This document shows positions 1-64,000 of a stretch of 64,000 nt of DNA, one piece after another; the stretch's first letter is position 1; every line of letters starts with the position of its first letter. The position numbers and the translations under genes are program-made. The stretch comes from Lysobacter silvisoli (GTDB lineage: Bacteria; Pseudomonadota; Gammaproteobacteria; Xanthomonadales; Xanthomonadaceae). Where the stretch lies: positions 372,001 through 436,000 of the forward strand of contig NZ_QTSU01000001.1 in NCBI RefSeq assembly GCF_003382365.1, in the 5' to 3' direction. The notes under the pieces are model-generated. The model did not search any database, was not told the DNA's origin, and saw only the letters and a list, made by a program, of their open reading frames with translations.

Positions 1-167
1 GTATACGGAATCTTCGGCGGCCAGCGGCCGCGCGGCAAGCGCGGTCGCGGACCCTGCCGGCCATGATCGACGTTGCGCGAACGCAACATGACCGGCCGGT
101 CGCGCATCATCTCGCAAAAGACGTGCCGTGCAACACGTTTCAGCGCCGTTTCATGACGTTGCGGCGC
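1..167. other. window edge, no gene assigned
   Basis: No gene can be assigned. The forward frame starting at base 1 is open from the window edge to a TGA at 64-66 and could be the last 21 codons of a gene lying to the left, but the fragment is too short and too basic (Gly/Arg-rich) to identify. An open frame from 63 runs straight through the tRNA gene and is not credible as a protein. Confidence 0.3.
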
Positions 168-198
168 AAAAAAAAGCGGGCCCACGAGGGGCCCGCTT
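168..198 (-). terminator. Rho-independent terminator of tRNA-Ser(CGA)
   Basis: Read on the minus strand, a 10-bp GC-rich stem (arms 189-198 and 174-183) with a 5-base loop is followed directly by an eight-T tract (the A run at 168-175). It begins about 10 bases past the 3' end of the minus-strand tRNA-Ser gene, so it is the expected end of that transcript. Confidence 0.85.
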
Positions 199-207
199 TG
201 CAAAACT

Positions 208-298
<91 letters not shown>

Positions 299-396
299 GG
301 GTGCAGTGAGCCGACTATGATACGGGCCGCAGGCGCCGACCACAAGGCGGGGCTCCGGGCGGCTACACTGTGGTCCCCCTGAACGAAGCCGACCCC

Positions 397-807
397 ATGT
401 CCGAGATCCTGGTTCCGGTGTCCTTCGGCGAGCTGCTGGACAAGATCGCCATCCTGCAGATCAAGTCCGAGCGCATGTCCGACCCGGCCAAGCTGGCCAA
501 CGTGCGCAACGAGCTGTCGGCGCTGGAAAACACCTGGATGGCCCACCCGGCCGCCGGCCACGATATCGTCCGCCTGCGCGCCGAGCTCAAGGCCGTGAAC
601 GAGCGCCTGTGGGTGATCGAGGACGACATCCGAATCAAGGAAAAGGCCCAGGCCTTCGACGCCGAGTTCGTGCGCCTGGCCCGCAGCGTCTATTTCGAGA
701 ACGACGAGCGCGCCCGGATTAAGAAGGACATCAACCTGGCCCTGGGCTCGTCCTACGTCGAGGAAAAGTCCTACCAGGACTACAAGACCGGCGACTCGCC
801 GCTCTAA
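397..807 (+). CDS. DUF6165 family protein
   Basis: This 136-residue soluble protein begins MSEILVPVSFGELLDKIAI, the typical opening of the DUF6165 family. No signal peptide or membrane segment is seen; the rest is rich in charged helices (for example around the RLRAELKAVNERLW stretch), suggesting a helical bundle. The biochemical role of the family is not known to me. Members are often found near LPS or capsule glycosyltransferase genes, and here a GT9 heptosyltransferase and a Kdo kinase lie 2-3 kb downstream, which fits but does not prove an envelope role. The ATG at 397 is preferred over one at 370 because it matches the usual family start. Confidence 0.75.
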   Translation: MSEILVPVSFGELLDKIAILQIKSERMSDPAKLANVRNELSALENTWMAHPAAGHDIVRLRAELKAVNERLWVIEDDIRIKEKAQAFDAEFVRLARSVYFENDERARIKKDINLALGSSYVEEKSYQDYKTGDSPL

Positions 808-1187
808 GCCGGCCGTTGCGACGGCGCGGCCGCGAGCCGCGATCGCCGCCACCGCCTTTGCCCCGGCGAACGTCTTTCTACACAGCCTGCCCGCCCCCGG
901 TAGCGGCGCCAGCCGCCGTCGCGTGGCGGCCTACGGCCGCGGCCCCTGAGCCGGCGTCCGGCCAACCGGAGTGGCCGGGGCCGGCGACTGCCTGCCCATT
1001 TTTCGTCTTCGGCCCCGCCTAAGGTGGCCGCGCTCCGCACCGGCCCGCCCTGGGCGCGGTCGGAGCGGCACCGGCGTTCGCTCCGGCCCGGTCCGGTGCC
1101 GGGCGGGCGCCGCCAACGCGGGCGGATCGCGGCCAGGAGGCCGCAGCCCGTTCGACCAATGGATGGACGAACCCAAGGAGCAGCAAC
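808..1187. other. 380-bp gap without a supported gene
   Basis: Both strands show open frames here, but they are Arg/Ala/Pro-rich products of very high GC with no start-site support or recognisable family. Nothing clearly promoter-like or repeated was seen. It presumably holds the promoter of the secreted protein that starts at 1188; the only clear signal is its ribosome binding site AAGGAG at 1175-1180. Confidence 0.4.
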
Positions 1188-2195
1188 GTGAAAAAGGAAC
1201 ACGTGTTAGGGACGATCTGGATGGCGGTCCTGCTGGCGGTGTCGCCGCTGGCCATCGCCGAGGAATCCGAAGCCGAAACGCCCAAGGAGGAGCAGGAGCT
1301 CAAGCGCAATCAGTCGGAAACGCCCGAAGCGGTGAAGGCGCACCTGGCCTACGTCGAGGAGTTGGACCGGCGTTATCCGGACAGCTCCAAGGTGGACCCG
1401 GAGCGGTTCATGGCCGAGGAAGGCGAGAAGGCCGCGCTGATCTACTGCCGCGCCCTGGGCTTCGAAGGCCCCTGCGAACCGGACAAGGGCCAGTCGGCGT
1501 CCGCCCGCGCCGGGTTCGTGGCCCTGGATGTCGACCGCGCCGCGGCCAAGGTCGGCCGCTTCGGCTGGTTCGACTGGCTGTTCAATCTGTTCTACAGCGT
1601 CGGCGTGATCCCCGACAAGGCCTCGTGCCCGTCGCCGCACGTGCTGGTGCAGATGCACATGGACGACGAGGACCGGCGCAACGCCAACTCGCGTTGGGGC
1701 TGGATCGGCGCGACCGTGTCCAACAACAACACCACCTGGCGCTTCTGCCGCTTGAACTGGGACGCCTCGTTCGCGTTCAAGCCGCTGGCCAACTGGGGCA
1801 ACCAGTACGACTACGCGGTGCAGAACCTGGGCGTCTTCTGCCCGCCGGGTTCGCGCCGCGTGCTGCGCCGTCACGACAACGAGGACTGGGCCAACGCCAA
1901 CTGGTCCAGCGGCGGCGTGTATCCCAGCGTCAACCTGATCGGCAACTGGTGGACCTACACCTGCCAGTTCGACGGCGGCACGCCCACGCCGCTGATGTCG
2001 TCCTTCCCGACCCTGGGCTTCGGCTACGGCGTGTTCTCGCCGACCAACCTGCCGTGGCCGTACGCGCTGGCCAACGGCTACGTCTACCAGGACGATGAGG
2101 ACTTCCTCAACCTCAACTTCTGGGCGCTGAGCTGGCCGGACAACGTCATGGGCGGCAGCAACAACACCTGGCGCGGTTTGTCGCGGGTGAAGTAA
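1188..2195 (+). CDS. secreted protein with three internal Trp/Asn-rich repeats, function unknown
   Basis: I do not recognise this 335-residue protein. It starts at GTG 8 bases after AAGGAG and has a clear Sec signal peptide (residues 1-24, likely cut after AIA). A charged Glu/Lys-rich linker (25-80) precedes a segment with Trp/Phe clusters (124-135). The C-terminal 190 residues contain three related units beginning near 157, 229 and 301. Each carries D-(D/N)-E-D, then two residues, then N-x-N, a Gly/Ser/Trp-rich stretch and an Asn-Trp ending; the first two also share Cys residues around the unit (C147/C187, C218/C259). Six cysteines in the mature protein suggest disulfides and an extracytoplasmic location. 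A terminator follows, so it is monocistronic. A carbohydrate- or surface-binding role is only a guess from the Trp/Asn content. Confidence 0.8.
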   Translation: MKKEHVLGTIWMAVLLAVSPLAIAEESEAETPKEEQELKRNQSETPEAVKAHLAYVEELDRRYPDSSKVDPERFMAEEGEKAALIYCRALGFEGPCEPDKGQSASARAGFVALDVDRAAAKVGRFGWFDWLFNLFYSVGVIPDKASCPSPHVLVQMHMDDEDRRNANSRWGWIGATVSNNNTTWRFCRLNWDASFAFKPLANWGNQYDYAVQNLGVFCPPGSRRVLRRHDNEDWANANWSSGGVYPSVNLIGNWWTYTCQFDGGTPTPLMSSFPTLGFGYGVFSPTNLPWPYALANGYVYQDDEDFLNLNFWALSWPDNVMGGSNNTWRGLSRVK

Positions 2196-2213
2196 GCCGC
2201 GTACGAGGCAACC

Positions 2214-2247
2214 ACGGCGGCGTCCGCGAGGGCGCCGCCGTTCTTTC
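2214..2247 (+). terminator. Rho-independent terminator after the secreted repeat protein
   Basis: A perfect 9-bp stem ACGGCGGCG/CGCCGCCGT (2214-2222 with 2233-2241) is followed by TCTTTC, 18 bases past the stop codon of the gene ending at 2195. Confidence 0.75.
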
Positions 2248-2303
2248 ATAGCGGCCGGCGTGCGATGTCGAGTCCGACTATCGCAGTTGCATTACTCCAC
2301 ATC

Positions 2304-2406
2304 CCGTCATTCCGGCGAAAGCCGGAACCCATTTTGCTTTGAGTGCAGCACACCAGCCGAAGCGAAACAAAATCAACATGGGTTCCGGCTTTCGCCGGAA
2401 TGACGG
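2304..2406. repeat. GTCATTCC-type inverted repeat, copy 1
   Basis: Arms of 29 bases (2304-2332 and 2378-2406) are perfect inverted repeats starting CCGTCATTCCGGCGAAAGCC. Each arm also contains its own small palindrome CCGGC-gaaa-GCCGG. The roughly 45-base spacer differs from other copies. Similar elements lie at 8391, 48689 and 55636, and a degenerate one at 12391. The form is that of a REP/BIME-like non-coding repeat; it sits between convergent gene ends. Confidence 0.85.
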
Positions 2407-2441
2407 TGAGAGGAATGCTGGGCAGGATTCGGAGCCGGCGC

Positions 2442-3506
2442 TCAGGCCGAATCGCGGTCCGCGACGTAACGCTCGAACGCCGCGACCGCATCGTCCACCG
2501 TGACCAAATCCATCACGCCCTCGCGCTCGATCTTGGCGCCCCAGCGCAGCTCGGCGGCGGGCTTGCCCAGGTACTTGCGCGCGGCGTCGTCGTAGCGGTC
2601 CACGCAGTAGCGGCGGTCGGAATAGGGGCCGCTGCGGGCCGGGTTGCTGGCCGCGTGCAGGCCCAACACCTTGGTGCCCATGGCGTTGGCGATGTGCATG
2701 GGCCCGGAGTCCGGGGTGACCAGCAGCGCGGCACGCGCGAGCAGGGCCGGCAGCTGTTTCAGGGTGTCCTTGCCGACCAGGTCCAGCGCCGGCGCGCTCA
2801 TGGCCGCGAGGATGGCGTCGGTGGTGTCGCGTTCGAGCTGGCTGCGGCCGCCGCACAGCACCACCCGCCAGCCGCGCGCGGCGGCGTGATCGGCCAGGGC
2901 CGCGTAGCGCTCGGCGCGCCAGTTGCGCAGGGCGTGGCTGGAACAGGGCGAGATCAGCAGGGCGGGGTGGCCGTCTTCGGGCCATTGCGCGGCCGCCCAT
3001 TCGTAGGCCTCGGCCGGCACCGGCAGGTCCCAGCGCACCTGGGTCTGGCGCAGGCCCAGCGGCTCGCAGAAGCTGCCGATCGCATCGAGCACGTGGATGC
3101 CCGGGCGGTCGGGGATGCGCTCGTTGATGAAAAGGCCGTGCAGGTCCTTGGAGCGCGAGCGGTCGTAGCCGATGCGCCGGCGCGCCGGCACGAAGGCCGA
3201 CAGCAGGTTCGCGCGCGCGGCCACCTGCATCTGCAGCAGCGCGTCGTAGCGGCGCTCGCCGCCGAGCTCGCCGCGCAGCTGCGTGCGGACCGCGCGCATG
3301 CCGGCCCAGCCGGTTTTTTTGTCGTATTCGACGAAATGCACTCCGTCCAGGCCATCGAGCAGGCGCCGCTCGCCCTTGCCGATCACCCAGGTCAGCGCGG
3401 TCTGCGGCCAGGCCTCGCGCAGGGTACGCACCAGGGGGACCACATGGGTCGCGTCGCCCAGGGCGGACAGCCGCAGCAGGCAGATCGTACGGGGTGCGTT
3501 GTTCAC
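2442..3506 (-). CDS. glycosyltransferase family 9 (LPS heptosyltransferase-like)
   Basis: This 354-residue cytoplasmic or membrane-associated enzyme has the GT9 layout. The N-terminal Rossmann half carries LRLSALGDATHVVPL with Asp18 in the position of the catalytic base. The C-terminal half has the sugar-nucleotide donor site TPDSGPMHIANAMG (264-277). GT9 enzymes transfer heptose or related sugars from ADP- or nucleotide-sugars to the LPS inner core. It is divergent from, and 22 bp away from, the Kdo kinase gene, so the two probably share a promoter region and act on the same LPS inner core. Which core residue it adds cannot be read from sequence; WaaC-, WaaF- or WaaQ-like roles are all possible. 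Confidence 0.88.
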   Translation of the reverse strand: MNNAPRTICLLRLSALGDATHVVPLVRTLREAWPQTALTWVIGKGERRLLDGLDGVHFVEYDKKTGWAGMRAVRTQLRGELGGERRYDALLQMQVAARANLLSAFVPARRRIGYDRSRSKDLHGLFINERIPDRPGIHVLDAIGSFCEPLGLRQTQVRWDLPVPAEAYEWAAAQWPEDGHPALLISPCSSHALRNWRAERYAALADHAAARGWRVVLCGGRSQLERDTTDAILAAMSAPALDLVGKDTLKQLPALLARAALLVTPDSGPMHIANAMGTKVLGLHAASNPARSGPYSDRRYCVDRYDDAARKYLGKPAAELRWGAKIEREGVMDLVTVDDAVAAFERYVADRDSA

Positions 3507-3528
3507 GTGACTTGCTAGACTCCGGCGG

Positions 3529-4278
3529 ATGACGGGCTACGACGCCGCCGAAGGATTGACGCCGTTCCGCGACGACAGCGGCTACGGCGCGATTCTGTTC
3601 GACCGCACCCGGGTGCGGCAAGCGAGCCCGGAGTGGTTCTCGCCGGCGTTCTGGGGCGCCAACGCGCGCCCGGTGGACAGCGGCGGCCGCGGCGGCGCCT
3701 GGTTCGTCGACGCGCCCTTCGGCCCGACCGTGCTGCGCCGCTACCTGCGCGGCGGCCTGGTCGCTCGTTTCAACCGCGACCGCTACTGGTGGCGCGGCGC
3801 CAACCTGACCCGCAGCTTCGCCGAGTTCCGCCTGACCCGCGCGGTGGCGGAAAAGGGCCTGGCGGTGCCGCGGCCGGTGGCCGCCTACTACCGCCGCGAC
3901 GGCTTCCACTACTACGCCGCGATCCTGCTGGACCGGCTCACCGACGTGCGCTCGCTGGCCGACCGCGCCGCGGTGGCCGGCGACGGCGCGCCCTGGGAAG
4001 AGGCCGGCCGCCTGATCGCGCGCTGCCACCGCATCGGTCTGGACCACGCGGACCTCAACGCGCACAACCTGCTGTTCGACCCGACCGGGCGTGGCTGGGT
4101 CATCGACCTGGACCGCGGCCACTTGCACATTCCCGCCACCGGCTGGCGCGAGCGCAACCTGGCCCGGCTCAAGCGCTCGCTGCTGAAGCTGCGCGGCGCG
4201 CGCTCGGTGGAGGAGGTCGAACGCGACTACGGCCGCCTGCGCGCGGCCTACGACCGCGCCTGGAACAAAGGAACCTGA
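3529..4278 (+). CDS. kdkA: 3-deoxy-D-manno-octulosonic acid (Kdo) kinase
   Basis: This 249-residue protein belongs to the KdkA/WaaP small-kinase family, which uses ATP to phosphorylate O4 of the Kdo residue in single-Kdo LPS inner cores. The kinase signature is visible: catalytic loop HADLNAHN (173-180, catalytic Asp175) and a metal-binding VIDLDR (Asp193/Asp195). The N-terminal part, with YGAILFD and the RGG-containing stretch, matches the shortened glycine loop of the family, and the length is typical. It is divergent from a GT9 transferase, and its stop codon overlaps the start of the following hydrolase (TGATG at 4276-4280), indicating translational coupling. Confidence 0.88.
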
Positions 4279-5036
4279 TGAGCTGGCATCTGCGCCTGCA
4301 CGGCGTCGGCAATGCGTCGGCGGTCGAGCTGGGCTCGGCCATGGCCACCCTGGAGCGCGACGGCGCGCCCTGGCTGACCATCGACTGCGGCGGCGAGGGC
4401 CTGACCGCCTACCTGGCGCATTACGGCCAGCCGCCGGACGCGCTCTACATCACCCATACCCACCTGGACCACGTGGCCGGTTTCGAGCGGCTGTTCGTGT
4501 CCGGCTACTTCGACCCCGAGCGCCGCGGCCGGATCAAGCTGTACGTGCCCGCGCCGGTGGTGCCGCTGCTGCACCAGCGCGTGGGCGACTACCCCAACGT
4601 GCTGGCCGAGGGCGGGGTGAATTTCTGGGACGCGTTCCAGGTGATCCCGGTCGGCGCCGCGTTCTGGCACCGCGGCGTGCGCCTGGAGAGCTTCGCCACC
4701 CGCCACCACTGGCCCGACACCGCCTTCGGCCTGCGCCTGCGCGGCAGCGTGGTCTGGACCGGCGACACCCGGCCGATCCCCGAAGCTTTAGCGCGCTACG
4801 CCGACGCCGGCGAGCTCATCGCCCACGACTGCGCGCTGCACGGCAACCCCTCGCACAGCGGCATCGAGGACCTGGAGCGCGAATATCCGCGCGAGCTGCT
4901 GGCGCGCTGCCTGCTCTACCACTACGCCAGCGCGGCCGAGGGCGACACCCTGGCGGCGCGGGGGTATCGTGTAGGACGGCCGGGCGAACGCATCGCCCTG
5001 GCCGAGCCCACCGCCGAACAGGTGCCGCCGTCGTGA
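4278..5036 (+). CDS. metallo-beta-lactamase-fold hydrolase
   Basis: This 252-residue protein has the HxHxDH zinc motif HTHLDH at residues 60-65. Later metal-ligand positions are the RHHWPD histidines, an Asp in GDTRPIPE, and HDCAL near residue 190. It resembles the RNase Z/beta-CASP-less branch of the fold, but without a specificity insert I can name, so the substrate is unknown. The start ATG overlaps the kdkA stop, and its own stop overlaps the GTG start of moaA by four bases (5033-5036). The three genes kdkA, this hydrolase and moaA therefore look co-translated even though their pathways differ. Domain assignment is firm; function is open. Confidence 0.8.
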   Translation: MSWHLRLHGVGNASAVELGSAMATLERDGAPWLTIDCGGEGLTAYLAHYGQPPDALYITHTHLDHVAGFERLFVSGYFDPERRGRIKLYVPAPVVPLLHQRVGDYPNVLAEGGVNFWDAFQVIPVGAAFWHRGVRLESFATRHHWPDTAFGLRLRGSVVWTGDTRPIPEALARYADAGELIAHDCALHGNPSHSGIEDLEREYPRELLARCLLYHYASAAEGDTLAARGYRVGRPGERIALAEPTAEQVPPS

Positions 5037-6058
5037 GCGCGTTGCCCGAACCGTCGCCGCTGCCGCTGGACGTCCTGGGACGGCCTTTGCGCGATCTGCG
5101 GCTGTCGGTGATCGAGGCCTGCAATTTCCGCTGCCCCTACTGCATGCCGGCCGACCGCGTGCCGGACGACTACGGCCTGGACGCGGCCTCGCGGCTGAGC
5201 TTCGACGAGATCGAAACCCTGGTGCGCGGCTTCGTCCGCGTGGGCGTGCGCAAGCTGCGCCTGACCGGCGGCGAACCGCTGCTGCGCAAGCGCCTGCCCG
5301 AACTGATCGCGCGCCTGTCCGCCATCGGCGGCCTGGACGACCTGGCCCTGACCACCAACGGCGCGCTGCTGGCGCGGCAGGCGCGCGCGCTGCGCGAGGC
5401 CGGGCTGCGCCGTCTCACCATCAGCCTGGACGCGCTCGATCCGGCGCTGTTCCGGCGTCTGTCCGGCGGCCGCGGCGAGATCGCCGACGTGCTCGCCGGC
5501 ATCGATGCCGCCCAGGCGGCCGGTTTCGATTCGATCAAGCTCAACTGCGTGATCCAGCGCGGCGTCAACGAGGACCAGGCGCTGCCGCTGGCCGAACGCT
5601 TCCGCGGCAGCGGCCACGTGTTGCGCTACATCGAATACATGGACGTGGGCACCTGCAACGGCTGGGACGCCGCGCGCGTGGTGCCTTCGGCGCAGTTGCG
5701 CGACCAACTGCAGCAGCGCTGGCCGCTGCGCGCGCTGGACGCGCACTACCGCGGCGAGGTGGCCACGCGCTACGCCTATGCCGACGGCGCTGGCGAGGTC
5801 GGTTTCGTGTCCTCGATCAGCGCGCCGTTCTGCGGCGACTGCCACCGCTCGCGCGTGTCCGCCGACGGCCGCCTGTACACCTGTTTGTTCGCCGCCGACG
5901 GCACCGACCTGCGCCCGGCGCTGGCCCAGGGCGAGTCGGCCCTGGCCGAACGCGTGGCCGCGCTGTGGTCGCGCCGCGCCGACCGCTACAGCGAACTGCG
6001 CGCCGCCGACGCGCCGCGGCCCCAGCGGCATGTGGAAATGTTCCTGGTCGGCGGATGA
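5033..6058 (+). CDS. moaA: GTP 3',8-cyclase MoaA
   Basis: This 341-residue radical SAM enzyme catalyses the first step of molybdenum cofactor synthesis, converting GTP to 3',8-cyclo-GTP. The N-terminal cluster binding the SAM-activating 4Fe-4S is C30-x3-C34-x2-C37 (EACNFRCPYCMP), followed by LTGGEPL. The second, GTP-binding cluster is C267, C270 and C284 (CGDC...YTC). The protein ends in Gly-Gly, the conserved C-terminal tail needed for catalysis. The start is GTG overlapping the hydrolase stop. The moaC, moaD and moaE genes follow. moaB/mog and moeA are not in this window. Confidence 0.96.
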   Translation: MSALPEPSPLPLDVLGRPLRDLRLSVIEACNFRCPYCMPADRVPDDYGLDAASRLSFDEIETLVRGFVRVGVRKLRLTGGEPLLRKRLPELIARLSAIGGLDDLALTTNGALLARQARALREAGLRRLTISLDALDPALFRRLSGGRGEIADVLAGIDAAQAAGFDSIKLNCVIQRGVNEDQALPLAERFRGSGHVLRYIEYMDVGTCNGWDAARVVPSAQLRDQLQQRWPLRALDAHYRGEVATRYAYADGAGEVGFVSSISAPFCGDCHRSRVSADGRLYTCLFAADGTDLRPALAQGESALAERVAALWSRRADRYSELRAADAPRPQRHVEMFLVGG

Positions 6059-6108
6059 GCGCGGTCGCGGCGACCTGCTTATCATGGGTCGCAGCCTGAC
6101 GGAGTCCG

Positions 6109-6645
6109 ATGTTGAGCACACGATCTACCCCCGTCGCGAAAGCGCGCTCGCCCAAGGCGCACGCCGCACTGACCCATATCGACGCCGCCGGCCGCCCGGC
6201 CATGGTCGACGTATCGGCCAAGGCCGCGACCGCGCGCGAGGCCACGGCGCAGTGCCGGGTGAAGTTTCCGGCCGCGGTGGCCGCGCAACTGCGCGCCAGC
6301 GGGCTGCGCAGCGCCAAAGGCGGCATCGTCGATACGGCCATCGTCGCCGGCACCCAGGCGGTCAAGCGCACCGCCGAGCTGATTCCGTTCTGCCATCCGC
6401 TGCCGATCGACGGCTGCCGCCTGGTCATCGACTGGCACGACCAGACGTCGCTGCGCATCGATTGCACGGTGCGCACGGTGCACCGCACCGGCGTGGAGAT
6501 GGAGGCGCTGACCGGCGCCACGGTCGCGGCGCTGACCGTGTACGACATGTGCAAGGCGCTGTCGCACCGCATCGTGCTGGGGCCGGCGCGCTTGTTGGCG
6601 AAATCCGGCGGCAAGCGCGATTTCCGCGCGGGGCAGGGCGCATGA
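6109..6645 (+). CDS. moaC: cyclic pyranopterin monophosphate synthase MoaC
   Basis: MoaC (178 residues) rearranges 3',8-cyclo-GTP to cyclic pyranopterin monophosphate. The family core begins at about residue 21 ([16 protein letters not shown]) and contains [15 protein letters not shown], the best-conserved active-site segment, followed by [15 protein letters not shown] with the conserved catalytic region. The N-terminal 20 residues are a basic extension. An ATG preceded by CGGAG (about 6100-6104) sets the start. A possible -10 element (TATCAT around 6081) lies in the 50-bp gap after moaA, so an internal promoter is possible. The stop overlaps the moaD start (ATGA). Confidence 0.95.
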
Positions 6646-6884
6646 GCCGGATCACCGTGCTGTATTTCGCCAGCCTGCGCGACGCCGCGGGCCGCGCCGA
6701 CGAGGTCTTGGACACCGATGCGGCCGACCTGCGCGCGCTGTACGAGGCACTGCGCTTGCGCTACGGCTTCGCCCTGCCGACCGAGCGCCTGCGCGTGGCC
6801 ATGGACGGCGCGTTCGCGCGCTGGGACGAAGCGCCGCGCGAGGGCAGCGAGGTCGCGTTCATTCCGCCGGTGTCGGGAGGCTGA
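6642..6884 (+). CDS. moaD: molybdopterin synthase small subunit MoaD
   Basis: MoaD (80 residues) is the ubiquitin-fold sulfur carrier of molybdopterin synthase. It opens with [14 protein letters not shown] and ends in Gly-Gly, the tail that becomes a thiocarboxylate and inserts into the MoaE active site. Length is typical. The start codon overlaps the moaC stop, and moaE begins 4 bases after its stop, giving near-stoichiometric coupled expression of the two subunits. Confidence 0.93.
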
Positions 6885-6888
6885 GACG

Positions 6889-7314
6889 ATGCGCTTCCGC
6901 CTGTCCGAAACGCCGTTCGACCCCGCCGCCACGCGCGAGTGGCTGATGCGCGACGAGGCCGGCGCCTACGCCAGCTTCGAAGGCTGGGTGCGCGACCACC
7001 ACGCCGGCCGTGCCGTGATCGGCCTGCAATACGAGGCCTACGCCGCGCTGGCCGAGCGCGAGGGCGAGGCGGTCATGGCCGAGGCCCTGGAGCGGTTCGC
7101 GATCGTCGAGGCGCGCTGCGTGCATCGCGTGGGCGAACTCGGCGTGGGCGAACTGGCGGTGTGGGTGGGCGTGAGCGCCGCGCACCGCGACGCCGCCTTT
7201 GCCGCCTGCCGCTACATCATCGACGAGACCAAGGCGCGGGTGCCTATCTGGAAGCACGAGCGCTATGCCGAAGGCGACGCCGGCTGGCTGCACCCGGAGC
7301 CATCGCCGGGCTAA
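6889..7314 (+). CDS. moaE: molybdopterin synthase catalytic subunit MoaE
   Basis: MoaE (141 residues) adds two sulfurs from MoaD to cyclic pyranopterin monophosphate, producing molybdopterin. Family features visible are GAYASFEGWVRDHHAGR near the N-terminus, LQYEAYAALAEREGE in the middle, and the active-site stretch ETKARVPIWKHERY with the conserved lysines. The preferred start is ATG at 6889, preceded by GGGAGG (about 6875-6880). It closes the moaACDE cluster; the next gene has its own spacing of 44 bp. Confidence 0.95.
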   Translation: MRFRLSETPFDPAATREWLMRDEAGAYASFEGWVRDHHAGRAVIGLQYEAYAALAEREGEAVMAEALERFAIVEARCVHRVGELGVGELAVWVGVSAAHRDAAFAACRYIIDETKARVPIWKHERYAEGDAGWLHPEPSPG

Positions 7315-7358
7315 AGACTGCGCAGGCATCCGCCCATTCCACAGGTATAACGGAGACC

Positions 7359-8363
7359 ATGATGCGACTTCGAACGCTGGCGCTGTCCCTGTCCCTGATC
7401 GCCGCGACCGCACCCGCTGCTGCGGCCGAATTGCTGGTGGGCAACAAGTCCGCCGACACCGTCTGGCGGCTGTCGCTGGACGACGGCCGCAAGCTGGGCG
7501 AATTCGCCAGCGGCCAGGCGCCGCACGAGATCGTGGTCGCGCCCGACGGCGCCGGCGCTCTGGTCGCCAACTACGGCGGTCCCCAGCCGGGCAACAGCCT
7601 GAGCGTGCTGGACCTGGGCACCGGCACGGCGCGCACGCTGGACCTGGGTCGCCACGGCCGCCCGCACGGCCTGCGCTACCTGCCCGGCGGCCGCGAGGCC
7701 GTGGTCACCACCGAGGAATCGGGCCACCTGCTGCGCGTGGACGTGGCCAGCGGCAAGACCCTGGCGGAAATTCCGATGGGCGAGGGGCGCGGCCACATGG
7801 TGGCGGTCTCCGCCGACGGCCGCAGCGCCTATGTCACCAAGATCGACCGCGGCACGGTCAGCCGCGTGGACCTGGTCGCCGGCGCCAAGACCGCCGAAGT
7901 CGCCGCCGGCGACGGCGCCGAGGGGGTGGCGGTGCGGCCGGGCAGCAACGAGGTCTGGGTCAGCAACCGCGCCGCCGACACCGTGACCGTGCACGACGGC
8001 GACAGCCTGAAGGTGCAGGCCACGCTGTCCAGCCCCGGCTTCCCGATCCGCGTGGTCTTCGACGCCGACGGCCGCCACGCCCTGGTCAGCAACGCCCGCG
8101 CAGGCACCTTGTCGGTGTTCGACGCGCGCAAGCGCAAACCCGTGGCGACGGTGGCGCTGGCGCGCGAGGGCGTGGAGTACCGCGACACCCTGCTGGGCCG
8201 CGCGGCGCTGCCGATCGGCGTGATCGCCGACCCCAAACGCGCGCGTGTTTATGTGGCCATCAGCGGCGGCGACGAGATCGTGGTGATCGACAGCAAACGC
8301 TGGAAGCCGATCGCCCAATGGCGCACCGGCCGCGAACCCGACGCCCTGGCGATCGCGCCTTAA
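7359..8363 (+). CDS. secreted YVTN-type beta-propeller protein
   Basis: This 334-residue protein has a signal peptide (1-23, AAA cleavage region) followed by a seven-bladed propeller built of about 40-residue repeats. Repeating phrases such as SADTVWRLSLDDG, PHEIVVAPDG, SADGRSAYVTK, RAADTVTVHDG and DADGRHALVSN are typical of the YVTN (40-fold) family. No catalytic motif is apparent, so it is probably a periplasmic or surface ligand-binding scaffold. The start was set at the first of two adjacent ATGs (7359, 7362) after CGGAGA. It follows moaE by 44 bp but its different cell location argues against a shared job. Confidence 0.82.
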   Translation: MMRLRTLALSLSLIAATAPAAAAELLVGNKSADTVWRLSLDDGRKLGEFASGQAPHEIVVAPDGAGALVANYGGPQPGNSLSVLDLGTGTARTLDLGRHGRPHGLRYLPGGREAVVTTEESGHLLRVDVASGKTLAEIPMGEGRGHMVAVSADGRSAYVTKIDRGTVSRVDLVAGAKTAEVAAGDGAEGVAVRPGSNEVWVSNRAADTVTVHDGDSLKVQATLSSPGFPIRVVFDADGRHALVSNARAGTLSVFDARKRKPVATVALAREGVEYRDTLLGRAALPIGVIADPKRARVYVAISGGDEIVVIDSKRWKPIAQWRTGREPDALAIAP

Positions 8364-8390
8364 CGCCTCGCGGTTTCCAGCACCCCCTGG

Positions 8391-8492
8391 CGTCATTCCG
8401 TCGCAAGCCGGAACCGATTTGGACGTTCGCTCTCATCGCGAGAACAACGCAGAGAGAATCGAAATGGGTTCCGGCTTACGCCGGAATGACGG
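8391..8492. repeat. GTCATTCC-type inverted repeat, copy 2
   Basis: Imperfect inverted arms of about 30 bases (8391-8420 and 8461-8491) start CGTCATTCCGTCGCAAGCC and end with its partner GGCTTACGCCGGAATGACG. It belongs to the same family as the copies at 2304, 48689 and 55636. It lies 27 bases past the propeller gene stop. Confidence 0.8.
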
Positions 8493-8512
8493 TGAAGGGG
8501 AATGCCTCTGTT

Positions 8513-8742
8513 CGTCGTTCCCGCGAACGCGGGAACCCAGGGCTTCATCCAGGTTGAAGCAGCGTGCCGGGGCCAACTACGGTGAGCGAACGGGAAACCG
8601 CAGCGCAGCCCATGATCCATTGCTCGCAAAGCCCCCTGAGTCAGGGGGCGCTCGCGCAGCGAGCGGGGGTTTGGAAGAAACGAGCCGGGGCCCGAGATTC
8701 GCGCAACGAATCTTGGGCTTCATGGGCGACGCCCATGAAGGG
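8513..8742. repeat. cluster of short hairpins between beta-propeller and SRP RNA genes
   Basis: No gene is seen. At least five palindromes lie side by side: GTTCCCGCGAACGCGGGAAC (about 8517-8536), CCCCCTGAGTCAGGGGG (8634-8650), GCTCGC-gca-GCGAGC (about 8652-8666), GATTCG-cgcaa-CGAATC (about 8697-8713) and CTTCATGGGC-gac-GCCCATGAAG (8718-8740). The last lies immediately downstream of the minus-strand SRP RNA and may form its 3' boundary, although no T tract follows. Confidence 0.65.
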
Positions 8743-8852
8743 CGGCGGCCCCGCCGGCTGACCTCGGCGCCCGCGTCAGTCGATACCGTTGCTGCCTTCC
8801 GGCCCTGGCGGGGTTTTCGACCTAGCGTCGCGAGGGGCCGACGGGGCCACCA
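8743..8852 (-). ncRNA. ffs: signal recognition particle RNA (4.5S type)
   Basis: On the minus strand the conserved SRP RNA apical core is present: CAGGGCCGGAAGGCAGCAAC (between 8785 and 8806), equivalent to the GGAAG tetraloop region and asymmetric loop that bind the Ffh M domain. The outer arms GGTGGCCCCGTCGG and CCGGCGGGGCCGCC pair across about 105 bases, giving the single long hairpin of small bacterial SRP RNA. With Ffh it targets nascent membrane and secreted proteins. Boundaries are set by the end of pairing and are approximate by a few bases. A dnaX gene next to it is common in proteobacteria. Confidence 0.9.
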
Positions 8853-8905
8853 TGGACTGGCGCCTTGCGGCGCTGACGTACCGCCGAGGCGGGACGATGG
8901 GGATG

Positions 8906-8998
8906 TGGCGGAGAGAGCGGGATTCGAACCCGCGAAGCGGGGTTTAGCCGCTTACACACTTTCCAGGCGTGCTCCTTCAACCACTCGGACACCTCTCC
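8906..8998 (-). tRNA. tRNA-Ser (anticodon GGA)
   Basis: On the minus strand the gene starts GGAGAGGTGTCCGAGTGG, has the T-arm GGTTCGAATCC, a long class II variable arm (about 20 bases) and an encoded CCA (8906-8908). The anticodon loop reads CT-GGA-AA, decoding UCC and UCU. It is the second serine tRNA in the window and is about 93 bases long. Confidence 0.95.
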
Positions 8999-9202
8999 GG
9001 ACCTGACCGATCGCGACATCCGGGCGGTTCAGGGCCGCAAATTCTAGCCGTCGCGGCCTGCCGCCACAAGTCGCCGGCTTGCGGTCGCGGCCGCTGCGAC
9101 CGGGCGTGGCACAATGGAGCGGACCCTGCCGCGACGGCGCCCACCCGGCGCGCGCCGCGGCCGCCGCAGGCCCGCGGCGCTCACCGCAAGCCGAAGGATC
9201 CG

Positions 9203-11065
9203 ATGTCCTACCTCGTCCTCGCCCGCAAATGGCGCCCCAAGCGTTTCGCCGAACTGGTCGGGCAGGAGCACGTGGTCCGCGCGCTCACCAATGCGCTGGA
9301 CTCCGGCCGCGTCCATCACGCCTTCCTGTTCACCGGCACCCGCGGCGTGGGCAAGACCACCATCGCCCGCATCTTCGCCAAGTCGCTGAATTGCGAGCGC
9401 GGCACCTCGGCCGACCCCTGCGGCGAATGCAACGCCTGCCGCGACATCGACGCCGGCCGCTTCATCGACCTGCTCGAGATCGACGCGGCCAGCAACACCG
9501 GCGTGGACGACGTGCGCGAGGTGATCGACAACGCCCAGTACATGCCCAGCCGCGGCCGGGTCAAGGTCTACCTGATCGACGAAGTGCACATGCTGTCCAA
9601 GTCGGCTTTCAACGCGTTGTTGAAGACGCTGGAAGAGCCGCCGGGGCACGTGAAATTCCTGCTCGCCACCACCGACCCGCAGAAGCTGCCGGTGACGGTG
9701 TTGTCGCGCTGCCTGCAGTTCAACCTCAAGCGCCTGGACGAGGCGCAGATCGCCGGCCAGATCGGCCGCATCCTCGAGGCCGAGGGCATCGCCAGCGAGC
9801 CCGGCGCGATCCGCCAGCTCAGCAAGGCCGCCGACGGCAGCCTGCGCGACGGCCTGTCGCTGCTGGACCAGGCCATCGCCTACACCGGCGGCCAGCTCGG
9901 CGACGCCGCGGTGGCGGCCATGCTGGGCACGGTGGACCGCACTCGCGTGGGCGCGCTGCTGCAGGCGCTGGCCGACGGCGACGGCGCGCGGCTGCTGGCC
10001 GAGGTCGCGGCGCTGTCGGAGTTCTCGCCCGACTGGGGCGGCGTGCTCGACACCCTGGCCGAGGCCCTGCACCGCGTGCAGGTGCGCCAACTGGTGCCCG
10101 ATGCGGCGCTGGAGGCCGACGGCGTCGAGGTCGACGCGCTGGCCGCCGCGCTGCGGCCCGAGCTGGTGCAGCTGTGGTACCAGATGGCGCTCAACGGCCG
10201 CCGAGATCTGCCGCTGGCGCCGAGCCCGCGCGCGGGTTTCGAAATGAGCGTGCTGCGCATGCTGGCGTTCCGCCCGGCCGGCGGCGACGACGGCCGTGGT
10301 GCGGTGCCCGGCGGCGCCGGTGCGGGCGAGTCCACGCGCGGCTCGGCCGCCGCCGCGGCGGCCGCGGCACTGGCCGAACCCGGGTCGCGCTCGGCGCCCG
10401 CGCGCATGGACCTGCCGCGCGCCGAAGCGCCGCGGGTTGAAGCCCCTCGCGTTGAAGCGCCCCGCCAGGAATACGTACGCCAGGAAGCTCCCCAGGAGCC
10501 CGCACGTCAGGCCGCGCCCCGCCCGGAACCACGCGACGACGCCCCGCCGTGGCCGCGGCCCGAACCCGCCGCACCGCCGCCGCGTCCTGCGCCCGAACCC
10601 GAGCGCGCCGCCGCGCCGCCGGTGCGCGAAACCGCACCGCCCGCCGCGCCGCGCGCCCATCACCCCGTGGGCGGCATCGCCGATGCCGACGCCTGGCACG
10701 ACCTGGTCGCCGGCAGCGGCCTGCGCGGCCCGGCCCGGCTGTTGGCCGAGCACGCCGGTTTCATCGGCTACGGCGAGGGCGTGCTGCGCCTGTCGCTGCC
10801 GGCCGACGACGACCACCTGCGCGCCCCGGCGCTGATCAAGATGGTCGCCGACGCGCTGGCGCCGCGCCTGGGCGAGGCGCCGCAGATCCGCTTCGAAGCG
10901 GCGCAGTCCGGCGAGTCCATGCGTGAGCGCAACGAGCGCGCGCGCGACCAGCGCCAGGCCTCGGCCGAGGACGCGTTCATGAACGACCCCGACGTGCAGC
11001 GGCTGATCTCCCAGCACGGCGCCCGCGTGGTGCCCGATTCCATCCGCCCCTACGACGAGGCTTGA
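9203..11065 (+). CDS. dnaX: DNA polymerase III subunit tau
   Basis: The 620-residue product is the clamp-loader ATPase that also tethers core polymerases and DnaB. Visible in order are Walker [10 protein letters not shown] (45-53), a zinc module C64, C73, C76, C79, Walker B LIDE (124-127) and an SRC motif near residue 170. After about residue 370 there is a low-complexity Ala/Pro/Glu linker with short tandem phrases ([16 protein letters not shown]) and finally the conserved tau C-terminal domain that binds the alpha subunit. I see no A-rich slippery heptamer, so a shorter gamma form made by E. coli-style frameshifting is not evident. ybaB and recR follow, the classic dnaX-ybaB-recR order. Confidence 0.95.
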
Positions 11066-11150
11066 GGATCGCCCCAGGCGTCCGCATTCCTACCGTTATG
11101 CCGCCGCTTGCGGGCGGCCACCGACCCACCTCAGACACAGGCAGACCACC

Positions 11151-11471
11151 ATGCGCGGCAACATCGCCCAACTCATGCAACAGGCGCAGAAGATGCAGGA
11201 AAACGTGCAGCGCGCCCAGGAAGAACTGGCCAAGATCGAAGTCGTCGGCAACGCCGGCGGCGGCATGGTCAACGTGACCCTCACCGGCCGCATGGAATGC
11301 CGCAAGGTGCGCATCGACCCCAGCGTGATCGCCGACCCGGAAATGGCCGAGGATCTGGTCGCGGCCGCGTTCAACGACGCGGTCAACAAGATCAACGCCG
11401 AGTCGCAGGCGCGCATGTCCGCCGCCACCGCCGGCATGCCGATGCCGCCGGGCATGAAGCTGCCGTTCTGA
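11151..11471 (+). CDS. ybaB: YbaB/EbfC nucleoid-associated protein
   Basis: This 106-residue protein is the small dimeric DNA-binding protein usually found between dnaX and recR. The family pattern is clear: an N-terminal coiled segment ([19 protein letters not shown]), a central strand region [16 protein letters not shown], then [26 protein letters not shown] and a Met/Pro-rich tail [11 protein letters not shown]. It binds DNA with little sequence specificity in studied homologues and is linked to nucleoid organisation and recombination. It is 85 bp after dnaX and 13 bp before the next small gene. Confidence 0.94.
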
Positions 11472-11484
11472 GCGGAGCCGCACG

Positions 11485-11718
11485 ATGATTCCGCATTTGG
11501 GCTACGTCGCCGTCGCCGTGATCGCCGCGGTGTTCGGCCTGGACCTGTACGCCACCTGGGCGATCTGGCGCGAGCCGGACCTGACCGGCGCGCAGAAGGG
11601 CGTGCAGTCGGCGCTGGTGTGGCTGCTGCCGCTGCTGGGCGCGATCCTGTGCATCAACGTGGTGCGCGCGATGAACCGCGAGCCTGCGCCGCGCAGCAAC
11701 TTCACCACGTCCGAGTGA
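11485..11718 (+). CDS. small inner-membrane protein (two segments)
   Basis: This 77-residue protein has two predicted membrane helices (about residues 5-24 and 41-60) separated by a short polar loop with a Trp-Arg-Glu-Pro-Asp cluster, and a polar C-terminal tail. I recognise no named family. It is inserted between ybaB and recR, 13 bp after the former and 25 bp before the latter, so it is probably co-transcribed with them. Its start ATG follows GCGGAG. Function unknown. Confidence 0.7.
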
Positions 11719-11743
11719 GCGCGGCCGCCGGGTCCGCCGCCGC

Positions 11744-12343
11744 ATGAGCAGCGCCTTGCTGGAACAGCTGATCGAGGCCTTCCGGGTGTTGCCCGGCGTG
11801 GGCCAGAAATCGGCGCAGCGCATGGCCTACCACGTGCTCGAACGCGAGCGCGCGGGCGGCCAGCGCCTGTCCGCGGCCTTGGCCGAGGCGATCGAGCGAG
11901 TGGGCCACTGCGCGCGTTGCCGCGATTTCAGCGAAACCGACGTCTGCGCCACCTGCGCCAGCGCCGCGCGCGATGCGCACCTGCTGTGCGCGGTGGAGTC
12001 GCCGGCCGACCGCCTGGCGATCGAACAGGCCACCGGCTACCGCGGCCTGTACTTCGTGCTGCAGGGCCGGCTGAGCCCGCTGGACGGCATCGGCCCGCGC
12101 GAGCTGGGCCTGGACACGCTGGCCGCGCGCCTGGCCGAAGGCGAGGTGCAGGAACTGATCATCGCCACCAACCCCACCGTCGAAGGCGAGGCCACCGCGC
12201 ACTACCTGGCGCAGCTGGCGCGCCAGCACGGCGTGCGCCCCAGCCGCCTGGCCCACGGCGTGCCGCTGGGCGGCGAGCTGGAGTACGTCGACCGCGGCAC
12301 TTTGTCGCATGCCTTCGGCAGCCGCAGCGAAATGGGCCCCTGA
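11744..12343 (+). CDS. recR: recombination mediator RecR
   Basis: RecR (199 residues) works with RecO (encoded at 43.8 kb here) to load RecA at single-strand gaps. The N-terminal helix-hairpin-helix ([13 protein letters not shown], 16-28) is followed by a zinc finger C56, C59, C68, C71 and a Toprim domain containing [12 protein letters not shown] and [18 protein letters not shown]. Length and layout are normal. It ends the dnaX-ybaB-recR operon. Confidence 0.96.
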
Positions 12344-12390
12344 GGCCGAACCTCAACAAACCTCAAGTCGGCTGCGCGTAGCGCCGATCC

Positions 12391-12546
12391 GTCATCCCCG
12401 CGAAGGCGGGGGTGAGAGGATGCGTTTGCGAGCCACTGGCTCGCGCATCCACGAACGCCCGAGCGCTATGCGCTCGGGCCGGGGCGCCGCACACTGCGGC
12501 CAAGCAATACTCGATGAGACCGGGCTCCGCCTCCGCTGGGACGACC
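12391..12546. repeat. degenerate GTCATCCC-type inverted repeat
   Basis: The left arm begins CGTCATCCCCGCGAAGGCGG (12391 on) and the right arm ends with CTCCGCCTCCGCTGGGACGA (to about 12543); they pair imperfectly. The interior holds two more hairpins, GGATGCG...CGCATCC (12417-12452) and CCCGAGCGctatGCGCTCGGG (about 12460-12480). It appears to be a decayed or composite member of the inverted-repeat family seen at 2304, 8391, 48689 and 55636, lying between recR and the HIT gene. Confidence 0.6.
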
Positions 12547-12588
12547 AGCAAAGCTAAACTCCCCGCAGCCCTTACGGAGTTCCACCCT

Positions 12589-12939
12589 ATGGACCCCACC
12601 ATCTTCGGCAAGATCATCCGCCGCGAAATCCCCGCCGACATCGTCTACGAAGACGAGCACCTGATCGCCTTCCGCGACATCGCTCCGCAGGCGCCGGTGC
12701 ATGTGCTGTTCGTGCCCAAGGTGCACGTGCCCACCCTCAACGACCTGCAGCCCGACCAGGCCGAGGTCGTCGGCCGCCTGGCCCAGGCCGCCGCGGCCTA
12801 CGCCAAGCGCGAAGGCTTCGCCGAGGACGGCTACCGCATCGTCATGAACTGCAACGGTCATGGCGGGCAGACGGTATTCCAGATCCACCTGCATTTGCTG
12901 GCCGGCGCGCAGTTGGGCCGGTTCGGGACGCCGCATTGA
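12589..12939 (+). CDS. HIT-domain nucleotide-binding protein (HinT-like)
   Basis: This 116-residue protein belongs to the histidine-triad superfamily, whose HinT members hydrolyse aminoacyl- or purine-nucleoside phosphoramidates. The N-terminus MDPTIFGKIIRREIPADIVY and the APVHVLFVPKVHVPTL segment are characteristic. The active-site motif HxHxHxx reads Q98-I-H100-L-H102-L-L, so the first histidine is glutamine while the nucleophilic middle histidine is kept. The gene is followed by a long repeat region, not by another gene. An ATG start at 12589 follows TACGGAG. Confidence 0.9.
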   Translation: MDPTIFGKIIRREIPADIVYEDEHLIAFRDIAPQAPVHVLFVPKVHVPTLNDLQPDQAEVVGRLAQAAAAYAKREGFAEDGYRIVMNCNGHGGQTVFQIHLHLLAGAQLGRFGTPH

Positions 12940-13000
12940 GGCGGTAGAGTCCGCGGCGAGTTGACGGTCGCAATAGCTGTTGCTGTTGCTACTCAGCGCC

Positions 13001-13356
13001 AACACCGAACTCGCCAATCAATAGCAGACCCGGAGGGCGGCGCACAGGATGTGCGCCGTTTTTCGCTGGCACAGGGATGTGCCATCGAAAAATCCCGGCG
13101 ACCGCTCCGATCTCGCAAGGGAGCTCTGGCGAAGCGTTTTTCTTTGGTTACTTTCTTTTGACGCCTATCAAAAGAAAGTGACCCGGCCGCTTGCGGACGG
13201 AAGCTGTTGCTGTTGCTGCTAACAACAACAGCAAAGGCAAATCCCCCTCGATCCCCCTTTGTCAAAGGGGGAAGACAAGCAAAGGCGGAAGCACAGAGAG
13301 AACGAGGGTTGCGACGTAGCTGCGGATTCGCGGTCGCAGCTTGCGCAGCTCCTACG
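13001..13356 (-). repeat. long intergenic mosaic repeat, copy 1 (inverted)
   Basis: No gene is supported here. Read on the minus strand, this is a shorter, reversed relative of the elements at 32711, 44507 and 50242. In order it holds: a GTAGGAGCTGCGCAAGCTGC module, a purine-run module shared with copy 4, a CAACAGCAACAGCTTCC module, hairpin H1 (ACTTTCTTTTGA/TCAAAAGAAAGT, 13150-13179), hairpin H2 (TTTTTCG/CGAAAAA with inner GGCACA/TGTGCC, 13059-13092), hairpin H3 (GGCGCAC/GTGCGCC, 13039-13057) and the GAGTTCGG end. The terminal CCCTCACCC module of the other copies is missing. Open frames inside encode low-complexity peptides repeated among copies and are judged non-coding. Confidence 0.85.
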
Positions 13357-13414
13357 CCGAGGCGAGCGTAGCCATCGTCGCCGCTGCAGGTTCGCGGCAA
13401 CGGCGTGCGGCAAC

Positions 13415-13444
13415 GAAAAACGCCCGGGGAGACCGGGCGTTTTC
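13415..13444 (-). terminator. Rho-independent terminator of the slp-family gene
   Basis: A GC-rich stem (GCCCGG with CCGGGC, arms about 13421-13426 and 13433-13438) is flanked by A5 on the left and T4 on the right, so it can act in both directions. On the minus strand it follows the Slp-like lipoprotein gene stop at 13471 by about 27 bases and closes that operon. Confidence 0.8.
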
Positions 13445-13470
13445 GTATGCGTCGTTACGCGCAGGCCGGC

Positions 13471-13971
13471 TTACCACCAGCCCCACCACGGCCACGGCGC
13501 CGGGCGCGTCATCACCACGTCCACCTGCTCGCGTACCGGCCACAGATAGACCACGTCGGCGTCGACCAGCGGGAAGCGGTAGTCGTACTGGCCGATGCGG
13601 CGGTTCTCGTAACCGGCGATGCGGCCGGTGAAGGTGACCTCGCGGTTTTTCTCGAACAGCGCCGGATCGTAGAAGCCCGTGCGGCAGGCCAGGAAGCGGC
13701 CGCCCACGTCGTCGCTGGCCCAGTAGGGACGGCCGCTGCCGCCCAGCCGGGTCGAGATCATCACGAAGCAGGTGCGGTTGGACTGCGGTTCGACCTCGAC
13801 CACGCGGCCGCCCCAGCGCACCACCGCGCCGGTGCTGTCGTTGGCCGTGGCCTGGGCCGGGGTGATCGGATTGAATGCGCCCTGCAGCGGTTGCGGCTGG
13901 GTGGCGCAGGCGGCCAGCAGGCCGACGCTCGCGGCCAGCAGGACCAGGCGGGGGGCAAGACGGATGTTCAT
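13471..13971 (-). CDS. Slp-family outer-membrane lipoprotein
   Basis: This 166-residue protein has a lipoprotein signal peptide with lipobox LLAAC (Cys22). The mature part shows the Slp-family pattern: a Pro-rich opening (QGAFNPITPAQATANDSTG), then VRWGGRVVEVEPQSNRTCFV, and LVDADVVYLWP near the end, with an unusual Trp-rich C-terminus (PWPWWGWW). Slp is a starvation- or stress-inducible outer-membrane lipoprotein in E. coli whose precise role is unclear. The ATG overlaps the stop of the transglutaminase-like gene (13968-13971), making it the last gene of the MoxR-DUF58-transglutaminase operon. Confidence 0.85.
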   Translation of the reverse strand: MNIRLAPRLVLLAASVGLLAACATQPQPLQGAFNPITPAQATANDSTGAVVRWGGRVVEVEPQSNRTCFVMISTRLGGSGRPYWASDDVGGRFLACRTGFYDPALFEKNREVTFTGRIAGYENRRIGQYDYRFPLVDADVVYLWPVREQVDVVMTRPAPWPWWGWW

Positions 13972-15950
13972 CGGCCTTCTCCATTAGGGCCCGGGCGGTG
14001 CGCGCGCAGCGCCCTGATCAGTTCGCGCTTGTCACGGGCGTCGCGCCGCCCGGTTTCGGCAACAGCGTACCGCCAATCGGCGAAACGTTGGCTGAGCGCC
14101 GACAGCGCCGGGCCCAGGTCCGGGCGGCGCGCGGCCACCCGCTGCGCCCAGTGCCCGGCCGGCTCGTGCGGTTCGCGTTCCAGCCCCAGCCGGCGGTAGC
14201 GCCGGCCCAGTGCGTGCCAGGCGCGCAGCACCGGATCGCGCTCGCGTTCGCCGCGGCTGCTCAGCCAGACCATCCACAGCAGGGTCAGGCCGGCCGCCAC
14301 ACCGAACAACGCTACCAGCCGGCCGGTGTCCAGTTTGTCTACGCCCAGCGGCCGCAGCAGGGTCTGCTGGCGGTTGGCGTCGAAGCCCAGGACGAAGTCG
14401 TTCCAGCCGCGCCGGGCCCAGTCGCCCAGGTCGAAGATCGGGGTCGCGCCCAGGCCGCCGAACAGCGCCGCGCCGGGGGCGCGATCGGCCAGGGTGTCGT
14501 AGACGCGCTCGGGCGCGACCGCGGCGGTGGGGTCCACGCGCACCCAGCCGCGCTGCGGCAGCCAGACCTCGGCCCAGGCATGGGCGTCGGAACGGCGCAC
14601 CAGCCAGTAGTCGCCGATCGGGTTGCGGTAGCCGCCGGCATAACCGGTGACCACGCGCGCGGGAATGCCGGCGCCGCGCATCAGCACCACGAAGGCGGAG
14701 CTGAAGTGTTCGCAGTAGCCGGCCTTGTAGTCGAACAGGAATTCGTCGACGGCGTGGCGGCCGGGCAGGGGGGTGTCCAGGGTGTAGGCAAACTCGCGGC
14801 GCACCCAGCCCAGCGCGCGCTGGACGATCGCGGCGTCGTTGCTGCCGGCCTCGCTGCGCCAGCGCTGGGCCAAGGCCAGGGTGCGCGGGTTGTAGCCGGC
14901 GGGCAGCTCCAGCGCGGCGTCGCGCATCACCCGCGGCAGTTGCGCCTGGTAGCGCGCCGGCGGCGCCGAGCGCATGCGCCAACGGGTCAGCGCGGTCAGC
15001 GGCTTGGCCACGTACAGGCCGTGGTCGATCGACATGCGCGCATCGCGCGGCGCGCGCGTGGGCAGGTCCAGCGCGACCAACTGGCGGCCGTCGGTGGCTT
15101 CCAGTTCGATCTCGTAATCCCAGGCGGCCGCCGCGGGCTCGACTTCGGCCGCGGGCAGGCCGCGGTACCAGCGCGTCTGGGTCCATTCGCGGCCGTCGAA
15201 ATCCCACAGCACCGGGCCGCGCCAATACATCTGCGGCGGCAGCGGTGCGGGGCCGTTAAAACGCACGCGCAGCGCGGGCGTTTCGTCGTTCATCAGTTCG
15301 GCCCAGCCGCCCGGGGTCATGCTGCCGGACAGGCCGGGGCGGCTGACCGCGCGATCGGGCACGCCCCACAGCGGCGTGCCCAGGCGCGGGAACAACCAGA
15401 ACACTGCCAGTGCCAGCGGCAAGCCGATTCCGACCAGGCGCAGGATCGTCAGCAATCGCCGGGCGTGGCTTTCGTTGCGTTCGCGCTCGCCGGATTCGAA
15501 TTCGGCCAGCCGCTGCAGCGTGGCCAGCGACAGCAGCGCGCCGATCAGGCCCAGGGTCAACGACAACGGCCCCTGATCGAGCAGGAAGGTGCCGAACGGC
15601 GCGAACAGGGCGAAGCCGATCAGGCTGCGCGCGTCGCGCAGGCTCGCGGTTTCGGCCGGCTTGATCGCCAGCATGGCCGCGAGCAGCGCGCAGCCGGTAT
15701 CGCGGCCCAGGCCGAAGCGCATCTGCACCAGCACCGTGCCGATCAGCAGCAGCGCCAGCAGCAAACGCACGAAACCGTTGAGCGGGCGCCGCCACGACAA
15801 GGCCGCGATGACCACGCCGCAGGCGGCGATCAATACGGCCATGCCCGGTTGCAGTTGCAGCAGCAGCGGCAGCAGGCAGGTGGCCGCGGCCAGCAGGGTC
15901 CAACGCCGGCTGCTGGCGTCCAGGGCGGGCGAGGACGCGCGCTTAGCCAT
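13968..15950 (-). CDS. membrane transglutaminase-like protein (DUF3488/TgpA type)
   Basis: This 660-residue inner-membrane protein has several N-terminal hydrophobic helices (within the first about 180 residues), a large extracytoplasmic region, a papain-like transglutaminase core, and a further membrane helix near residue 560 followed by a cytoplasmic DUF4129-like tail. The catalytic triad is visible: Cys413 (KAGYCEHFSSAFVVLMR), His457 (SDAHAWAEVW) and Asp473 (WVRVDPTAAV). TgpA of Pseudomonas is an essential periplasmic transglutaminase of this layout; the natural substrate is not settled. The ATG at 15950 is chosen because it overlaps the DUF58 stop by 8 bases and gives the usual family start. 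It sits in the widespread MoxR-DUF58-TgpA cassette. Confidence 0.9.
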   Translation of the reverse strand: MAKRASSPALDASSRRWTLLAAATCLLPLLLQLQPGMAVLIAACGVVIAALSWRRPLNGFVRLLLALLLIGTVLVQMRFGLGRDTGCALLAAMLAIKPAETASLRDARSLIGFALFAPFGTFLLDQGPLSLTLGLIGALLSLATLQRLAEFESGERERNESHARRLLTILRLVGIGLPLALAVFWLFPRLGTPLWGVPDRAVSRPGLSGSMTPGGWAELMNDETPALRVRFNGPAPLPPQMYWRGPVLWDFDGREWTQTRWYRGLPAAEVEPAAAAWDYEIELEATDGRQLVALDLPTRAPRDARMSIDHGLYVAKPLTALTRWRMRSAPPARYQAQLPRVMRDAALELPAGYNPRTLALAQRWRSEAGSNDAAIVQRALGWVRREFAYTLDTPLPGRHAVDEFLFDYKAGYCEHFSSAFVVLMRGAGIPARVVTGYAGGYRNPIGDYWLVRRSDAHAWAEVWLPQRGWVRVDPTAAVAPERVYDTLADRAPGAALFGGLGATPIFDLGDWARRGWNDFVLGFDANRQQTLLRPLGVDKLDTGRLVALFGVAAGLTLLWMVWLSSRGERERDPVLRAWHALGRRYRRLGLEREPHEPAGHWAQRVAARRPDLGPALSALSQRFADWRYAVAETGRRDARDKRELIRALRAHRPGPNGEGR

Positions 15951-16905
15951 GCGGCAATAGCGCCAGCGCGCGCAGGCAGGCGTGGCGGTGCTGCGCACCG
16001 CTGCCGGGGCCCAGTTCGGGCTGGCCGGGCAGGCGCAGGCGATAGCGGCGCCCGTCGCGTTCGGCTTCGTCGACCCAGCGCGCCAGGCGGGCGATGCGCG
16101 ACTCGTAAGCCATCGCCGGCAACTGGCCCCAGTCCAGCACCACGTCGGCGCCCAAGGGCTGTTCGTACTCGCGCACCAGCAGGGCGTCGCGTCGCGCCGA
16201 GGGTTTCCACGCGATCGCGCGCCGCGCGTCGCCGGGGCGGTAGGCGCGCAGGTGGTGCACGTCGTCGCCGCTGGGGTGCAGGCGGCTCAACACCTGATCG
16301 CCGCTGCCGGCCGGCAAGGGCGGCCCGTGCGCTTCCGGCGCGGGATACACCAGCAGCGGCGCGTCGGCCCAGACGTAGCCCCAGGCGCGCGCCAGGCCCA
16401 GCGGCCGCGTGGTCGACACGCGCAGGCGCGGCAGCTCGAACCAGCCGCGGCGCTGGGTGGCGAAGGACAGTTCGGCCTGGCCGCTGCCGCCGTCCAGGTC
16501 CAGACGCGCATCGGCGTCGGAGTCGCCGTCGTCGTCCACGCGCAAACCGCGGCGCGCGCGCTCGGGGCCGGCCTTGGCGTGCACGCGCACCTGCAGCGGC
16601 TGGCCCGCGGCCACGGGTTCGGCATCCAGCGCGACCACGCTCAGCCCGGTGAGCTGCATCTGCGCCGCGATCAGGCTGGCCAGGCCGGCGCCGGCGAGCA
16701 GCAGCGCCAGCAGCAGCGCGGGGTTGTTGTTGTAGTTCAGCGCGCCCATCAGCATCGCGCACAGCAGCACCGCGAAGAACAGGCCGAAGCGCGTGGGCAG
16801 CACGTAGACGCGGCCGCGATGCAGCAGCGCGGGCAGGGCTTCGGGATCGCGCGGACGTGCGAACTTGCGCAGCCGTGCGCGCAGCCCGGACCACGGAGCG
16901 GCCAT
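15943..16905 (-). CDS. DUF58 domain protein
   Basis: This 320-residue protein has two close membrane segments (about 38-77) after a basic N-terminus, and a C-terminal DUF58 domain with its diagnostic stretch GDDVHHLRAYRPGDARRAIAW, where Asp and Arg residues are conserved. DUF58 proteins resemble von Willebrand factor A domains and are partners of MoxR AAA+ ATPases; the pair is thought to remodel or assemble other proteins. It begins 5 bases after the MoxR stop and overlaps the transglutaminase-like gene, so the three are surely co-expressed. The start at 16905 is the only one that fits the spacing. Confidence 0.88.
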   Translation of the reverse strand: MAAPWSGLRARLRKFARPRDPEALPALLHRGRVYVLPTRFGLFFAVLLCAMLMGALNYNNNPALLLALLLAGAGLASLIAAQMQLTGLSVVALDAEPVAAGQPLQVRVHAKAGPERARRGLRVDDDGDSDADARLDLDGGSGQAELSFATQRRGWFELPRLRVSTTRPLGLARAWGYVWADAPLLVYPAPEAHGPPLPAGSGDQVLSRLHPSGDDVHHLRAYRPGDARRAIAWKPSARRDALLVREYEQPLGADVVLDWGQLPAMAYESRIARLARWVDEAERDGRRYRLRLPGQPELGPGSGAQHRHACLRALALLPHG

Positions 16906-16910
16906 GGCGC

Positions 16911-17864
<954 letters not shown>

Positions 17865-18043
17865 CGTGCGAATCTCCTGGGGGTGGGAACACCGGACAGC
17901 GCGCCGTGGAGCGCGGCTGCGGTGGAGCGGAGCTGATCGGGCGTGGTCCGCATCGGTCGGTCAGAGTGTAGCGAGGTCGCGAGTCGATGCGGGACGGCGT
18001 GGTGCAGGACGGCGTAGTGCGGCACGAAAATCGCGAGCACGCG

Positions 18044-19867
18044 ATGCGCCGCGCATTCTGGTGTCTATGGGCGCTGGCCTTCGCGTTCAAGGCGGCCATC
18101 GCCGCGCGCCTGCCGTTGTTCGTGGACGAGGCCTTCTACTGGTGGGAAAGCCGCCATCCCGCCGCGGCCTATTCCGACCTGCCCGGGCTCACCGCCTGGC
18201 TGGCGCGGCTGGGCACGGGCCTGGGCGGCGAGCACCCGCTGGCGCTGCGCGCGCCGTTCCTGCTGATCGCCGCGGCGCTGCCGTTGCTGGTGCGGCGCAT
18301 CGCCGCGCGCGAGTACGGCGAACGCGCCGGCAGCATCGCCGGCTGCTTCGCGATCCTGCTGCCCTTGGGCGGCACGCTGGGACTGCTGGCGTTGCCGGAC
18401 GTGGCGATGACCCTGGCCACGGTGCTGTGCGTGGACGCGGGCGCGCGCCTGCTGCGCGGCGTCAGCGCCGGCGCCGCGCTGGAATTGGCGGCGGGCCTGG
18501 CCATCGGCGCGCTCAGCCATTACCGCTTCGCTGCGGTGATCGGCATCGGTTTTCTGGCGCTGCTGTCGCTGCCCGCCGGCCGCCGCGCGCTGCGCGATCC
18601 GCGCAGCATGATCGCCATCGCCATCGGCGCCGCGGCCTGGGCGCCGCTGGTGTGGTGGAACCTGGAGAACGCCGACGCGGGCTTGCGCTTCCAATTGGTC
18701 GACCGCCATCCCTGGGCCTTCCATGCCGACGGTTTGTGGTTCGTCGCGATCCAGGCGGTGCTGGTCACGCCGCCGTTGTTGTGGGCGCTGGCGCAGGCCG
18801 CTTGGCGCGGCCGCGACGACCGCGCCGAGGCCACGCGCTATTTCGCCCGCCTCGGCGGCTGGGTGGTGCTGGGCTTCTTCGCCCTGGGCTTCTTCGCCGA
18901 TCGCGACCGGGTCAGTTTCCACTGGCCGCTGCCGGGCTACTACGCCCTGCTGCCGCTGCTGCCGGCGGTGCTGGACGGCTGGCCGCGCTGGGCGCGCCGT
19001 CTGAGCTGGATCGCCGCGCTGCTGGCTCTGCTGTCCACGCTGGGCTATTACGTGGCGGTGTCGGTGCCCAGCGTGCGCGCGCTGAGCGCGGCGGAAAAGT
19101 GGTACCCGTCCAACTTCGCCGGTTGGGACGAACTGGCCCGGCGCGTGCGCGAGCGCCAGGCGCGCATGCCCGCGGGCACGCGCGTGCTCGCCGACAACTT
19201 CAAGCTCGGCGCCGAGCTGGGTTTCGCCCTGGGCGATGCGCGCATTGCGGTGCTGGACCATCCCTTGAACCACAAGCACGGCCGCGCGCCGCAACTGCGC
19301 TTGTGGGGCCTGCACAGCGACGGCGGCCGCGACTGGGACGCGCGGCCCACGCTGTTGGTGGTCGGCGCCACCGACGTGGAATACAAGCATCTGCTCGACC
19401 GCTACCAGACGCTGTGCGCGCTGCTGGGTCCGTTGCCGCCGCCCGAGGCGATCAACATCGATCACGGCCGTCAGCGCTTCCTGCTGTTCGCGCTGGACCG
19501 GCCGCGCAGCGGCGACTGCACCGCGCCGGCGATGGCCTGGATCGATGCGCCTCTGCCGCGCAGCGAACTCGGCCGCCGTTTCGCATTGCGCGGTTGGGCG
19601 TTCAAGGACGGCGTGGGCGTGGCCCGGGTGGAGGCGACGCTGGACGGCCGCGTCGTGGGCGAACTGCGTTACGGCCTGCCGCGGCCCGACGCGGCTGCGT
19701 ATTGGGCGCGCTCGCGCGATGCGCAGCAGCCGAACGTGGGGTTCGAAGGCGAGATTGCGCTGGACGCGAGCGTCGCGCCGGGCCGGCATTGGCTGGGCCT
19801 GCGCCTGCATGGCCGCGACGGCAGCGTCGAGGATTGGCCGCAGCAGCCGGTGCAATTGCGCGACTGA
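18044..19867 (+). CDS. GT39-family membrane glycosyltransferase with C-terminal beta-sandwich-like extension
   Basis: This 607-residue protein has a polytopic N-terminal half starting with a signal-anchor, then the first-loop acidic motif FVDEAFYWWESRHP, typical of the PMT/ArnT superfamily (GT39), which moves sugars from polyprenyl-phosphate to lipids or proteins outside the membrane. About ten hydrophobic segments extend to around residue 365. A periplasmic portion follows, and the last about 95 residues (from FALRGWAFKDGVGV on) look like an Ig-like beta-sandwich rather than a transferase domain. The acceptor is unknown. The ATG at 18044 is preferred to one at 17987 because the intervening residues are polar and unlike the family. 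It is divergent from the MoxR operon. Confidence 0.82.
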   Translation: MRRAFWCLWALAFAFKAAIAARLPLFVDEAFYWWESRHPAAAYSDLPGLTAWLARLGTGLGGEHPLALRAPFLLIAAALPLLVRRIAAREYGERAGSIAGCFAILLPLGGTLGLLALPDVAMTLATVLCVDAGARLLRGVSAGAALELAAGLAIGALSHYRFAAVIGIGFLALLSLPAGRRALRDPRSMIAIAIGAAAWAPLVWWNLENADAGLRFQLVDRHPWAFHADGLWFVAIQAVLVTPPLLWALAQAAWRGRDDRAEATRYFARLGGWVVLGFFALGFFADRDRVSFHWPLPGYYALLPLLPAVLDGWPRWARRLSWIAALLALLSTLGYYVAVSVPSVRALSAAEKWYPSNFAGWDELARRVRERQARMPAGTRVLADNFKLGAELGFALGDARIAVLDHPLNHKHGRAPQLRLWGLHSDGGRDWDARPTLLVVGATDVEYKHLLDRYQTLCALLGPLPPPEAINIDHGRQRFLLFALDRPRSGDCTAPAMAWIDAPLPRSELGRRFALRGWAFKDGVGVARVEATLDGRVVGELRYGLPRPDAAAYWARSRDAQQPNVGFEGEIALDASVAPGRHWLGLRLHGRDGSVEDWPQQPVQLRD

Positions 19868-19903
19868 CAGGCGGATGCGCTCGCGCGCGTCCGCCCGCAA
19901 AAC

Positions 19904-20422
19904 TTATTCCTGCGGCACCACGTTGACGTAGCCGCCGGCCGCCGCCACCGCGGCCCAGAATTCGGGCTTCTTCTTGAACGCGCGATCGAGCAGGCGCTCG
20001 CCGCCGGCGCGGTCGCCGTTCATCAGGTAATAGGCGCCGATCTCGGCCAGTTGGGTCGAGTCGTTGGGATTGGCGTCGGCGTAGCTTTGCAGCAGCGGCC
20101 TGGCGCGTTCCCATTCGCCGGCTTCGCGGTAGACCCGGCCGATGCGGAACAGGTCGCTGCTTTCCGGGTCGTCGGCCAGGATCGCGTCGAAGATCGCCTG
20201 ACCCTCGGCCTTCTGTCCGCCCAGGTAGTAGACGCGGCCGATGGCGATGCGCTCCCAACTGCCCTTGCCGGCCAGGGTCTTGGCGGTTTGCAGCAGCGCG
20301 TTGGCCGCCTCTTGCGGCGCGCGTTCGCGATAGGAGGGCGTGGCCGCCTTTTGCGCGGCGTAGCCCACCGCGATGCCCGAGACGAACAACACCCCCGCGA
20401 CCGCTGCGGTACGGATCTTCAT
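19904..20422 (-). CDS. TPR-repeat protein with N-terminal membrane anchor
   Basis: This 172-residue protein begins with one hydrophobic segment (about 5-24, VAGVLFVSGIAVGYAA), probably a signal anchor, and then contains about three tetratricopeptide repeats between residues 50 and 155 (for example RIGRVYREAGEWERARPLLQ and EIGAYYLMNGDRAGGERLLD). TPR arrays bind other proteins; the partner is unknown. It lies 49 bp upstream of maf on the same strand and 36 bp from the convergent GT39 gene. The family is otherwise unnamed to me. Confidence 0.75.
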   Translation of the reverse strand: MKIRTAAVAGVLFVSGIAVGYAAQKAATPSYRERAPQEAANALLQTAKTLAGKGSWERIAIGRVYYLGGQKAEGQAIFDAILADDPESSDLFRIGRVYREAGEWERARPLLQSYADANPNDSTQLAEIGAYYLMNGDRAGGERLLDRAFKKKPEFWAAVAAAGGYVNVVPQE

Positions 20423-20471
20423 GCTGGTTTTCCCCCTGTTGGAGGCGCCAGCATAGCCAAGCCCGCCGCGC

Positions 20472-21044
20472 TCAGGGCAGGGCGTAGCCGGCGGCGCGCA
20501 GCAATTTCGCCGTGGCGATCAGCGGCAGGCCGATCAGGGCGCTGGGGTCCTGGTTGTCGATGGCCTCGAACAGGGCGATGCCCAGGCCTTCGGACTTGAA
20601 GCTGCCGGCGCAGTCGTAGGGCTGCTCGGCGTCGACATAGCGCTCGATCTCGGCCACCGACAGCTCGCGAAAGCGCACCACCGTGGTGTCCAGGGTCTGC
20701 CGCGAGGGCTGGCCGGCGCGGGCCAGGCACAGGCCGGTCAGAAAGCGCACCTCGCGCCCGGACATGGCCTGCAGCTGGGCGATGGCGCCGGCGCGGCCGC
20801 CGGGCTTGCCGATCGGGCGGCCGTCGAACTCGGCGACCTGGTCCGAGCCCAGCACCCAGGCCTGCGGCGCGCGCGCGGCCACGTCCTCGGCCTTGGCCAC
20901 GGCCAGGCGCAGGGCCAGCTCGGCCGGCGCCTCGCCCGGCCGCGGGGTCTCGTCGACCTCGGGGCGGGCGGTGGCGAAGGACAGCCGCAGGCGCTGCAGC
21001 AGCTCGCGCCGGTAGGCGGAGGTGGAGGCTAGGATCAGTTCCAT
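20472..21044 (-). CDS. Maf/YceF nucleoside triphosphate pyrophosphatase
   Basis: This 190-residue protein opens with MELILASTSAYRRELLQRL, the Maf signature SxSxxR, followed by DETPRPGE and SDQVAEFDG and ends with GLPL. Maf proteins hydrolyse modified or canonical NTPs to NMPs to keep the pool clean. Within the family the YceF group acts on 7-methyl-GTP; the position next to yceD-rpmF in the opposite strand matches the yceF-yceD-rpmF neighbourhood of E. coli, so the YceF-type activity is favoured. The start at 21044 was chosen by family alignment. Confidence 0.88.
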   Translation of the reverse strand: MELILASTSAYRRELLQRLRLSFATARPEVDETPRPGEAPAELALRLAVAKAEDVAARAPQAWVLGSDQVAEFDGRPIGKPGGRAGAIAQLQAMSGREVRFLTGLCLARAGQPSRQTLDTTVVRFRELSVAEIERYVDAEQPYDCAGSFKSEGLGIALFEAIDNQDPSALIGLPLIATAKLLRAAGYALP

Positions 21045-21049
21045 AAGAA

Positions 21050-21406
21050 TCAGCCCAGGCGGGCGCGCTCGATCTGGTGCAACTGCTGGTCGATGCGCTG
21101 GCGGGCGTGGTCGATCTGGGCCCTGACCTCGTCCAGCTGGCTCAGGCTGGCGGTGCGGCCGTGGTCGCGCAGCCACAGGCGCTGGCGCAGCATCTCGCGC
21201 ATGGCCTCGCCGACCGGGTCCAGGCTGTCGTCGCCGGTGACGGCCTCGATCTCGTTGCGGGCGTCGCGCAGGCGCGCCTCCAGGGCGTCGGCGGCGTCCA
21301 GCAGCTCGCGCACCGCGCGCTGGCGGCGGGCGGGGCCGCGGCTCAAGCTGAACGCGATCGCGGCGGCCGCCAGGACGGCCAGGAGCAGGATCAGGGCGGT
21401 GGTCAC
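21050..21406 (-). CDS. small membrane-anchored coiled-coil protein
   Basis: This 118-residue protein has one N-terminal transmembrane helix (about 3-22, LILLLAVLAAAAIAFSL) and a cytoplasmic or periplasmic helical region with heptad-like Leu/Ala spacing (from RELLDAADALEARLRDARNEI to QLHQIERARLG). I recognise no named family. Its stop lies 5 bases before the maf start, so it forms a two- or three-gene operon with maf and the TPR protein, divergent from yceD. Confidence 0.65.
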   Translation of the reverse strand: MTTALILLLAVLAAAAIAFSLSRGPARRQRAVRELLDAADALEARLRDARNEIEAVTGDDSLDPVGEAMREMLRQRLWLRDHGRTASLSQLDEVRAQIDHARQRIDQQLHQIERARLG

Positions 21407-21505
21407 GGGCGATCGGTCGGGCGTGGGGCCGGGCAGGGACGAAACCCCGAGTCTGAGGCCGCGGCCGGGGCGGCGGCAAATCGCCGCCGGGGCGGGCTTT
21501 CCGGT

Positions 21506-21534
21506 TTGACATCAGAGGCTTGGGTCTCTAACAT
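21506..21534 (+). promoter_or_regulatory. sigma-70 promoter of the yceD-rpmF-fab cluster
   Basis: A consensus -35 TTGACA (21506-21511) and a -10 TAACAT (21529-21534) are separated by exactly 17 bases. A start of transcription about 7 bases after the -10 would fall near 21541, only about four bases before the ATG at 21545. Confidence 0.8.
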
Positions 21535-21544
21535 TCCGCGGCTT

Positions 21545-22072
21545 ATGTCAGCGGACGTGCCAGCGGGGCGGGTGCCCGAGGTTCTCGATGCCTGGCGCCT
21601 GGTGGCCGCAAGGCGCGGCGTCGCAGGGCGCGTGCCGCTGGCGTCGCTGACCCGGCTGCAGGGCAGCCTGCTCGATACCGAGGGTGACGTGACGTTCTCG
21701 CTGGATTTCGGCAGCGACGAACTGCAGGTGCCCTACGTCGAGCTCAAGGCCGAAGCCGAGCTGCCGCTGCTGTGTCAGCGCAGCCTGGAACGCTTCCTGC
21801 TGCCGGTGCGCATCGTGCAGCGTCTGGGCTTGATCCGCGATGAGGCGGACGAGGCCGCGCTGCCGCCGGGCTACGAGCCGTTGCTGATGCCGGAAGACGG
21901 CATGCTGCGGACCGTGGAACTGGTCGAGGACGAATTGATCCTCGCCGTACCGGTGGTGCCGATGGCACCGGGTTCGGAGGCGGTGGAGCAGGAATGGGCG
22001 GCCCCCGCGGCCGAACAGGAACGCGCCAACCCTTTCGCGGCCTTGTCGGCGCTGAAGAACAAATCGAATTGA
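21545..22072 (+). CDS. yceD: YceD/DUF177 large-subunit rRNA accumulation protein
   Basis: This 175-residue protein matches the YceD (DUF177) family, found across bacteria and plastids directly upstream of rpmF and needed for normal 23S rRNA accumulation. The conserved part spans FSLDFGSD through [15 protein letters not shown], and a C-terminal segment [10 protein letters not shown] closely matches the family end. The start ATG lies about 11 bases downstream of a consensus -10 box, so the transcript may be leaderless or nearly so; the alternative in-frame GTG codons at 21557 and 21572 would shorten the family N-terminus. rpmF follows after 67 bp. Confidence 0.9.
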
Positions 22073-22139
22073 TCCACCGGGGCGCGGCGGTTACCGACGG
22101 CGCTCCAATAGTTTCCACAGTTTCTCTTGGAGCAAGACC

Positions 22140-22334
22140 ATGGCTGTCCAGAAGTCCCGCGTTTCCCCGTCCCGCCGCGGCCAGCGCCGCTCGCACGACG
22201 CCCTGACCAGCAAGCAGCTGGCCACCGATCCGACCACCGGCGAGACCCACCTGCGCCACCACGTCACCGCCGACGGTTACTACCGCGGCAAGAAGGTGAT
22301 CAACACCCAGTCCAAGGTCGTCGACGAAGAGTAA
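22140..22334 (+). CDS. rpmF: 50S ribosomal protein L32
   Basis: L32 (64 residues) opens [20 protein letters not shown], the universal start of the family, followed by the basic tail GYYRGKKVI. The zinc-binding cysteines of some L32 proteins are absent, so this is the C-minus form. It follows yceD as in most proteobacteria. Ribosome-binding site GGAG lies about 12 bases upstream (TTGGAGCAAGACC). Confidence 0.97.
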
Positions 22335-22466
22335 TCTTCGCCACGCCCGCCGTGCCGCGCGCCCGCACCTGCGGCGCGCGCAGGCGCGCCGACGCTCCTG
22401 CTGAGGACCAGCACGCGCCTTACCGGCGCGAGGACTTGCGGCCGTAACGGCGGGGCTTTGCATTGC

Positions 22467-22487
22467 ACCGCCAGCGCGGCTGGCGGT
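22467..22487. promoter_or_regulatory. perfect 9-bp palindrome upstream of fabH
   Basis: ACCGCCAGC-gcg-GCTGGCGGT forms a perfect inverted repeat 31 bases before the fabH ATG. There is no T tract, so it is unlike a terminator; it may be an operator or an RNA hairpin in the leader. The 184-bp rpmF-fabH gap holds no gene; in E. coli and many relatives plsX would be here. Confidence 0.4.
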
Positions 22488-22518
22488 TCGACTGGCGCGG
22501 TTCCGCAGCGGAGTGGTG

Positions 22519-23514
22519 ATGACTGAGCAACGCAAGCAAGACAGGATCTTTTCCCGCATCGCGGGCACCGGCAGCTACCTGCCGGAAAAGGTCCTGACCA
22601 ACGAAGACCTGTCCAAGATCGTCGATACCAGCGACGAATGGATCGCGGCCCGCACCGGCATCCGCGAGCGTCATGTCGCCGCCGAAGGCGAAACCACCGT
22701 CGACCTGGCCTACCACGCCTCGCTGCGTGCGATGGAAGCCGCCGGCGTGACCGCCGACCAGATCGACCTGATCGTGATGGGCACCACCACGCCCGACCTG
22801 ATCTTCCCGTCCAGCGCCTGCCTGCTGCAGCACCGCCTGGGCGCCAACGGCTGCCCCGCCTTCGACGTCAACGCCGCCTGCTCGGGCTTCGTTTACGCGC
22901 TGACCGTGGCCGACAAGTTCATCCTGTCCGGCGCGGCCAAGACTGTGCTGGTGGTGGGCTCGGAAACCCTGACCCGCATGATCGACTGGACCGACCGCGG
23001 CACCTGCGTGCTGTTCGGCGACGGCGCCGGCGCGGTCGTGCTCAAGGCCGACAGCGAGACCGGCATCCTCAGCACCCACCTGCACGCCGACGGCGGCAAG
23101 AAGGAACTGCTGTGGAACCCGGTGGGCGTGTCGGTCGGCTTCAAGCCGGAGCTGGAGAACGCCGGCGTGAAGGTGCTGATGACCGGCAACGAGGTGTTCA
23201 AGCACGCGGTGAAGGCGCTGGACAGCCTGGTCGACGAGACCCTGGCCGCCAACGACCTGGACCGCCACGACATCGACTGGCTGATTCCGCACCAGGCCAA
23301 CCTGCGCATCATCGAAGCCACGGCCAAGCGCCTGGACATGCCGATGGAGCGCGTGATCGTGACCGTCGACCGCCACGGCAACACCTCGTCGGGCTCGGTG
23401 CCGCTGGCGCTGGACGAAGCGGTGCGCTCGGGCCGCGTGCGGCGCGGCCAGCTGCTGCTGCTGGAAGCTTTCGGCGGCGGTTTCACCTGGGGCTCGGCGC
23501 TGATCCGCTACTGA
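22519..23514 (+). CDS. fabH: beta-ketoacyl-ACP synthase III
   Basis: FabH (331 residues) starts fatty-acid synthesis by condensing an acyl-CoA primer with malonyl-ACP. The Cys-His-Asn triad is visible: Cys121 in NAACSGF, His258 in LIPHQANLR and Asn288 in RHGNTSSG. Length is that of E. coli FabH plus a short N-terminal extension. Three in-frame starts stand together (GTG 22513, GTG 22516, ATG 22519); the ATG is chosen because GCGGAG at 22508-22513 then has sensible spacing. It is followed by a strong terminator, so fabH can be expressed separately from fabD downstream. Confidence 0.96.
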
Positions 23515-23538
23515 TCCGCCGCGCCTGTGCGATATCGA

Positions 23539-23570
23539 AACGCGCCCGGTGTTCCGGGCGCGTTTTTTTT
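23539..23570 (+). terminator. Rho-independent terminator after fabH
   Basis: An 11-bp stem AACGCGCCCGG/CCGGGCGCGTT with a 4-base loop is followed by eight T residues, 24 bases after the fabH stop. It should separate yceD-rpmF-fabH transcripts from the fabD-onward genes at least partly. Confidence 0.88.
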
Positions 23571-23695
23571 CGCCTGCGCGCAGGGCGCGACTGCCGCAAC
23601 GCGTCACGATACGCGCGGGTACAGACGCTGACGGCGTTTGCCTCGTATCATGCCGGTCCGTTATTCGCTTGGACCGGCGCTCGCGCCACGACTCG

Positions 23696-24637
23696 ATGAG
23701 CCAAACCTCTCTCGCCTTCGTGTTCCCCGGACAGGGCTCGCAATCGCTGGGCATGCTGGCCGAGTTGGCCGAGCTGCACCCGTCGGTGCGCGAGACCTTC
23801 GCCGAAGCCAGCGACGGCGCCGGCGTGGACCTGTGGGCGCTGAGCCAGGGCGGCCCCGAGGACATGCTCAACCGCACCGAATACACCCAGCCGGCGCTGC
23901 TGGCCGCGGGCGTGGCGGTGTGGCGCCTGTGGCAGTCGCGCGGCGGCGCGCGTGCGGCCGTGCTGGCCGGCCACAGCCTGGGCGAGTACACCGCCCTGGT
24001 CGCGGCGCAGGCCTTGTCGCTGAAGGACGCCGCGCATCTGGTGCGCCTGCGCGGTCAGTTCATGCAGGACGCCGTGCCCGCGGGCAGCGGCGCCATGGCG
24101 GCCGTGCTCGGCGCCGAAGACGCGCTGGTCGAGGACGTCTGCGCCGCGGTCTCCGGCAAGGAAGTCGTGGTGCCGGCCAACTACAACTCGCCGGGCCAGA
24201 TCGTGATCGGCGGTCACGCCGGCGCGGTCGATGCCGCGCTGACCCAGCTGGCCGAGCGCGGCGTGCGCAAGGCGGTCAAGCTGGCCGTGAGCGTGCCCTC
24301 GCACACCCCGCTGATGCGCGATGCCGCCAACCGTCTGGCCGAAGCCATGGCCGGTCTGGCCTGGCAGGCGCCGGCGCTGCCGGTGGTGCAGAACGTCGAC
24401 GCCCAGGCGCACGATCAGGTCGAGGCGATCCGCGATGCGCTGGTGCGCCAGCTCTACCTGCCCGTGCAGTGGACCGGCTGCGTGCAGGCCCTCGCCGCGC
24501 GCGGCGTCACCCGCGTCGGCGAATGCGGCCCCGGCAAGGTGCTGGCCGGCTTGGTCAAGCGCATCGACAAGTCGCTGGATGCGCGCCCCCTGGGCGGCGT
24601 GGGCGATTTCGACGCCGCCCTGGCCGACTGGGCCTGA
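23696..24637 (+). CDS. fabD: malonyl-CoA:ACP transacylase
   Basis: FabD (313 residues) loads malonyl groups onto ACP. FVFPGQGSQSLGM lies at 8-20 and the nucleophile elbow GHSLGEYTAL has Ser94. The catalytic His is in VPSHTPLM near residue 203, and the arginine that holds the malonyl carboxylate is in LVRLRGQFMQ near residue 119. An ATG start gives the normal length. Upstream, a putative -10 TATCAT near 23646 suggests a separate promoter after the fabH terminator. fabG follows after 122 bp. Confidence 0.96.
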   Translation: MSQTSLAFVFPGQGSQSLGMLAELAELHPSVRETFAEASDGAGVDLWALSQGGPEDMLNRTEYTQPALLAAGVAVWRLWQSRGGARAAVLAGHSLGEYTALVAAQALSLKDAAHLVRLRGQFMQDAVPAGSGAMAAVLGAEDALVEDVCAAVSGKEVVVPANYNSPGQIVIGGHAGAVDAALTQLAERGVRKAVKLAVSVPSHTPLMRDAANRLAEAMAGLAWQAPALPVVQNVDAQAHDQVEAIRDALVRQLYLPVQWTGCVQALAARGVTRVGECGPGKVLAGLVKRIDKSLDARPLGGVGDFDAALADWA

Positions 24638-24759
24638 GCCCGGCCGAATCCCCTCACCGCGAGCCGCGCGGCTGCGCGTCGGGCCCGTTTCGGGCGATGA
24701 TCGCCGCCGAGGCCTGTAGCGTTCGCGCACACGTTCATACGAATCTGTAGGAGCCCCCC

Positions 24760-25506
24760 ATGAGCACTGGACCCCTCGCGGGCGAAATCGCCCTGGTCAC
24801 CGGCGCCAGCCGCGGCATCGGCGCGGCCATCGCCGACGAACTGGCCGCGCAGGGCGCGACCGTGATCGGCACCGCCACCAGCGACGCCGGCGCCGCCGCC
24901 ATCGGCGAGCGCCTGGCCGCGCACGGCGGCCACGGCCGCACCCTGGATGTGGCCGACCCGGCCTCGATCGAGGCGGTGCTCGACGGCATCGCCAAGGACA
25001 TCGGCGCGATCTCGATCCTGGTCAACAACGCCGGCATCACCCGCGACAACCTGCTGATGCGGATGAAGGACGAGGACTGGCAGGCCATCCTCGACACCAA
25101 CCTCAGCAGCGTCTACCGCACCAGCAAGGCGGTGATGCGCACGATGATGAAGGCGCGCAAGGGCCGCATCATCAATATCGCCTCGGTGGTGGGCGTGACC
25201 GGCAACGCCGGCCAGGCCAACTACGCCGCGGCCAAGGCCGGCGTGATCGCCTTCAGCAAGTCGCTGGCCAAGGAGATCGGCAGCCGCGGCGTGACCGTCA
25301 ACGTGGTCGCGCCGGGCTTCATCGACACCGACATGACCCGCTCGCTGCCCGAGGACGCCAAGAACGCCCTGTTTGGCCAGATCGCGCTGGGCCGTTTCGG
25401 CGAACCGGCCGACATCGCCCGCGCGGTGGCGTTCCTGGCCGGCCCGTCGGCGGCCTACATCACCGGCGAGACCCTGCACGTCAACGGCGGCATGTACATG
25501 CCCTAA
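24760..25506 (+). CDS. fabG: 3-oxoacyl-ACP reductase
   Basis: FabG (248 residues) is the NADPH-dependent reductase of the fatty-acid cycle. It shows the SDR cofactor motif TGASRGIG (14-21), NNAG (89-92), catalytic Ser142, Tyr155 and Lys159 (YAAAK), and ends with HVNGGMYMP as other FabG proteins do. AGGAGC precedes the ATG. It lies between fabD and acpP in the canonical order. Confidence 0.96.
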   Translation: MSTGPLAGEIALVTGASRGIGAAIADELAAQGATVIGTATSDAGAAAIGERLAAHGGHGRTLDVADPASIEAVLDGIAKDIGAISILVNNAGITRDNLLMRMKDEDWQAILDTNLSSVYRTSKAVMRTMMKARKGRIINIASVVGVTGNAGQANYAAAKAGVIAFSKSLAKEIGSRGVTVNVVAPGFIDTDMTRSLPEDAKNALFGQIALGRFGEPADIARAVAFLAGPSAAYITGETLHVNGGMYMP

Positions 25507-25634
25507 GCCGGGCAACCCTTAAGTTTGGCAAGCGTAAACGATTGAACCCAAAGGGGTTTCGCGCGAGGTAGCGCGAGCCTCCGATTCCATTAGACTATTC
25601 CATCGAAAACCCCTCCCGGGAGGAGCACAAACCC

Positions 25635-25874
25635 ATGAGCAGCATCGAAGAACGCGTCAAGAAGATCGTGGTCGAACAGCTTGGCGTTAAGGAAGAAGAA
25701 GTCACCAACAACGCTTCGTTCGTCGACGACCTCGGCGCGGATTCGCTCGACACCGTCGAGCTGGTGATGGCGCTCGAAGAAGAATTCGAGTGCGAGATCC
25801 CGGACGAAGAGGCCGAGAAGATCACCTCGGTGCAGCAGGCCATCGACTACGTCAAGGCGCACGTCAAGTCGTAA
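25635..25874 (+). CDS. acpP: acyl carrier protein
   Basis: AcpP (79 residues) is the acidic four-helix carrier of the growing acyl chain. Ser37 in [12 protein letters not shown] is the 4'-phosphopantetheine site. Sequence [19 protein letters not shown] is the recognition helix III region. The AT-richer 128-bp leader and strong AGGAG site 9 bases before ATG suit very high expression, and a separate promoter is likely (possible -10 TAGACT near 25590). Confidence 0.97.
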
Positions 25875-25937
25875 TCGCCTCGACGGCGCGGCGGTTTCGC
25901 TAGCGCAACCGCCGATGCCGTCGGCATAACCGGACCG

Positions 25938-25965
25938 GGGCCGCATTGCGCGGCCCTGTGTTTTT
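25938..25965 (+). terminator. terminator or attenuator between acpP and fabF
   Basis: A 7-bp stem GGGCCGC/GCGGCCC (25938-25944 with 25950-25956) is followed by TGTGTTTTT. A further hairpin GGCGGTT/AACCGCC lies just upstream (about 25889-25912). Partial termination here would allow far more acpP than fabF mRNA, as seen in other bacteria. Confidence 0.65.
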
Positions 25966-26021
25966 GGGCCGGTCGATACGCCGGCGTAGCGTCGGCAGTG
26001 GAATACATAGAGGTAGCTTGC

Positions 26022-27272
26022 ATGTCCAACCGCTCCTTCAACCGCCGCGTGGTCGTCACCGGCCTGGGCCTGGTCTCTCCGCTGGGCAACGACGTCGCCA
26101 GCAGCTGGGACGGCATCGTCAACGGCCGTTCGGGCATCGGCCCGATCACCCACTTCGATCCCGCGCTGTTCACCACCCGCATCGCCGGCGAAGTGCGCGA
26201 CTTCGATATCACCCGCTGGGTGACCCCGAAGGACGCCAAGAAGATGGAGGAGTTCATCCATTACGGCGTGGCCGCGTCGCTGATGGCCATGGAGGACGCC
26301 GGCATCGTCGTCGACGACTCCAACGCCGAGCGCATCGGTGCGCTGATCGGCTCGGGCATCGGCGGCCTGCTGGGCATCGAGGAACAGACCATCAAGTACC
26401 ACGAGGGCGGCCCGCGCAAGATTTCGCCGTTCTACGTTCCCAGCACCATCATCAACATGCTGCCCGGCCAGGTCTCGCTGTTGACCGGCATCAAGGGCCC
26501 CAATTTCTCCGCCGTCTCGGCCTGCGCCACGTCCAACCATTCCATCGGCATGGCCATGCGCATGATCCAGTACGGCGACGCCGACGTGATGATCGCCGGC
26601 GGCGCCGAGCGCGGCTCCTCGCCGACCTCGGTGGGCGGCTTCTGCTCGATGAAGGCCATGTCCACGCGCAACGACGATCCCACCCGCGCCTCGCGGCCCT
26701 GGGACAAGGAACGCGACGGCTTCGTGCTCGGCGACGGCGCCGGCATCCTGGTGCTGGAAGAGTACGAGCGCGCCAAGGCGCGCGGCGCCCGCATCTATTG
26801 CGAACTGGTCGGTTTCGGCGCCAGTTCCGACGCCTTCCACATGACCGCGCCCAGCGAAAACGGCGAAGGCCCGGCGCGCTGCATGGTCGCGGCGCTCGCC
26901 GACGCCGGCGTCAACGCCGACCAGGTCGGCTACCTCAACGCGCACGGCACCTCCACGCCGCTGGGCGACCTGGCCGAGACCCTGGCGATCAAGCGCGCGC
27001 TGGGCGATCACGCCTACAAGACCATGGTCAGCTCGACCAAGTCGATGACCGGCCACTTGCTGGGTGCGGCCGGCGGCGCCGAGGCGATCTTCTCGGTGCT
27101 GGCGCTGCACCACGGCATCATCCCGCCGACCGTGAACCTGGACGAGCCGGGCGAAGGTTGCGACCTGGATTACGTGCCCAACACCGCGCGTCAGCAGCAG
27201 GTCGAGGTGACGGTGTCCAACGGCTTCGGCTTCGGCGGCACCAACGGCACCCTGGTGTTCAAGCGCATCTGA
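26022..27272 (+). CDS. fabF: beta-ketoacyl-ACP synthase II
   Basis: FabF (416 residues) is the elongating condensing enzyme. Its Cys-His-His triad is Cys168 (SACATSNHS), His308 (NAHGTSTP) and His345 (MTGHLLGAAG), with FGFGGTNGTLVF at the C-terminus. The ATG at 26022 is favoured over one at 25998 because it gives the usual start MSNRSFNRRVVVTG. It ends 115 bp before pabB. Confidence 0.96.
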   Translation: MSNRSFNRRVVVTGLGLVSPLGNDVASSWDGIVNGRSGIGPITHFDPALFTTRIAGEVRDFDITRWVTPKDAKKMEEFIHYGVAASLMAMEDAGIVVDDSNAERIGALIGSGIGGLLGIEEQTIKYHEGGPRKISPFYVPSTIINMLPGQVSLLTGIKGPNFSAVSACATSNHSIGMAMRMIQYGDADVMIAGGAERGSSPTSVGGFCSMKAMSTRNDDPTRASRPWDKERDGFVLGDGAGILVLEEYERAKARGARIYCELVGFGASSDAFHMTAPSENGEGPARCMVAALADAGVNADQVGYLNAHGTSTPLGDLAETLAIKRALGDHAYKTMVSSTKSMTGHLLGAAGGAEAIFSVLALHHGIIPPTVNLDEPGEGCDLDYVPNTARQQQVEVTVSNGFGFGGTNGTLVFKRI

Positions 27273-27387
27273 TCGCCGCCGGCCGGGCCCGCACACGCCC
27301 CTCGTTCCCGCTGCTGGCGGGAGCGGGGGGATTTGCTTTTCGCAGGCCCGCGCCGCGTAATTCCCTGCCGCAACCCGACCACGCCCG

Positions 27388-28758
27388 ATGCTGCTGACCC
27401 GCGCGCTGCCCGCCGCCCCCGACCTGCTGTCGCTGCAGCGGCTGGCGCCGGAACGCTACCCCATGCTGCTGGAGTCCAGCGCCGACGGCACCGCCCAGGG
27501 CCGCTGGGACCTGCTGCTGGCCGCGCAGGGGCCGTCACTGCGCCTGGACGCCGACGGCCGCGTGCGCGATCAGGACGGCGGCGTCTGCGCCGGCGATTTC
27601 CTCAGCGAACTGGATGCGCGCTGGCAAGCGGCGCGCGTGCCGAGCGACGAGCCGCGCTGGCCGTTCCGTGGCGGCTGGGCGCTGCTGCTGGGTTACGAAC
27701 TGGCCGCACAGGTCGAACCGGTGCTGCGGCAGCCGGCCGCGCCCGGCGGTCTGCCGGTGGCGCTGGCGCTGCGTTGCCCGGGCGCGGTGCTGCGCGACCG
27801 CACCAGCGGCGAATGCATCGCCCTGGCCGAGACCGGGCACGAGGCGCTGCTGGAGGCGATCCTGGCCGACAGCGCGCGCGCCGCGGCGCTGGCGCCGCTG
27901 CCGGTCTGGCAGCCGCCCTCGGCGCTGGAAGAAGACGAGCCGCAGCGCTACACCGACGGCGTCGCCCGGGTGCTGGACTATCTGCGCGCCGGCGACGTGT
28001 TCCAGGTCAACCTCTCGCGCGGCTGGCGCGCGCGCTGTGCCGCGCCGCTGGCGCCGGCGGCGTTGTTCCAGCGCCTGCGCCAGCACAACCCCGCGCCGTT
28101 CGCCGGCCTGTTCGCCGGTGCCCACTGGGCCGTGGTCAGCGCTTCGCCCGAGCGCCTGGTGTCGGTGCGCGGCGACGTGGTCGAAACCCGGCCCATCGCC
28201 GGCACCCGCGCGCGCGTGGCCGGCGACGACGACAGCGCACGCATCCGCGAACTGGTGGGCCACCCCAAGGAACGCGCCGAGCACGTGATGCTGATCGACC
28301 TGGAGCGCAACGACCTGGGCCGCGTGTGCACCGCCGGCAGCGTCGAGGTCGACGAGCTGATGACGGTGGAGAGCTATGCCCACGTCCACCACATCGTCAG
28401 CAACGTGCGCGGGCGCCTGCGCAGCCAGGCCACGCCGGGCGAGGTGATCCGCGCGGTGTTCCCCGGCGGCACCATCACCGGTTGCCCCAAGGTGCGCTGC
28501 ATGCAGATCATCGCCGAGCTGGAAGGGCAGGGCCGCGGCGTCTACACCGGCGCCATGGGCTGGCTCAACCGCGACGGCGACCTGGATCTCAACATCCTGA
28601 TCCGCAGCGCCGAGGTCGAAGACGATGCCGACGGCGGCAGCGTGCTGCGCTTCCGTACCGGCGCCGGCATCGTCGCCGACTCCGATCCGCAGCGCGAACT
28701 CGACGAGACCCGCGCCAAGGCGCGCGGCATGCTGCGCGCGCTGGGGCTGGCCGGATGA
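27388..28758 (+). CDS. pabB: aminodeoxychorismate synthase component I
   Basis: PabB (456 residues) converts chorismate plus ammonia or glutamine-derived ammonia to 4-amino-4-deoxychorismate for folate. It has the chorismate-binding family core: ARVLDYLRAGDVFQVNLSR, ASPERLVSVRG, ETRPIAGTRARV, LIDLERNDLGRV and FPGGTITGCPKVRCMQII. The TGCPK lysine region and the PIAGT start of a helix are diagnostic and exclude isochorismate synthase. Its stop overlaps the start of pabC (ATGA). E. coli has only pabC at this place; here pabB has joined it. Confidence 0.92.
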   Translation: MLLTRALPAAPDLLSLQRLAPERYPMLLESSADGTAQGRWDLLLAAQGPSLRLDADGRVRDQDGGVCAGDFLSELDARWQAARVPSDEPRWPFRGGWALLLGYELAAQVEPVLRQPAAPGGLPVALALRCPGAVLRDRTSGECIALAETGHEALLEAILADSARAAALAPLPVWQPPSALEEDEPQRYTDGVARVLDYLRAGDVFQVNLSRGWRARCAAPLAPAALFQRLRQHNPAPFAGLFAGAHWAVVSASPERLVSVRGDVVETRPIAGTRARVAGDDDSARIRELVGHPKERAEHVMLIDLERNDLGRVCTAGSVEVDELMTVESYAHVHHIVSNVRGRLRSQATPGEVIRAVFPGGTITGCPKVRCMQIIAELEGQGRGVYTGAMGWLNRDGDLDLNILIRSAEVEDDADGGSVLRFRTGAGIVADSDPQRELDETRAKARGMLRALGLAG

Positions 28759-29594
28759 GGCTGCGCGTCTACGTCGGCGAGCGCGAGGCCGACGGCGTGC
28801 CGCCGAACGACCGCGGCATGGCTTACGGCGACGGCCTGTTCGAAACCCTGCGCGCGCACCGCGGCGAGTTGCCGTGGTGGGACGCGCATTGGGCGCGCCT
28901 GCAACGCGGCGCCGCACGCCTGCGTTTGCCCTTGCCGGCGCAAGCGCAGGCGCACGCCCAGGCGCGCGAGCTGCTCGCTGGCGAAGACGCGGTCCTCAAG
29001 CTGCTGGTCAGCCGCGGCGCGGGCGGCCGCGGCTATGCGCCGCCGGCGCAGGCCGTGCCGACCTGGCAGCTGTCGGTGCACGCCTTGCCGCCCGCGTCGG
29101 CCGCGGGACTGAACCTGCGCTGGTGCCAGACCCGCCTGGCCGCGCCCTCGGCGCTGGCCGGGCTCAAGCATTGCAACCGGCTCGAGCAGGTACTGGCGCG
29201 CGGCGAGTGGAACGAGGCCGGGATCGACGAGGGCCTGATGCGCGACGGCGACGGCTGGGTGGTCAGCGCCACCGCGGCCAACGTGTTCGTGCTGCGCGAT
29301 GACCGCTGGCTGACCCCGGACATCTCGCGTTGCGGCGTGGCCGGCGTGTGCCGCGGCTGGCTGCTGCAGACCCTGGGCGAGCAGGCCGGCGAAACCTCGA
29401 CCCTGTCGCAACACCAGCTCGAAACCGCCGACGCGGTTTTCCTGTGCAATGCGGTGCGCGGTATCCTGCCGGTCGCCCGGCTGGGCGAGCGCGTCTGGCG
29501 GCCGCATCCGGCGGTGGCCGGACTGCAGCGCCGCCTGGCCGCAGCCCATCCCGCATTCGCAGCTGCGGCCCCGGCGGGCCCGGAGGTGTCGTGA
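28755..29594 (+). CDS. pabC: aminodeoxychorismate lyase
   Basis: PabC (279 residues) is a PLP-dependent fold-IV enzyme releasing pyruvate from 4-amino-4-deoxychorismate to give p-aminobenzoate. Lys138 in LAGLKHCNRLEQVLA is the PLP lysine, and the opening NDRGMAYGDGLFETLR is typical. Overlap with pabB and mltG on both sides (4 bases each) shows tight coupling. An alternative, branched-chain or D-amino-acid aminotransferase, is made unlikely by the position next to pabB. Confidence 0.93.
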   Translation: MRLRVYVGEREADGVPPNDRGMAYGDGLFETLRAHRGELPWWDAHWARLQRGAARLRLPLPAQAQAHAQARELLAGEDAVLKLLVSRGAGGRGYAPPAQAVPTWQLSVHALPPASAAGLNLRWCQTRLAAPSALAGLKHCNRLEQVLARGEWNEAGIDEGLMRDGDGWVVSATAANVFVLRDDRWLTPDISRCGVAGVCRGWLLQTLGEQAGETSTLSQHQLETADAVFLCNAVRGILPVARLGERVWRPHPAVAGLQRRLAAAHPAFAAAAPAGPEVS

Positions 29595-30727
29595 GTCGCA
29601 AAACCAAGCGCCGTTTCGGCGGATTCCTGTTGCTGCTGCTGTTGGCCGCCGCGATCGCGGGCGGCTGGGCCTGGCAGCGCTACAACCGCTTCGCCGATGC
29701 GCCGCTGGCCGGCCTGCAACCGGGCACCAGCCTGGTGGTCGAGCGCGGCGACTCGCTGCCCGCGGTGCTGCGCAAGCTGCGCGCCGCCGGCGTGCGGGGA
29801 GGGCAGACCTTGGAATGGCGCGCGCTGGCCAAGCAACTCGGCGCGGCCGGCCGCCTGCAGGTCGGCGAGTACGCCTTGCTGCCCAACACCACACCGCGCG
29901 AACTGCTGACCGCGATGCGCGACGGCAAGGTCGTCAGCCACCGCTTCACCCTGATCGAAGGCTGGAACCTGCGCGATCTGCGCGCCGCGCTCAAGCGCAC
30001 CGAAGGCTTGAAGCAGGAAGCCGCGCAACTGGACGACGCGGCGCTGATGAAGGCGCTGGACCGCCCCGGCCAGCATCCGGAAGGCCGCTTCCTGCCCGAA
30101 ACCTACCTCTACACCGGCGGCGACAGCGACCTGGACGTGCTCAGGCGCGCGATGACGGCCATGGACAAGGCCCTGGCCGCGGCCTGGGAGGGCCGCGACA
30201 AGGACAGCGTGCTCAAGTCGCCGGCCGAGATGCTGATCCTGGCCTCGATCGTGGAGAAGGAAACCGGCATCGCCGACGAACGCCCGCAGATCGCCGGCTT
30301 GTTCGAGCGCCGGCTTAAGCAGGGCATGAAGCTGGAGACCGACCCCACCGTGATCTACGGGCTGGGCGCGGCCTACGACGGCAACATCCGCAAGCGCGAC
30401 TTGCAGACCGACACGCCCTACAACACCTACACCCGCGCCGGCCTGCCGCCGACGCCGATCGCCATGCCTGGCGCCGGCGCGCTCAAGGCGGTGGCCAACC
30501 CCGCGCCCGGCGACGCGCTGTTCTTCGTCGCCGCCGGCGACGGCAGCGGCCGCAGCCTGTTCGCCGCCACCTACGCGCAGCACCAGGCCAACGTGCGCCT
30601 GTACCTGCAGCGCTACCGCCAGCAGCGCCGCAACGACCAGCCCGAAGAGGGCAAGGCGGTGCTGGAAGAGGCGCAGGAACAAGGTCAGGCGCCGGCCGCG
30701 CCCGCCGCCGAGGCCGCCGGCCGATGA
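29591..30727 (+). CDS. mltG: endolytic peptidoglycan transglycosylase MltG
   Basis: MltG (378 residues) is an inner-membrane lytic transglycosylase that cuts nascent glycan strands and sets their length. A single transmembrane helix (about 10-28) follows a basic start. A LysM-like region (GTSLVVERGDSLPAVLRKLR) comes next, then the YceG catalytic domain with Glu222 in LASIVEKETG and the conserved YNTYTRAGLPPTPI. An Ala/Glu/Gln-rich tail follows. GTG start, overlapping the pabC stop. It is followed by tmk with a 4-base overlap. Confidence 0.95.
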   Translation: MSRKTKRRFGGFLLLLLLAAAIAGGWAWQRYNRFADAPLAGLQPGTSLVVERGDSLPAVLRKLRAAGVRGGQTLEWRALAKQLGAAGRLQVGEYALLPNTTPRELLTAMRDGKVVSHRFTLIEGWNLRDLRAALKRTEGLKQEAAQLDDAALMKALDRPGQHPEGRFLPETYLYTGGDSDLDVLRRAMTAMDKALAAAWEGRDKDSVLKSPAEMLILASIVEKETGIADERPQIAGLFERRLKQGMKLETDPTVIYGLGAAYDGNIRKRDLQTDTPYNTYTRAGLPPTPIAMPGAGALKAVANPAPGDALFFVAAGDGSGRSLFAATYAQHQANVRLYLQRYRQQRRNDQPEEGKAVLEEAQEQGQAPAAPAAEAAGR

Positions 30728-31362
30728 GCCTGCAGGTCCAGCCGCGCCTGATCACGCTGGAAGGCGGCGAGGGCGCCGGCAAGTCCACCGTGCTGGCGGC
30801 GCTGCGCGAGGCGCTGGCCGCCACCGGCGCCGAAGTGCTGTGCACGCGCGAGCCCGGCGGCACGCCGCTGGCCGAGCAGATCCGCGGCTTGCTGCTGGAC
30901 ACCCACCACGAGCCGGCCACGCCCGAAGCCGAATTGCTGCTGGTGTTCGCCGGCCGCGCCCAGCACGTAAGCGAGACCGTGCTGCCGGCGCTGCGGCGCG
31001 GCGCCTGGGTGGTCAGCGACCGCTTCACCGACGCCAGCTACGCCTACCAGGGCGAAGGCCGCGGCCTGGACCCCGAGTTCATCGCCGAACTCGAGCGCCG
31101 CGTGGTCGGCATCGAACCGGCGCTGACCCTGCTGCTGGACGTGCCGGTGGCGATCGGCCTGCAGCGCGCGCGCGGCCGCGGCGCCGCCGACCGCATCGAG
31201 GCCGAGCGCGAGGATTTCTTCGAGCGCGTGCGCGCCGGCTACCGTGCGCGCGCGCAATCGCAGCCGCAGCGTTTCCACGTGATCGATGCCAGCCAGCCCG
31301 CGGACGTTGTCGCCGCCGAAGCGGTGGCGCGCGTGCGGCGCCTGCTAGAGGCCGGCGCATGA
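30724..31362 (+). CDS. tmk: thymidylate kinase
   Basis: Tmk (212 residues) phosphorylates dTMP to dTDP. The P-loop LEGGEGAGKST (12-22), the CTREPGGTPLAE lid/dTMP region, the DRFTDASYAYQG motif with the DR(F/Y) signature and the lid arginines RARGRGAADR are visible. Coupled to mltG and holB by overlapping start/stop codons, giving coordination of nucleotide supply with replication genes. Confidence 0.96.
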   Translation: MSLQVQPRLITLEGGEGAGKSTVLAALREALAATGAEVLCTREPGGTPLAEQIRGLLLDTHHEPATPEAELLLVFAGRAQHVSETVLPALRRGAWVVSDRFTDASYAYQGEGRGLDPEFIAELERRVVGIEPALTLLLDVPVAIGLQRARGRGAADRIEAEREDFFERVRAGYRARAQSQPQRFHVIDASQPADVVAAEAVARVRRLLEAGA

Positions 31363-32330
31363 GCGCGCCCGCGTTCGCGCCCTGGCAACGCCGTATCTAC
31401 GCGCAGGCCACCGCCGCGCTGGATGCCGGACGCCTGGGCCACGGCTTGTTGTTCTGCGGCCCGGCGCAGCTGGGCAAGCGCGCGGTCGCCGAACGTCTGG
31501 CCCAGCGCCTGCTGTGCCGCGAGCGCGACGCGCAAGGCGAACCCTGCGGCCGTTGCCGCGGCTGCCTGCTGCTGGCCGCGGGCACGCATCCGGATTTCCA
31601 GACCGTGTCCTTCATTTTGAACAAGGAAGGCACGCGGCTGCGCACCGAGATCGTGATCGAACAGATCCGCAACCTGTCCGAGCGCCTGGCGCTGACGCCG
31701 CAGTACGGCGGCGCCCAGGTCGCGATCCTGGACCCGGCCGACGCGATCAATCACGCCGCCTGCAACGCGCTGCTCAAGACTCTGGAAGAACCGGTGCCCG
31801 GCCGCTACCTGTGGCTGGTCAGCGCGCATCCGCTGCGCTTGCCGGCGACCATCCGCAGCCGCTGCCAGCGCCTGGAATTCCGCCTGCCGCCGGCGGACGA
31901 AGCGCTGGCCTGGCTGCAATCGCAAGGCCACGCCGCGAACGCCGCGCGCGAGGCGCTGGACGCCGCGCGCGGCCACCCGGGCCTGGCCCACGAGTGGCTG
32001 CAGGGCGAGGGTTTGAAACTGCGCCGCGACGTAGGCGCCGATCTGGCCAAGCTCGCGCGCGGCGATGCATCGGCCTTGGAGGTCGCGCAGCGCTGGGTCG
32101 GCGACGAACATGCCGAACTGCGACTGCGGCATGCCGCCGACCTGGTCCTGGCCGAGGCTTCCGGCTTGACCGACCCGGTGCGAACGCGCAGTCTGGCCGC
32201 GTGGTTCGATCGCGCCAACCGCACCCGCGAACTGTTGCGCACCACGGTGCGCGCGGACTTGGCGGTCGTTGAATTGTTGATGGCCTGGCGCCCCGATGGC
32301 GCGCGGGCCGCAGGAGGAAGCAGGGCATGA
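31359..32330 (+). CDS. holB: DNA polymerase III subunit delta prime
   Basis: HolB (323 residues) is the clamp-loader delta' subunit, an ATPase-like protein without ATPase activity. LLFCGPAQLGKRAVAERLAQ shows a degenerate Walker A, CGRCRGCLLLAAGTHPDF is its zinc module, and [15 protein letters not shown] with SRCQRLEFR shows the SRC motif. The stop overlaps pilZ by four bases. The order tmk-holB-pilZ is found in Pseudomonas and xanthomonads. Confidence 0.94.
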   Translation: MSAPAFAPWQRRIYAQATAALDAGRLGHGLLFCGPAQLGKRAVAERLAQRLLCRERDAQGEPCGRCRGCLLLAAGTHPDFQTVSFILNKEGTRLRTEIVIEQIRNLSERLALTPQYGGAQVAILDPADAINHAACNALLKTLEEPVPGRYLWLVSAHPLRLPATIRSRCQRLEFRLPPADEALAWLQSQGHAANAAREALDAARGHPGLAHEWLQGEGLKLRRDVGADLAKLARGDASALEVAQRWVGDEHAELRLRHAADLVLAEASGLTDPVRTRSLAAWFDRANRTRELLRTTVRADLAVVELLMAWRPDGARAAGGSRA

Positions 32331-32692
32331 GCGGAGCGACCGGAGCGGGCGCGGCCAGACAGGGCATCCTGTCGCTGGCGGTGAAGGACAAGGCGGCGCT
32401 GTACGGCGCCTACATGCCGTTCCTCAAGACCGGCGGCATCTTCGTCGCCACGCCCAAGCGGTATTTCCTCGGCGACGAGGTGTTCCTGCTGTTGACCCTG
32501 CCCGAATCCAGCGAGCGACTGCCGGTGGCCGGCAAGGTGGTGTGGGTCACGCCCACGGGCGCGCAGGGCAACCGTCCCGCGGGCATCGGCGTGCAGTTCG
32601 CGGATTCGGCCGAAGGCGAAGCGGTCAAGGGCAAGATCGAGGCCCTGCTGGCCGGCACCCTCACCGCCGACCGCGCTACGCACACGATGTAA
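32327..32692 (+). CDS. pilZ: type IV pilus assembly protein PilZ
   Basis: PilZ (121 residues) is a small cytoplasmic protein needed for type IV pili. It has the PilZ-domain beta-barrel pattern FLKTGGIFVATPKRYFLGDEVFLLL and KVVWVTPTG...AGIGVQF. The c-di-GMP-binding RxxxR and D/NxSxxG signatures are missing (the second aligns with FLKTGG), so like the founding PilZ it probably does not bind c-di-GMP. In Xanthomonas, PilZ bridges FimX and PilB; the same role is inferred. It ends the fab-tmk-holB superoperon; a long repeat region follows. Confidence 0.92.
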   Translation: MSGATGAGAARQGILSLAVKDKAALYGAYMPFLKTGGIFVATPKRYFLGDEVFLLLTLPESSERLPVAGKVVWVTPTGAQGNRPAGIGVQFADSAEGEAVKGKIEALLAGTLTADRATHTM

Positions 32693-32710
32693 GCGTAGCT
32701 CCGCGGCTCC

Positions 32711-33286
32711 CTGTAGGAGCTGCGCAAGCCGCGACCGCCAATCCACAACCACGACGAATGCCGCGTCCACCCCTGTAGGAGCTGCGCACGCTGCGACCGC
32801 GAACCCCCGCTTACGACCAAGCCCTCGGTCGGCGTGGGGTCTGCTCTGGCGCCTTGGGGTAGGAGCGGCGTGAGCCGCGATCAGCCCCGAACTCGCGAAG
32901 GTGTGTGGGTGTGTTGGTCGAAGCAACAGCAACAGCTTCCGTCCGCAAGCGGCCGGGTCACTTTCTTTTGATAAGCGTCAAAAGAAAGTAACCAAAGAAA
33001 AACGCTGCCCCAGAGCTCCCGTGCGAGATCGGAGTTTGCGCGGGGATTTTCCGATCGGGCCTCCTGCCCGAGCGGAAAACGGCGCACGTCCTGCGCCGCC
33101 CTCCGGGTCTTCTATTTGCGTGGCGAGTTCGGTGCCCGAGCGAGGAGCAAGAGCATTCGCGCTTTGCGCTCACCCCCTCACCCTAGCCCTCTCCCGCAAG
33201 CGGGAGAGGGAATACATTCGACGGCGCCGCTTGCTGCTTTAGCCCTCTCCCGCTTGCGGGAGAGGGGTTGGGGTGAGGGCAGGCGG
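32711..33286 (+). repeat. long intergenic mosaic repeat, copy 2
   Basis: No gene is supported. This element has, in order: two GTAGGAGCTGCGCA modules, the GTCGGCGTGGGGTCTGCTCT module, CAACAGCAACAGCTTCC, hairpin H1 (32960-32989), hairpin H2 of the CCGATCGGGC type (33047-33079), a shortened H3 (GGCGC/GCGCC) and a terminal module with two CTCTCCCGC...GCGGGAGAG hairpins bounded by CCCTCACCC and GGGTGAGGG (about 33174-33280). It is nearly identical to copy 3 at 44507 over most of its length. Predicted peptides from it are low-complexity and repeat between copies. Confidence 0.88.
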
Positions 33287-33306
33287 AGTATCAACCGCCG
33301 CGCCAC

Positions 33307-35358
33307 TCAGCCCCGCAGCGCCGGACTATCCCAACCCGGTCGCGGCGCGAAGCGGTCGCCGTAGCGCGCGTGCAGCGTCTTCAAGCGCTCCAGCAGCGCG
33401 TCCGCGCCGGTTTCGCGCACGTACTGGATCGGGCCGCCGCGGAAGGGGGCGAAGCCGGTGCCGAAGATCACGCCGGCGTCGAGCAGGTCGGCGTCGCTGA
33501 CCACGCCGTCGTGCAGGCAGGCCACCGCCTCGTTCACCAGCGGCAGGATCAAGCGGTCTTCCAGGTCCGATGGCGTCTGGTAGTCCTTGGGCAGTTCCGG
33601 CTTCTGCGCGCGGCCGTTCTCCCACTTGTACAGGCCCTGGCCGTCCTTCTTGCCGCGCTTGTTCGGCTCCACGCCGCTGAGCGCGGCCGGCACGCTCAGG
33701 CCCAGGAACGGCGCCAGTTCGGCGCCCACGCCCGCGGCCACGTCCAGGCCCACGGTGTCGATCAGTTCGATCGGGCCCATCGGCATGCCGAACTTCACGG
33801 CGGCCTTGTCGATGGCCGGACCGGGGATGCCTTCGGCGTAGGCGGTCGCCGCTTCCAGCATGTATGGGAACAGCACGCGGTTGACCAGGAAGCCCGGCGT
33901 GCCCGCCACCGGCACCGGCAGCTTGTCGATGGCCTTGCAGAACGCGGCCAGGCGCTGCTCGGTCTCCGCCGCCATCGCGTCGTGGCGGATGATTTCCACC
34001 AGCGGCATCAGCGCCACCGGATTGAAGTAGTGCAGGCCGCCGAACTGGGCGGGACGGCGGATGTGGTCGCGCAACTCATCCAGCGGGATCGACGAGGTGT
34101 TGGTGGTCAGCAGCGCGTCGGGCTTCATCTTCGGCTCGACCTGATCGTAGAGCTCGCGCTTGGCCTCGGGCTTTTCGATGATCGCCTCGATCACCAGGTC
34201 GGCCTGCGCCGCGCCTTCGCCGGCCAGGTCGCCCTTCAGCCGCGCGGCCACCGCCGGGCGCTTGCTCTCGTCCTTGACCCGCTTGGCGAACAGGTCCTGC
34301 GCGCGGGTCAGCGCGCCGTCGATGAAGCGCTGCTCGCGGTCGCTCAGGGTGACCTCGAAGCCCTTGTAGGCCGACCACGCGGCGATGTCGCCGCCCATCA
34401 CGCCGGCGCCGACCACGTGCACGTGGCGGATGCCGTGTTCCTTGCCGCCCTGGCCCTTGAGCCGCTCCTGCAGGAAGAACACCCGGATCAGGTTGCGCGC
34501 GGTGGGCGTGGAGGCCAGCTTGACCACCGACTTGCGCTCGGCCGCCAGCCGCGCCTGCACGCCGCCGCTGCTGCGCGCCCAGGTGTTGATCAGCGCGTAC
34601 GGCGCCGGGTAGTGCTCCTTGCGCGCCTTGCGCGCGACCTGCTTGGTCAGCATGCCCGGCAGGATCTTGCGCGCCAGCCAGCTGTTGCTGGCCCAGCCCA
34701 TGAAGCGCTGCTTGAACGGCCGCTGCGTGCCCTTGAGCGCCAGCGCGACCGCGGCGTCGACCAGCAGCGGCGCTTCCACCACCTTGTCGACCAGGCCGAT
34801 CGAGCGCGCATTGGAGGCCGAGAGCGCGCGGCCGGTCAGCATCATGTCGAACGCGGCCGGCGCGCCCACCAGCGGCGGCAGGCGCACGCTGCCGCCCCAG
34901 CCCGGGTAGATGCCCAGCTTCACTTCCGGCAGGCCGATCCGGGTCGAGGGGTCGCTGCTGGCCACGCGGTAGCGGCAGGCCAGGGAGATCTCGGTGCCGC
35001 CGCCCATGCAGAAGCCGTGGATGGCCGCCACGGTGGGGAAGGGCAGCTCGGCCAGGCGCTGGAACACCTGCTGGCCGCGGCGGATCGCGTCGGCCACGGT
35101 GCCCTTCTGGTCGAAGGTCTGGAATTCCTTGATGTCGGCGCCGGCGATGAAGCCCGAGGCCTTGGCCGAGCGCAGCACCAGGCCCTTGGGCGGGTCCAGC
35201 GCCAGCCGCTCCAGCAGCGAGTCCAGCTCGATCAGGACGTCCTGTCCGAAGGTATTGACCGACGAACCGGCGCGGTCGAAGGACAGCACCACGATGCCGT
35301 CCTCGCGCAGCTCGGTCTGCCAATGTTGGAAACGAAGTCCGTCCAGGCCAGCCATCAT
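33307..35358 (-). CDS. fatty-acid oxidation complex alpha subunit (enoyl-CoA hydratase/3-hydroxyacyl-CoA dehydrogenase)
   Basis: This 683-residue bifunctional enzyme hydrates trans-2-enoyl-CoA and oxidises the 3-hydroxyacyl-CoA in beta-oxidation. The N-terminal crotonase domain has the oxyanion motif GFIAGADIKEF, GFCMGGGTEISLA with Glu123 and LPEVKLGIYPGWGG with Glu145. The C-terminal dehydrogenase part has an NAD-binding GAGVMGGDIA near residue 311 and GLHYFNPV. It is slightly shorter than FadB/FadJ of E. coli; I cannot choose between them. No thiolase gene is adjacent, so the beta subunit must be elsewhere. A second ATG follows the first by one codon. Confidence 0.88.
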   Translation of the reverse strand: MMAGLDGLRFQHWQTELREDGIVVLSFDRAGSSVNTFGQDVLIELDSLLERLALDPPKGLVLRSAKASGFIAGADIKEFQTFDQKGTVADAIRRGQQVFQRLAELPFPTVAAIHGFCMGGGTEISLACRYRVASSDPSTRIGLPEVKLGIYPGWGGSVRLPPLVGAPAAFDMMLTGRALSASNARSIGLVDKVVEAPLLVDAAVALALKGTQRPFKQRFMGWASNSWLARKILPGMLTKQVARKARKEHYPAPYALINTWARSSGGVQARLAAERKSVVKLASTPTARNLIRVFFLQERLKGQGGKEHGIRHVHVVGAGVMGGDIAAWSAYKGFEVTLSDREQRFIDGALTRAQDLFAKRVKDESKRPAVAARLKGDLAGEGAAQADLVIEAIIEKPEAKRELYDQVEPKMKPDALLTTNTSSIPLDELRDHIRRPAQFGGLHYFNPVALMPLVEIIRHDAMAAETEQRLAAFCKAIDKLPVPVAGTPGFLVNRVLFPYMLEAATAYAEGIPGPAIDKAAVKFGMPMGPIELIDTVGLDVAAGVGAELAPFLGLSVPAALSGVEPNKRGKKDGQGLYKWENGRAQKPELPKDYQTPSDLEDRLILPLVNEAVACLHDGVVSDADLLDAGVIFGTGFAPFRGGPIQYVRETGADALLERLKTLHARYGDRFAPRPGWDSPALRG

Positions 35359-35564
35359 GACTGCACCATCCGTTCAGGTATGGAGATGGCCGCTATCATC
35401 CCGAGGATGTTTCATCCCCGTCAAATCGCCCCATCGAATCTGGCGGTCCGGGACCGGGGAGGGGCGGCCGGAACCGCGACCGCCGTCGCGCCGCGCCGGC
35501 CGTGACCCCTGGCGGTTGCGCCGGCGTTGTTGCGGCCCCATTTATGATCGTGATCGATCGTTTT

Positions 35565-35591
35565 GAACTTTCGCCCACCAGGGCTGTCCCA
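35565..35591 (+). promoter_or_regulatory. putative sigma-E (RpoE) promoter of rpoE
   Basis: The element GAACTT (35565-35570), 16 bases, then TCCCA (35587-35591) matches the RpoE-type consensus GAACTT-N16-TCnnA, about 40 bases upstream of the rpoE start. It suggests that RpoE activates its own operon, as in E. coli and Xanthomonas. Confidence 0.55.
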
Positions 35592-35632
35592 TTGTTCGGC
35601 CACGGCCGAGCTGACAGGAGTGCCGGCGCGGC

Positions 35633-36238
35633 ATGGCCGAGAATGAGTTGGACCAAGAGCTGGTCAGGCGTGTCCAGCGTGGCGACAGTGCGGCATTCGA
35701 TGCCTTGGTGCGCAAGTACCAGCATCGGATCACGGCGCTGATCGGGCGCTACATTCCCGACTGGAGCGAATGCCAGGACGTGGCCCAGGAAACCTTCCTC
35801 CGCGCGTATCGCGCGTTGCCGAATTTCCGGGGAGACGCCCAGTTCTATACCTGGTTGCACCGGATCGCAGTGAATACCGCCAAGAACTATCTAGTCGCGC
35901 AAAACCGCAGGCCGCCCACCGACGACATCGACGCCGGCGACGCGGAGCAGTTCGAGACCGGCCTGCGCCTGCGCGACAGCGACACCCCCGAACACGAATT
36001 GCTGCGGCAGGAAATCGAACGCACGGTGATGCGTGCGGTCGAATCCCTGCCGGAGGAACTGCGGGCCGCGATCACCCTGCGCGAGGTGGACGGCCTGAGC
36101 TACGAGGAGATCGCGCAGAAGATGGGCTGCCCCATCGGCACCGTGCGTTCGCGGATCTTCCGCGCGCGCGAGGCCATCGACCAGGAACTGCGGCCCCTGC
36201 TGGACCATCAAGACACTCGCGAGCGCGCCCTACGATGA
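35633..36238 (+). CDS. rpoE: RNA polymerase ECF sigma factor RpoE
   Basis: RpoE (201 residues) is the extracytoplasmic-stress sigma factor. The sigma-2 domain (about 15-90) has DWSECQDVAQETFLRAYRALPNF and FYTWLHRIAVNTAKNYL, and the sigma-4 domain (about 130-190) has LPEELRAAITLREVDGLSYEEIAQKMGC with the helix-turn-helix. Sequence is very close to the canonical RpoE type. Its stop overlaps the start of the anti-sigma gene by four bases. The ATG at 35633 follows GACAGGAG about 10 bases upstream. Confidence 0.95.
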   Translation: MAENELDQELVRRVQRGDSAAFDALVRKYQHRITALIGRYIPDWSECQDVAQETFLRAYRALPNFRGDAQFYTWLHRIAVNTAKNYLVAQNRRPPTDDIDAGDAEQFETGLRLRDSDTPEHELLRQEIERTVMRAVESLPEELRAAITLREVDGLSYEEIAQKMGCPIGTVRSRIFRAREAIDQELRPLLDHQDTRERALR

Positions 36239-37113
36239 CGTCGAATCAGGCTCCCAACAACGGCTCCAACGTTCAGCCCACCGACCGCGAAGCGCTCAGC
36301 GCGCTGTTCGACGGCGAGCTCGACGGCGACGCGGCGCGTTTCGCGCTCAAGCGCCTGAGCCACGACGCGCAGTGGCGCCAGGCCTGCGAGAGCTGGCAGC
36401 TCTGCGGCGACGTGCTGCGCGGACAGGCCGCCACGCTGGCCGCGCCGGGCTTCGCCCAGCGCGTGGCCGCGGCCGTGGCCGCCGAGTCGACCGTGTTGCA
36501 GGCCGCGGCCAGCGAACCCGCCGCGCCGGCACCGCGCCGCCGCTGGCTCGGTGGCGCCGCCCTGGCCGCTTCGGTGGCGGTGGTGGCCCTGTTCGTCGCC
36601 CGTCCGTTCTCCGGCAACACCCCCGATGCCGCCGCGCCGCAGACCCAGGTGGCCAGCGCCGAAACCGCCGCGCCGGCTGCGGCGCCGGCCGAACCCACCG
36701 CGCCGGCCGAAACCGCCGCTGTGCTCGGCGCCGCCGTGGCCGTGGCCGACGTGCCGCGCCGGGTGGCCGAGCGCCGCAGCACGCGCAGCCAGAACCAGCG
36801 CGCCGCCTTGCGCCGCCAGACCCAGACCGCGGCGGCCGCGCCGCCGCTGGAAGCGGTGGCCGCCGTCAACGGCGCGGTGGCCGGCAGCACCGCCAACCCG
36901 TTCCGTCCCCAGCACGTGGAGCCGGCGGCGACCCGCCCCTGGCCACGCGCGGTGCTGCCCAACTACCCGGCCACCGGCGGCTACACCGCCAGCTACGGCA
37001 GCAGCACCAGCTCCGCCAGCTCGCCTTCGTTCTATCCGTTCGAGCCCAAGGCCGCCGACGCCAACCCGTCGCCGCCGCCCGCCGACAGCGAAGCGCGGAT
37101 GCCGCAACCCTGA
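36235..37113 (+). CDS. rseA: anti-sigma-E factor RseA
   Basis: RseA (292 residues) is a single-pass membrane protein holding RpoE inactive. The cytoplasmic N-terminal RseA domain shows DREALSALFDGELDGDAARF and WQLCGDVLRG (17-63), the transmembrane helix is at about 104-122, and the long periplasmic part is rich in Ala, Pro and Ser with little predicted fold. Stress-triggered proteolysis of the periplasmic and membrane parts would release RpoE. No rseB gene follows, which matches Xanthomonas organisation rpoE-rseA-mucD. It precedes mucD by 108 bp. Confidence 0.85.
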   Translation: MTSNQAPNNGSNVQPTDREALSALFDGELDGDAARFALKRLSHDAQWRQACESWQLCGDVLRGQAATLAAPGFAQRVAAAVAAESTVLQAAASEPAAPAPRRRWLGGAALAASVAVVALFVARPFSGNTPDAAAPQTQVASAETAAPAAAPAEPTAPAETAAVLGAAVAVADVPRRVAERRSTRSQNQRAALRRQTQTAAAAPPLEAVAAVNGAVAGSTANPFRPQHVEPAATRPWPRAVLPNYPATGGYTASYGSSTSSASSPSFYPFEPKAADANPSPPPADSEARMPQP

Positions 37114-37221
37114 TCCGGGCGCCGCGGCCGCGGCGCCCTTCGAACAACCCCCTGTTGTCCCCATCACGCGCGACCGACCGGCCGCGCGACAGACTCCCCG
37201 CAACTTTACGAGGCCGACTCC

Positions 37222-38730
37222 ATGACTCGTCCGCTCCGCTCCCTCGCCCTGGCCGGCGCGCTGGTCGCCGTGCTGCCGGTGGCCTGCACCGCGCAAGTGC
37301 CGTCCACGCCGATCGCACCGCCGCCCGCGGCCACGCCCGCCGCGCCGCTGGTCAGCGGCCTGCCGGACTTCACCGCGCTGGTACAGCGCGTGGGTCCGGC
37401 GGTGGTCAACGTGCGCGCCGACATCGCCCCGCGCCGCGCCAGCCGCGGGCAGATGCCCGATGAGGACCAGATTCCCGAGATCTTCCGCCGCTTCTTCGGC
37501 CCGGACATGCCCGGCGGTCCGCAAATGCCGCGCGGTCCGCGCGGCGGCGGCAGCTCGCTGGGCACCGGTTTCCTGATTTCGCAGGACGGCTACCTGCTGA
37601 CCAACCACCACGTGGTCGACGGCGCCGACACGGTCAAGGTGACCCTGTCCGACCGCCGCGAGTACACCGCCAAGGTCGTGGGCAGCGACGAGCGCTCCGA
37701 CGTGGCCCTGCTCAAGATCGACGCCAAGGGCCTGCCGTTCCTGCGCCTGGCCAACGCCGGCCTGACCAAGCCGGGCCAATGGGTGATCGCGATCGGTTCG
37801 CCGTTCGGCCTGGACCATTCGGTCACCGCCGGCATCGTCAGCGCGATCGGCCGCAGCAACCCCTACGCCGACCAGCAGTACGTGCCCTTCATCCAGACCG
37901 ACGTGGCGATCAACCAGGGCAATTCCGGCGGCCCGTTGCTCAACACCAGCGGCGAGGTGGTCGGCATCAACTCGCAGATCTTCTCCAACTCCGGCGGCTA
38001 CATGGGCGTGAGCTTCGCGATCCCGATCGACGTGGCCATGAACGCCGCCGAGCAGCTGCGCTCCACCGGCAAGGTCCAGCGCGGCCTGCTCGGCGTGGGC
38101 GTGCAGGGCATCACCGCCGAAAGCGCCAAGGGCCTGGGCCTGCCCGACACCCGCGGCGCGCTGGTCAACAGCGTCCAGGCCGGAGGCGCGGCCGAGAAGG
38201 CCGGCGTCCAGCTCGGCGACGTGATCCTGGCGGTCAACGACCGGCCGGTGAACCAGTCCAGCGACCTGCCGCCGCTGATCGGCGCGCTGGCGCCGGGGGC
38301 CAAGGTCCAACTGCAGATCAACCGCGGCGGCAAGACCCTGACCGAAACCGTGGTCCTGGGCGCGCTGGACGCCGAAGCGGTCGAGACCGCCGCCCGCGCG
38401 GCCAACGACGACGCCGACGCGGCCCCGGGCCGCGCCGGCAGCAATCCGCTGGGGGTGGTCGCTCAGGACCTCAGCCCGGCGCTGCGCCAGCGCCTGGGCC
38501 TGAAGACGGGCGAGGGCGTGCTGGTGCAGACCCCCGGCGACGACGGCGCCGAGGCCGGCCTGCGCCCCAACGACGTGGTGCTGTCGGTGGGCCGCACCGC
38601 GGTCGGCAGCGCCGCGGCGCTGAACCGCGAACTGGCCGGGGTGCGCCCCGGCGACACGGTGATGCTGCTGGTGCGCCGTGGCGCGGCCACCCAGTTCATC
38701 GCGGTGACCGCGCAGGCCAAGGCCGGCTGA
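37222..38730 (+). CDS. mucD: DegP/MucD-like periplasmic serine protease
   Basis: This 502-residue Do-like protease has a signal peptide (about 1-22, ending around VACTAQ; a lipobox-like LPVAC leaves a lipoprotein form possible), a trypsin-like domain with His130 (TNHHVV), Asp160 (SDVALL) and Ser235 (GNSGGPL), and two PDZ domains in the C-terminal half. It degrades or refolds damaged envelope proteins and damps the RpoE response. The gene is third in the rpoE-rseA-mucD cluster with a 108-bp gap. Confidence 0.94.
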   Translation: MTRPLRSLALAGALVAVLPVACTAQVPSTPIAPPPAATPAAPLVSGLPDFTALVQRVGPAVVNVRADIAPRRASRGQMPDEDQIPEIFRRFFGPDMPGGPQMPRGPRGGGSSLGTGFLISQDGYLLTNHHVVDGADTVKVTLSDRREYTAKVVGSDERSDVALLKIDAKGLPFLRLANAGLTKPGQWVIAIGSPFGLDHSVTAGIVSAIGRSNPYADQQYVPFIQTDVAINQGNSGGPLLNTSGEVVGINSQIFSNSGGYMGVSFAIPIDVAMNAAEQLRSTGKVQRGLLGVGVQGITAESAKGLGLPDTRGALVNSVQAGGAAEKAGVQLGDVILAVNDRPVNQSSDLPPLIGALAPGAKVQLQINRGGKTLTETVVLGALDAEAVETAARAANDDADAAPGRAGSNPLGVVAQDLSPALRQRLGLKTGEGVLVQTPGDDGAEAGLRPNDVVLSVGRTAVGSAAALNRELAGVRPGDTVMLLVRRGAATQFIAVTAQAKAG

Positions 38731-38793
38731 GCGCGGCCTCGGCGTCCGGCCCCGCCCCAGGCGGGCGCCGGACGAAGGCGCGGCGGGGTGTGC

Positions 38794-38799
38794 GATAAT
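38794..38799 (+). promoter_or_regulatory. extended -10 promoter before lepA
   Basis: GATAAT at 38794-38799 is preceded by TG at an extended -10 position (TGCGATAAT). No good -35 is seen. It gives lepA a start point independent of the mucD transcript, with a short leader of about 17 bases to the GTG. Confidence 0.45.
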
Positions 38800-38822
38800 C
38801 TCCCGTTAACTCCAAGGAACCG

Positions 38823-40637
38823 GTGAGCTTCGCGCCGTCCCGCATGCAGCAGATCAGAAACTTCTCCATCATCGCCCACGTCGACCACGGCAAGTCGACC
38901 CTGGCCGACCGCATCATCCAGATCTGCGGCGGCCTAGAGGCGCGCGAGATGGAAGCGCAGGTGCTCGACTCCAATCCGATCGAGCGCGAGCGCGGCATCA
39001 CCATCAAGGCGCAGTCGGTGTCGCTGCCGTACAAGGCGCGCGACGGCAAGACCTACCAGCTCAACTTCATCGACACCCCCGGCCACGTCGACTTCAGCTA
39101 CGAAGTCAGCCGCTCGCTGGCCGCCTGCGAGGGCGCGCTGCTGGTGGTGGACGCGGCCCAGGGCGTGGAGGCGCAGTCGGTCGCCAACTGCTACACCGCG
39201 GTGGAGCAGGGCCTGGAAGTGGTGCCGGTGCTCAACAAGATCGACCTGCCCACCGCCGACATCGAACGCGCCAAGACCGAGATCGAGGCCGTGATCGGCA
39301 TCGACGCCGAGGACGCGGTGGCGATCAGCGCCAAGACCGGCCTGAACGTGGTCGAGGTGCTGGAGGCCATCGTCCAGCGCATTCCGCCGCCGCAGCCGCG
39401 CGACACCGACAAGCTGCAGGCGCTGATCATCGACTCCTGGTTCGACAACTACCTGGGCGTGGTCTCGCTGGTGCGGGTCATGCAGGGCGAGATCGGGCCG
39501 GGCAGCAAGATCCTGGTCATGTCCACCGGCCGCACCCATCAGGTCGACAAGGTCGGCGTGTTCACCCCCAAGCGCAAGGAGCTGCCCAAGCTGGGCGCCG
39601 GCGAAGTGGGCTGGATCACCGCCTCGATCAAGGACGTGCACGGCGCGCCGGTCGGCGACACCCTGACCCTGGCCGCCAGCCCTGCGCCCAAGCCGCTGCC
39701 GGGCTTCCAGGAAATGCAGCCGCGCGTGTTCGCCGGCCTGTTCCCGGTGGACGCCGAGGATTACCCGGCCCTGCGCGAAGCGCTGGAAAAGCTGCGCCTG
39801 AACGATGCCGCGCTGCGCTTCGAGCCGGAAAGCTCCGAGGCCATGGGCTTCGGCTTCCGCTGCGGCTTCCTGGGCATGCTGCACATGGAGATCGTGCAGG
39901 AGCGCCTGGAGCGCGAGTACGACCTCAACCTGATCACCACCGCGCCCACGGTGATCTACGAAGTGCTCAAGACCGACGGCGGCATCGTGCCCATGGACAA
40001 CCCGGCCAAGCTGCCGCCGGTGAACATGGTCCAGGAGATCCGCGAGCCGATCATCCGCGCCAACATCCTGACCCCGCCGGACTACATCGGCAACGTCATC
40101 AAGCTGTGCGAAGAAAAGCGCGGCGTGCAGATCGGCATCACCTACATGGCCAGCCAGGTGCAGGTGAGCTACGAGCTGCCGATGGCCGAGGTGGTGCTGG
40201 ACTTCTTCGACAAGCTCAAGTCGGTCAGCCGCGGCTACGCCTCGCTGGACTACCACTTCCTGCGTTTCGACGCCGGCCCGTTCGTGCGCGTGGACACGCT
40301 GATCAACGGCGACAAGGTCGATGCGCTGAGCATCATCTGCCACCGCAGCCACGCCGACCGGCGCGGCCGCGAGCTGTGCGAGAAGATGAAAGAGCTGATT
40401 CCGCGGCAGATGTTCGACGTGGCCATCCAGGCCGCGATCGGCTCGCAGATCATCGCCCGCAGCACGGTCAAGGCCATGCGCAAGAACGTGCTGGCCAAGT
40501 GCTACGGCGGCGACATCACCCGTAAGAAGAAGCTGTTGGAAAAGCAGAAGGAAGGCAAGAAGCGGATGAAGCAGGTCGGCCGCGTGGAGATTCCGCAGGA
40601 GGCCTTCCTGGCGGTGCTGCAGGTGGACAGCAAGTAA
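38823..40637 (+). CDS. lepA: elongation factor 4 (LepA)
   Basis: LepA (604 residues) is a ribosome-associated GTPase that back-translocates or helps assembly of stalled ribosomes. G1 AHVDHGKST (19-27), G3 DTPGHVDF and G4 NKIDL are visible, followed by domains II, III, V and the LepA-specific C-terminal domain with GYASLDYHF and the basic tail. Initiation at GTG 38823 is chosen because AAGGAAC lies 3-4 bases upstream; the ATG at 38844 gives the shorter form found in some homologues but has no ribosome binding site. lepB follows. Confidence 0.95.
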
Positions 40638-40808
40638 GCCAGTGGTGGCCGGCGGTACCTGCCGGCCATGACGCAGACCGGCGCCCTGGGTATGCTCGGG
40701 CCGTCGGCGTCGCCCGGGGCAGGGGCGGCGTCCGCGCCGCGCCGCCGGTCCCCCCCGCTCCAGATTCCCCGCTCCAGATCCCCCGTTCCCGGTTTCCAAG
40801 GAATACGC

Positions 40809-41594
40809 ATGCGCTGGTTTGAAATCGCCCTGGTGTCGCTGACGTTGTTCTCCGGTGCCGTCTGGCTGCTGGACAAGCTGTTCCTGGCCAAGCGCCGCGC
40901 CGCCCGCGAAGGGTTGCTCGACGACGGCAAGGAGCCGATCGTGATCGACTACTCCAAGGCGTTCTTCCCGGTGCTGCTGGTGGTGCTGATCCTGCGCAGC
41001 TTCGTCGCCGAGCCTTTCCGCATCCCCTCCAATTCGATGATGCCGACCCTGCTGACCGGCGACTTCATCCTGGTCAACAAGTTCACCTACGGCCTGCGCC
41101 TGCCGATCAGCAACCAGAAAGTGTTCGCCCTGGGCGAGCCCCAGCGCGGCGACGTGGTCGTGTTCAAGCCGCCGCACCACCCCGACCAGGACTGGATCAA
41201 GCGCGTGGTGGGCCTGCCGGGCGACCGCATCGGCTACCACGACAACCAGGTGACGGTGAACGGCAAACTGGTCAAGTACACCCCAATCGGCACCTACGAA
41301 GGGCACGGGAAAGGCACCGAAATGACGGGCGCCCAGGAGCTGAGCGAGGACCTGATGGGCCGCCAGCACCGCGTCCTGGAGCGGACCAATATGCCGTTGT
41401 TGGATCAGGGAGAGGGCGACTGGGAAGTCCCCGCCGGCCACTATTTTGTGATGGGCGACAATCGTGATAATAGCGAGGACAGCCGATACTGGGGCGTCCT
41501 GCCGGAGGGGAACCTGCGGGGCAAGGCGTTCCTGATCTGGTTGAATATCGATGGGGGCATCGACTTCAAGCGCATCGGCAACAGCATTCCGTGA
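40809..41594 (+). CDS. lepB: signal peptidase I
   Basis: LepB (261 residues) is the inner-membrane protease removing Sec signal peptides. Two N-terminal membrane helices (about 4-22 and 51-66) are followed by the catalytic dyad Ser76 (IPSNSMMPTL) and Lys131 (WIKRVVGLPGD), and box E GDNRDNSEDSRYWG. It has the normal gammaproteobacterial length minus one insert. The distal two TM segments and cluster with lepA/rnc/era are as in E. coli. Confidence 0.95.
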   Translation: MRWFEIALVSLTLFSGAVWLLDKLFLAKRRAAREGLLDDGKEPIVIDYSKAFFPVLLVVLILRSFVAEPFRIPSNSMMPTLLTGDFILVNKFTYGLRLPISNQKVFALGEPQRGDVVVFKPPHHPDQDWIKRVVGLPGDRIGYHDNQVTVNGKLVKYTPIGTYEGHGKGTEMTGAQELSEDLMGRQHRVLERTNMPLLDQGEGDWEVPAGHYFVMGDNRDNSEDSRYWGVLPEGNLRGKAFLIWLNIDGGIDFKRIGNSIP

Positions 41595-41687
41595 CGGCGC
41601 CCGCCGTCGCGGTAGCGGCGGCAAACCTACAATCGCGGTTTGCGCCACACGCACCAACAACGTGTTCCAACGACGGGGGATGATCGG

Positions 41688-42071
41688 ATGAAGCGTAATC
41701 AAAGCGGCATGACCCTGATCGGGTTCATCATCGTGCTGGCCGTGGTCGGCGTGTTCGTTTACATGGGCATGAAGCTGATCCCGATGTACACCGAGTACTA
41801 CGGCGTGAAGCGCGCCTTGACCAGCCTATCCGCCGAGCCCGGCATCGCCGATCGCGATCCGGCCAAGATCGAAGACCTGTTTTTCCGTCGCTTGTATGTC
41901 AGCTACGCCGATAACGTGAAACCCGAGCACGTGAAGATCCAGCGCAAGGACGCTGGCTATGAAATTCTCGTGAGTTACGAAGTGCGCCGCCCGCTGATCG
42001 CCAACCTGGACGTGGTCGGCCATTTCGAGGCCAAGCAGGACATCCGCCGTGGTAGCGGTGGCGCCGACTGA
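41688..42071 (+). CDS. DUF4845 small membrane protein
   Basis: This 127-residue protein begins [22 protein letters not shown], which resembles a class III (type IV pilin-like) leader followed by one hydrophobic helix (about 7-29). The rest is a soluble alpha/beta region. It is the DUF4845 family typically found between lepB and rnc in beta- and gammaproteobacteria; no function is known to me. Its 3' end overlaps rnc by 23 bases. The ATG at 41688 was chosen over an upstream GTG/ATG (41640) to expose the pilin-like N-terminus, with AGGGGGAT upstream. Confidence 0.75.
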
Positions 42072-42726
42072 CCGCATCGGGCATAGCTTCGCGAATCCGG
42101 GCCTGCTCGAGCAGGCCCTGACCCACCGCAGCGCCGGGGCCCCGCATAACGAGCGGCTGGAGTTCCTCGGCGACTCGCTGGTCAACCTGATCGTCGCTGA
42201 GGCCCTATACGCGCGCTGGCCGCGTGCCGACGAGGGCGCGCTCACCCGCGCGCGCGCCGAATTGGTGCGCGAATCGGCGCTGGCGCCGATCGCGCGCGAG
42301 CTGGAACTGGGCGCGCGGCTGACCCTGGGGCCGGGCGAGATGAAATCCGGCGGCCACCGCCGCGACTCGATCCTGGCCGACGCGCTGGAAGCGGTGGTCG
42401 CGGCGATCTACCTGGATTCGGGTTTCGAAGCCTGCCGCGCACGCGTGCTGCCCTGGTTCGAGCCGGCCATGGACGCGCTGCCGCCGCCGCACAAGGTCGG
42501 CAAGGACGCCAAGACCCGGCTGCAGGAATGGCTGCAGGGCCGGCAGAAGCCGCTGCCGGTGTACGCCTTGCTGGCGGAGTCCGGCGAAGACCATGCCAAG
42601 ACCTTCCGGGTCAGCTGCAGCGTGGCCCAGCCGCCGATGCTGACCGAGGGCGAGGCCGGCTCGCGCCGCGCCGCCGAGCAGTTGGCCGCCGAGGCCGCCC
42701 TGCGCGAGCTCGATCCGGACGGCTGA
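42049..42726 (+). CDS. rnc: ribonuclease III
   Basis: RNase III (225 residues) cuts double-stranded RNA in rRNA precursors and regulatory RNAs. The signature [12 protein letters not shown] has Glu38 and Asp42, and the second metal site is in [17 protein letters not shown]-terminal dsRNA-binding domain starts near residue 150 ([11 protein letters not shown]). The GTG at 42049, with AGGA 8 bases upstream, overlaps the DUF4845 gene by 23 bases; a GTG at 42058 is an alternative. era follows after 46 bp, matching the lepB-rnc-era cluster. Confidence 0.93.
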
Positions 42727-42772
42727 TCCGCGGGCGTTTGCCCTGCGGCCCGCGCGCGCGGACAATTCGCGC

Positions 42773-43669
42773 ATGAACGCATCTCCCTACCGCGCCGGCC
42801 ACGTCGCCGTCATCGGCCGCCCCAACGTCGGCAAATCCACCCTGGTCAACGCCCTGGTCGGCGCCAAGGTCAGCATCACCTCGAACCGCCCGCAGACCAC
42901 GCGCCATCAGCTGCTGGGCATCGCCACCTTCCCCGAAGGCCAGCTGTTGCTGGTCGACACCCCCGGCATCCACCGCGAACAGAAGCGGGCGATGAATCGC
43001 TGGATGAACCGCGCCGCGCGCGGCGCGCTGGAAGGCGTGGACACCGCGCTGCTGGTGGTGCGCGCCGGGCAGTGGGACGACGAGGACGGCCTGGCCTACG
43101 ACGCGCTGAAAAAGGCCGGCCTGCCGGTGATCCTGGTGGTCAACCAGGTCGACAAGCTCAAGGACAAGACCGCGCTGCTGCCGTACCTGGCCAAGATCAG
43201 CGAAGGCCGCGATTTCGCCGGCGTGCATCCGGTCTCGGCGCTCAAGCGCAGCGGCCTGGAAGCGCTGGTGCGCACGGTGCTGGCGCAGCTGCCCGAGCAG
43301 GCGGCGCTGTACGGCGAGGACGAGATCACCGACAAGAGCCAGCGCTTCCTGGCCGGCGAGATGGTGCGCGAGCAGCTGATGCGCCAGCTCGGCGAAGAGC
43401 TGCCGTACGCGACCACGGTGGAGATCGAGAAGTTCGAAGTCGACGGCGCGCTGCTGCGCATCGGCGCGGTGGTCTGGGTGGAGCGCGACGGACAGAAGGC
43501 GATCGTGATCGGCAAGGGCGGCGAACGCCTGCGCGAGATCGGCGCCAAGGCGCGCCTGCAGATGGAGCGCCTGTTCGGCGCCAAGGTGTTCCTGGAAACC
43601 TGGGTGCGCGTGCGCGAAGGCTGGTCCGACGACGAAGCCGCGCTGCGCGCGTTCGGCTATCACGATTGA
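42773..43669 (+). CDS. era: GTPase Era
   Basis: Era (298 residues) is a GTPase that binds the 3' end of 16S rRNA and helps 30S assembly. G1 GRPNVGKST (15-23), G2 region with [11 protein letters not shown]3 DTPGIH, G4 NQVDK, and the C-terminal KH domain with [12 protein letters not shown] are clear. Normal length. It is followed by an unusual pyrimidine-rich gap before recO. Confidence 0.96.
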
Positions 43670-43758
43670 AGCAGAAGTTGGCGGGTAGGCGTTAGAAGGT
43701 AGTCCGTGTCCCTCCGCTTTCGCTAACTCCTAACTCCTACCGGCTACCTCCTAGCTCC

Positions 43759-44508
43759 ATGCGTTATACGGCCGAGCCCGCCTTCGTCCTGCACGCGCGC
43801 CCCTGGCGCGAGACCAGCCTGCTGGTGGAGGCGCTGAGCGAGCGCCACGGCCGCATCGGCCTGGTCGCGCGCGGCGTGCAGGGGCCGAAGCGGCAGGCGT
43901 TGCGCGCGGCGCTGCAGCCTTTGCAATGGATCCGCTTCGAGGCGGTGCAGACCGGCGAGCTGGCGCGGCTGACCGCGGCCGAGGCGCAGGACGCCGCGCC
44001 GCGCCTGACCGGCGACGCGATGCTGGCCGGCTTCTATCTCAACGAACTCACTCTGCGCCTGGCGCCGCGTCACGACCCATCACCGGAGCTCTACGCGGCG
44101 TACGGCCGCGCGCGCGCGCGGCTGGGCGCGCTGTCGCCGCCGGCGTGGACCCTGCGCCGCTACGAACGCGACCTGTTGGATGCGCTGGGCTTCGGTTTCG
44201 ACTGGAGCCACGACGGCGACGGTGCGCCGATCGATTCGGCCGCGCGTTACCGCCTGGACCCGGAGCACGGCCCGCGGCGCCTGCTCAGCGACCGCGGCCA
44301 CGCCGACCGCAGCGGTGCGGCGACTGGGCGCGCCTTGCTGGCGCTGGCGCAGGATGCCGCTCCGGAGAGCGAAGACTTGGCGGGCCTGCGTCGGGCGATG
44401 CGCGGCGTGCTCGCGCACCACCTGGGCCCGCGCGGTTTGAAATCCTGGGAGCTGCTGAGCGAGTTGGCGCGGGTGGCGCCCAGGGCCAAACCAACCGATA
44501 GCGCCTAA
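43759..44508 (+). CDS. recO: DNA repair protein RecO
   Basis: RecO (249 residues) works with RecR and RecF to load RecA on SSB-coated DNA. The N-terminal OB-fold shows [19 protein letters not shown], typical of the family; the zinc-like cysteines of some RecO proteins are missing. The stop codon lies in the first bases of mosaic repeat copy 3, whose left boundary appears to coincide with the recO 3' end. The gene completes lepA-lepB-rnc-era-recO. Confidence 0.92.
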
Positions 44509-45060
44509 GCCGCGACCGCCAATCCACAACCACGACGAATGCCGCGTCCACCCCTGTAGGAGCTGCGCAAGCTGCGACCGCGAATCCGCAGTTACGACCA
44601 GGCTCTCGGTCGGCGTGGGGTCTGCTCTGGCGCCTTGGGGTAGGAGCGGCGTGAGCCGCGATCCGCTCCGAACTTGCGAAGGTGTTTGGGTGTGTTGGTT
44701 GAAGCAACAGCAACAGCTTCCGTCCGCAAGCGGCCGGGTAGCTTTCTTTTGATAAGCGTCAAAAGAAAGTAACCAAAGAAAAACGCTTCGCCAGAGCTCC
44801 CGTGCGAGAGCGGAGTGGGCGCGGGGATTTTTCGATGACACATCCCTGTGCCAGCGAAAAACGGCGCACTTCCTGTGCGCCGCCCTCCGGGTCTTCTGTT
44901 GGGGCTGCGAGTTCGGTGCCCGAGCGAGGAGCAAGAGCATTCGCTGCGCTCATCCCCTCACCCTAGCCCTCTCCCGCAAGCGGGAGAGGGGACAGATCCG
45001 GCGCTGCTGCTTTAGCCCCTCTCCCGCTCGCGGGAGAGGGGTTGGGGTGAGGGCACGCGG
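44507..45060 (+). repeat. long intergenic mosaic repeat, copy 3
   Basis: No gene is supported. Modules in order are AAGCCGCGACCGCC, GTAGGAGCTGCGCAAGCTGC, GTCGGCGTGGGGTCTGCTCT, CAACAGCAACAGCTTCC, hairpin H1 (44741-44770), hairpin H2 of the CGATGACACA type (44828-44861), H3 (GGCGCAC/GTGCGCC) and the CCCTCACCC...GGGTGAGGG end module with two CTCTCCCGC hairpins. It begins in the recO stop codon and ends 45 bases from the REC-HPt gene stop. Nearly identical to copy 2 over more than 400 bases. Confidence 0.88.
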
Positions 45061-45105
45061 GATAGCAAATCGCAGCGCGAGTTAGCTGCAAGCCCGCCAG
45101 CCGCC

Positions 45106-45840
45106 TCAGGCCCCCGCCAACGTATCCTGCACCGCCTCGTCGAACCGCGCCAAATGCTCGCGCGACTGCGGTTCGCCGTGCAGTCCCTGCACCGCATCGA
45201 ACAGGCGCGCGGCGCCGACGAAGCCGCAGCTGGCGCGCAGCTTGTGCAGTTCGTTGCGCACGGTGGTCAAGTCCGCGCGGTGGGCCGCGCCCAGGATGGC
45301 TTCGTGGGTGACCGGCAATTCCTGCAGGAACAAGCCGCGCAACGTATCCACGTGGGCGCTGTTGCCGTTGAGCGCGCTGGCCGCGGCCTGGTCGTCCCAG
45401 ATCGGGCGCTTGTCGCCATAGGCCGTCTGCGCGATCGCGCGCTGGTCGTGCGGCTCCAGGCCCAGGGCGCGCGCGACGGCGGCGCGCACCGCGGCCGCGG
45501 GCAAGGGCTTGACCAGCACTTCGACAAAACCGGCCGCGATCAGCGTGTCCAGCACGTCGGCGTCGGCGGCCGCGGTGTGGGCCAGCGCCGGCGTGCGCGG
45601 GTGGCGCGCGCGCAGGCGCGCCAACAGCTCCACGCCGCTGCCGTCGGGCAGGTTGGCGTCGAACAGCCACAGCGCGTAGTCCTGTGCGTTGCCCAGCGTA
45701 ACCGCGGCCGCCAGGCTGTCGGCGGCGTCGACTTCGGCGGGTAGGGCCTGCAGGGCGGCGGTGAGGAAAGTGCGGCTGGTCGGATCGTCTTCCACCAGCA
45801 ACAGGCGCGGCGCGCGCGCCGGATTCATCGTCGATTCCAT
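45106..45840 (-). CDS. response regulator with C-terminal HPt domain
   Basis: This 244-residue signalling protein has a receiver domain (about 12-125) with acidic Asp18/Asp19, phosphoacceptor Asp61 (WLFDANLPDGSG) and Lys111, and a C-terminal histidine phosphotransfer domain with His199 in ELHKLRASCGFVGA. A receiver plus HPt in one chain lets phosphate move between them, typical of complex phosphorelays. No histidine kinase is adjacent, so its partner is elsewhere. The start at 45840 (MESTMNPA) is used; ATG at 45828 is possible. It is divergent from the YdbH-like gene, 33 bp apart. Confidence 0.85.
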   Translation of the reverse strand: MESTMNPARAPRLLLVEDDPTSRTFLTAALQALPAEVDAADSLAAAVTLGNAQDYALWLFDANLPDGSGVELLARLRARHPRTPALAHTAAADADVLDTLIAAGFVEVLVKPLPAAAVRAAVARALGLEPHDQRAIAQTAYGDKRPIWDDQAAASALNGNSAHVDTLRGLFLQELPVTHEAILGAAHRADLTTVRNELHKLRASCGFVGAARLFDAVQGLHGEPQSREHLARFDEAVQDTLAGA

Positions 45841-45873
45841 CGGGTGGGGGGCTCCGCTGGTTATGCTGACGTC

Positions 45874-47931
45874 ATGTCCCGTCCGATAGTACGCCTGCTG
45901 CTGTGCCTGTCGCTGCCCGGTTTGTGCTTGGCGGCACAGTCCGCCGACGCCGGCGGTCTGACCGCCAAGATCGGCCGGGTGCAGACCGCGGTGGCGACAT
46001 TGCGTGAAGTCCGCGTGAGGCTGGATTGGCCGGCCGCGGCCGAGCACGGCGAACTGCAGTTGCAGGCCGCCAGCGTGGTCGCGCCGGACCTGGGCTATCG
46101 CTATACCGACGTGGTCTGGCGCTGCCCGCTGCAGCGCGACGGCCAGGGCGGTTGGCGCTGCGATGGCGAGCTGCGCTCCGGCCGCGCGGCGCCACTGCGG
46201 CTGTCGCTGGACCTGGGCGTGGCAGTCACCGACGCGCGCCTGTCGCGCGGCGCGGCGGTGGTGGCCCTGCACCGCAACGCGGCCTCGCCGGACGCCACCC
46301 GCATCGACCTGACCCGGGTGCCGTTGGCCTGGACCCAGGCCCTGGCCGCGCAGGCCTGGCCCGAGGGCCGCTTCAAGGGCGGCGAGGTCGATGCGCAGCT
46401 GACCATCACCGCCGCCGAGCGCGAGCCTTTGCGCGTCGCCGGCCCGATCGCCTTGCGCGGCGGCGCCGTCGATACGCCCGACGGCCTGATCGCGGCCGAG
46501 AACCTGGGTGCGCAGTTGCAGCTCGACGCGCGCTTCGGCGAAACCAAGCGCTTCGATCTGGACGGTCGCGTGCAAGGCGGCGAACTGCTGTTCGGCAGCA
46601 CCTACGTCTCGTTGCAGCAGCGCGCGTCGGCGCTGCAGTTGACGGCGCAGAGCCTGCCCGGCGGCGGCTGGAACCTGCCGCGCCTGCGCTGGAACGATGC
46701 GGGCGTGCTCGACGCGCACGGCCGCGCCGCGCTGGACGCGCAGTCGAACGTGAGCGGCCTGGAACTGGACTTGCGCAGCGACGACCTGTCGCGGCTGCGC
46801 GACGGCTACCTCAGCGGCTACCTGGGCCTGGCCGGCCTGGGCCAGCTGCAACTGCGCGGCAGCGCCGACGCGCGTCTGCGCATGGCCGGCGGCGAACTGC
46901 ACAGCGCCGACGCCAGCTTGCAGGCGGTGGCGTTGGACGATGCGCAGGGGCGGTTCCGCTTCGACGGCCTGGACGGCAACCTGCGCTACTCCGCCGCTGC
47001 GCCCGTGGCCAGCGAACTGGGCTGGCGCGGAGGCGCGCTATACGGCTTGGATTTCGGCGCGGTGCGTTTGCCCTTCGCCAGCGGCGCCGGCGAGCTGCGC
47101 CTGCAACGCGCGGTGACGGTGCCGATGCTGGGCGGCACGGTCGGGTTCGACGACCTGCGCCTGCGACCGCCCTCGGGCGGGCGCGGCCTGGACATCCGCT
47201 TCGGCCTGAGCCTGGACCGGTTGGACATCGCGCGCATCGCCAAGACCCTGGACGGCCCGGCGTTCAGCGGCCAACTCAGCGGGCGCATCCCGCAGGCGCG
47301 CTACGCCGACGATCGGCTGGATTTCGACGGCGGCCTGAGCATGCAGCTGTTCGGCGGCAGCGTGCGGGTGTCGTCGCTGGCGATGGAGCGGCCGTTCGGC
47401 GTGGCGCCCACGCTGTCGGCCGACCTGGCACTGGACGACCTGGACCTGGAGGCGCTGACCGGCGTGTTCGGTTTCGGCAGCATCACCGGCAAGCTCGACG
47501 GCCGCATCGATGCGCTGCGCCTGGTGGACTGGACGCCGGTGGCCTTCGACGCGCGCCTGCAAACCCAGCGCAAGCCCGGCGTGCGCCAGCGCATCAGCCA
47601 GCGCGCAGTGCAGGACCTGTCCAGCGTCGGCGATTCGTCCCTGGTCGGCAGCCTGCAGGCCAGCCTGATCGGCTTCTTCGATGACTTCGGCTACGCCCGC
47701 CTGGGCATCGCCTGCCGCCTGGCCGACGAGGTCTGCCACATGGGCGGCTTGGAGTCGGACGATGGCGGTGCAGAAGGTCGTGATTCAGGCACCAAGGGAT
47801 TTATTATCGTCCAGGGCGCGGGACTGCCGCGCCTGGACGTGGTCGGCTATCACCGCCGGGTCGACTGGCCGACCTTGCTGGAACGGCTCGAGGCCGTGGG
47901 CAAGGGCGACGTCAAACCGGTAGTCCAATAA
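45874..47931 (+). CDS. YdbH-like AsmA-fold envelope protein
   Basis: This 685-residue protein has a signal peptide or anchor (about 1-26) and then a long beta-rich repetitive region with alternating hydrophobic and charged residues, ending in a domain with LVDWTPVAFDARLQTQ, RQRISQRAVQDLSSVG and an IACRLADEVCHMGG cysteine pair. This matches the YdbH family: AsmA/Tam-type bridges forming a lipid-conducting groove between membranes. It is followed 21 bp later by a lipoprotein carrying YnbE/YdbL features, as in the E. coli ydbH-ynbE-ydbL operon, so a role in phospholipid transport to the outer membrane is inferred. The ATG at 45874 is preferred. Confidence 0.8.
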   Translation: MSRPIVRLLLCLSLPGLCLAAQSADAGGLTAKIGRVQTAVATLREVRVRLDWPAAAEHGELQLQAASVVAPDLGYRYTDVVWRCPLQRDGQGGWRCDGELRSGRAAPLRLSLDLGVAVTDARLSRGAAVVALHRNAASPDATRIDLTRVPLAWTQALAAQAWPEGRFKGGEVDAQLTITAAEREPLRVAGPIALRGGAVDTPDGLIAAENLGAQLQLDARFGETKRFDLDGRVQGGELLFGSTYVSLQQRASALQLTAQSLPGGGWNLPRLRWNDAGVLDAHGRAALDAQSNVSGLELDLRSDDLSRLRDGYLSGYLGLAGLGQLQLRGSADARLRMAGGELHSADASLQAVALDDAQGRFRFDGLDGNLRYSAAAPVASELGWRGGALYGLDFGAVRLPFASGAGELRLQRAVTVPMLGGTVGFDDLRLRPPSGGRGLDIRFGLSLDRLDIARIAKTLDGPAFSGQLSGRIPQARYADDRLDFDGGLSMQLFGGSVRVSSLAMERPFGVAPTLSADLALDDLDLEALTGVFGFGSITGKLDGRIDALRLVDWTPVAFDARLQTQRKPGVRQRISQRAVQDLSSVGDSSLVGSLQASLIGFFDDFGYARLGIACRLADEVCHMGGLESDDGGAEGRDSGTKGFIIVQGAGLPRLDVVGYHRRVDWPTLLERLEAVGKGDVKPVVQ

Positions 47932-47952
47932 CCTGAAGGGAAGGAAACGAAC

Positions 47953-48552
47953 ATGCGCCGTTGGATGGGTTTGCCGGTCGCCGCCGTGATGCTCACGGCC
48001 TGCGTCACGATCAACGTCTACTTCCCCGCCGCCGAGGCCAAGGAAGCGGCCAAGGAGTTCGTCGAGAAGGTCATCGGCGAGAGCGCGCAGCCGGTCACGC
48101 CGGCCCCGGCGCCCCCGTCCGGCGGCAGCGCCTCGCTGAGCCCGCGCATCGACCTGTGGTCGCTGGTCGGCATCGGCAGCGCCTATGCGCAGTCCTCGCC
48201 CGACATCACCATCAAGACCCCGGCGATCCAGGCGATCCAGGCGCGCATGAAGGGCCGTTTCGACGGCCAACTGCGCGCCCACTTCGACTCCGGCGCGCTG
48301 GGCTTCGGCAACGACGGCACGGTCAGCGTGCGCGATGCGGCCAAGATCCCGCTGGCCGAGCGCGTGGGCGTGAACCAGGCGGTGGCCGACCAGAACCGCG
48401 ACTCGGCCGCGGTCTACCGCGAGGTCGCGGTGGCCAACGGCCATCCCGAATGGGAGCCGCAGATCCGCAAGGTGTTCGCGCGTCAGTGGATCGACAGCGC
48501 GCGCGGCGGCTGGTGGTACGAGGATGCGGGCGGCGGTTGGAAGCAGAAGTGA
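47953..48552 (+). CDS. DUF1318 lipoprotein, apparent YnbE-YdbL fusion
   Basis: This 199-residue protein has a lipobox LTAC (Cys17), followed by VTINVYFPAAEAKEAA, which resembles the short outer-membrane lipoprotein YnbE. After a Pro/Ser-rich linker (about 45-75) with a second possible processing site (AYAQS near 77-81) comes a DUF1318 domain: GRFDGQLRAHFDSGALGFGNDG and AVADQNRDSAAVYREVA, as in YdbL. In E. coli YnbE and YdbL are separate; YnbE partners YdbH in the bridge and YdbL restrains it. One chain here would tether the YdbL part to the outer membrane, unless processed. A terminator follows. Confidence 0.8.
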   Translation: MRRWMGLPVAAVMLTACVTINVYFPAAEAKEAAKEFVEKVIGESAQPVTPAPAPPSGGSASLSPRIDLWSLVGIGSAYAQSSPDITIKTPAIQAIQARMKGRFDGQLRAHFDSGALGFGNDGTVSVRDAAKIPLAERVGVNQAVADQNRDSAAVYREVAVANGHPEWEPQIRKVFARQWIDSARGGWWYEDAGGGWKQK

Positions 48553-48578
48553 GCCGCTGGCGGCCGTAGCCGTTCGCG

Positions 48579-48606
48579 AAAGGCCCGCCATCGGCGGGCC
48601 TTTTCG
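48579..48606 (+). terminator. Rho-independent terminator after the DUF1318 gene
   Basis: A stem AAGGCCCGCC/GGCGGGCCTT (about 48580-48602) with a 3-base loop is followed by TTTTCG, 27 bases past the stop codon. Confidence 0.85.
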
Positions 48607-48688
48607 TTGGGCGGGAGGGTAGACGCCGATAGTCGGTGCCAGTGGGGCCGGTCAGGCCGAAGGGCAGGGCCCGCCGCAGCGGCGTCGT

Positions 48689-48803
48689 CCCGTCATTCCC
48701 GCGAAGGCGGGCTCCGCTTTACTTCGGCGTGAGCCGAACATCCAGGGCTCCACCGAGACATGGCTCCGAAGTCTCCGGACTCCCGCCTTCGCGGGAATGA
48801 CGG
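48689..48803. repeat. GTCATTCC-type inverted repeat, copy 4
   Basis: Arms of 22-23 bases starting CCGTCATTCCCGCGAAGGCG (48689-48711) and its partner ending CGCGGGAATGACGG (48782-48803) surround a 70-base interior that contains further small palindromes (GGCTCC..GGAGCC-like pieces). Its arms carry CCCGC-gaa-GGCGGG in place of the CCGGC palindrome of copies 1, 2 and 5. It lies between the DUF1318 terminator and rlmD. Confidence 0.8.
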
Positions 48804-48887
48804 TCGACAGTGGAGCCATCCGCCCCAACCGGATCGCCCCGCCCGAATCTGCGACAATGCGCGGCCTTTTGATTCCTGCCAGCAGCT

Positions 48888-50216
48888 GTGGCCCGCATCG
48901 ATCAAACCCCCTTCGAGGCCGCCATTACCGGCCTCACCCATGATGGCCGTGGCGTCGCCCGGCGTCCCGATGGCAAAGCGGTCTTCGTCGCCGGCGCCCT
49001 GCCGGGCGAACGGGTGATGGCCAGGCAGACCGCGCGCTCGCGCAGCTTCGACGAAGCGGTGACGCTGGAGGTGCTGGAAGCCTCGGCCGAGCGCGTGAGC
49101 CCGCGCTGCGCGCATTTCGGCACCTGCGGCGGCTGTGCCCTGCAGCACCTGGCCGAGGACCGCCAGATCGTGGCCAAGCAGCACGTGCTGCTGGAGAACC
49201 TGGAGCGGATCGGCCATGTCGCGCCCGAGCGCGTGCTGCCGGCTTTGACCGATTCCGCCTGGGGCTACCGGCGCAAGGGCCGGTTCTCGGTGCGGCGGGT
49301 GGAGAAGAAGGACAAGACCCTGGTCGGCTTCCGCGAAACCGACCCGCGTTTCGTCGCCGACATCGCGCGCTGCGAGACGGTGATTCCGGCCATCGGCGAC
49401 AAGGTTTCTGCGCTGGCCGCGCTGATCGACGGCCTGCAGGCGCGGCGCGAGATTCCGCAGGTGGAGTTCATCGGCGGCGACCGCATGAGCGACCACGGCG
49501 GCATCGCCCTGACCTTCCGCCACTTGGCTCCGCTGTCGGAGGCCGATCGCGAAGCGCTGATCGCTTTCGGCCGCGAGCACGAGTTCGCGATCTTCCTCCA
49601 GCCCGGCGGCGTGGACAGCGTGCACCCGCTGTGGCCGGCCGATCCGCAACTGCAGTTCTCGCTGCCGGAATGGGACCTGCAGCTGAAGTTCCGACCGTTG
49701 GATTTCATCCAGGTCAACGCGGGGCTCAACGGCCGCATGATCCAGCACGCGCTGGAACTGCTGAAGCCGCAGCCCGAAGACCGGGTGCTCGATCTGTTCG
49801 CCGGCCTGGGCAACTTCACCCTGCCGCTGGCGCGCCGCGTGCGCGAGGTGGTGGGGGTGGAAGGCGAGGCCGGCCTGGTTCAGCGCGCGCGCGAAAACGC
49901 GGCGCACAATGGGCTGGGCAATGCGCAGTTCTACGCGGCCGACCTGGGCAAGGACCTGAGTTCGGAGCCGTGGATGCGCGAGGGTTTCGACCGGCTGCTG
50001 CTGGACCCGCCGCGTTCGGGCGCGGACTTCGTGCTGACCCAGCTGCCGTTGAAGCAGTTCAAGCGCATCGTCTACGTGAGCTGCCACCCGGCTTCGCTGG
50101 CGCGCGACGCGGGCTATCTGGTGCGGGAAAAGGGCTGGAAGCTGCGCGCGGCCGGTGTCATGGACATGTTCCCGCATACTGCGCATGTGGAGTCGATCGC
50201 GATGTTCGAGCGCTGA
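48888..50216 (+). CDS. rlmD: 23S rRNA (uracil-1939 C5)-methyltransferase RlmD
   Basis: RlmD (442 residues) methylates U1939 of 23S rRNA with SAM. It has an N-terminal TRAM domain, then a 4Fe-4S cluster site with Cys74, Cys80, Cys83 and Cys162, then the SAM-binding VLDLFAGLGNFTLPL and the catalytic Cys399 in VSCHPASLARD; LLLDPPRSGA is the second signature. The GTG start (48888) follows CAGCAG; the next ATG would cut into TRAM. It is a single-gene unit between two repeat regions. Confidence 0.95.
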   Translation: MARIDQTPFEAAITGLTHDGRGVARRPDGKAVFVAGALPGERVMARQTARSRSFDEAVTLEVLEASAERVSPRCAHFGTCGGCALQHLAEDRQIVAKQHVLLENLERIGHVAPERVLPALTDSAWGYRRKGRFSVRRVEKKDKTLVGFRETDPRFVADIARCETVIPAIGDKVSALAALIDGLQARREIPQVEFIGGDRMSDHGGIALTFRHLAPLSEADREALIAFGREHEFAIFLQPGGVDSVHPLWPADPQLQFSLPEWDLQLKFRPLDFIQVNAGLNGRMIQHALELLKPQPEDRVLDLFAGLGNFTLPLARRVREVVGVEGEAGLVQRARENAAHNGLGNAQFYAADLGKDLSSEPWMREGFDRLLLDPPRSGADFVLTQLPLKQFKRIVYVSCHPASLARDAGYLVREKGWKLRAAGVMDMFPHTAHVESIAMFER

Positions 50217-50241
50217 ACGCGCTCGACCCTGCACCTTGCCC

Positions 50242-50745
50242 GCTGTAGGAGCTGCGCAAGCTGCGACCGCGAATCCGCAGCTACGCCGCAACCCTCTTTC
50301 CCCTGCTTCCGCCTTTGTTTGTACTTTAAAAAAGGGGGATTGAGGGGAATTTGCTCTGGCTGTTGCTGTTGTTAGCAGCAACAGCAACAGCTTCCACCCG
50401 CAAGCGGCCGGGTCATTTTCTCTTGCTCGCCCAAGAGAAAGTAACCAAAGAGAAGGGCAGACTTATTTCGACGCCGTACGGCGCGAGGTCGGAGCAGACG
50501 CGGTGATTTTCCGATCGGGCATCCTGCCCGAGCGGAAAACGGCGCACGTCCTGTGCGCCGCCCTTCGGGTCTTCTGTGGGGACGGCGAGTTCGGGGCCCG
50601 AGCGAGGATCAAGAGCATTCGCGCGTTGCGCTCACCCCCTCACCCTAGCCCTCTCCCGTGAACGGAGAGGGGACACATCCGACGCCGCTTACTGCTTTTA
50701 GCCCCTCTCCCGCTTGCGGGAGAGGGGTTGGGGTGAGGGCACGCG
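50242..50745 (+). repeat. long intergenic mosaic repeat, copy 4
   Basis: No gene is supported. Modules in order are GTAGGAGCTGCGCAAGCTGC, a purine-run GGGGGATTGAGGGG segment shared with copy 1, CAACAGCAACAGCTTCC, hairpin H1 in its TTTCTCTTG/CAAGAGAAA form (50415-50442), a unique short stretch, hairpin H2 of the CCGATCGGGC type (50508-50540), H3 (GGCGCAC/GTGCGCC), GAGTTCGG, and the CCCTCACCC...GGGTGAGGG end with two CTCTCCCG hairpins. It lies between rlmD and the CYTH gene. Confidence 0.88.
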
Positions 50746-50846
50746 AGGTCACGAGCTCGCGCCGCCCGGTCCGCCTGCCCGTTCAGCCGCCACAAAGCCC
50801 GTCAACCGCGTTGCTACACTGCGCCTCCACCGAGAGCAGTTTCCGA

Positions 50847-51362
50847 ATGGGCATCGAAATCGAACGCAAGTTCCTGGTCACCGGCGAGGGCTGGCGGGCG
50901 CAGGCGCATGAGGCCCAGGACCTGGCCCAGGGCTACCTGAACGACTCCGCCAGCCTGGACAGCGGCGCCATGCGCGCCTCGGTGCGCGTGCGCATCGCCG
51001 GCGATACCGCCTACCTGAACCTGAAATCGCGCGAATTGGGCCATACCCGCCAGGAGTTCGACTATCCGATCCCGGTGGCCGACGCGCGTGCGCTGATGGC
51101 GTTGTGCACCGGCGGGGCGATCGACAAGCGCCGCCATTACGTCCAGCACCAGGGCCACCTGTGGGAGGTCGACGAGTTCTTCGGCGACAACGCCGGGCTG
51201 GTGGTGGCCGAGATCGAGCTGGAGCATGCCGACGAGGCGTACGCGCGCCCGGACTGGCTGGGCCGCGAGGTCACCGATGCGGCGCGCTACTACAACCTGG
51301 CCCTGGCCACCCGGCCTTATGCGCAATGGAGCGCCGAAGAACGCTCCGGCCAGGCGCCATGA
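50847..51362 (+). CDS. CYTH-domain triphosphate tunnel phosphohydrolase
   Basis: This 171-residue protein has the CYTH ExExK motif (Glu4, Glu6, Lys8 in MGIEIERKFLV) and further tunnel residues in RASVRVRI and LWEVDEFFG; it ends near VTDAARYYNLALA. CYTH/TTM enzymes of this size hydrolyse inorganic triphosphate or act on other triphosphates. Its natural substrate is unknown. A possible -10 TACACT (about 50814) lies upstream. nagZ follows after 96 bp. Confidence 0.9.
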   Translation: MGIEIERKFLVTGEGWRAQAHEAQDLAQGYLNDSASLDSGAMRASVRVRIAGDTAYLNLKSRELGHTRQEFDYPIPVADARALMALCTGGAIDKRRHYVQHQGHLWEVDEFFGDNAGLVVAEIELEHADEAYARPDWLGREVTDAARYYNLALATRPYAQWSAEERSGQAP

Positions 51363-51458
51363 GCGCCCGGGCGCGCACCGCCGCCCTGCATCCGTCCCCC
51401 CAACTGCGCGACAATCGCCCTGGCGCATCCGCGCAGTCCCACCGTTAGGAGTCCCCGC

Positions 51459-52454
51459 ATGCTCGTGATCGGCGTCGCCGGTACCGAACTCACCGCGCAG
51501 GAGCGCGACTGGCTGCAGCACGATGCCTGCGCCGGCGTGATCCTGTTCACCCGCAATTTCGCCTCCCGCTCCCAGGTCGCCGAGCTCAGCGCCGCGATCC
51601 GCGAGGCCGCGCCGCGTCCGCAGCTGATCTGCGTGGACCAGGAGGGCGGGCGCGTGCAGCGTTTCCGCGACGGTTACAGCGCGCTGCCCGCGCTGGACGG
51701 TTTCGGCAGGCTCTATGCCAGCGACCGCGAGGCCGCGCTCAAGCTCGCCGAGGAGCACGCCTGGCTGATGGCGCAGGAAGTGCGCGCCAGCGGCGTGGAT
51801 CTGAGCTTCGCGCCGGTGGTGGACCTGGGCCGCGGCAACCTGGCCATTGGCGACCGCGCCTTCGATCCGGACCCGCAGGTGGTGGCCGAATTCACCCGCG
51901 CCTACGTGCGCGGCATGCACGCGGCCGGCATGGCCGCGACCCTCAAGCACTTCCCGGGCCACGGCTCGGTGCTGGAGGACACCCATTTCGACAATGCCGT
52001 CGATCGGCGCAGCCTGGAACAGCTGCGCGAGACCGACCTGATCCCGTTCGTGGCCGGCATCGAGGCCAAGGCCGACGCGGTGATGATGGCGCATGTGGTC
52101 TATCCGGAAGTCGCGCCCGAGCCGGCCGGTTATTCGCCGCGCTGGATCGAGCAGATCCTGCGCCAGGACATGGGCTTTCGCGGCGTGGTCTTCAGCGACG
52201 ACATCGGCATGGCCGCGGCGTTCTCCGCCGGCGGGGTCAAGGCGCGCATCGACGCGCATCTGGACGCCGGTTGCGACGTGGTGCTGGTGTGCTCGCCCAA
52301 GCTGGTCGAGGAATCGCTGGCCGCGGTGTCGGGCCGCGCGCTCAACACCATGGCGCTGACCGGCCTGATCGGCCGCGGTGCGATGGGCTGGGACGGCCTG
52401 CTCGCCGACGCGCGCTACGGCGACAGCCGCGGCCGCGTGGAGGGTCTGGCCTGA
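51459..52454 (+). CDS. nagZ: beta-N-acetylglucosaminidase NagZ
   Basis: NagZ (331 residues) removes GlcNAc from anhydromuropeptides in cell-wall recycling. GH3 motif KHFPGHG (163-169) and EDTHFD, with His176 as the acid/base partner, and Asp248 in FSDDIGM as the nucleophile match the positions known for Salmonella NagZ. AGGAG lies 9 bases before the ATG. Its stop codon overlaps the start of the phosphoribosyltransferase gene (TGATG). Muropeptides altered by NagZ act as inducers of AmpC-type beta-lactamases in many relatives. Confidence 0.95.
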   Translation: MLVIGVAGTELTAQERDWLQHDACAGVILFTRNFASRSQVAELSAAIREAAPRPQLICVDQEGGRVQRFRDGYSALPALDGFGRLYASDREAALKLAEEHAWLMAQEVRASGVDLSFAPVVDLGRGNLAIGDRAFDPDPQVVAEFTRAYVRGMHAAGMAATLKHFPGHGSVLEDTHFDNAVDRRSLEQLRETDLIPFVAGIEAKADAVMMAHVVYPEVAPEPAGYSPRWIEQILRQDMGFRGVVFSDDIGMAAAFSAGGVKARIDAHLDAGCDVVLVCSPKLVEESLAAVSGRALNTMALTGLIGRGAMGWDGLLADARYGDSRGRVEGLA

Positions 52455-53029
52455 TGGGCGCCAAGACGAGCGGCGCCGCCGACCTGGCCGGCGCGCTGGC
52501 CAATGCCGATCTGCTGTTCGACCGCCGCAGCCTGGAGCAGGCGATCGTGCGCATGGCCGAACAGATCCGCGGCGACTATGCCGATGGCGAGCTGCGCCCG
52601 GTCTATCTGACCGTCATGCACGGCGGCCTGCCGTTCGCGGCGCAGTTGGCGATGGAGCTGGGCGAGCGCGGCCTGGACCTGGAGTTCGACTACCTGCACG
52701 CCACCCGCTACCGCGGTGCGACCTCGGGCGGCGAGCTGACCTGGAAGCATCGGCCGGCCACGCCTTTGTCCGGACGCCGTGTGCTGCTGGCCGACGACAT
52801 CCTCGATGAAGGCCACACCCTGCATGCGATCCGCGAGTGGTGCCTGGAGCAGGGTGCGGCCGACGTGCGCATCGCCGCGCTTGCGGTCAAGGCACACGAC
52901 CGTTGCGTGCCCGGCTTGTGCGCCGATTACGTCGGCATCGAAGTGCCGGACCGCTACGTGTTCGGCTACGGCATGGACTACCACGAGCAGGGCCGCAATC
53001 TGCCCGCGATCTACGCACTGAAGGACTGA
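52454..53029 (+). CDS. hpt: hypoxanthine-guanine phosphoribosyltransferase
   Basis: This 191-residue purine salvage enzyme has the PRPP-binding motif VLLADDILDEGHTL and flexible-loop YLHATRYRGATSGGEL that define the family, with a YLTVMHGGLPF opening strand. It converts hypoxanthine or guanine plus PRPP to IMP or GMP. It is translationally coupled to nagZ and stands one base before mtnP, so the three genes form one operon. Hypoxanthine released by the downstream MTIP is a plausible substrate. Confidence 0.9.
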   Translation: MGAKTSGAADLAGALANADLLFDRRSLEQAIVRMAEQIRGDYADGELRPVYLTVMHGGLPFAAQLAMELGERGLDLEFDYLHATRYRGATSGGELTWKHRPATPLSGRRVLLADDILDEGHTLHAIREWCLEQGAADVRIAALAVKAHDRCVPGLCADYVGIEVPDRYVFGYGMDYHEQGRNLPAIYALKD

Positions 53030-53030
53030 G

Positions 53031-53804
53031 ATGGAACCGGCACGCATCGACCTGGCCGTCATCGGCGGCACCGGCCTGTACAAGCTCGCGCAGCTGCAGG
53101 ACGTGGACACCCAGCAGCCGGTCACGCGCTACGGCGCGCCGTCGGGACCGATCCGCATCGGCACTTTGGGCGGGCGTCGCGTCGCCTTCCTCGCGCGCCA
53201 TGGCGAAGGCCATTCGCTGCCGCCGCACCAGATCAACTACCGCGCCAACCTGGCCGCGCTGCAGGCGCTTGGCGCGCAGCGCGTGCTGGCCTTGAACACC
53301 GTCGGCGGCATCACCGAGCGCTACGGCCCGCGCGTGCTCGCCTGTCCCGACCAATTGATCGACTACACCTGGGGCCGCGTGTCGACGATCTGCGAGGTCG
53401 ATGCCGAGGGCCGCGGCGGTGGCGAAGTGATCCACGTCGATTTCGGCGAGCCTTATGCGCGCTCGCTGCGCCAGGCGGTGATCGCCGCGGCGGCGCAGGC
53501 GAACGTGGCCATGGTCGATGGCGGCTGCTACGGCGCCACCCAGGGCCCGCGCCTGGAGACGCGCGCCGAGATCGCGCGCATGCGCCGCGACGGCTGCGAC
53601 CTGGTCGGCATGACCGGCATGCCCGAAGCCGGCCTGGCCCGCGAACTGGGTTTGGACTACGCCTGCCTGGCCATCGTCGCCAACTGGGCCGCGGGCGCCG
53701 GACCGGACCCGGACGAGGTCATCACCCTGCAGGACGTGCTCGACCATGTGGCCGCGGCCACCGCCGAACTGCCGCGGCTGCTGGAGACGCTGCTCACGCG
53801 GTGA
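53031..53804 (+). CDS. S-methyl-5'-thioinosine phosphorylase
   Basis: This 257-residue protein belongs to the MTAP/PNP trimeric family: [51 protein letters not shown] and [16 protein letters not shown] are visible. The Pseudomonas homologue acts on 5'-methylthioinosine rather than methylthioadenosine, and the gene lies next to nagZ and hpt just as here, so that specificity is favoured, although MTAP cannot be excluded. It would give hypoxanthine and methylthioribose-1-phosphate, feeding hpt and methionine salvage. Confidence 0.8.
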
Positions 53805-53818
53805 TCGGGGCGTCGCGA

Positions 53819-53851
53819 TCCGGACAAAGTGCTTGGTGTCCGGACAAAGTG
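53819..53851 (+). repeat. 13-bp tandem-phase direct repeat upstream of cold-shock gene
   Basis: TCCGGACAAAGTG occurs twice, at 53819-53831 and 53839-53851, 20 bases apart (two helical turns), in the gap after mtnP. It could be an operator on one DNA face or remnant ends of an insertion element. No related protein binding site is known to me. Confidence 0.5.
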
Positions 53852-53944
53852 ATCTGGATCGCATAATTTCTGACGCTCTGCGTCAGTCGGCCTGGGATCC
53901 CGCGCCGCCCGTCGTCCCGATGGCGTCGGGCGCGCGACCGGTGC

Positions 53945-53975
53945 TTGTCATAAGCCTGTTCAGTTTGCATATACT
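53945..53975 (+). promoter_or_regulatory. promoter of the cold-shock gene
   Basis: A -35-like TTGTCA (53945-53950) and a -10 TATACT (53970-53975) are 19 bases apart, longer than ideal. The predicted start near 53982 gives a leader of about 60 bases, which fits cold-shock mRNA leaders but is shorter than cspA of E. coli. Confidence 0.45.
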
Positions 53976-54042
53976 CGCGCTGCGTTCGGTCGCCCATAGC
54001 GACGGCGCACGACAACGCACCCAGCATGAGGTCAATAAGGAT

Positions 54043-54255
54043 ATGCAGTACGGCACCGTGAAATGGTTCAACGACGCCAAAGGCTTCGGCTTCATCTCGC
54101 CCGAAGACGGTAGCGCCGACGTGTTCGTCCACTTCTCCGCCATCAGTGCGAAGGGATTCCGCAGCTTGCAGGAAGGCCAGCGCGTCACCTATCAGCTGAC
54201 GCAAGGACCGAAGGGCGCACAAGCGTCCGAGGTAGCGGTGGCCCCCGCAGGGTGA
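54043..54255 (+). CDS. CspA-family cold-shock protein
   Basis: This 70-residue OB-fold RNA chaperone has RNP1 (KGFGFIS) and RNP2 (VFVHFSAI), and the GTVKWFND start. It binds single-stranded RNA or DNA to prevent secondary structure. Several paralogues are usual in this family; which one this is cannot be said. A terminator with a strong T-run follows. Confidence 0.93.
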
Positions 54256-54306
54256 TCGACTTGCGATATCTGAATTCCAGGACGCGATCCGGATCGGACT
54301 ATTCCC

Positions 54307-54336
54307 AAGGCCCCGCCCAGGCGGGGCCTTTTTCTT
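54307..54336 (+). terminator. Rho-independent terminator after the cold-shock gene
   Basis: AAGGCCCCGCC/GGCGGGGCCTT with a 3-base loop, then TTTCTT. It ends 14 bases before the ATG of the next gene (54350). Confidence 0.88.
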
Positions 54337-54349
54337 GCCCGGTGCGCGC

Positions 54350-55582
54350 ATGAGCCGCGCGCTGCGCATCGGCATCGTCGGCTACGGCAGCGGCGGCCAG
54401 GCCGCGGCCTTGCTGCTCTCGCGCGACGGCCATGCCGTGGACGTGTTCGAACGCGCGCCGGTGCTGGGGCCGGTGGGCGCGGGTTTCCTGCTGCAACCCA
54501 CGGGCTTGTCGGTGCTGTGGGAACTGGGCTTGCTGGATGCGGCGCTGACCCATGGCGCGCGGGTGCGGCGCCTGTACGGCGAGACCGTGGCCGGGCGTCC
54601 AGTGATGGACATGCGCTACCGCGAACTGGACGCGTCCTACTTCGGCCTGGGCCTGCAGCGCGGCGCTCTGTTCGCGGTGCTCGACCAGGCCTGGCAGGAA
54701 GGGCGGCGCGTGCATTGCGGCCGCAGCATCGTCGCCGCCGATGCCGAGCAGGGTCTGTTGCGCGATGCCGACGGCGTCGAACACGGGCCCTACGATCTGC
54801 TGGTGATCGCCAACGGCGCGGCGTCGCTGCTGCGCGACGCGGTCGCACCGCCGGCCTTGAACCGGCCCTATCCCTGGGGCGCGCAGTGGTGCCTGGTGGA
54901 GCGCGCCGACTGGGCCTGGCAGGACGAACTGCGGCAGCGCTACGTGGGCGCGCGGCGCATGATCGGCATGCTGCCGGTGGGTACGCGGCCGGACGATGCG
55001 ACGCCGCGGCTGAGTTTTTTCTGGAGCTTGCCGGTGGCGGCACTGGACAGTGAGGCGGTGAGCGACGAAGGCGCCTGGCGCGCGGCGGTGACGGCGGTAT
55101 GGCCGGAAGCCGCGCAACGCTTGCGCGACACCGCGGTGCCGCAAGGCCTGGCGCAGGCGCGCTACCGCGACACCGTGGCCAAGCGCTGGCATCGTGGCCG
55201 CGCGGTGCTGCTGGGCGATGCCGCGCACGCGATGAGCCCGCAGCTGGGGCAGGGTGTGAACATGGCGCTGATGGACGCGCTGGCGCTGCGCGATGCCCTG
55301 CGCGAGGGCGGCGGATTGGAATCGGCCTTGGCGCGCTACCAGCGCGTGCGCCGCCTGCACGTGGGCATCTACCACTTCTGGAGCCGCTGGTTGACGCCGC
55401 TGTTCCAGTCCGACCACGACCGCATCGCCGCGCTGCGCGACCGCATGTTCCACCCGCTCTCGCGCGTGCCCGGGGGGCGCGGGCAGATGCTGCAGGTGCT
55501 GACCGGCCTGCGCCGCGGCTGGCTGGGGCGGCTGGCCTTGCCGTCGGAATTCCTGAAGGCACTGTGCGAGCGTGCCGGGTAG
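54350..55582 (+). CDS. FAD-dependent monooxygenase
   Basis: This 410-residue flavoprotein has the dinucleotide-binding GYGSGG (11-16), and the second FAD motif LLGDAAHAMSPQLGQGVNMALMDA near residue 295, typical of class A aromatic hydroxylases (UbiH/PHBH/kynurenine 3-monooxygenase group). LLVIANGAASLLRD is the pyrophosphate-binding DG-type stretch. The substrate cannot be inferred, as no pathway neighbours are present. A weak possibility is a role in quinone or secondary metabolite oxidation. ATG chosen (TTG at 54335 is less likely). Confidence 0.85.
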   Translation: MSRALRIGIVGYGSGGQAAALLLSRDGHAVDVFERAPVLGPVGAGFLLQPTGLSVLWELGLLDAALTHGARVRRLYGETVAGRPVMDMRYRELDASYFGLGLQRGALFAVLDQAWQEGRRVHCGRSIVAADAEQGLLRDADGVEHGPYDLLVIANGAASLLRDAVAPPALNRPYPWGAQWCLVERADWAWQDELRQRYVGARRMIGMLPVGTRPDDATPRLSFFWSLPVAALDSEAVSDEGAWRAAVTAVWPEAAQRLRDTAVPQGLAQARYRDTVAKRWHRGRAVLLGDAAHAMSPQLGQGVNMALMDALALRDALREGGGLESALARYQRVRRLHVGIYHFWSRWLTPLFQSDHDRIAALRDRMFHPLSRVPGGRGQMLQVLTGLRRGWLGRLALPSEFLKALCERAG

Positions 55583-55635
55583 CGGCGGCTGGACGATACG
55601 TCGGTTTCTGTGAGCGCGGGAGTCTTCCGACTCTT

Positions 55636-55734
55636 CGTCATTCCGGCGCAAGCCGGAACCCATCTTGATCTTGCTCGTCCTGCGCACGGGAAAGCCCAGG
55701 TCAAAGTGGGTTCCGGCTTGCGCCGGAATGACGG
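55636..55734. repeat. GTCATTCC-type inverted repeat, copy 5
   Basis: Arms CGTCATTCCGGCGCAAGCCG (55636 on) and its partner CGGCTTGCGCCGGAATGACG (to 55733) are 27-28 bases, nearly perfect, around a 43-base spacer. Same family as copies at 2304, 8391 and 48689. It sits in the 299-bp gap between the monooxygenase and aidB-like genes, where no other feature is seen. Confidence 0.85.
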
Positions 55735-55881
55735 CCAACAGAGGCACCAGGCGCGCCCAGCATCGATTAGGCGGACGCGGCTGGACTCCGGCCAGCGCTT
55801 GCGTCCAGTCGTTGGTCGGCTCTAACGGCCCAGGTCTAGAATTGGCGCAGAAGGAGCCGGGATGCTCCACTGGAGCCGCCG

Positions 55882-57528
55882 ATGTCCGAGCCGTCCAACA
55901 ACGCGCTGCCGCCGTTCGCCACCCATCGCGTCGAGAACCAGCCGCCGCCGTTCGCGCCGCGCGATCTCTGGCGCGACGACCACGCGTTACGCGAGGCGGT
56001 CGAACGCGAGGGCGGCGGCGCGCATGCCGACGCCCTCGCGCGCTACGGCGCGCTGGCCGGCGACAGCCTCTACGCGCTCAGCTTCGACGCCCACCGCGAC
56101 CGCCCGCGCCTGCGCAGCCACGACCGCTACGGCCAGCGCACCGACCTGGTCGAGTTCCATCCCAACTACCACGCGCTGATGCAGGCGGCGATCGAGCACG
56201 GCGTGGCCGGTTACTCCTGGCATCGCCCGGGCCCCGGCGCGCATGTGGCGCGTGCGGTGCTGAGCTATCTGCATCATCAGGTCGAACCCGGCACCAGCTG
56301 TCCGCTGACCATGACCCACGCCGCGGTGCCGGTGCTGCGGCATGCGCCCGCACTGGCGCCATGGGCGGCCAAGGCCGCCGCGCCGCATTACGACGGTCGC
56401 GACCTGCCCATGGCCGACAAGGCCGGCGTGACCCTGGGCATGGGCATGACCGAGAAGCAGGGCGGCTCGGACGTGCGCGCCAACGCCACCGTCGCCACGC
56501 CGCTGGGCGGCGATGCGTATCGTCTGGTCGGGCACAAGTGGTTCTTCTCCGCGCCCATGTCCGACGCCTTCCTGGTATTGGCGCAGGCGCCCGGCGGTTT
56601 GAGCTGCTTCCTGCTGCCGCGCTGGCGCGAGGATGGCAGTCGCAACGCGCTGCGGTTGATGCGGCTCAAGGACAAGCTCGGCGACTGGTCCAACGCCTCG
56701 TCCGAGGTCGAGTTCGAAGGCGCCTGGGCGCAGCGTATCGGCGAGGAAGGCCGCGGCGTGGCCACCATCATCGAGATGGTCATGCTCACCCGGCTGGACT
56801 GCATGCTCGGCTCGGCCGCGGAAATGCGCATGGCCCTGGCCCAGGCGCTGCACCACACGCGCCACCGCCGCGCCTTCGGCAAGACCCTGGCCGAGCACGC
56901 GCTGATGCGCAACGTGCTGGCCGATCTGGCGATCGAGTCCGAGGCCGCGCTGCAGTTCTCGCTGCGGGTGGCGCGCGCGGTAGACCGCGCGCCGCAGGAC
57001 CCGGCCGAAGCCGCGTTCGCGCGCGTGGCCACCGCGGTGGGCAAGTACTGGATCTGCAAGCGCGCGCCGGCTTTCGTCAATGAAGCGCAGGAATGCCTGG
57101 GCGGCGCCGGCTACGTCGAGGAATCGCTGCTGCCGCGCCTGTACCGGCAGGCGCCGCTGAACTCGATCTGGGAAGGCAGCGGCAACATCCAGTGCCTGGA
57201 CGTACTGCGCGCGCTGGCGCGCGAGCCCGAGGCCGGGCCGGCCGTGCTGGACGAGCTGCGGCGCGCGCGTGGCCTGCATCCTGCGTTGGACGCGCGCAGC
57301 GACGAACTGGCGCAGGCCCTGGGCGGCCGCATCCAGGAAGCGCAGGCGCGGCTGTGGACCGAGCGCCTGGCGCTGGCGCTGCAAGCGGCCGTACTGCTGC
57401 GGGCCGGCAGCCCCTGCGCCGAGGCGTTCTGCCGCAGCCGCCTGGACAGTGCGCACGGGCTGGTGTTCGGTACCTTGCCGAGCGATGTGGACTTCGAAAC
57501 GCTGTTGCAACGCGCGTTGCCTGAGTGA
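55882..57528 (+). CDS. aidB: AidB-like acyl-CoA dehydrogenase family protein
   Basis: This 548-residue flavoprotein matches AidB in length and layout: the N-terminal TH(R)VENQPPPF motif is typical, followed by the FAD-binding MGMTEKQGGSDVRAN and GHKWFFSAPMSDAFLVLAQ, then LDCMLGSAAEMRMAL and LNSIWEGSGNIQCLD with the catalytic Glu. In E. coli AidB is part of the Ada adaptive response to alkylating agents; its dehydrogenase activity is low. The gene is followed by an overlapping LDT gene and may be co-translated; no ada gene lies next to it. Confidence 0.82.
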   Translation: MSEPSNNALPPFATHRVENQPPPFAPRDLWRDDHALREAVEREGGGAHADALARYGALAGDSLYALSFDAHRDRPRLRSHDRYGQRTDLVEFHPNYHALMQAAIEHGVAGYSWHRPGPGAHVARAVLSYLHHQVEPGTSCPLTMTHAAVPVLRHAPALAPWAAKAAAPHYDGRDLPMADKAGVTLGMGMTEKQGGSDVRANATVATPLGGDAYRLVGHKWFFSAPMSDAFLVLAQAPGGLSCFLLPRWREDGSRNALRLMRLKDKLGDWSNASSEVEFEGAWAQRIGEEGRGVATIIEMVMLTRLDCMLGSAAEMRMALAQALHHTRHRRAFGKTLAEHALMRNVLADLAIESEAALQFSLRVARAVDRAPQDPAEAAFARVATAVGKYWICKRAPAFVNEAQECLGGAGYVEESLLPRLYRQAPLNSIWEGSGNIQCLDVLRALAREPEAGPAVLDELRRARGLHPALDARSDELAQALGGRIQEAQARLWTERLALALQAAVLLRAGSPCAEAFCRSRLDSAHGLVFGTLPSDVDFETLLQRALPE

Positions 57529-58064
57529 AGCCGCTGCATGCCGCCGCCGTGTTCGCATTGCTGGCCATGGCCGGCTGCGCTTTCGAGCCCGCGTCCGCCC
57601 CGGTCGCAACGCAGGCCACCGCGGCGCGCCGAGCGCCGCCGCCGTTGGCGCCATCGGAACAGCGCGCCGACCGCATCGTGGTCGACAAATCCGAGCGACG
57701 CATGCAACTGCTACGCGAGGGACGCGTGCTGGCCAGCTATCGCATCGACCTGGGCGACGCGCCCAGCGGGCACAAGCACCGTCAGGGCGACGAGCGCACG
57801 CCCGAAGGCGAGTACCGCATCAGCGAGCGCAATCCCAATAGCCTGTTCCATCTATCGCTGCGCGTGTCCTATCCCAATGCCGCCGACCGCGAGCAAGCGC
57901 GCGCGCAGGGCGCCGATCCGGGCGGCGACATCATGATCCACGGCGGTAGCGCGCGCTGGTGGCGCGAGGACTGGACCGACGGCTGTGTGGCGGTGACCGA
58001 TGCGGAGATAGAGCAGATCTGGCAGCGCGTGCCGGTGGGCACGCCGATACGCATCGACCCCTGA
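57525..58064 (+). CDS. L,D-transpeptidase family (YkuD) lipoprotein
   Basis: This 179-residue protein has a lipobox LAMAGC (Cys18) and a YkuD domain (about 50-178). The catalytic stretch has His139 (IMIHGG) and Cys154 in DWTDGCVAVTDAEI, the YafK/ErfK-type variant of the SHGC motif. It would cross-link or attach proteins to peptidoglycan or release D-Ala. The GTG start overlaps the aidB-like gene by four bases; a later GTG/ATG start would lose the lipobox. The coupling to an acyl-CoA dehydrogenase gene is unexpected and may be accidental. Confidence 0.85.
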   Translation: MKPLHAAAVFALLAMAGCAFEPASAPVATQATAARRAPPPLAPSEQRADRIVVDKSERRMQLLREGRVLASYRIDLGDAPSGHKHRQGDERTPEGEYRISERNPNSLFHLSLRVSYPNAADREQARAQGADPGGDIMIHGGSARWWREDWTDGCVAVTDAEIEQIWQRVPVGTPIRIDP

Positions 58065-59587
<1,523 letters not shown>

Positions 59588-59598
59588 CCGCGCAAGCC

Positions 59599-59632
59599 CA
59601 TCGGGCGCTCCGCACTCGCGGAGCGCCCGATG
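59599..59632. terminator. perfect 15-bp hairpin between convergent genes
   Basis: CATCGGGCGCTCCGC/GCGGAGCGCCCGATG with a 4-base loop lies 11 bases past the protease stop and 12 bases before the end of the convergent MmcQ gene. It has no T tract; it may still work as a transcription barrier or mRNA 3' stabiliser for both. Confidence 0.55.
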
Positions 59633-59644
59633 CGTGCGATGCGG

Positions 59645-60013
59645 TCAGTCGGCCGCGCCTTCCAGCACCGCGGCGCGACGCTTGCGGCTGAGCTTGGCCA
59701 GCGCCTGCCGGTAGGACCAGTCCACCAGTTCGCGCAGGTAGTCGGCCGGCACCGTGCGCACGTCGACGATGGTGACCCAGCGGTAGCGTCCCATCCAGCG
59801 CGCGGGCTTGATACCGGGCACGCCGGTGAGTTCAAGGAAGCGTTCGGGCGTGACCTTGATGCTGAAGCGCCAGCGTTCGGGTTCGCTGGTCTTGAAGTAG
59901 GCGAACGTCTTGCCGCCCACGCCGTAGGTGAGGATGTTGGCCGGGTGGCCGTGCTCGGTGGCGACGGCGCCCGGGTAGCGGCCGCAGTGGCGTTTCAGCG
60001 CGGCGGTGTCCAT
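59645..60013 (-). CDS. MmcQ/YjbR family protein
   Basis: This 122-residue protein matches the MmcQ/YjbR family: the opening DTAALKRHCGRYPGAVATEHGHP and the KTFAYF and RWVTIVDV stretches. The family has a CyaY-like/double-wing fold and is often called DNA-binding, but no function is established. It precedes an ABC exporter gene on the minus strand; the two genes are 7 bp apart with the exporter upstream, so they are co-transcribed. Confidence 0.85.
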   Translation of the reverse strand: MDTAALKRHCGRYPGAVATEHGHPANILTYGVGGKTFAYFKTSEPERWRFSIKVTPERFLELTGVPGIKPARWMGRYRWVTIVDVRTVPADYLRELVDWSYRQALAKLSRKRRAAVLEGAAD

Positions 60014-60020
60014 CGCCGGC

Positions 60021-61799
60021 TCAGTCCAGGAATTGCAGCTTGGCCAGTTCGGCGTACAGCCCGCCCTGGGCCAGCAGTTCGTCGTGGGTGCCTTCGGCGA
60101 CGATGCGGCCGCGGTCCATGACCACGATGCGGTCGGCCTTGAGCACGGTGGCCAGGCGGTGCGCGATCACCAGGGTGGTGCGGCCGCGCATCAGCGTTTC
60201 CAGCGCCTGCTGCACCGCGCGCTCGCTCTGCGCGTCCAGCGCGCTGGTGGCCTCGTCCAGCAGCAGGATGGGCGCGTCCTTCAGCAGGGCGCGGGCGATG
60301 GCGATGCGCTGCTGCTGGCCGCCGGACAGGCGCGCGCCGCGCTCGCCCAATTCGGTGTCCAGCCCCTGCGGCAGGTCGTCGATGAAGTCGGCGGCGTAGG
60401 CCGCGCGCACCGCGGTTTCGACCTCGGCGTCGTCGGCCTGCAGGCGGCCGTAACGGATGTTGTCGCGCGCGCTGGCGGCGAAGATGGTCGGCTGCTGCGG
60501 CACCAGGGCGATGGCCTCGCGCAGCGCGGCCGGGTCGAGCAGGCGCGCGTCCATGCCGTCCACGCGCACCGTGCCGGTCTGCGGATCGTGGAAGCGCAGC
60601 AGCAGCGAGAACACCGTGCTCTTGCCGGCGCCGGAGGGGCCGACCAGGGCCACGGTCTCGCCGGGGCGCACGCGCAGGTTGAAATGTTCCAGCGCCGGCA
60701 AGTCGGCGCGCTGGGGGTAGTGGAAGCCCACGTCCTCGAACACGAGCTCGCCGCGCACCGGCGCGGGCAAAGCCTGCGGCTGGGCGGGGGCGGCGATGGC
60801 GTTGTCTTCGTTGAGCAGTTCGCTGATCCGGCCCATGCCGCCGGCCGCGCGCTGCAGGTCGTTCCAGACTTCGGCCAGGGCGCCGACCGAGCCGCCGGCG
60901 ATCAGCGCGTACAGCACGAACTGGCCCAGGGTGCCGGCGCTCATGCGCCCACCGACCACGTCGTGCGCGCCCGACCACAGCACCAGCACGATCGCGCCGA
61001 ACACCAGGGTGATGGCCACCGCGGTGACGATGGCCTGCGCGCCGATGCGCTTGCGCGCGGTCGCCACGGCGACCTTCAGCGCCGCGCCGAAGCGGCCGCG
61101 CTCGTAGGGTTCGCGCGCATGCGCCTGCACCGTGCGCACCGCGCCCAGGGTTTCCGCAGCCAGCGCATTGGCGTCGGCCACGCGGTCCTGGCTGGCGCGC
61201 GAGATCTTCTGCAGGCGGCGGCCGCCGATCACGATGGGCAGCACCGCCAGCGGTATGCCGACCAGCGCATAGGCGGCCAGGCGCGGGCTGGTCACGAACA
61301 GCATGCCGATGCTGCCGATCACGGTGACCGAGCTGCGCAAAGCCACCGACATGCTGGAGCCGACCACGCTGCGCAGCAGCTCGGCGTCGGCGGTCAGGCG
61401 CGAGACCAGTTCGCCGCTGCGGCTGCGGTCGTGGAAACCGGCGTCCAGACCGATCAGGTGCGCGTACAACTGCTGGCGCAGGTCGGCGACCACGCGCTCG
61501 CCCAGCAAGGACACGAAGAAGAACCGCGCCGCGGTCGCCAGCGCCAGGGCCACGGCCACCACGAACAGCAGCACGAAGGCGCGGTCGATCGCGCCGCCGC
61601 CCTCGGCGAAGCCCTGGTCGATCATGGTCTTGAACGCCGGCGGCAGGCTCAGGGTGGCCGCGCTGGAGGCGGCCAGCGCCACCAGCCAGGCCACGAACAG
61701 ACCCAGGTGCCGGCGCACGAAGGGCCACAGGGTGCTCAGGCTGCCGATCGGCGCCTTGGCGGAGGGCGGGGCCGGCGAGGCGGCGGCGGAGTCGGTCAT
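60021..61799 (-). CDS. ABC transporter, fused permease/ATPase (ABCB/MsbA-like exporter)
   Basis: This 592-residue half-transporter has six membrane helices in the first about 320 residues and a C-terminal ATPase with Walker A Lys393 (GPSGAGKST), Q-loop, signature LSGGQ (491-495), and Walker B ILLLDE (Asp515, catalytic Glu516). The homodimer would export a lipid, drug or peptide. The N-terminal DxxG-free TM pattern is closer to the ABCB-BAC group than to true MsbA, so the substrate is unknown. It is transcribed with the YjbR-like gene and 6 bp after the YigZ-like gene. Confidence 0.92.
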   Translation of the reverse strand: MTDSAAASPAPPSAKAPIGSLSTLWPFVRRHLGLFVAWLVALAASSAATLSLPPAFKTMIDQGFAEGGGAIDRAFVLLFVVAVALALATAARFFFVSLLGERVVADLRQQLYAHLIGLDAGFHDRSRSGELVSRLTADAELLRSVVGSSMSVALRSSVTVIGSIGMLFVTSPRLAAYALVGIPLAVLPIVIGGRRLQKISRASQDRVADANALAAETLGAVRTVQAHAREPYERGRFGAALKVAVATARKRIGAQAIVTAVAITLVFGAIVLVLWSGAHDVVGGRMSAGTLGQFVLYALIAGGSVGALAEVWNDLQRAAGGMGRISELLNEDNAIAAPAQPQALPAPVRGELVFEDVGFHYPQRADLPALEHFNLRVRPGETVALVGPSGAGKSTVFSLLLRFHDPQTGTVRVDGMDARLLDPAALREAIALVPQQPTIFAASARDNIRYGRLQADDAEVETAVRAAYAADFIDDLPQGLDTELGERGARLSGGQQQRIAIARALLKDAPILLLDEATSALDAQSERAVQQALETLMRGRTTLVIAHRLATVLKADRIVVMDRGRIVAEGTHDELLAQGGLYAELAKLQFLD

Positions 61800-61805
61800 C
61801 GGCGG

Positions 61806-62405
61806 TCAGTCGGGGGCGTCTTCGACGAGAAGACGTACCCGATCACGGGTGGCGTCGCGCAGCTGCGCTTTCAAGGCGTCCAGGCCCGATTCGGGCAAGC
61901 GCGCACGCAAATGGGCGCCGTCGGCGTCGTAGCGCTCGTCCAGCTTGTCCGCGCCGTGCGCGGCCAGGGCGGCGTGGACCGCGCCAGTGTGTTCGAACGG
62001 ATAGCGCAGGGCGACGGTGCGGCTCACGATCAGCGCGCGGCGTTCGGCGCGGCGCAGGCATTCGGCCGCGCAGCCACCGTAAGCGCGGACCAGGCCGCCG
62101 GCACCGAGCTTGATCCCGCCGTACCAGCGCGTCACCACTGCCACCACCTGGTCCAGGCCCTGGCCGTCGATCGCGGCCAGGATCGGCCGGCCGGCGGTGC
62201 CGCTGGGCTCGCCGTCGTCGTTGAAGCGGTACTGGCCGCCGATGCGGTAGGCCCAGCAGTTGTGGGTGGCGGCCGGATCGGACACCCGCGCCAGAAACGC
62301 CAGCGCCGCCTCGGGCGTGGCCACCGGCGCGGCCAGGGTCAGGAAACGGCTGTGCTTGACCTCGATCTCGTGCGAGACCTCGGCCGCGAGCGTGGCCGCG
62401 CTCAC
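61806..62405 (-). CDS. YigZ/IMPACT family protein
   Basis: This 199-residue protein has the UPF0029 (IMPACT) core: EIEVKHSRFLTLAAPV, THNCWAYRIGGQYRFNDDGEPSGTAG and VVTRWYGGIKLGAGGLVRAYG. Members are of uncertain role (YigZ of E. coli; IMPACT proteins regulate GCN2 in eukaryotes). Initiation at GTG 62405 is inferred since the region upstream belongs to another gene's coding frame. It lies 10 bp after the anti-sigma-like gene and 6 bp before the ABC exporter gene. Confidence 0.87.
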   Translation of the reverse strand: MSAATLAAEVSHEIEVKHSRFLTLAAPVATPEAALAFLARVSDPAATHNCWAYRIGGQYRFNDDGEPSGTAGRPILAAIDGQGLDQVVAVVTRWYGGIKLGAGGLVRAYGGCAAECLRRAERRALIVSRTVALRYPFEHTGAVHAALAAHGADKLDERYDADGAHLRARLPESGLDALKAQLRDATRDRVRLLVEDAPD

Positions 62406-62415
62406 GGCGCGGGCC

Positions 62416-63537
62416 TCATCGCGGCTGCAGCGCGCGCAGGTCGGCGGGGATGCGCACGCGCGGATGGGCCTTGCGGAACTCGCCCAGGCTGGCGCGGGCC
62501 TCGTCCAGGCGGCCGGCGTCGCGGCGCGCGCGGATGCGTTCCAGCCACTGGGTGCGTTCCAGTCGCTGGTCCTCGCCGACCGGCGGGAACGCGGCGTCGC
62601 GCGCGAAGTTCCCGACCGGCTGGGCGGGTTCGACGTCGGCACGCTTGATCCGCGAACCGGTGACCTCGATGCGGTCCAGCGCGACCGATTCGCGCGCCTC
62701 GGCTTCGCGCTGCGCGCTGTAGGCCTGCTTGGCGGCGTCGGTTTCGCGCCGCTCCTGGTGGGCGGCGGCCTGCTTGGCCTCGGCGGTGTCGGCGCGCGCC
62801 TTGGCCGCGTCGGCGGCGAGGCGGGAGCGCGACGGCACCAGGCCGAAGTTGTCCTCGCGCGCGGCGCCGCCGGCGGGCGCTATGGCCGGCGCGGCGGCGG
62901 GCATGGGCGGCGCAGCCATGGGCGCGGCGCTGGCGGCGGCGTCTTGCGCGATCTCGCCATAAGCCATCGACTCCGCGGGCGCGGGCGGCACGCTGCGCTG
63001 CCGGCGCGGCTCCGGCGGCGCCGGTTCCGGGAATGCCTGCGCGCTGCGTGCGACATCGGCGGCGGGCTTGGCCGCCGCCGCCGGTGCCTGGGCCGCGGCC
63101 GACAGCTCGCGCCGGTCCATCCGGGCTTCGGGCAGGGCCGCCGCATCCGCCGGCGGCGGAGGCGGGGCGATGGTCGCGCGCGGGCGCTGGATCATCTCGG
63201 CGGCGGTGTAGGCATCGCCGGATTCGTGGCTGGGTGCCTCCCGCGACGGCGCGATCGGGCGCAGCTGCCAGACCACGCCCACGGCCAGGGCCAGGGTCGC
63301 GGCGATGCCCATGCCGGTGATCAGGCTGCCGGGAATCGCGCTCAGCGCCCAGCGCCGGCGCGCGCGCTGGCTGGCGGCCTGCGGCGCGCGCGGCGAGGCG
63401 GCCGCCGCGGCGTGCGCGGCGGCCAGGATCCTGGCGTCCAGCGCAGGCGACGGACCCTCGTGCGGGCCCAGCCGCGCCAGGCGGTCGGCCAGGGCGCGTT
63501 CTTCGGGCGACAAGGGGTCGGGGGTCTGGCGCTTCAT
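62416..63537 (-). CDS. putative anti-sigma factor with TonB-receptor-like motif
   Basis: This 373-residue membrane protein has an N-terminal region (about 1-60) like other short cytoplasmic anti-sigma domains, one transmembrane helix (about 72-91), then a long Ala/Pro-rich periplasmic part with several Lys/Ala/Glu-rich helices. At residues 287-299 it carries LDRIEVTGSRIKR, which is a signature found at the mature N-terminus of many xanthomonad TonB-dependent receptors. Its start overlaps the stop of an ECF sigma factor, so it likely controls that sigma factor. Function inferred from position; no known family signature was found. Confidence 0.65.
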   Translation of the reverse strand: MKRQTPDPLSPEERALADRLARLGPHEGPSPALDARILAAAHAAAAASPRAPQAASQRARRRWALSAIPGSLITGMGIAATLALAVGVVWQLRPIAPSREAPSHESGDAYTAAEMIQRPRATIAPPPPPADAAALPEARMDRRELSAAAQAPAAAAKPAADVARSAQAFPEPAPPEPRRQRSVPPAPAESMAYGEIAQDAAASAAPMAAPPMPAAAPAIAPAGGAAREDNFGLVPSRSRLAADAAKARADTAEAKQAAAHQERRETDAAKQAYSAQREAEARESVALDRIEVTGSRIKRADVEPAQPVGNFARDAAFPPVGEDQRLERTQWLERIRARRDAGRLDEARASLGEFRKAHPRVRIPADLRALQPR

Positions 63538-64000
63538 TCGTTCAGCCTCGATCGCAGCTTGTCCATGGCGTAGCGCAGCCGCGATTTCACGGTTTCTCGT
63601 CCGGCGCCGGTGATCTCGCCGATTTCCTCCAGGCTCAGCTCCTGCTCCAGCCGCAAGATCACCACCTCGCGCTGTTCCTCGGGCAGCTCCTCGATCGCGC
63701 GCTGCAGGCGGCGGCGCTGTTCGAACTCGGACAGCTCGCGCTCGGGCGTGGTCGGGTCGGGCACGCGCGCGGCGCGCTCGTCGCCGTCTTCGGGGGCGGC
63801 CGGGCGGTGCTTGAGCGCGCGCCAGTGGTCGTTGAGGCGATTGTGGGCGATGCGGTACAGCCAGGTCGTGAACGCGGCGTCGGGCTTCCAGCCGTGGCGC
63901 GCGGCGATCACGCGCTGCCAGACGTCCTGGAAGAACTCATCGGCCAGCGCCGAATCGCGCACTTGCCGCAGCATGAACCGGTACAGCGGGCCGCGGTGGC
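63534..64000 (-). CDS. ECF-family RNA polymerase sigma factor (5' end outside window)
   Basis: The 155 visible residues cover most of an ECF sigma factor: region 2 (RFMLRQVRDSALADEFFQDV, FTTWLYRIAHNRLNDHWR), a Pro-rich linker, then region 4 with LPEEQREVVILRLEQELSLEEIG and helix-turn-helix TGAGRETVKSRLRYAM. The reading frame continues past the right edge (residues RGPLYRF upstream of the first ATG at 63974 look native), so the true start lies outside the window. The stop overlaps the anti-sigma-like gene by four bases. Confidence 0.9.
   Translation of the reverse strand, partial: HRGPLYRFMLRQVRDSALADEFFQDVWQRVIAARHGWKPDAAFTTWLYRIAHNRLNDHWRALKHRPAAPEDGDERAARVPDPTTPERELSEFEQRRRLQRAIEELPEEQREVVILRLEQELSLEEIGEITGAGRETVKSRLRYAMDKLRSRLNE

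Follow-up and report, generated by a model that had tools for sequence, protein, structure and literature searches.

A fused lipoprotein–YdbL precursor with a likely internal cut site, encoded beside a probable YdbH-type groove protein in Lysobacter silvisoli

In a window of 64,000 nucleotides from Lysobacter silvisoli (the whole stretch of DNA that was analysed), we found two adjacent genes which are best read as a lipid-carrying system of the YdbH–YnbE–YdbL type, with the outer-membrane tether and the chaperone encoded as one precursor that is most likely cut after Ala79; we put the probability of this reading at roughly 0.6. In Escherichia coli, ydbH, ynbE and ydbL encode an intermembrane lipid bridge, an outer-membrane lipoprotein and the chaperone-like YdbL, and YdbH takes part in phospholipid transport, redundantly with TamB and YhdP. 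To our knowledge, how phospholipids get to the outer membrane has yet to be settled. The two reading frames are open and lie 21 bp apart (Table 1), as a preliminary description of this DNA had reported, and the short gap with its stretch resembling a ribosome-binding site (RBS) suggests co-transcription of the groove gene and the lipoprotein gene. The groove-protein family of the window is called type B here, and E. coli-like YdbH type A. The inverted repeat downstream is possibly the terminator of the gene pair; a terminator scan returned two sites which do not include this repeat, and a promoter scan of positions 45700–48900 found none.

Table 1 Features of the locus, in positions of the window; residue numbers are those of the protein concerned.
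Feature	Position	Strand	Basis
Groove protein gene, type B (YdbH-type)	45874..47931	+	ORF, ATG, 685 aa
Putative signal peptide of groove protein, ~residues 1–21, no long membrane anchor	45874..45936	+	Sequence; end point guessed
Groove protein C-terminal block, residues 465–617	47266..47724	+	Aligns with E. coli YdbH 655–807, hhalign probability 94.2, E 1.1e−7
Intergenic gap, 21 bp, purine-rich RBS-like stretch	47932..47952	+	Sequence, by eye
Fused lipoprotein–YdbL precursor gene	47953..48552	+	ORF, ATG, 199 aa; PF07027 E 1.7e−15
Lipoprotein signal peptide, residues 1–16, lipobox LTA/C (residues 14–17)	47953..48000	+	Sequence, by eye
Mature N-terminus CVTINVYFP, residues 17–25	48001..48027	+	Candidate strand docking on groove protein, from E. 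coli system
Helix 26–41, tether half	48028..48075	+	AF2, block pLDDT 53–75
Weakly hydrophobic stretch RIDLWSLVGIGS, residues 65–76	48145..48180	+	Precedes cut-site motif; best 10-residue window mean KD 1.48
Signal-peptidase-I-type motif AYA/Q, residues 77–80	48181..48192	+	Conservation; within low-pLDDT stretch
YdbL (DUF1318) domain, residues 90–199	48220..48549	+	Block pLDDT 92–98; 28oj match
Perfect GC-rich inverted repeat, then TTC	48580..48602	+	Sequence, by eye

The C-terminal half of the lipoprotein is YdbL by both profile and fold, in line with the earlier proposal. Residues 103–199 matched DUF1318 (PF07027) at E = 1.7e−15, scoring 57.7 bits where the cut-off is 27, and the crystal structure of E. 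coli YdbL (28oj) was matched by profile (E = 4.4e−7), by Foldseek (probability 1.00, E = 2.3e−3) and by structural alignment of model residues 105–199 (Z = 10.7, rmsd 1.8 Å, 86 of 87 residues). In the tree, the window's DUF1318 domain groups with the other fused proteins and is separated from the branch of split, E. coli-type ones (96, flagged with a long-branch warning). In a 2024 E. coli study in PNAS, YdbL reportedly prevents uncontrolled assembly of the YnbE-type lipoprotein.

The tether half had been described as having a YnbE-like start, a claim which failed when sequences were compared. No separate profile match was found for this half, residues 1–73 giving neither a Pfam nor an NCBIfam match at E ≤ 10, which in the strict sense counts against the proposed identity. 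A first profile comparison with YnbE (hhalign) gave a probability of 2 over 6 columns, and 5 of 200 shuffles were as good; a second, with the lipobox removed and the rows trimmed, aligned six columns (I-T-I-N and two others), equalled by 10 of 200 shuffles locally and by 120 of 200 globally. These comparisons were rejected as proof of homology to YnbE, and since the tether half fails every YnbE sequence test the name is given for its position and function only; the half is encoded between the groove protein and YdbL, which is the place of YnbE. Among 48 diverse fusions C17, F24 and P25 were invariant and V18, T19, N21 and Y23 were present in at least 90%, an invariance which is partly built in, the set having been chosen by a looser form of the CVTINVYFP motif, Cys included.

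The fusion of lipoprotein and YdbL is a common architecture and not a local oddity. Across the class, 90 DUF1318 loci comprised 59 fused loci (36 family codes) and 28 E. coli-like loci (21 family codes). When named contigs were scanned, the best 80 of at least 569 loci all encoded the fused protein, 50–92% identical to the window's, and 77 of these 80 had a long ORF directly upstream of the fusion, the other three starting too close to the contig end. In 74 of 86 fused loci the end of the type-B groove gene lay −4 to 304 bp (median 42) ahead of the lipoprotein, and for 11 of the 12 fusions not adjoining a groove gene it was found elsewhere in the genome. Among 33 chosen genomes, a type-B groove protein was present in 16 of the 17 with a type-B lipoprotein and in none of the 16 without. 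One fused genome (G096, locus L135), in which no groove gene was found, has an insertion of ~26 residues between the cut-site motif and the YdbL strand, and one lipoprotein–DUF1318 fusion (L354) is without such a linker; these two and the 12 non-adjoining fusions count against the preferred reading. In four split relatives (L102, L364, L365 and L366) the two halves are separate genes, one for a short CVTINIYFP lipoprotein and one for a free YdbL whose strong signal peptide ends, immediately ahead of the same strand, in AQA, AHA, VQA or AQA. These four lie among the fused rows of the tree, implying at least two state changes, weakly resolved. A natural tether–YdbL fusion, seen in 44 family codes, is independent evidence that the two work jointly and offers a direct test of the chaperone idea. 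A literature search returned no account of a lipoprotein–YdbL fusion, which carries little weight since its coverage of YdbH/YnbE work was narrow.

A second possible signal-peptidase site had been pointed out at AYAQS (residues 77–81 of the lipoprotein), and the motif proved to be real and nearly invariant. Across 87 fusions, Ala79 (−1) was present in all and Ala77 (−3) in 85, the other two (L100 and L142) having Val; residue 78 (−2) was variable (2.79 bits), positions −4 and −5 were mostly P, S, G or A and the linker upstream was mostly gap-rich and variable. Independently of any alignment, Ala-x-Ala was found before the YdbL strand in 85 of the 87 class-wide fusions, whereas 2000 linker shuffles gave it in 16.0 of 87 on average and in 29 at most, and it is kept in fusions 29–92% identical to the window's. 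In the AF2 model residues 73–82, which include the site, have pLDDT < 50 and are predicted to be disordered, and the YdbL domain is confident. The rule for signal peptidase I is small residues at −1 and −3, with an uncharged hydrophobic stretch ahead of the site. The 14 residues before the site held at least five of I, L, M, F, V and W in 79 of 87 fusions (500 shuffles: mean 2.0, maximum 7). The best 10-residue window before the site had a mean KD of 1.79 over the 87 fusions, against 2.38 for the lipoprotein signals of the same proteins, and contained a charged residue in 71. Cutting at the joint is likely but unproven, given how weakly hydrophobic the preceding stretch is. A joint with a near-invariant peptidase-like site means that one gene may yield two proteins which in E. 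coli are the products of two genes. Signal peptidase I would also be acting on an internal site, which is not its usual kind of substrate and counts against cutting.

The chain might instead stay uncut, leaving tether and YdbL as one covalent protein in which, at the outer membrane, the chaperone remains attached to its client; the Ala-x-Ala would then be a small-residue docking or turn element which folds only on the groove protein. The weak hydrophobicity and the D, S, E or N found at position 70, in mid-stretch, in 71 of 87 fusions are unlike a normal signal peptide, and the invariant Ala pair could pack on a partner that is missing from a single-chain model. However, the freedom at −2 beside nearly fixed residues at −1 and −3, the composition at −4 and −5, the variable linker and the unstructured model all argue for a cut site, as does the real signal peptide which ends at the same place in the four split relatives, and we regard an uncut chain as somewhat unlikely. 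That signal peptide of free YdbL would also fit an Ala-x-Ala left over from a past gene fusion and without present use; decay would be expected of such a relic, yet the site is kept over the range of identities and in the alignment-free count given above, making this very improbable. Two products could also arise by translation, from an internal start in the linker giving another chain headed by a signal peptide of its own, and in 47 of 86 fusions a start codon does lie 15–30 codons before the site (ATG in 18). In 1 of 86 fusions a Shine-Dalgarno-like stretch stood ahead of that start codon, however, the same as in a downstream control (1 of 86, with start codons in 37 of 86), and no internal start is listed in codons 41–80 of the window's gene; with these stretches at control level the idea was rejected as scarcely credible.

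The groove protein seems to be without the inner-membrane anchor of E. coli YdbH and to have a cleavable signal peptide in its place, probably formed by residues ~1–21. E. coli YdbH has an N-terminal inner-membrane anchor according to a published account (PMC8593681). The YdbH anchor compared here is ~22 residues long, and the type-B start is shorter and, from its sequence, resembles a signal peptide. In 74 type-B proteins the mean uncharged run was 16.3, and 73 of them had a loose small-x-small motif ahead of the first strand and 40 a strict A-x-A, against a mean run of 22.0 in 27 type-A proteins, 15 of which had the loose motif and 1 the strict one. Should the groove protein truly be unanchored, these bacteria would need a partner in the inner membrane, or a shuttle, for the "bridge" picture to hold.

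The earlier assignment of the groove protein as YdbH-like stood in part. Its AF2 model has a mean pLDDT of 87 and long strands nearly throughout. Profile–profile comparison of type B (hhalign) ranked YdbH first (1.1e−7), before TamB (1.5e−6) and YhdP (2.5e−5), and the last 115 columns matched YdbH (probability 23, 35 columns) above 60 of 60 shuffles, whereas the scores against TamB and YhdP were reached by 11 and 14 of 60 shuffles. The co-occurrence in the 33 chosen genomes also supports the assignment. With HMMER filters off the ranking differed, the type-B profile scoring TamB best (3.6e−9), followed by YhdP (1.4e−7), type-A YdbH (1e−6) and E. coli AsmA (2.6e−4); the type-A profile under the same setting matched type B best (2e−9) and TamB at 1.5e−7. 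Matches of the type-B profile to single E. coli proteins (TamB 0.018, YdbH 0.027, AsmA 0.044, YhdP 0.3) were uninformative. Three relatives from other classes (L352, L356 and L357) matched both profiles, type B at 7.8e−71 to 4.2e−91 and type A at 7.6e−5 to 3.3e−10. The split locus L080 matched a type-B model built without it at 3.2e−6; its match of 7.6e−32 to the model with L080 inside is circular because L080 was part of that model. The window's groove protein had no Pfam match at E ≤ 10, and 59 relatives gave one PF11739 match at 0.071 and two to DUF748 (PF05359) at 0.11 or weaker. TamB and YhdP are both encoded elsewhere in the same genome, which had no PF11739 match at E ≤ 1. A PDB fold search gave no match at E ≤ 0.001 among 449 and no AsmA-like chain in the best 50 of these 449, and a second structure aligner gave large-rmsd matches only, the best being ApoB (Z = 10.6, rmsd 15.3 Å), with no AsmA-like chain among the best 50 matches listed.

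We conclude that the groove protein probably represents a distant branch of YdbH, to which its C-terminal block and its partners point, with mixed whole-length profile scores. Its identification as TamB or YhdP is disfavoured by the profile–profile and C-terminal tests only tentatively, because HMMER with filters off puts TamB above YdbH for the type-B profile. It might also belong to another AsmA-like family which is not orthologous to YdbH, shares the DUF1318 lipoprotein partner and does a job other than phospholipid bridging. The near absence of Pfam matches, the unfiltered HMMER ranking of TamB and YhdP above YdbH and the seemingly missing anchor would suit such a family. This is nevertheless quite improbable, given the profile–profile ranking, a C-terminal end that matches YdbH only, the type-A profile preferring type B to TamB, the three relatives matching both profiles, the same partners as YdbH (lipoprotein and YdbL) and a genome which has TamB and YhdP besides and is without a PF11739 match.

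In the preferred reading, a YdbH-type system with a precursor cut after Ala79, the groove protein would be exported to the periplasm and form a long beta-groove for phospholipid tails, as its predicted strand-rich fold and analogy with YdbH suggest. The precursor would be exported, lipidated at Cys17 (judging from its lipobox) and sent to the outer membrane, where VTINVYF may join the C-terminal end of the groove protein as an extra strand and so tether it. By analogy with the E. coli work, the YdbL half may stop the tether from self-assembling until the groove protein is met. Signal peptidase I would cut after Ala79 before the lipoprotein leaves the inner membrane, yielding a short lipoprotein and a free YdbL, the products which the four split relatives make from two genes, and the fusion would provide one chaperone for every tether. 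A real cut would be an uncommon role for signal peptidase I, acting at an internal site of a lipoprotein. All parts combined, with signal peptidase I cutting a lipidated lipoprotein at an internal, weakened signal-peptide remnant and freeing the chaperone from its client 1:1 in the service of a periplasmic, unanchored YdbH-type lipid groove, make a picture which we hold tentatively, at a little short of even odds.

The locus shares with E. coli ydbH-ynbE-ydbL the order groove protein, lipoprotein, DUF1318, as well as the YdbL domain (in profile and fold) and the C-terminal block of the groove protein. It differs in that lipoprotein and YdbL share one ORF with an Ala-x-Ala joint, the tether half could not be aligned with YnbE, the 28oj match leaves out the part of the YdbL domain ahead of residue 105, and the groove protein has 685 aa, against 879 aa for YdbH, with the signal-peptide-like start seemingly replacing the anchor. 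The curated YdbH-like family PF11739, of the E. coli type, is matched weakly by 1 of the 59 relatives. TamB and YhdP are beta-groove proteins, as type B is predicted to be, with repeat-region profile similarity to type B (for TamB E = 1.5e−6, stronger with HMMER filters off), but they are separate copies elsewhere in the genome and their C-terminal ends do not match type B above shuffles. The window's YdbL domain is well over the PF07027 cut-off yet sits in the fused branch of that family's tree, and, counted by family code, fused loci outnumber E. coli-like ones in the class-wide draw.

The gene pair was as the preliminary description had given it, with two open reading frames 21 bp apart, a lipobox cysteine, the CVTINVYFP start and an AYAQS motif. 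The window spans contig positions 372001-436000 of the 4.5-Mb genome, which encodes one DUF1318 (PF07027) protein. Among the matches listed, where entries from this genome or a closely similar one could be missing, Lysobacter species were the closest titled relatives, the top one matching at 92% across the whole lipoprotein. The 20-bp repeat 3' of the pair had 4 matches in the window at ≤ 2 mismatches vs 0.01 expected and looks like a dispersed intergenic repeat. A frame resembling the RlmD-type product was also seen downstream at two other loci, L019 and L025.

Features of the gene pair and its surroundings, in window positions
Feature	Position	Strand	Description
Groove protein (P0001)	45874-47931	+	685 aa
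Fused lipoprotein	47953-48552	+	199 aa; putative cut site AYA|Q at residues 77-80
Repeat GTCATTCCCGCGAAGGCGGG	48692-48711	+	inverted pair, 20 bp
Repeat GTCATTCCCGCGAAGGCGGG	48782-48801	-	inverted pair, 20 bp
Repeat GTCATTCCCGCGAAGGCGGG	8514		weaker copy
Repeat GTCATTCCCGCGAAGGCGGG	12391		weaker copy
Downstream gene	48888-50216		presumably an RNA uracil methyltransferase, RlmD type, judging by sequence
Downstream gene	51459-52454		presumably a beta-hexosaminidase, NagZ type, judging by sequence

The C-terminal half of the fused lipoprotein is YdbL, as had been proposed: PF07027 matched residues 103-199 (E = 1.7e−15), a profile from 48 diverse fusions found E. coli YdbL, PDB entry 28oj (E = 4.4e−7), and 28oj could be superposed on the YdbL domain of the AlphaFold model (64 rows, domain block pLDDT 92-98) with Z = 10.7 and 1.8 Å over 86 residues. 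The N-terminal (tether) half consists of a lipoprotein signal, nine residues which are highly conserved among rows preselected with a loose form of the same motif, and a helix. Its description as YnbE-like was not borne out by profiles: it had no family match at E ≤ 10, and a six-column alignment to the YnbE profile (30 split loci and E. coli), at first equalled by 5/200 shuffles, was equalled by 10/200 (local) and 120/200 (global) after better trimming and with more rows. The tether half occupies the position of YnbE, with which it is grouped by position and presumed function, and may function like it.

This fused variant of the known YdbH-YnbE-YdbL-type system is widespread. PF07027 was present in 92 of 323 class genomes, 50 of 60 relatives and 119 of 397 phylum genomes. 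The 90 class-wide loci, which exclude genome G324 and the window itself, comprised 59 fused loci (36 family codes), 28 E. coli-type loci with separate YnbE and YdbL (21 codes), one split of the fused type (L102) and two which were set aside (L097, a run of N; L119, a frame break); only family code f128 held both fused and E. coli-type loci. The fused majority is stated for the class draw only, because the phylum draw, which was read in part, contains numerous frames of 107-160 aa whose length marks them as split. Across all 120 loci, 86 were fused (44 codes) and 31 were E. coli-type, with YnbE upstream in 30 of the latter and the remaining one (L148) beginning at a contig start. Three of the 20 further loci picked were splits of the fused type. 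Another five of these 20, from outside the class (L352, L353, L355, L356 and L357), encode fusions whose joint is of the Ala-x-Ala type or closely resembles it. L354 is a lipoprotein-DUF1318 fusion with neither linker nor Ala-x-Ala, and no groove gene was found within the 5 kb fetched. Six more of the 20 (L358-L363), again from outside the class, encode a different DUF1318 lipoprotein, which begins with C and then a variant of GGPLLEVTLVDERTALENQVLGSY and does not have the CVTINVYFP start; no adjoining type-B groove gene (the kind found in the window) was found at these loci, and L358 had a weak match to type A, the E. coli-type YdbH (7.3e−5).

The one testable surprise is a putative internal signal-peptidase-type site, retained at the joint in nearly every fusion. 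As a motif, the second site which had been suggested was clearly recovered: in an alignment of 87 fusions, position −1 was Ala in 87/87 and position −3 was Ala in 85/87, the other two having Val there, with −2 free (2.79 bits). Columns 43-68 were gap-rich and mostly at 2.6-3.8 bits, except for column 55, where Pro predominates, and two columns with few residues. Near the site, conservation was otherwise seen in column 69, largely Leu, and in column 74, which holds Ile or Val, and Gln directly followed the site in 36 of the 63 rows filling that column. Independently of the alignment, A-x-A fell within the nine residues that lead into the YdbL strand in 85/87 fusions (all but L100 and L135; shuffles ≤ 29/87), and together with at least five large hydrophobic residues in the preceding 14 in 79/87 (shuffles ≤ 7). 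Residues 73-82 of the AlphaFold model were under pLDDT 50. However, the pre-site stretch was less hydrophobic (KD 1.79) than the same proteins' lipoprotein signals (2.38) or the N-termini of 34 unfused loci (2.67) and contained a charged residue in 71/87 fusions, which counts against a normal signal peptide at the joint.

At four loci from four family codes (L102, L364, L365 and L366) a short CVTINIYFP lipoprotein gene is followed 0-61 bp later by a YdbL gene, whose signal peptide stops right before the strand found downstream of the joint in fusions. These loci sit among fused rows, with at least two changes of state, in a quick tree that leaves 52/98 inner forks open and has L366 on a long branch. 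Whichever direction the changes ran, the fusion joint and the free YdbL's signal peptide are the same place. A PNAS paper of 2024 reportedly describes strand addition and an anti-assembly role of YdbL. The name given to 28oj in the PDB, "Probable chaperone-like protein YdbL", is in keeping with this. According to two reports, YnbE works with YdbH (PMC12977461, PMC11784454).

A type-B groove gene lies directly 5' of the lipoprotein in 74/86 fused loci (spacing −4 to 304 bp, median 42) and elsewhere in the genome for 11 of the other 12. Among 33 genomes, it was present in 16/17 with a type-B lipoprotein and 0/16 without (11 without DUF1318 and 5 E. coli-type); as these genomes were our own selection and share ancestry, no p-value is given. 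A profile search, run without its own positive control, did not find the fused lipoprotein in 12 genomes lacking a DUF1318 match. G096 was the sole fused genome among those checked in which no type-B groove gene was found; its locus, L135, has ~26 extra residues inserted after the cut-site motif and ahead of the YdbL strand, and is possibly a decaying copy. Neither the groove gene nor the lipoprotein was seen in six genomes of the window's family (G020, G025, G029, G035, G205 and G301), where the system therefore seems dispensable.

Which AsmA-like family the groove protein belongs to is less clear-cut. P0001 had no Pfam match at E ≤ 10 and reached only E = 0.16 against the NCBIfam YdbH model, while among 59 relatives one weakly matched PF11739 (0.071) and two matched DUF748 (0.11 or weaker). 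TamB and YhdP are also encoded in this genome, in which PF11739 had no match at E ≤ 1. In profile-profile comparison the best match to type B was YdbH (probability 94, E = 1.1e−7; P0001 residues 465-617 on E. coli YdbH 655-807), followed by TamB (1.5e−6, residues 28-432) and YhdP (2.5e−5). With the last 115 type-B columns alone, only YdbH stood out (probability 23, E = 8.9e−4, 35 columns; equalled by 0/60 shuffles, vs 11/60 for TamB and 14/60 for YhdP). Counting against this ranking, HMMER with filters off placed TamB (best 3.6e−9) and YhdP (1.4e−7) above type-A YdbH (1e−6; 11/28 below 1e−3) for the type-B profile; the type-A profile gave type B as best (2e−9; 36/78 below 1e−3) and TamB at 1.5e−7. 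The groove proteins of L352, L356 and L357 matched both the type-A and type-B profiles. The YdbH-like label is favoured by profile-profile comparison and the C-terminal end, with mixed results from HMMER, and we read the protein, mainly from its C-terminal block and its partners, as probably a far branch of YdbH.

A softer second surprise is that this groove protein would be without an evident inner-membrane anchor. Judging from N-terminal stretches whose column bounds were our choice, the type-B start looks like a cleavable signal peptide: the mean uncharged run was 16.3 residues in type B (74 rows) vs 22.0 in type A (27 rows), and mean KD over 19 residues was 1.80 vs 2.41. Right before the first strand, a loose small-x-small motif was found in 73/74 type-B vs 15/27 type-A rows, and a strict A-x-A in 40/74 vs 1/27. 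For E. coli AsmA-like proteins, one report gives a predicted inner-membrane anchoring via an N-terminal helix of ~22 residues (PMC8593681), and it is the type-A relatives which fit this anchor.
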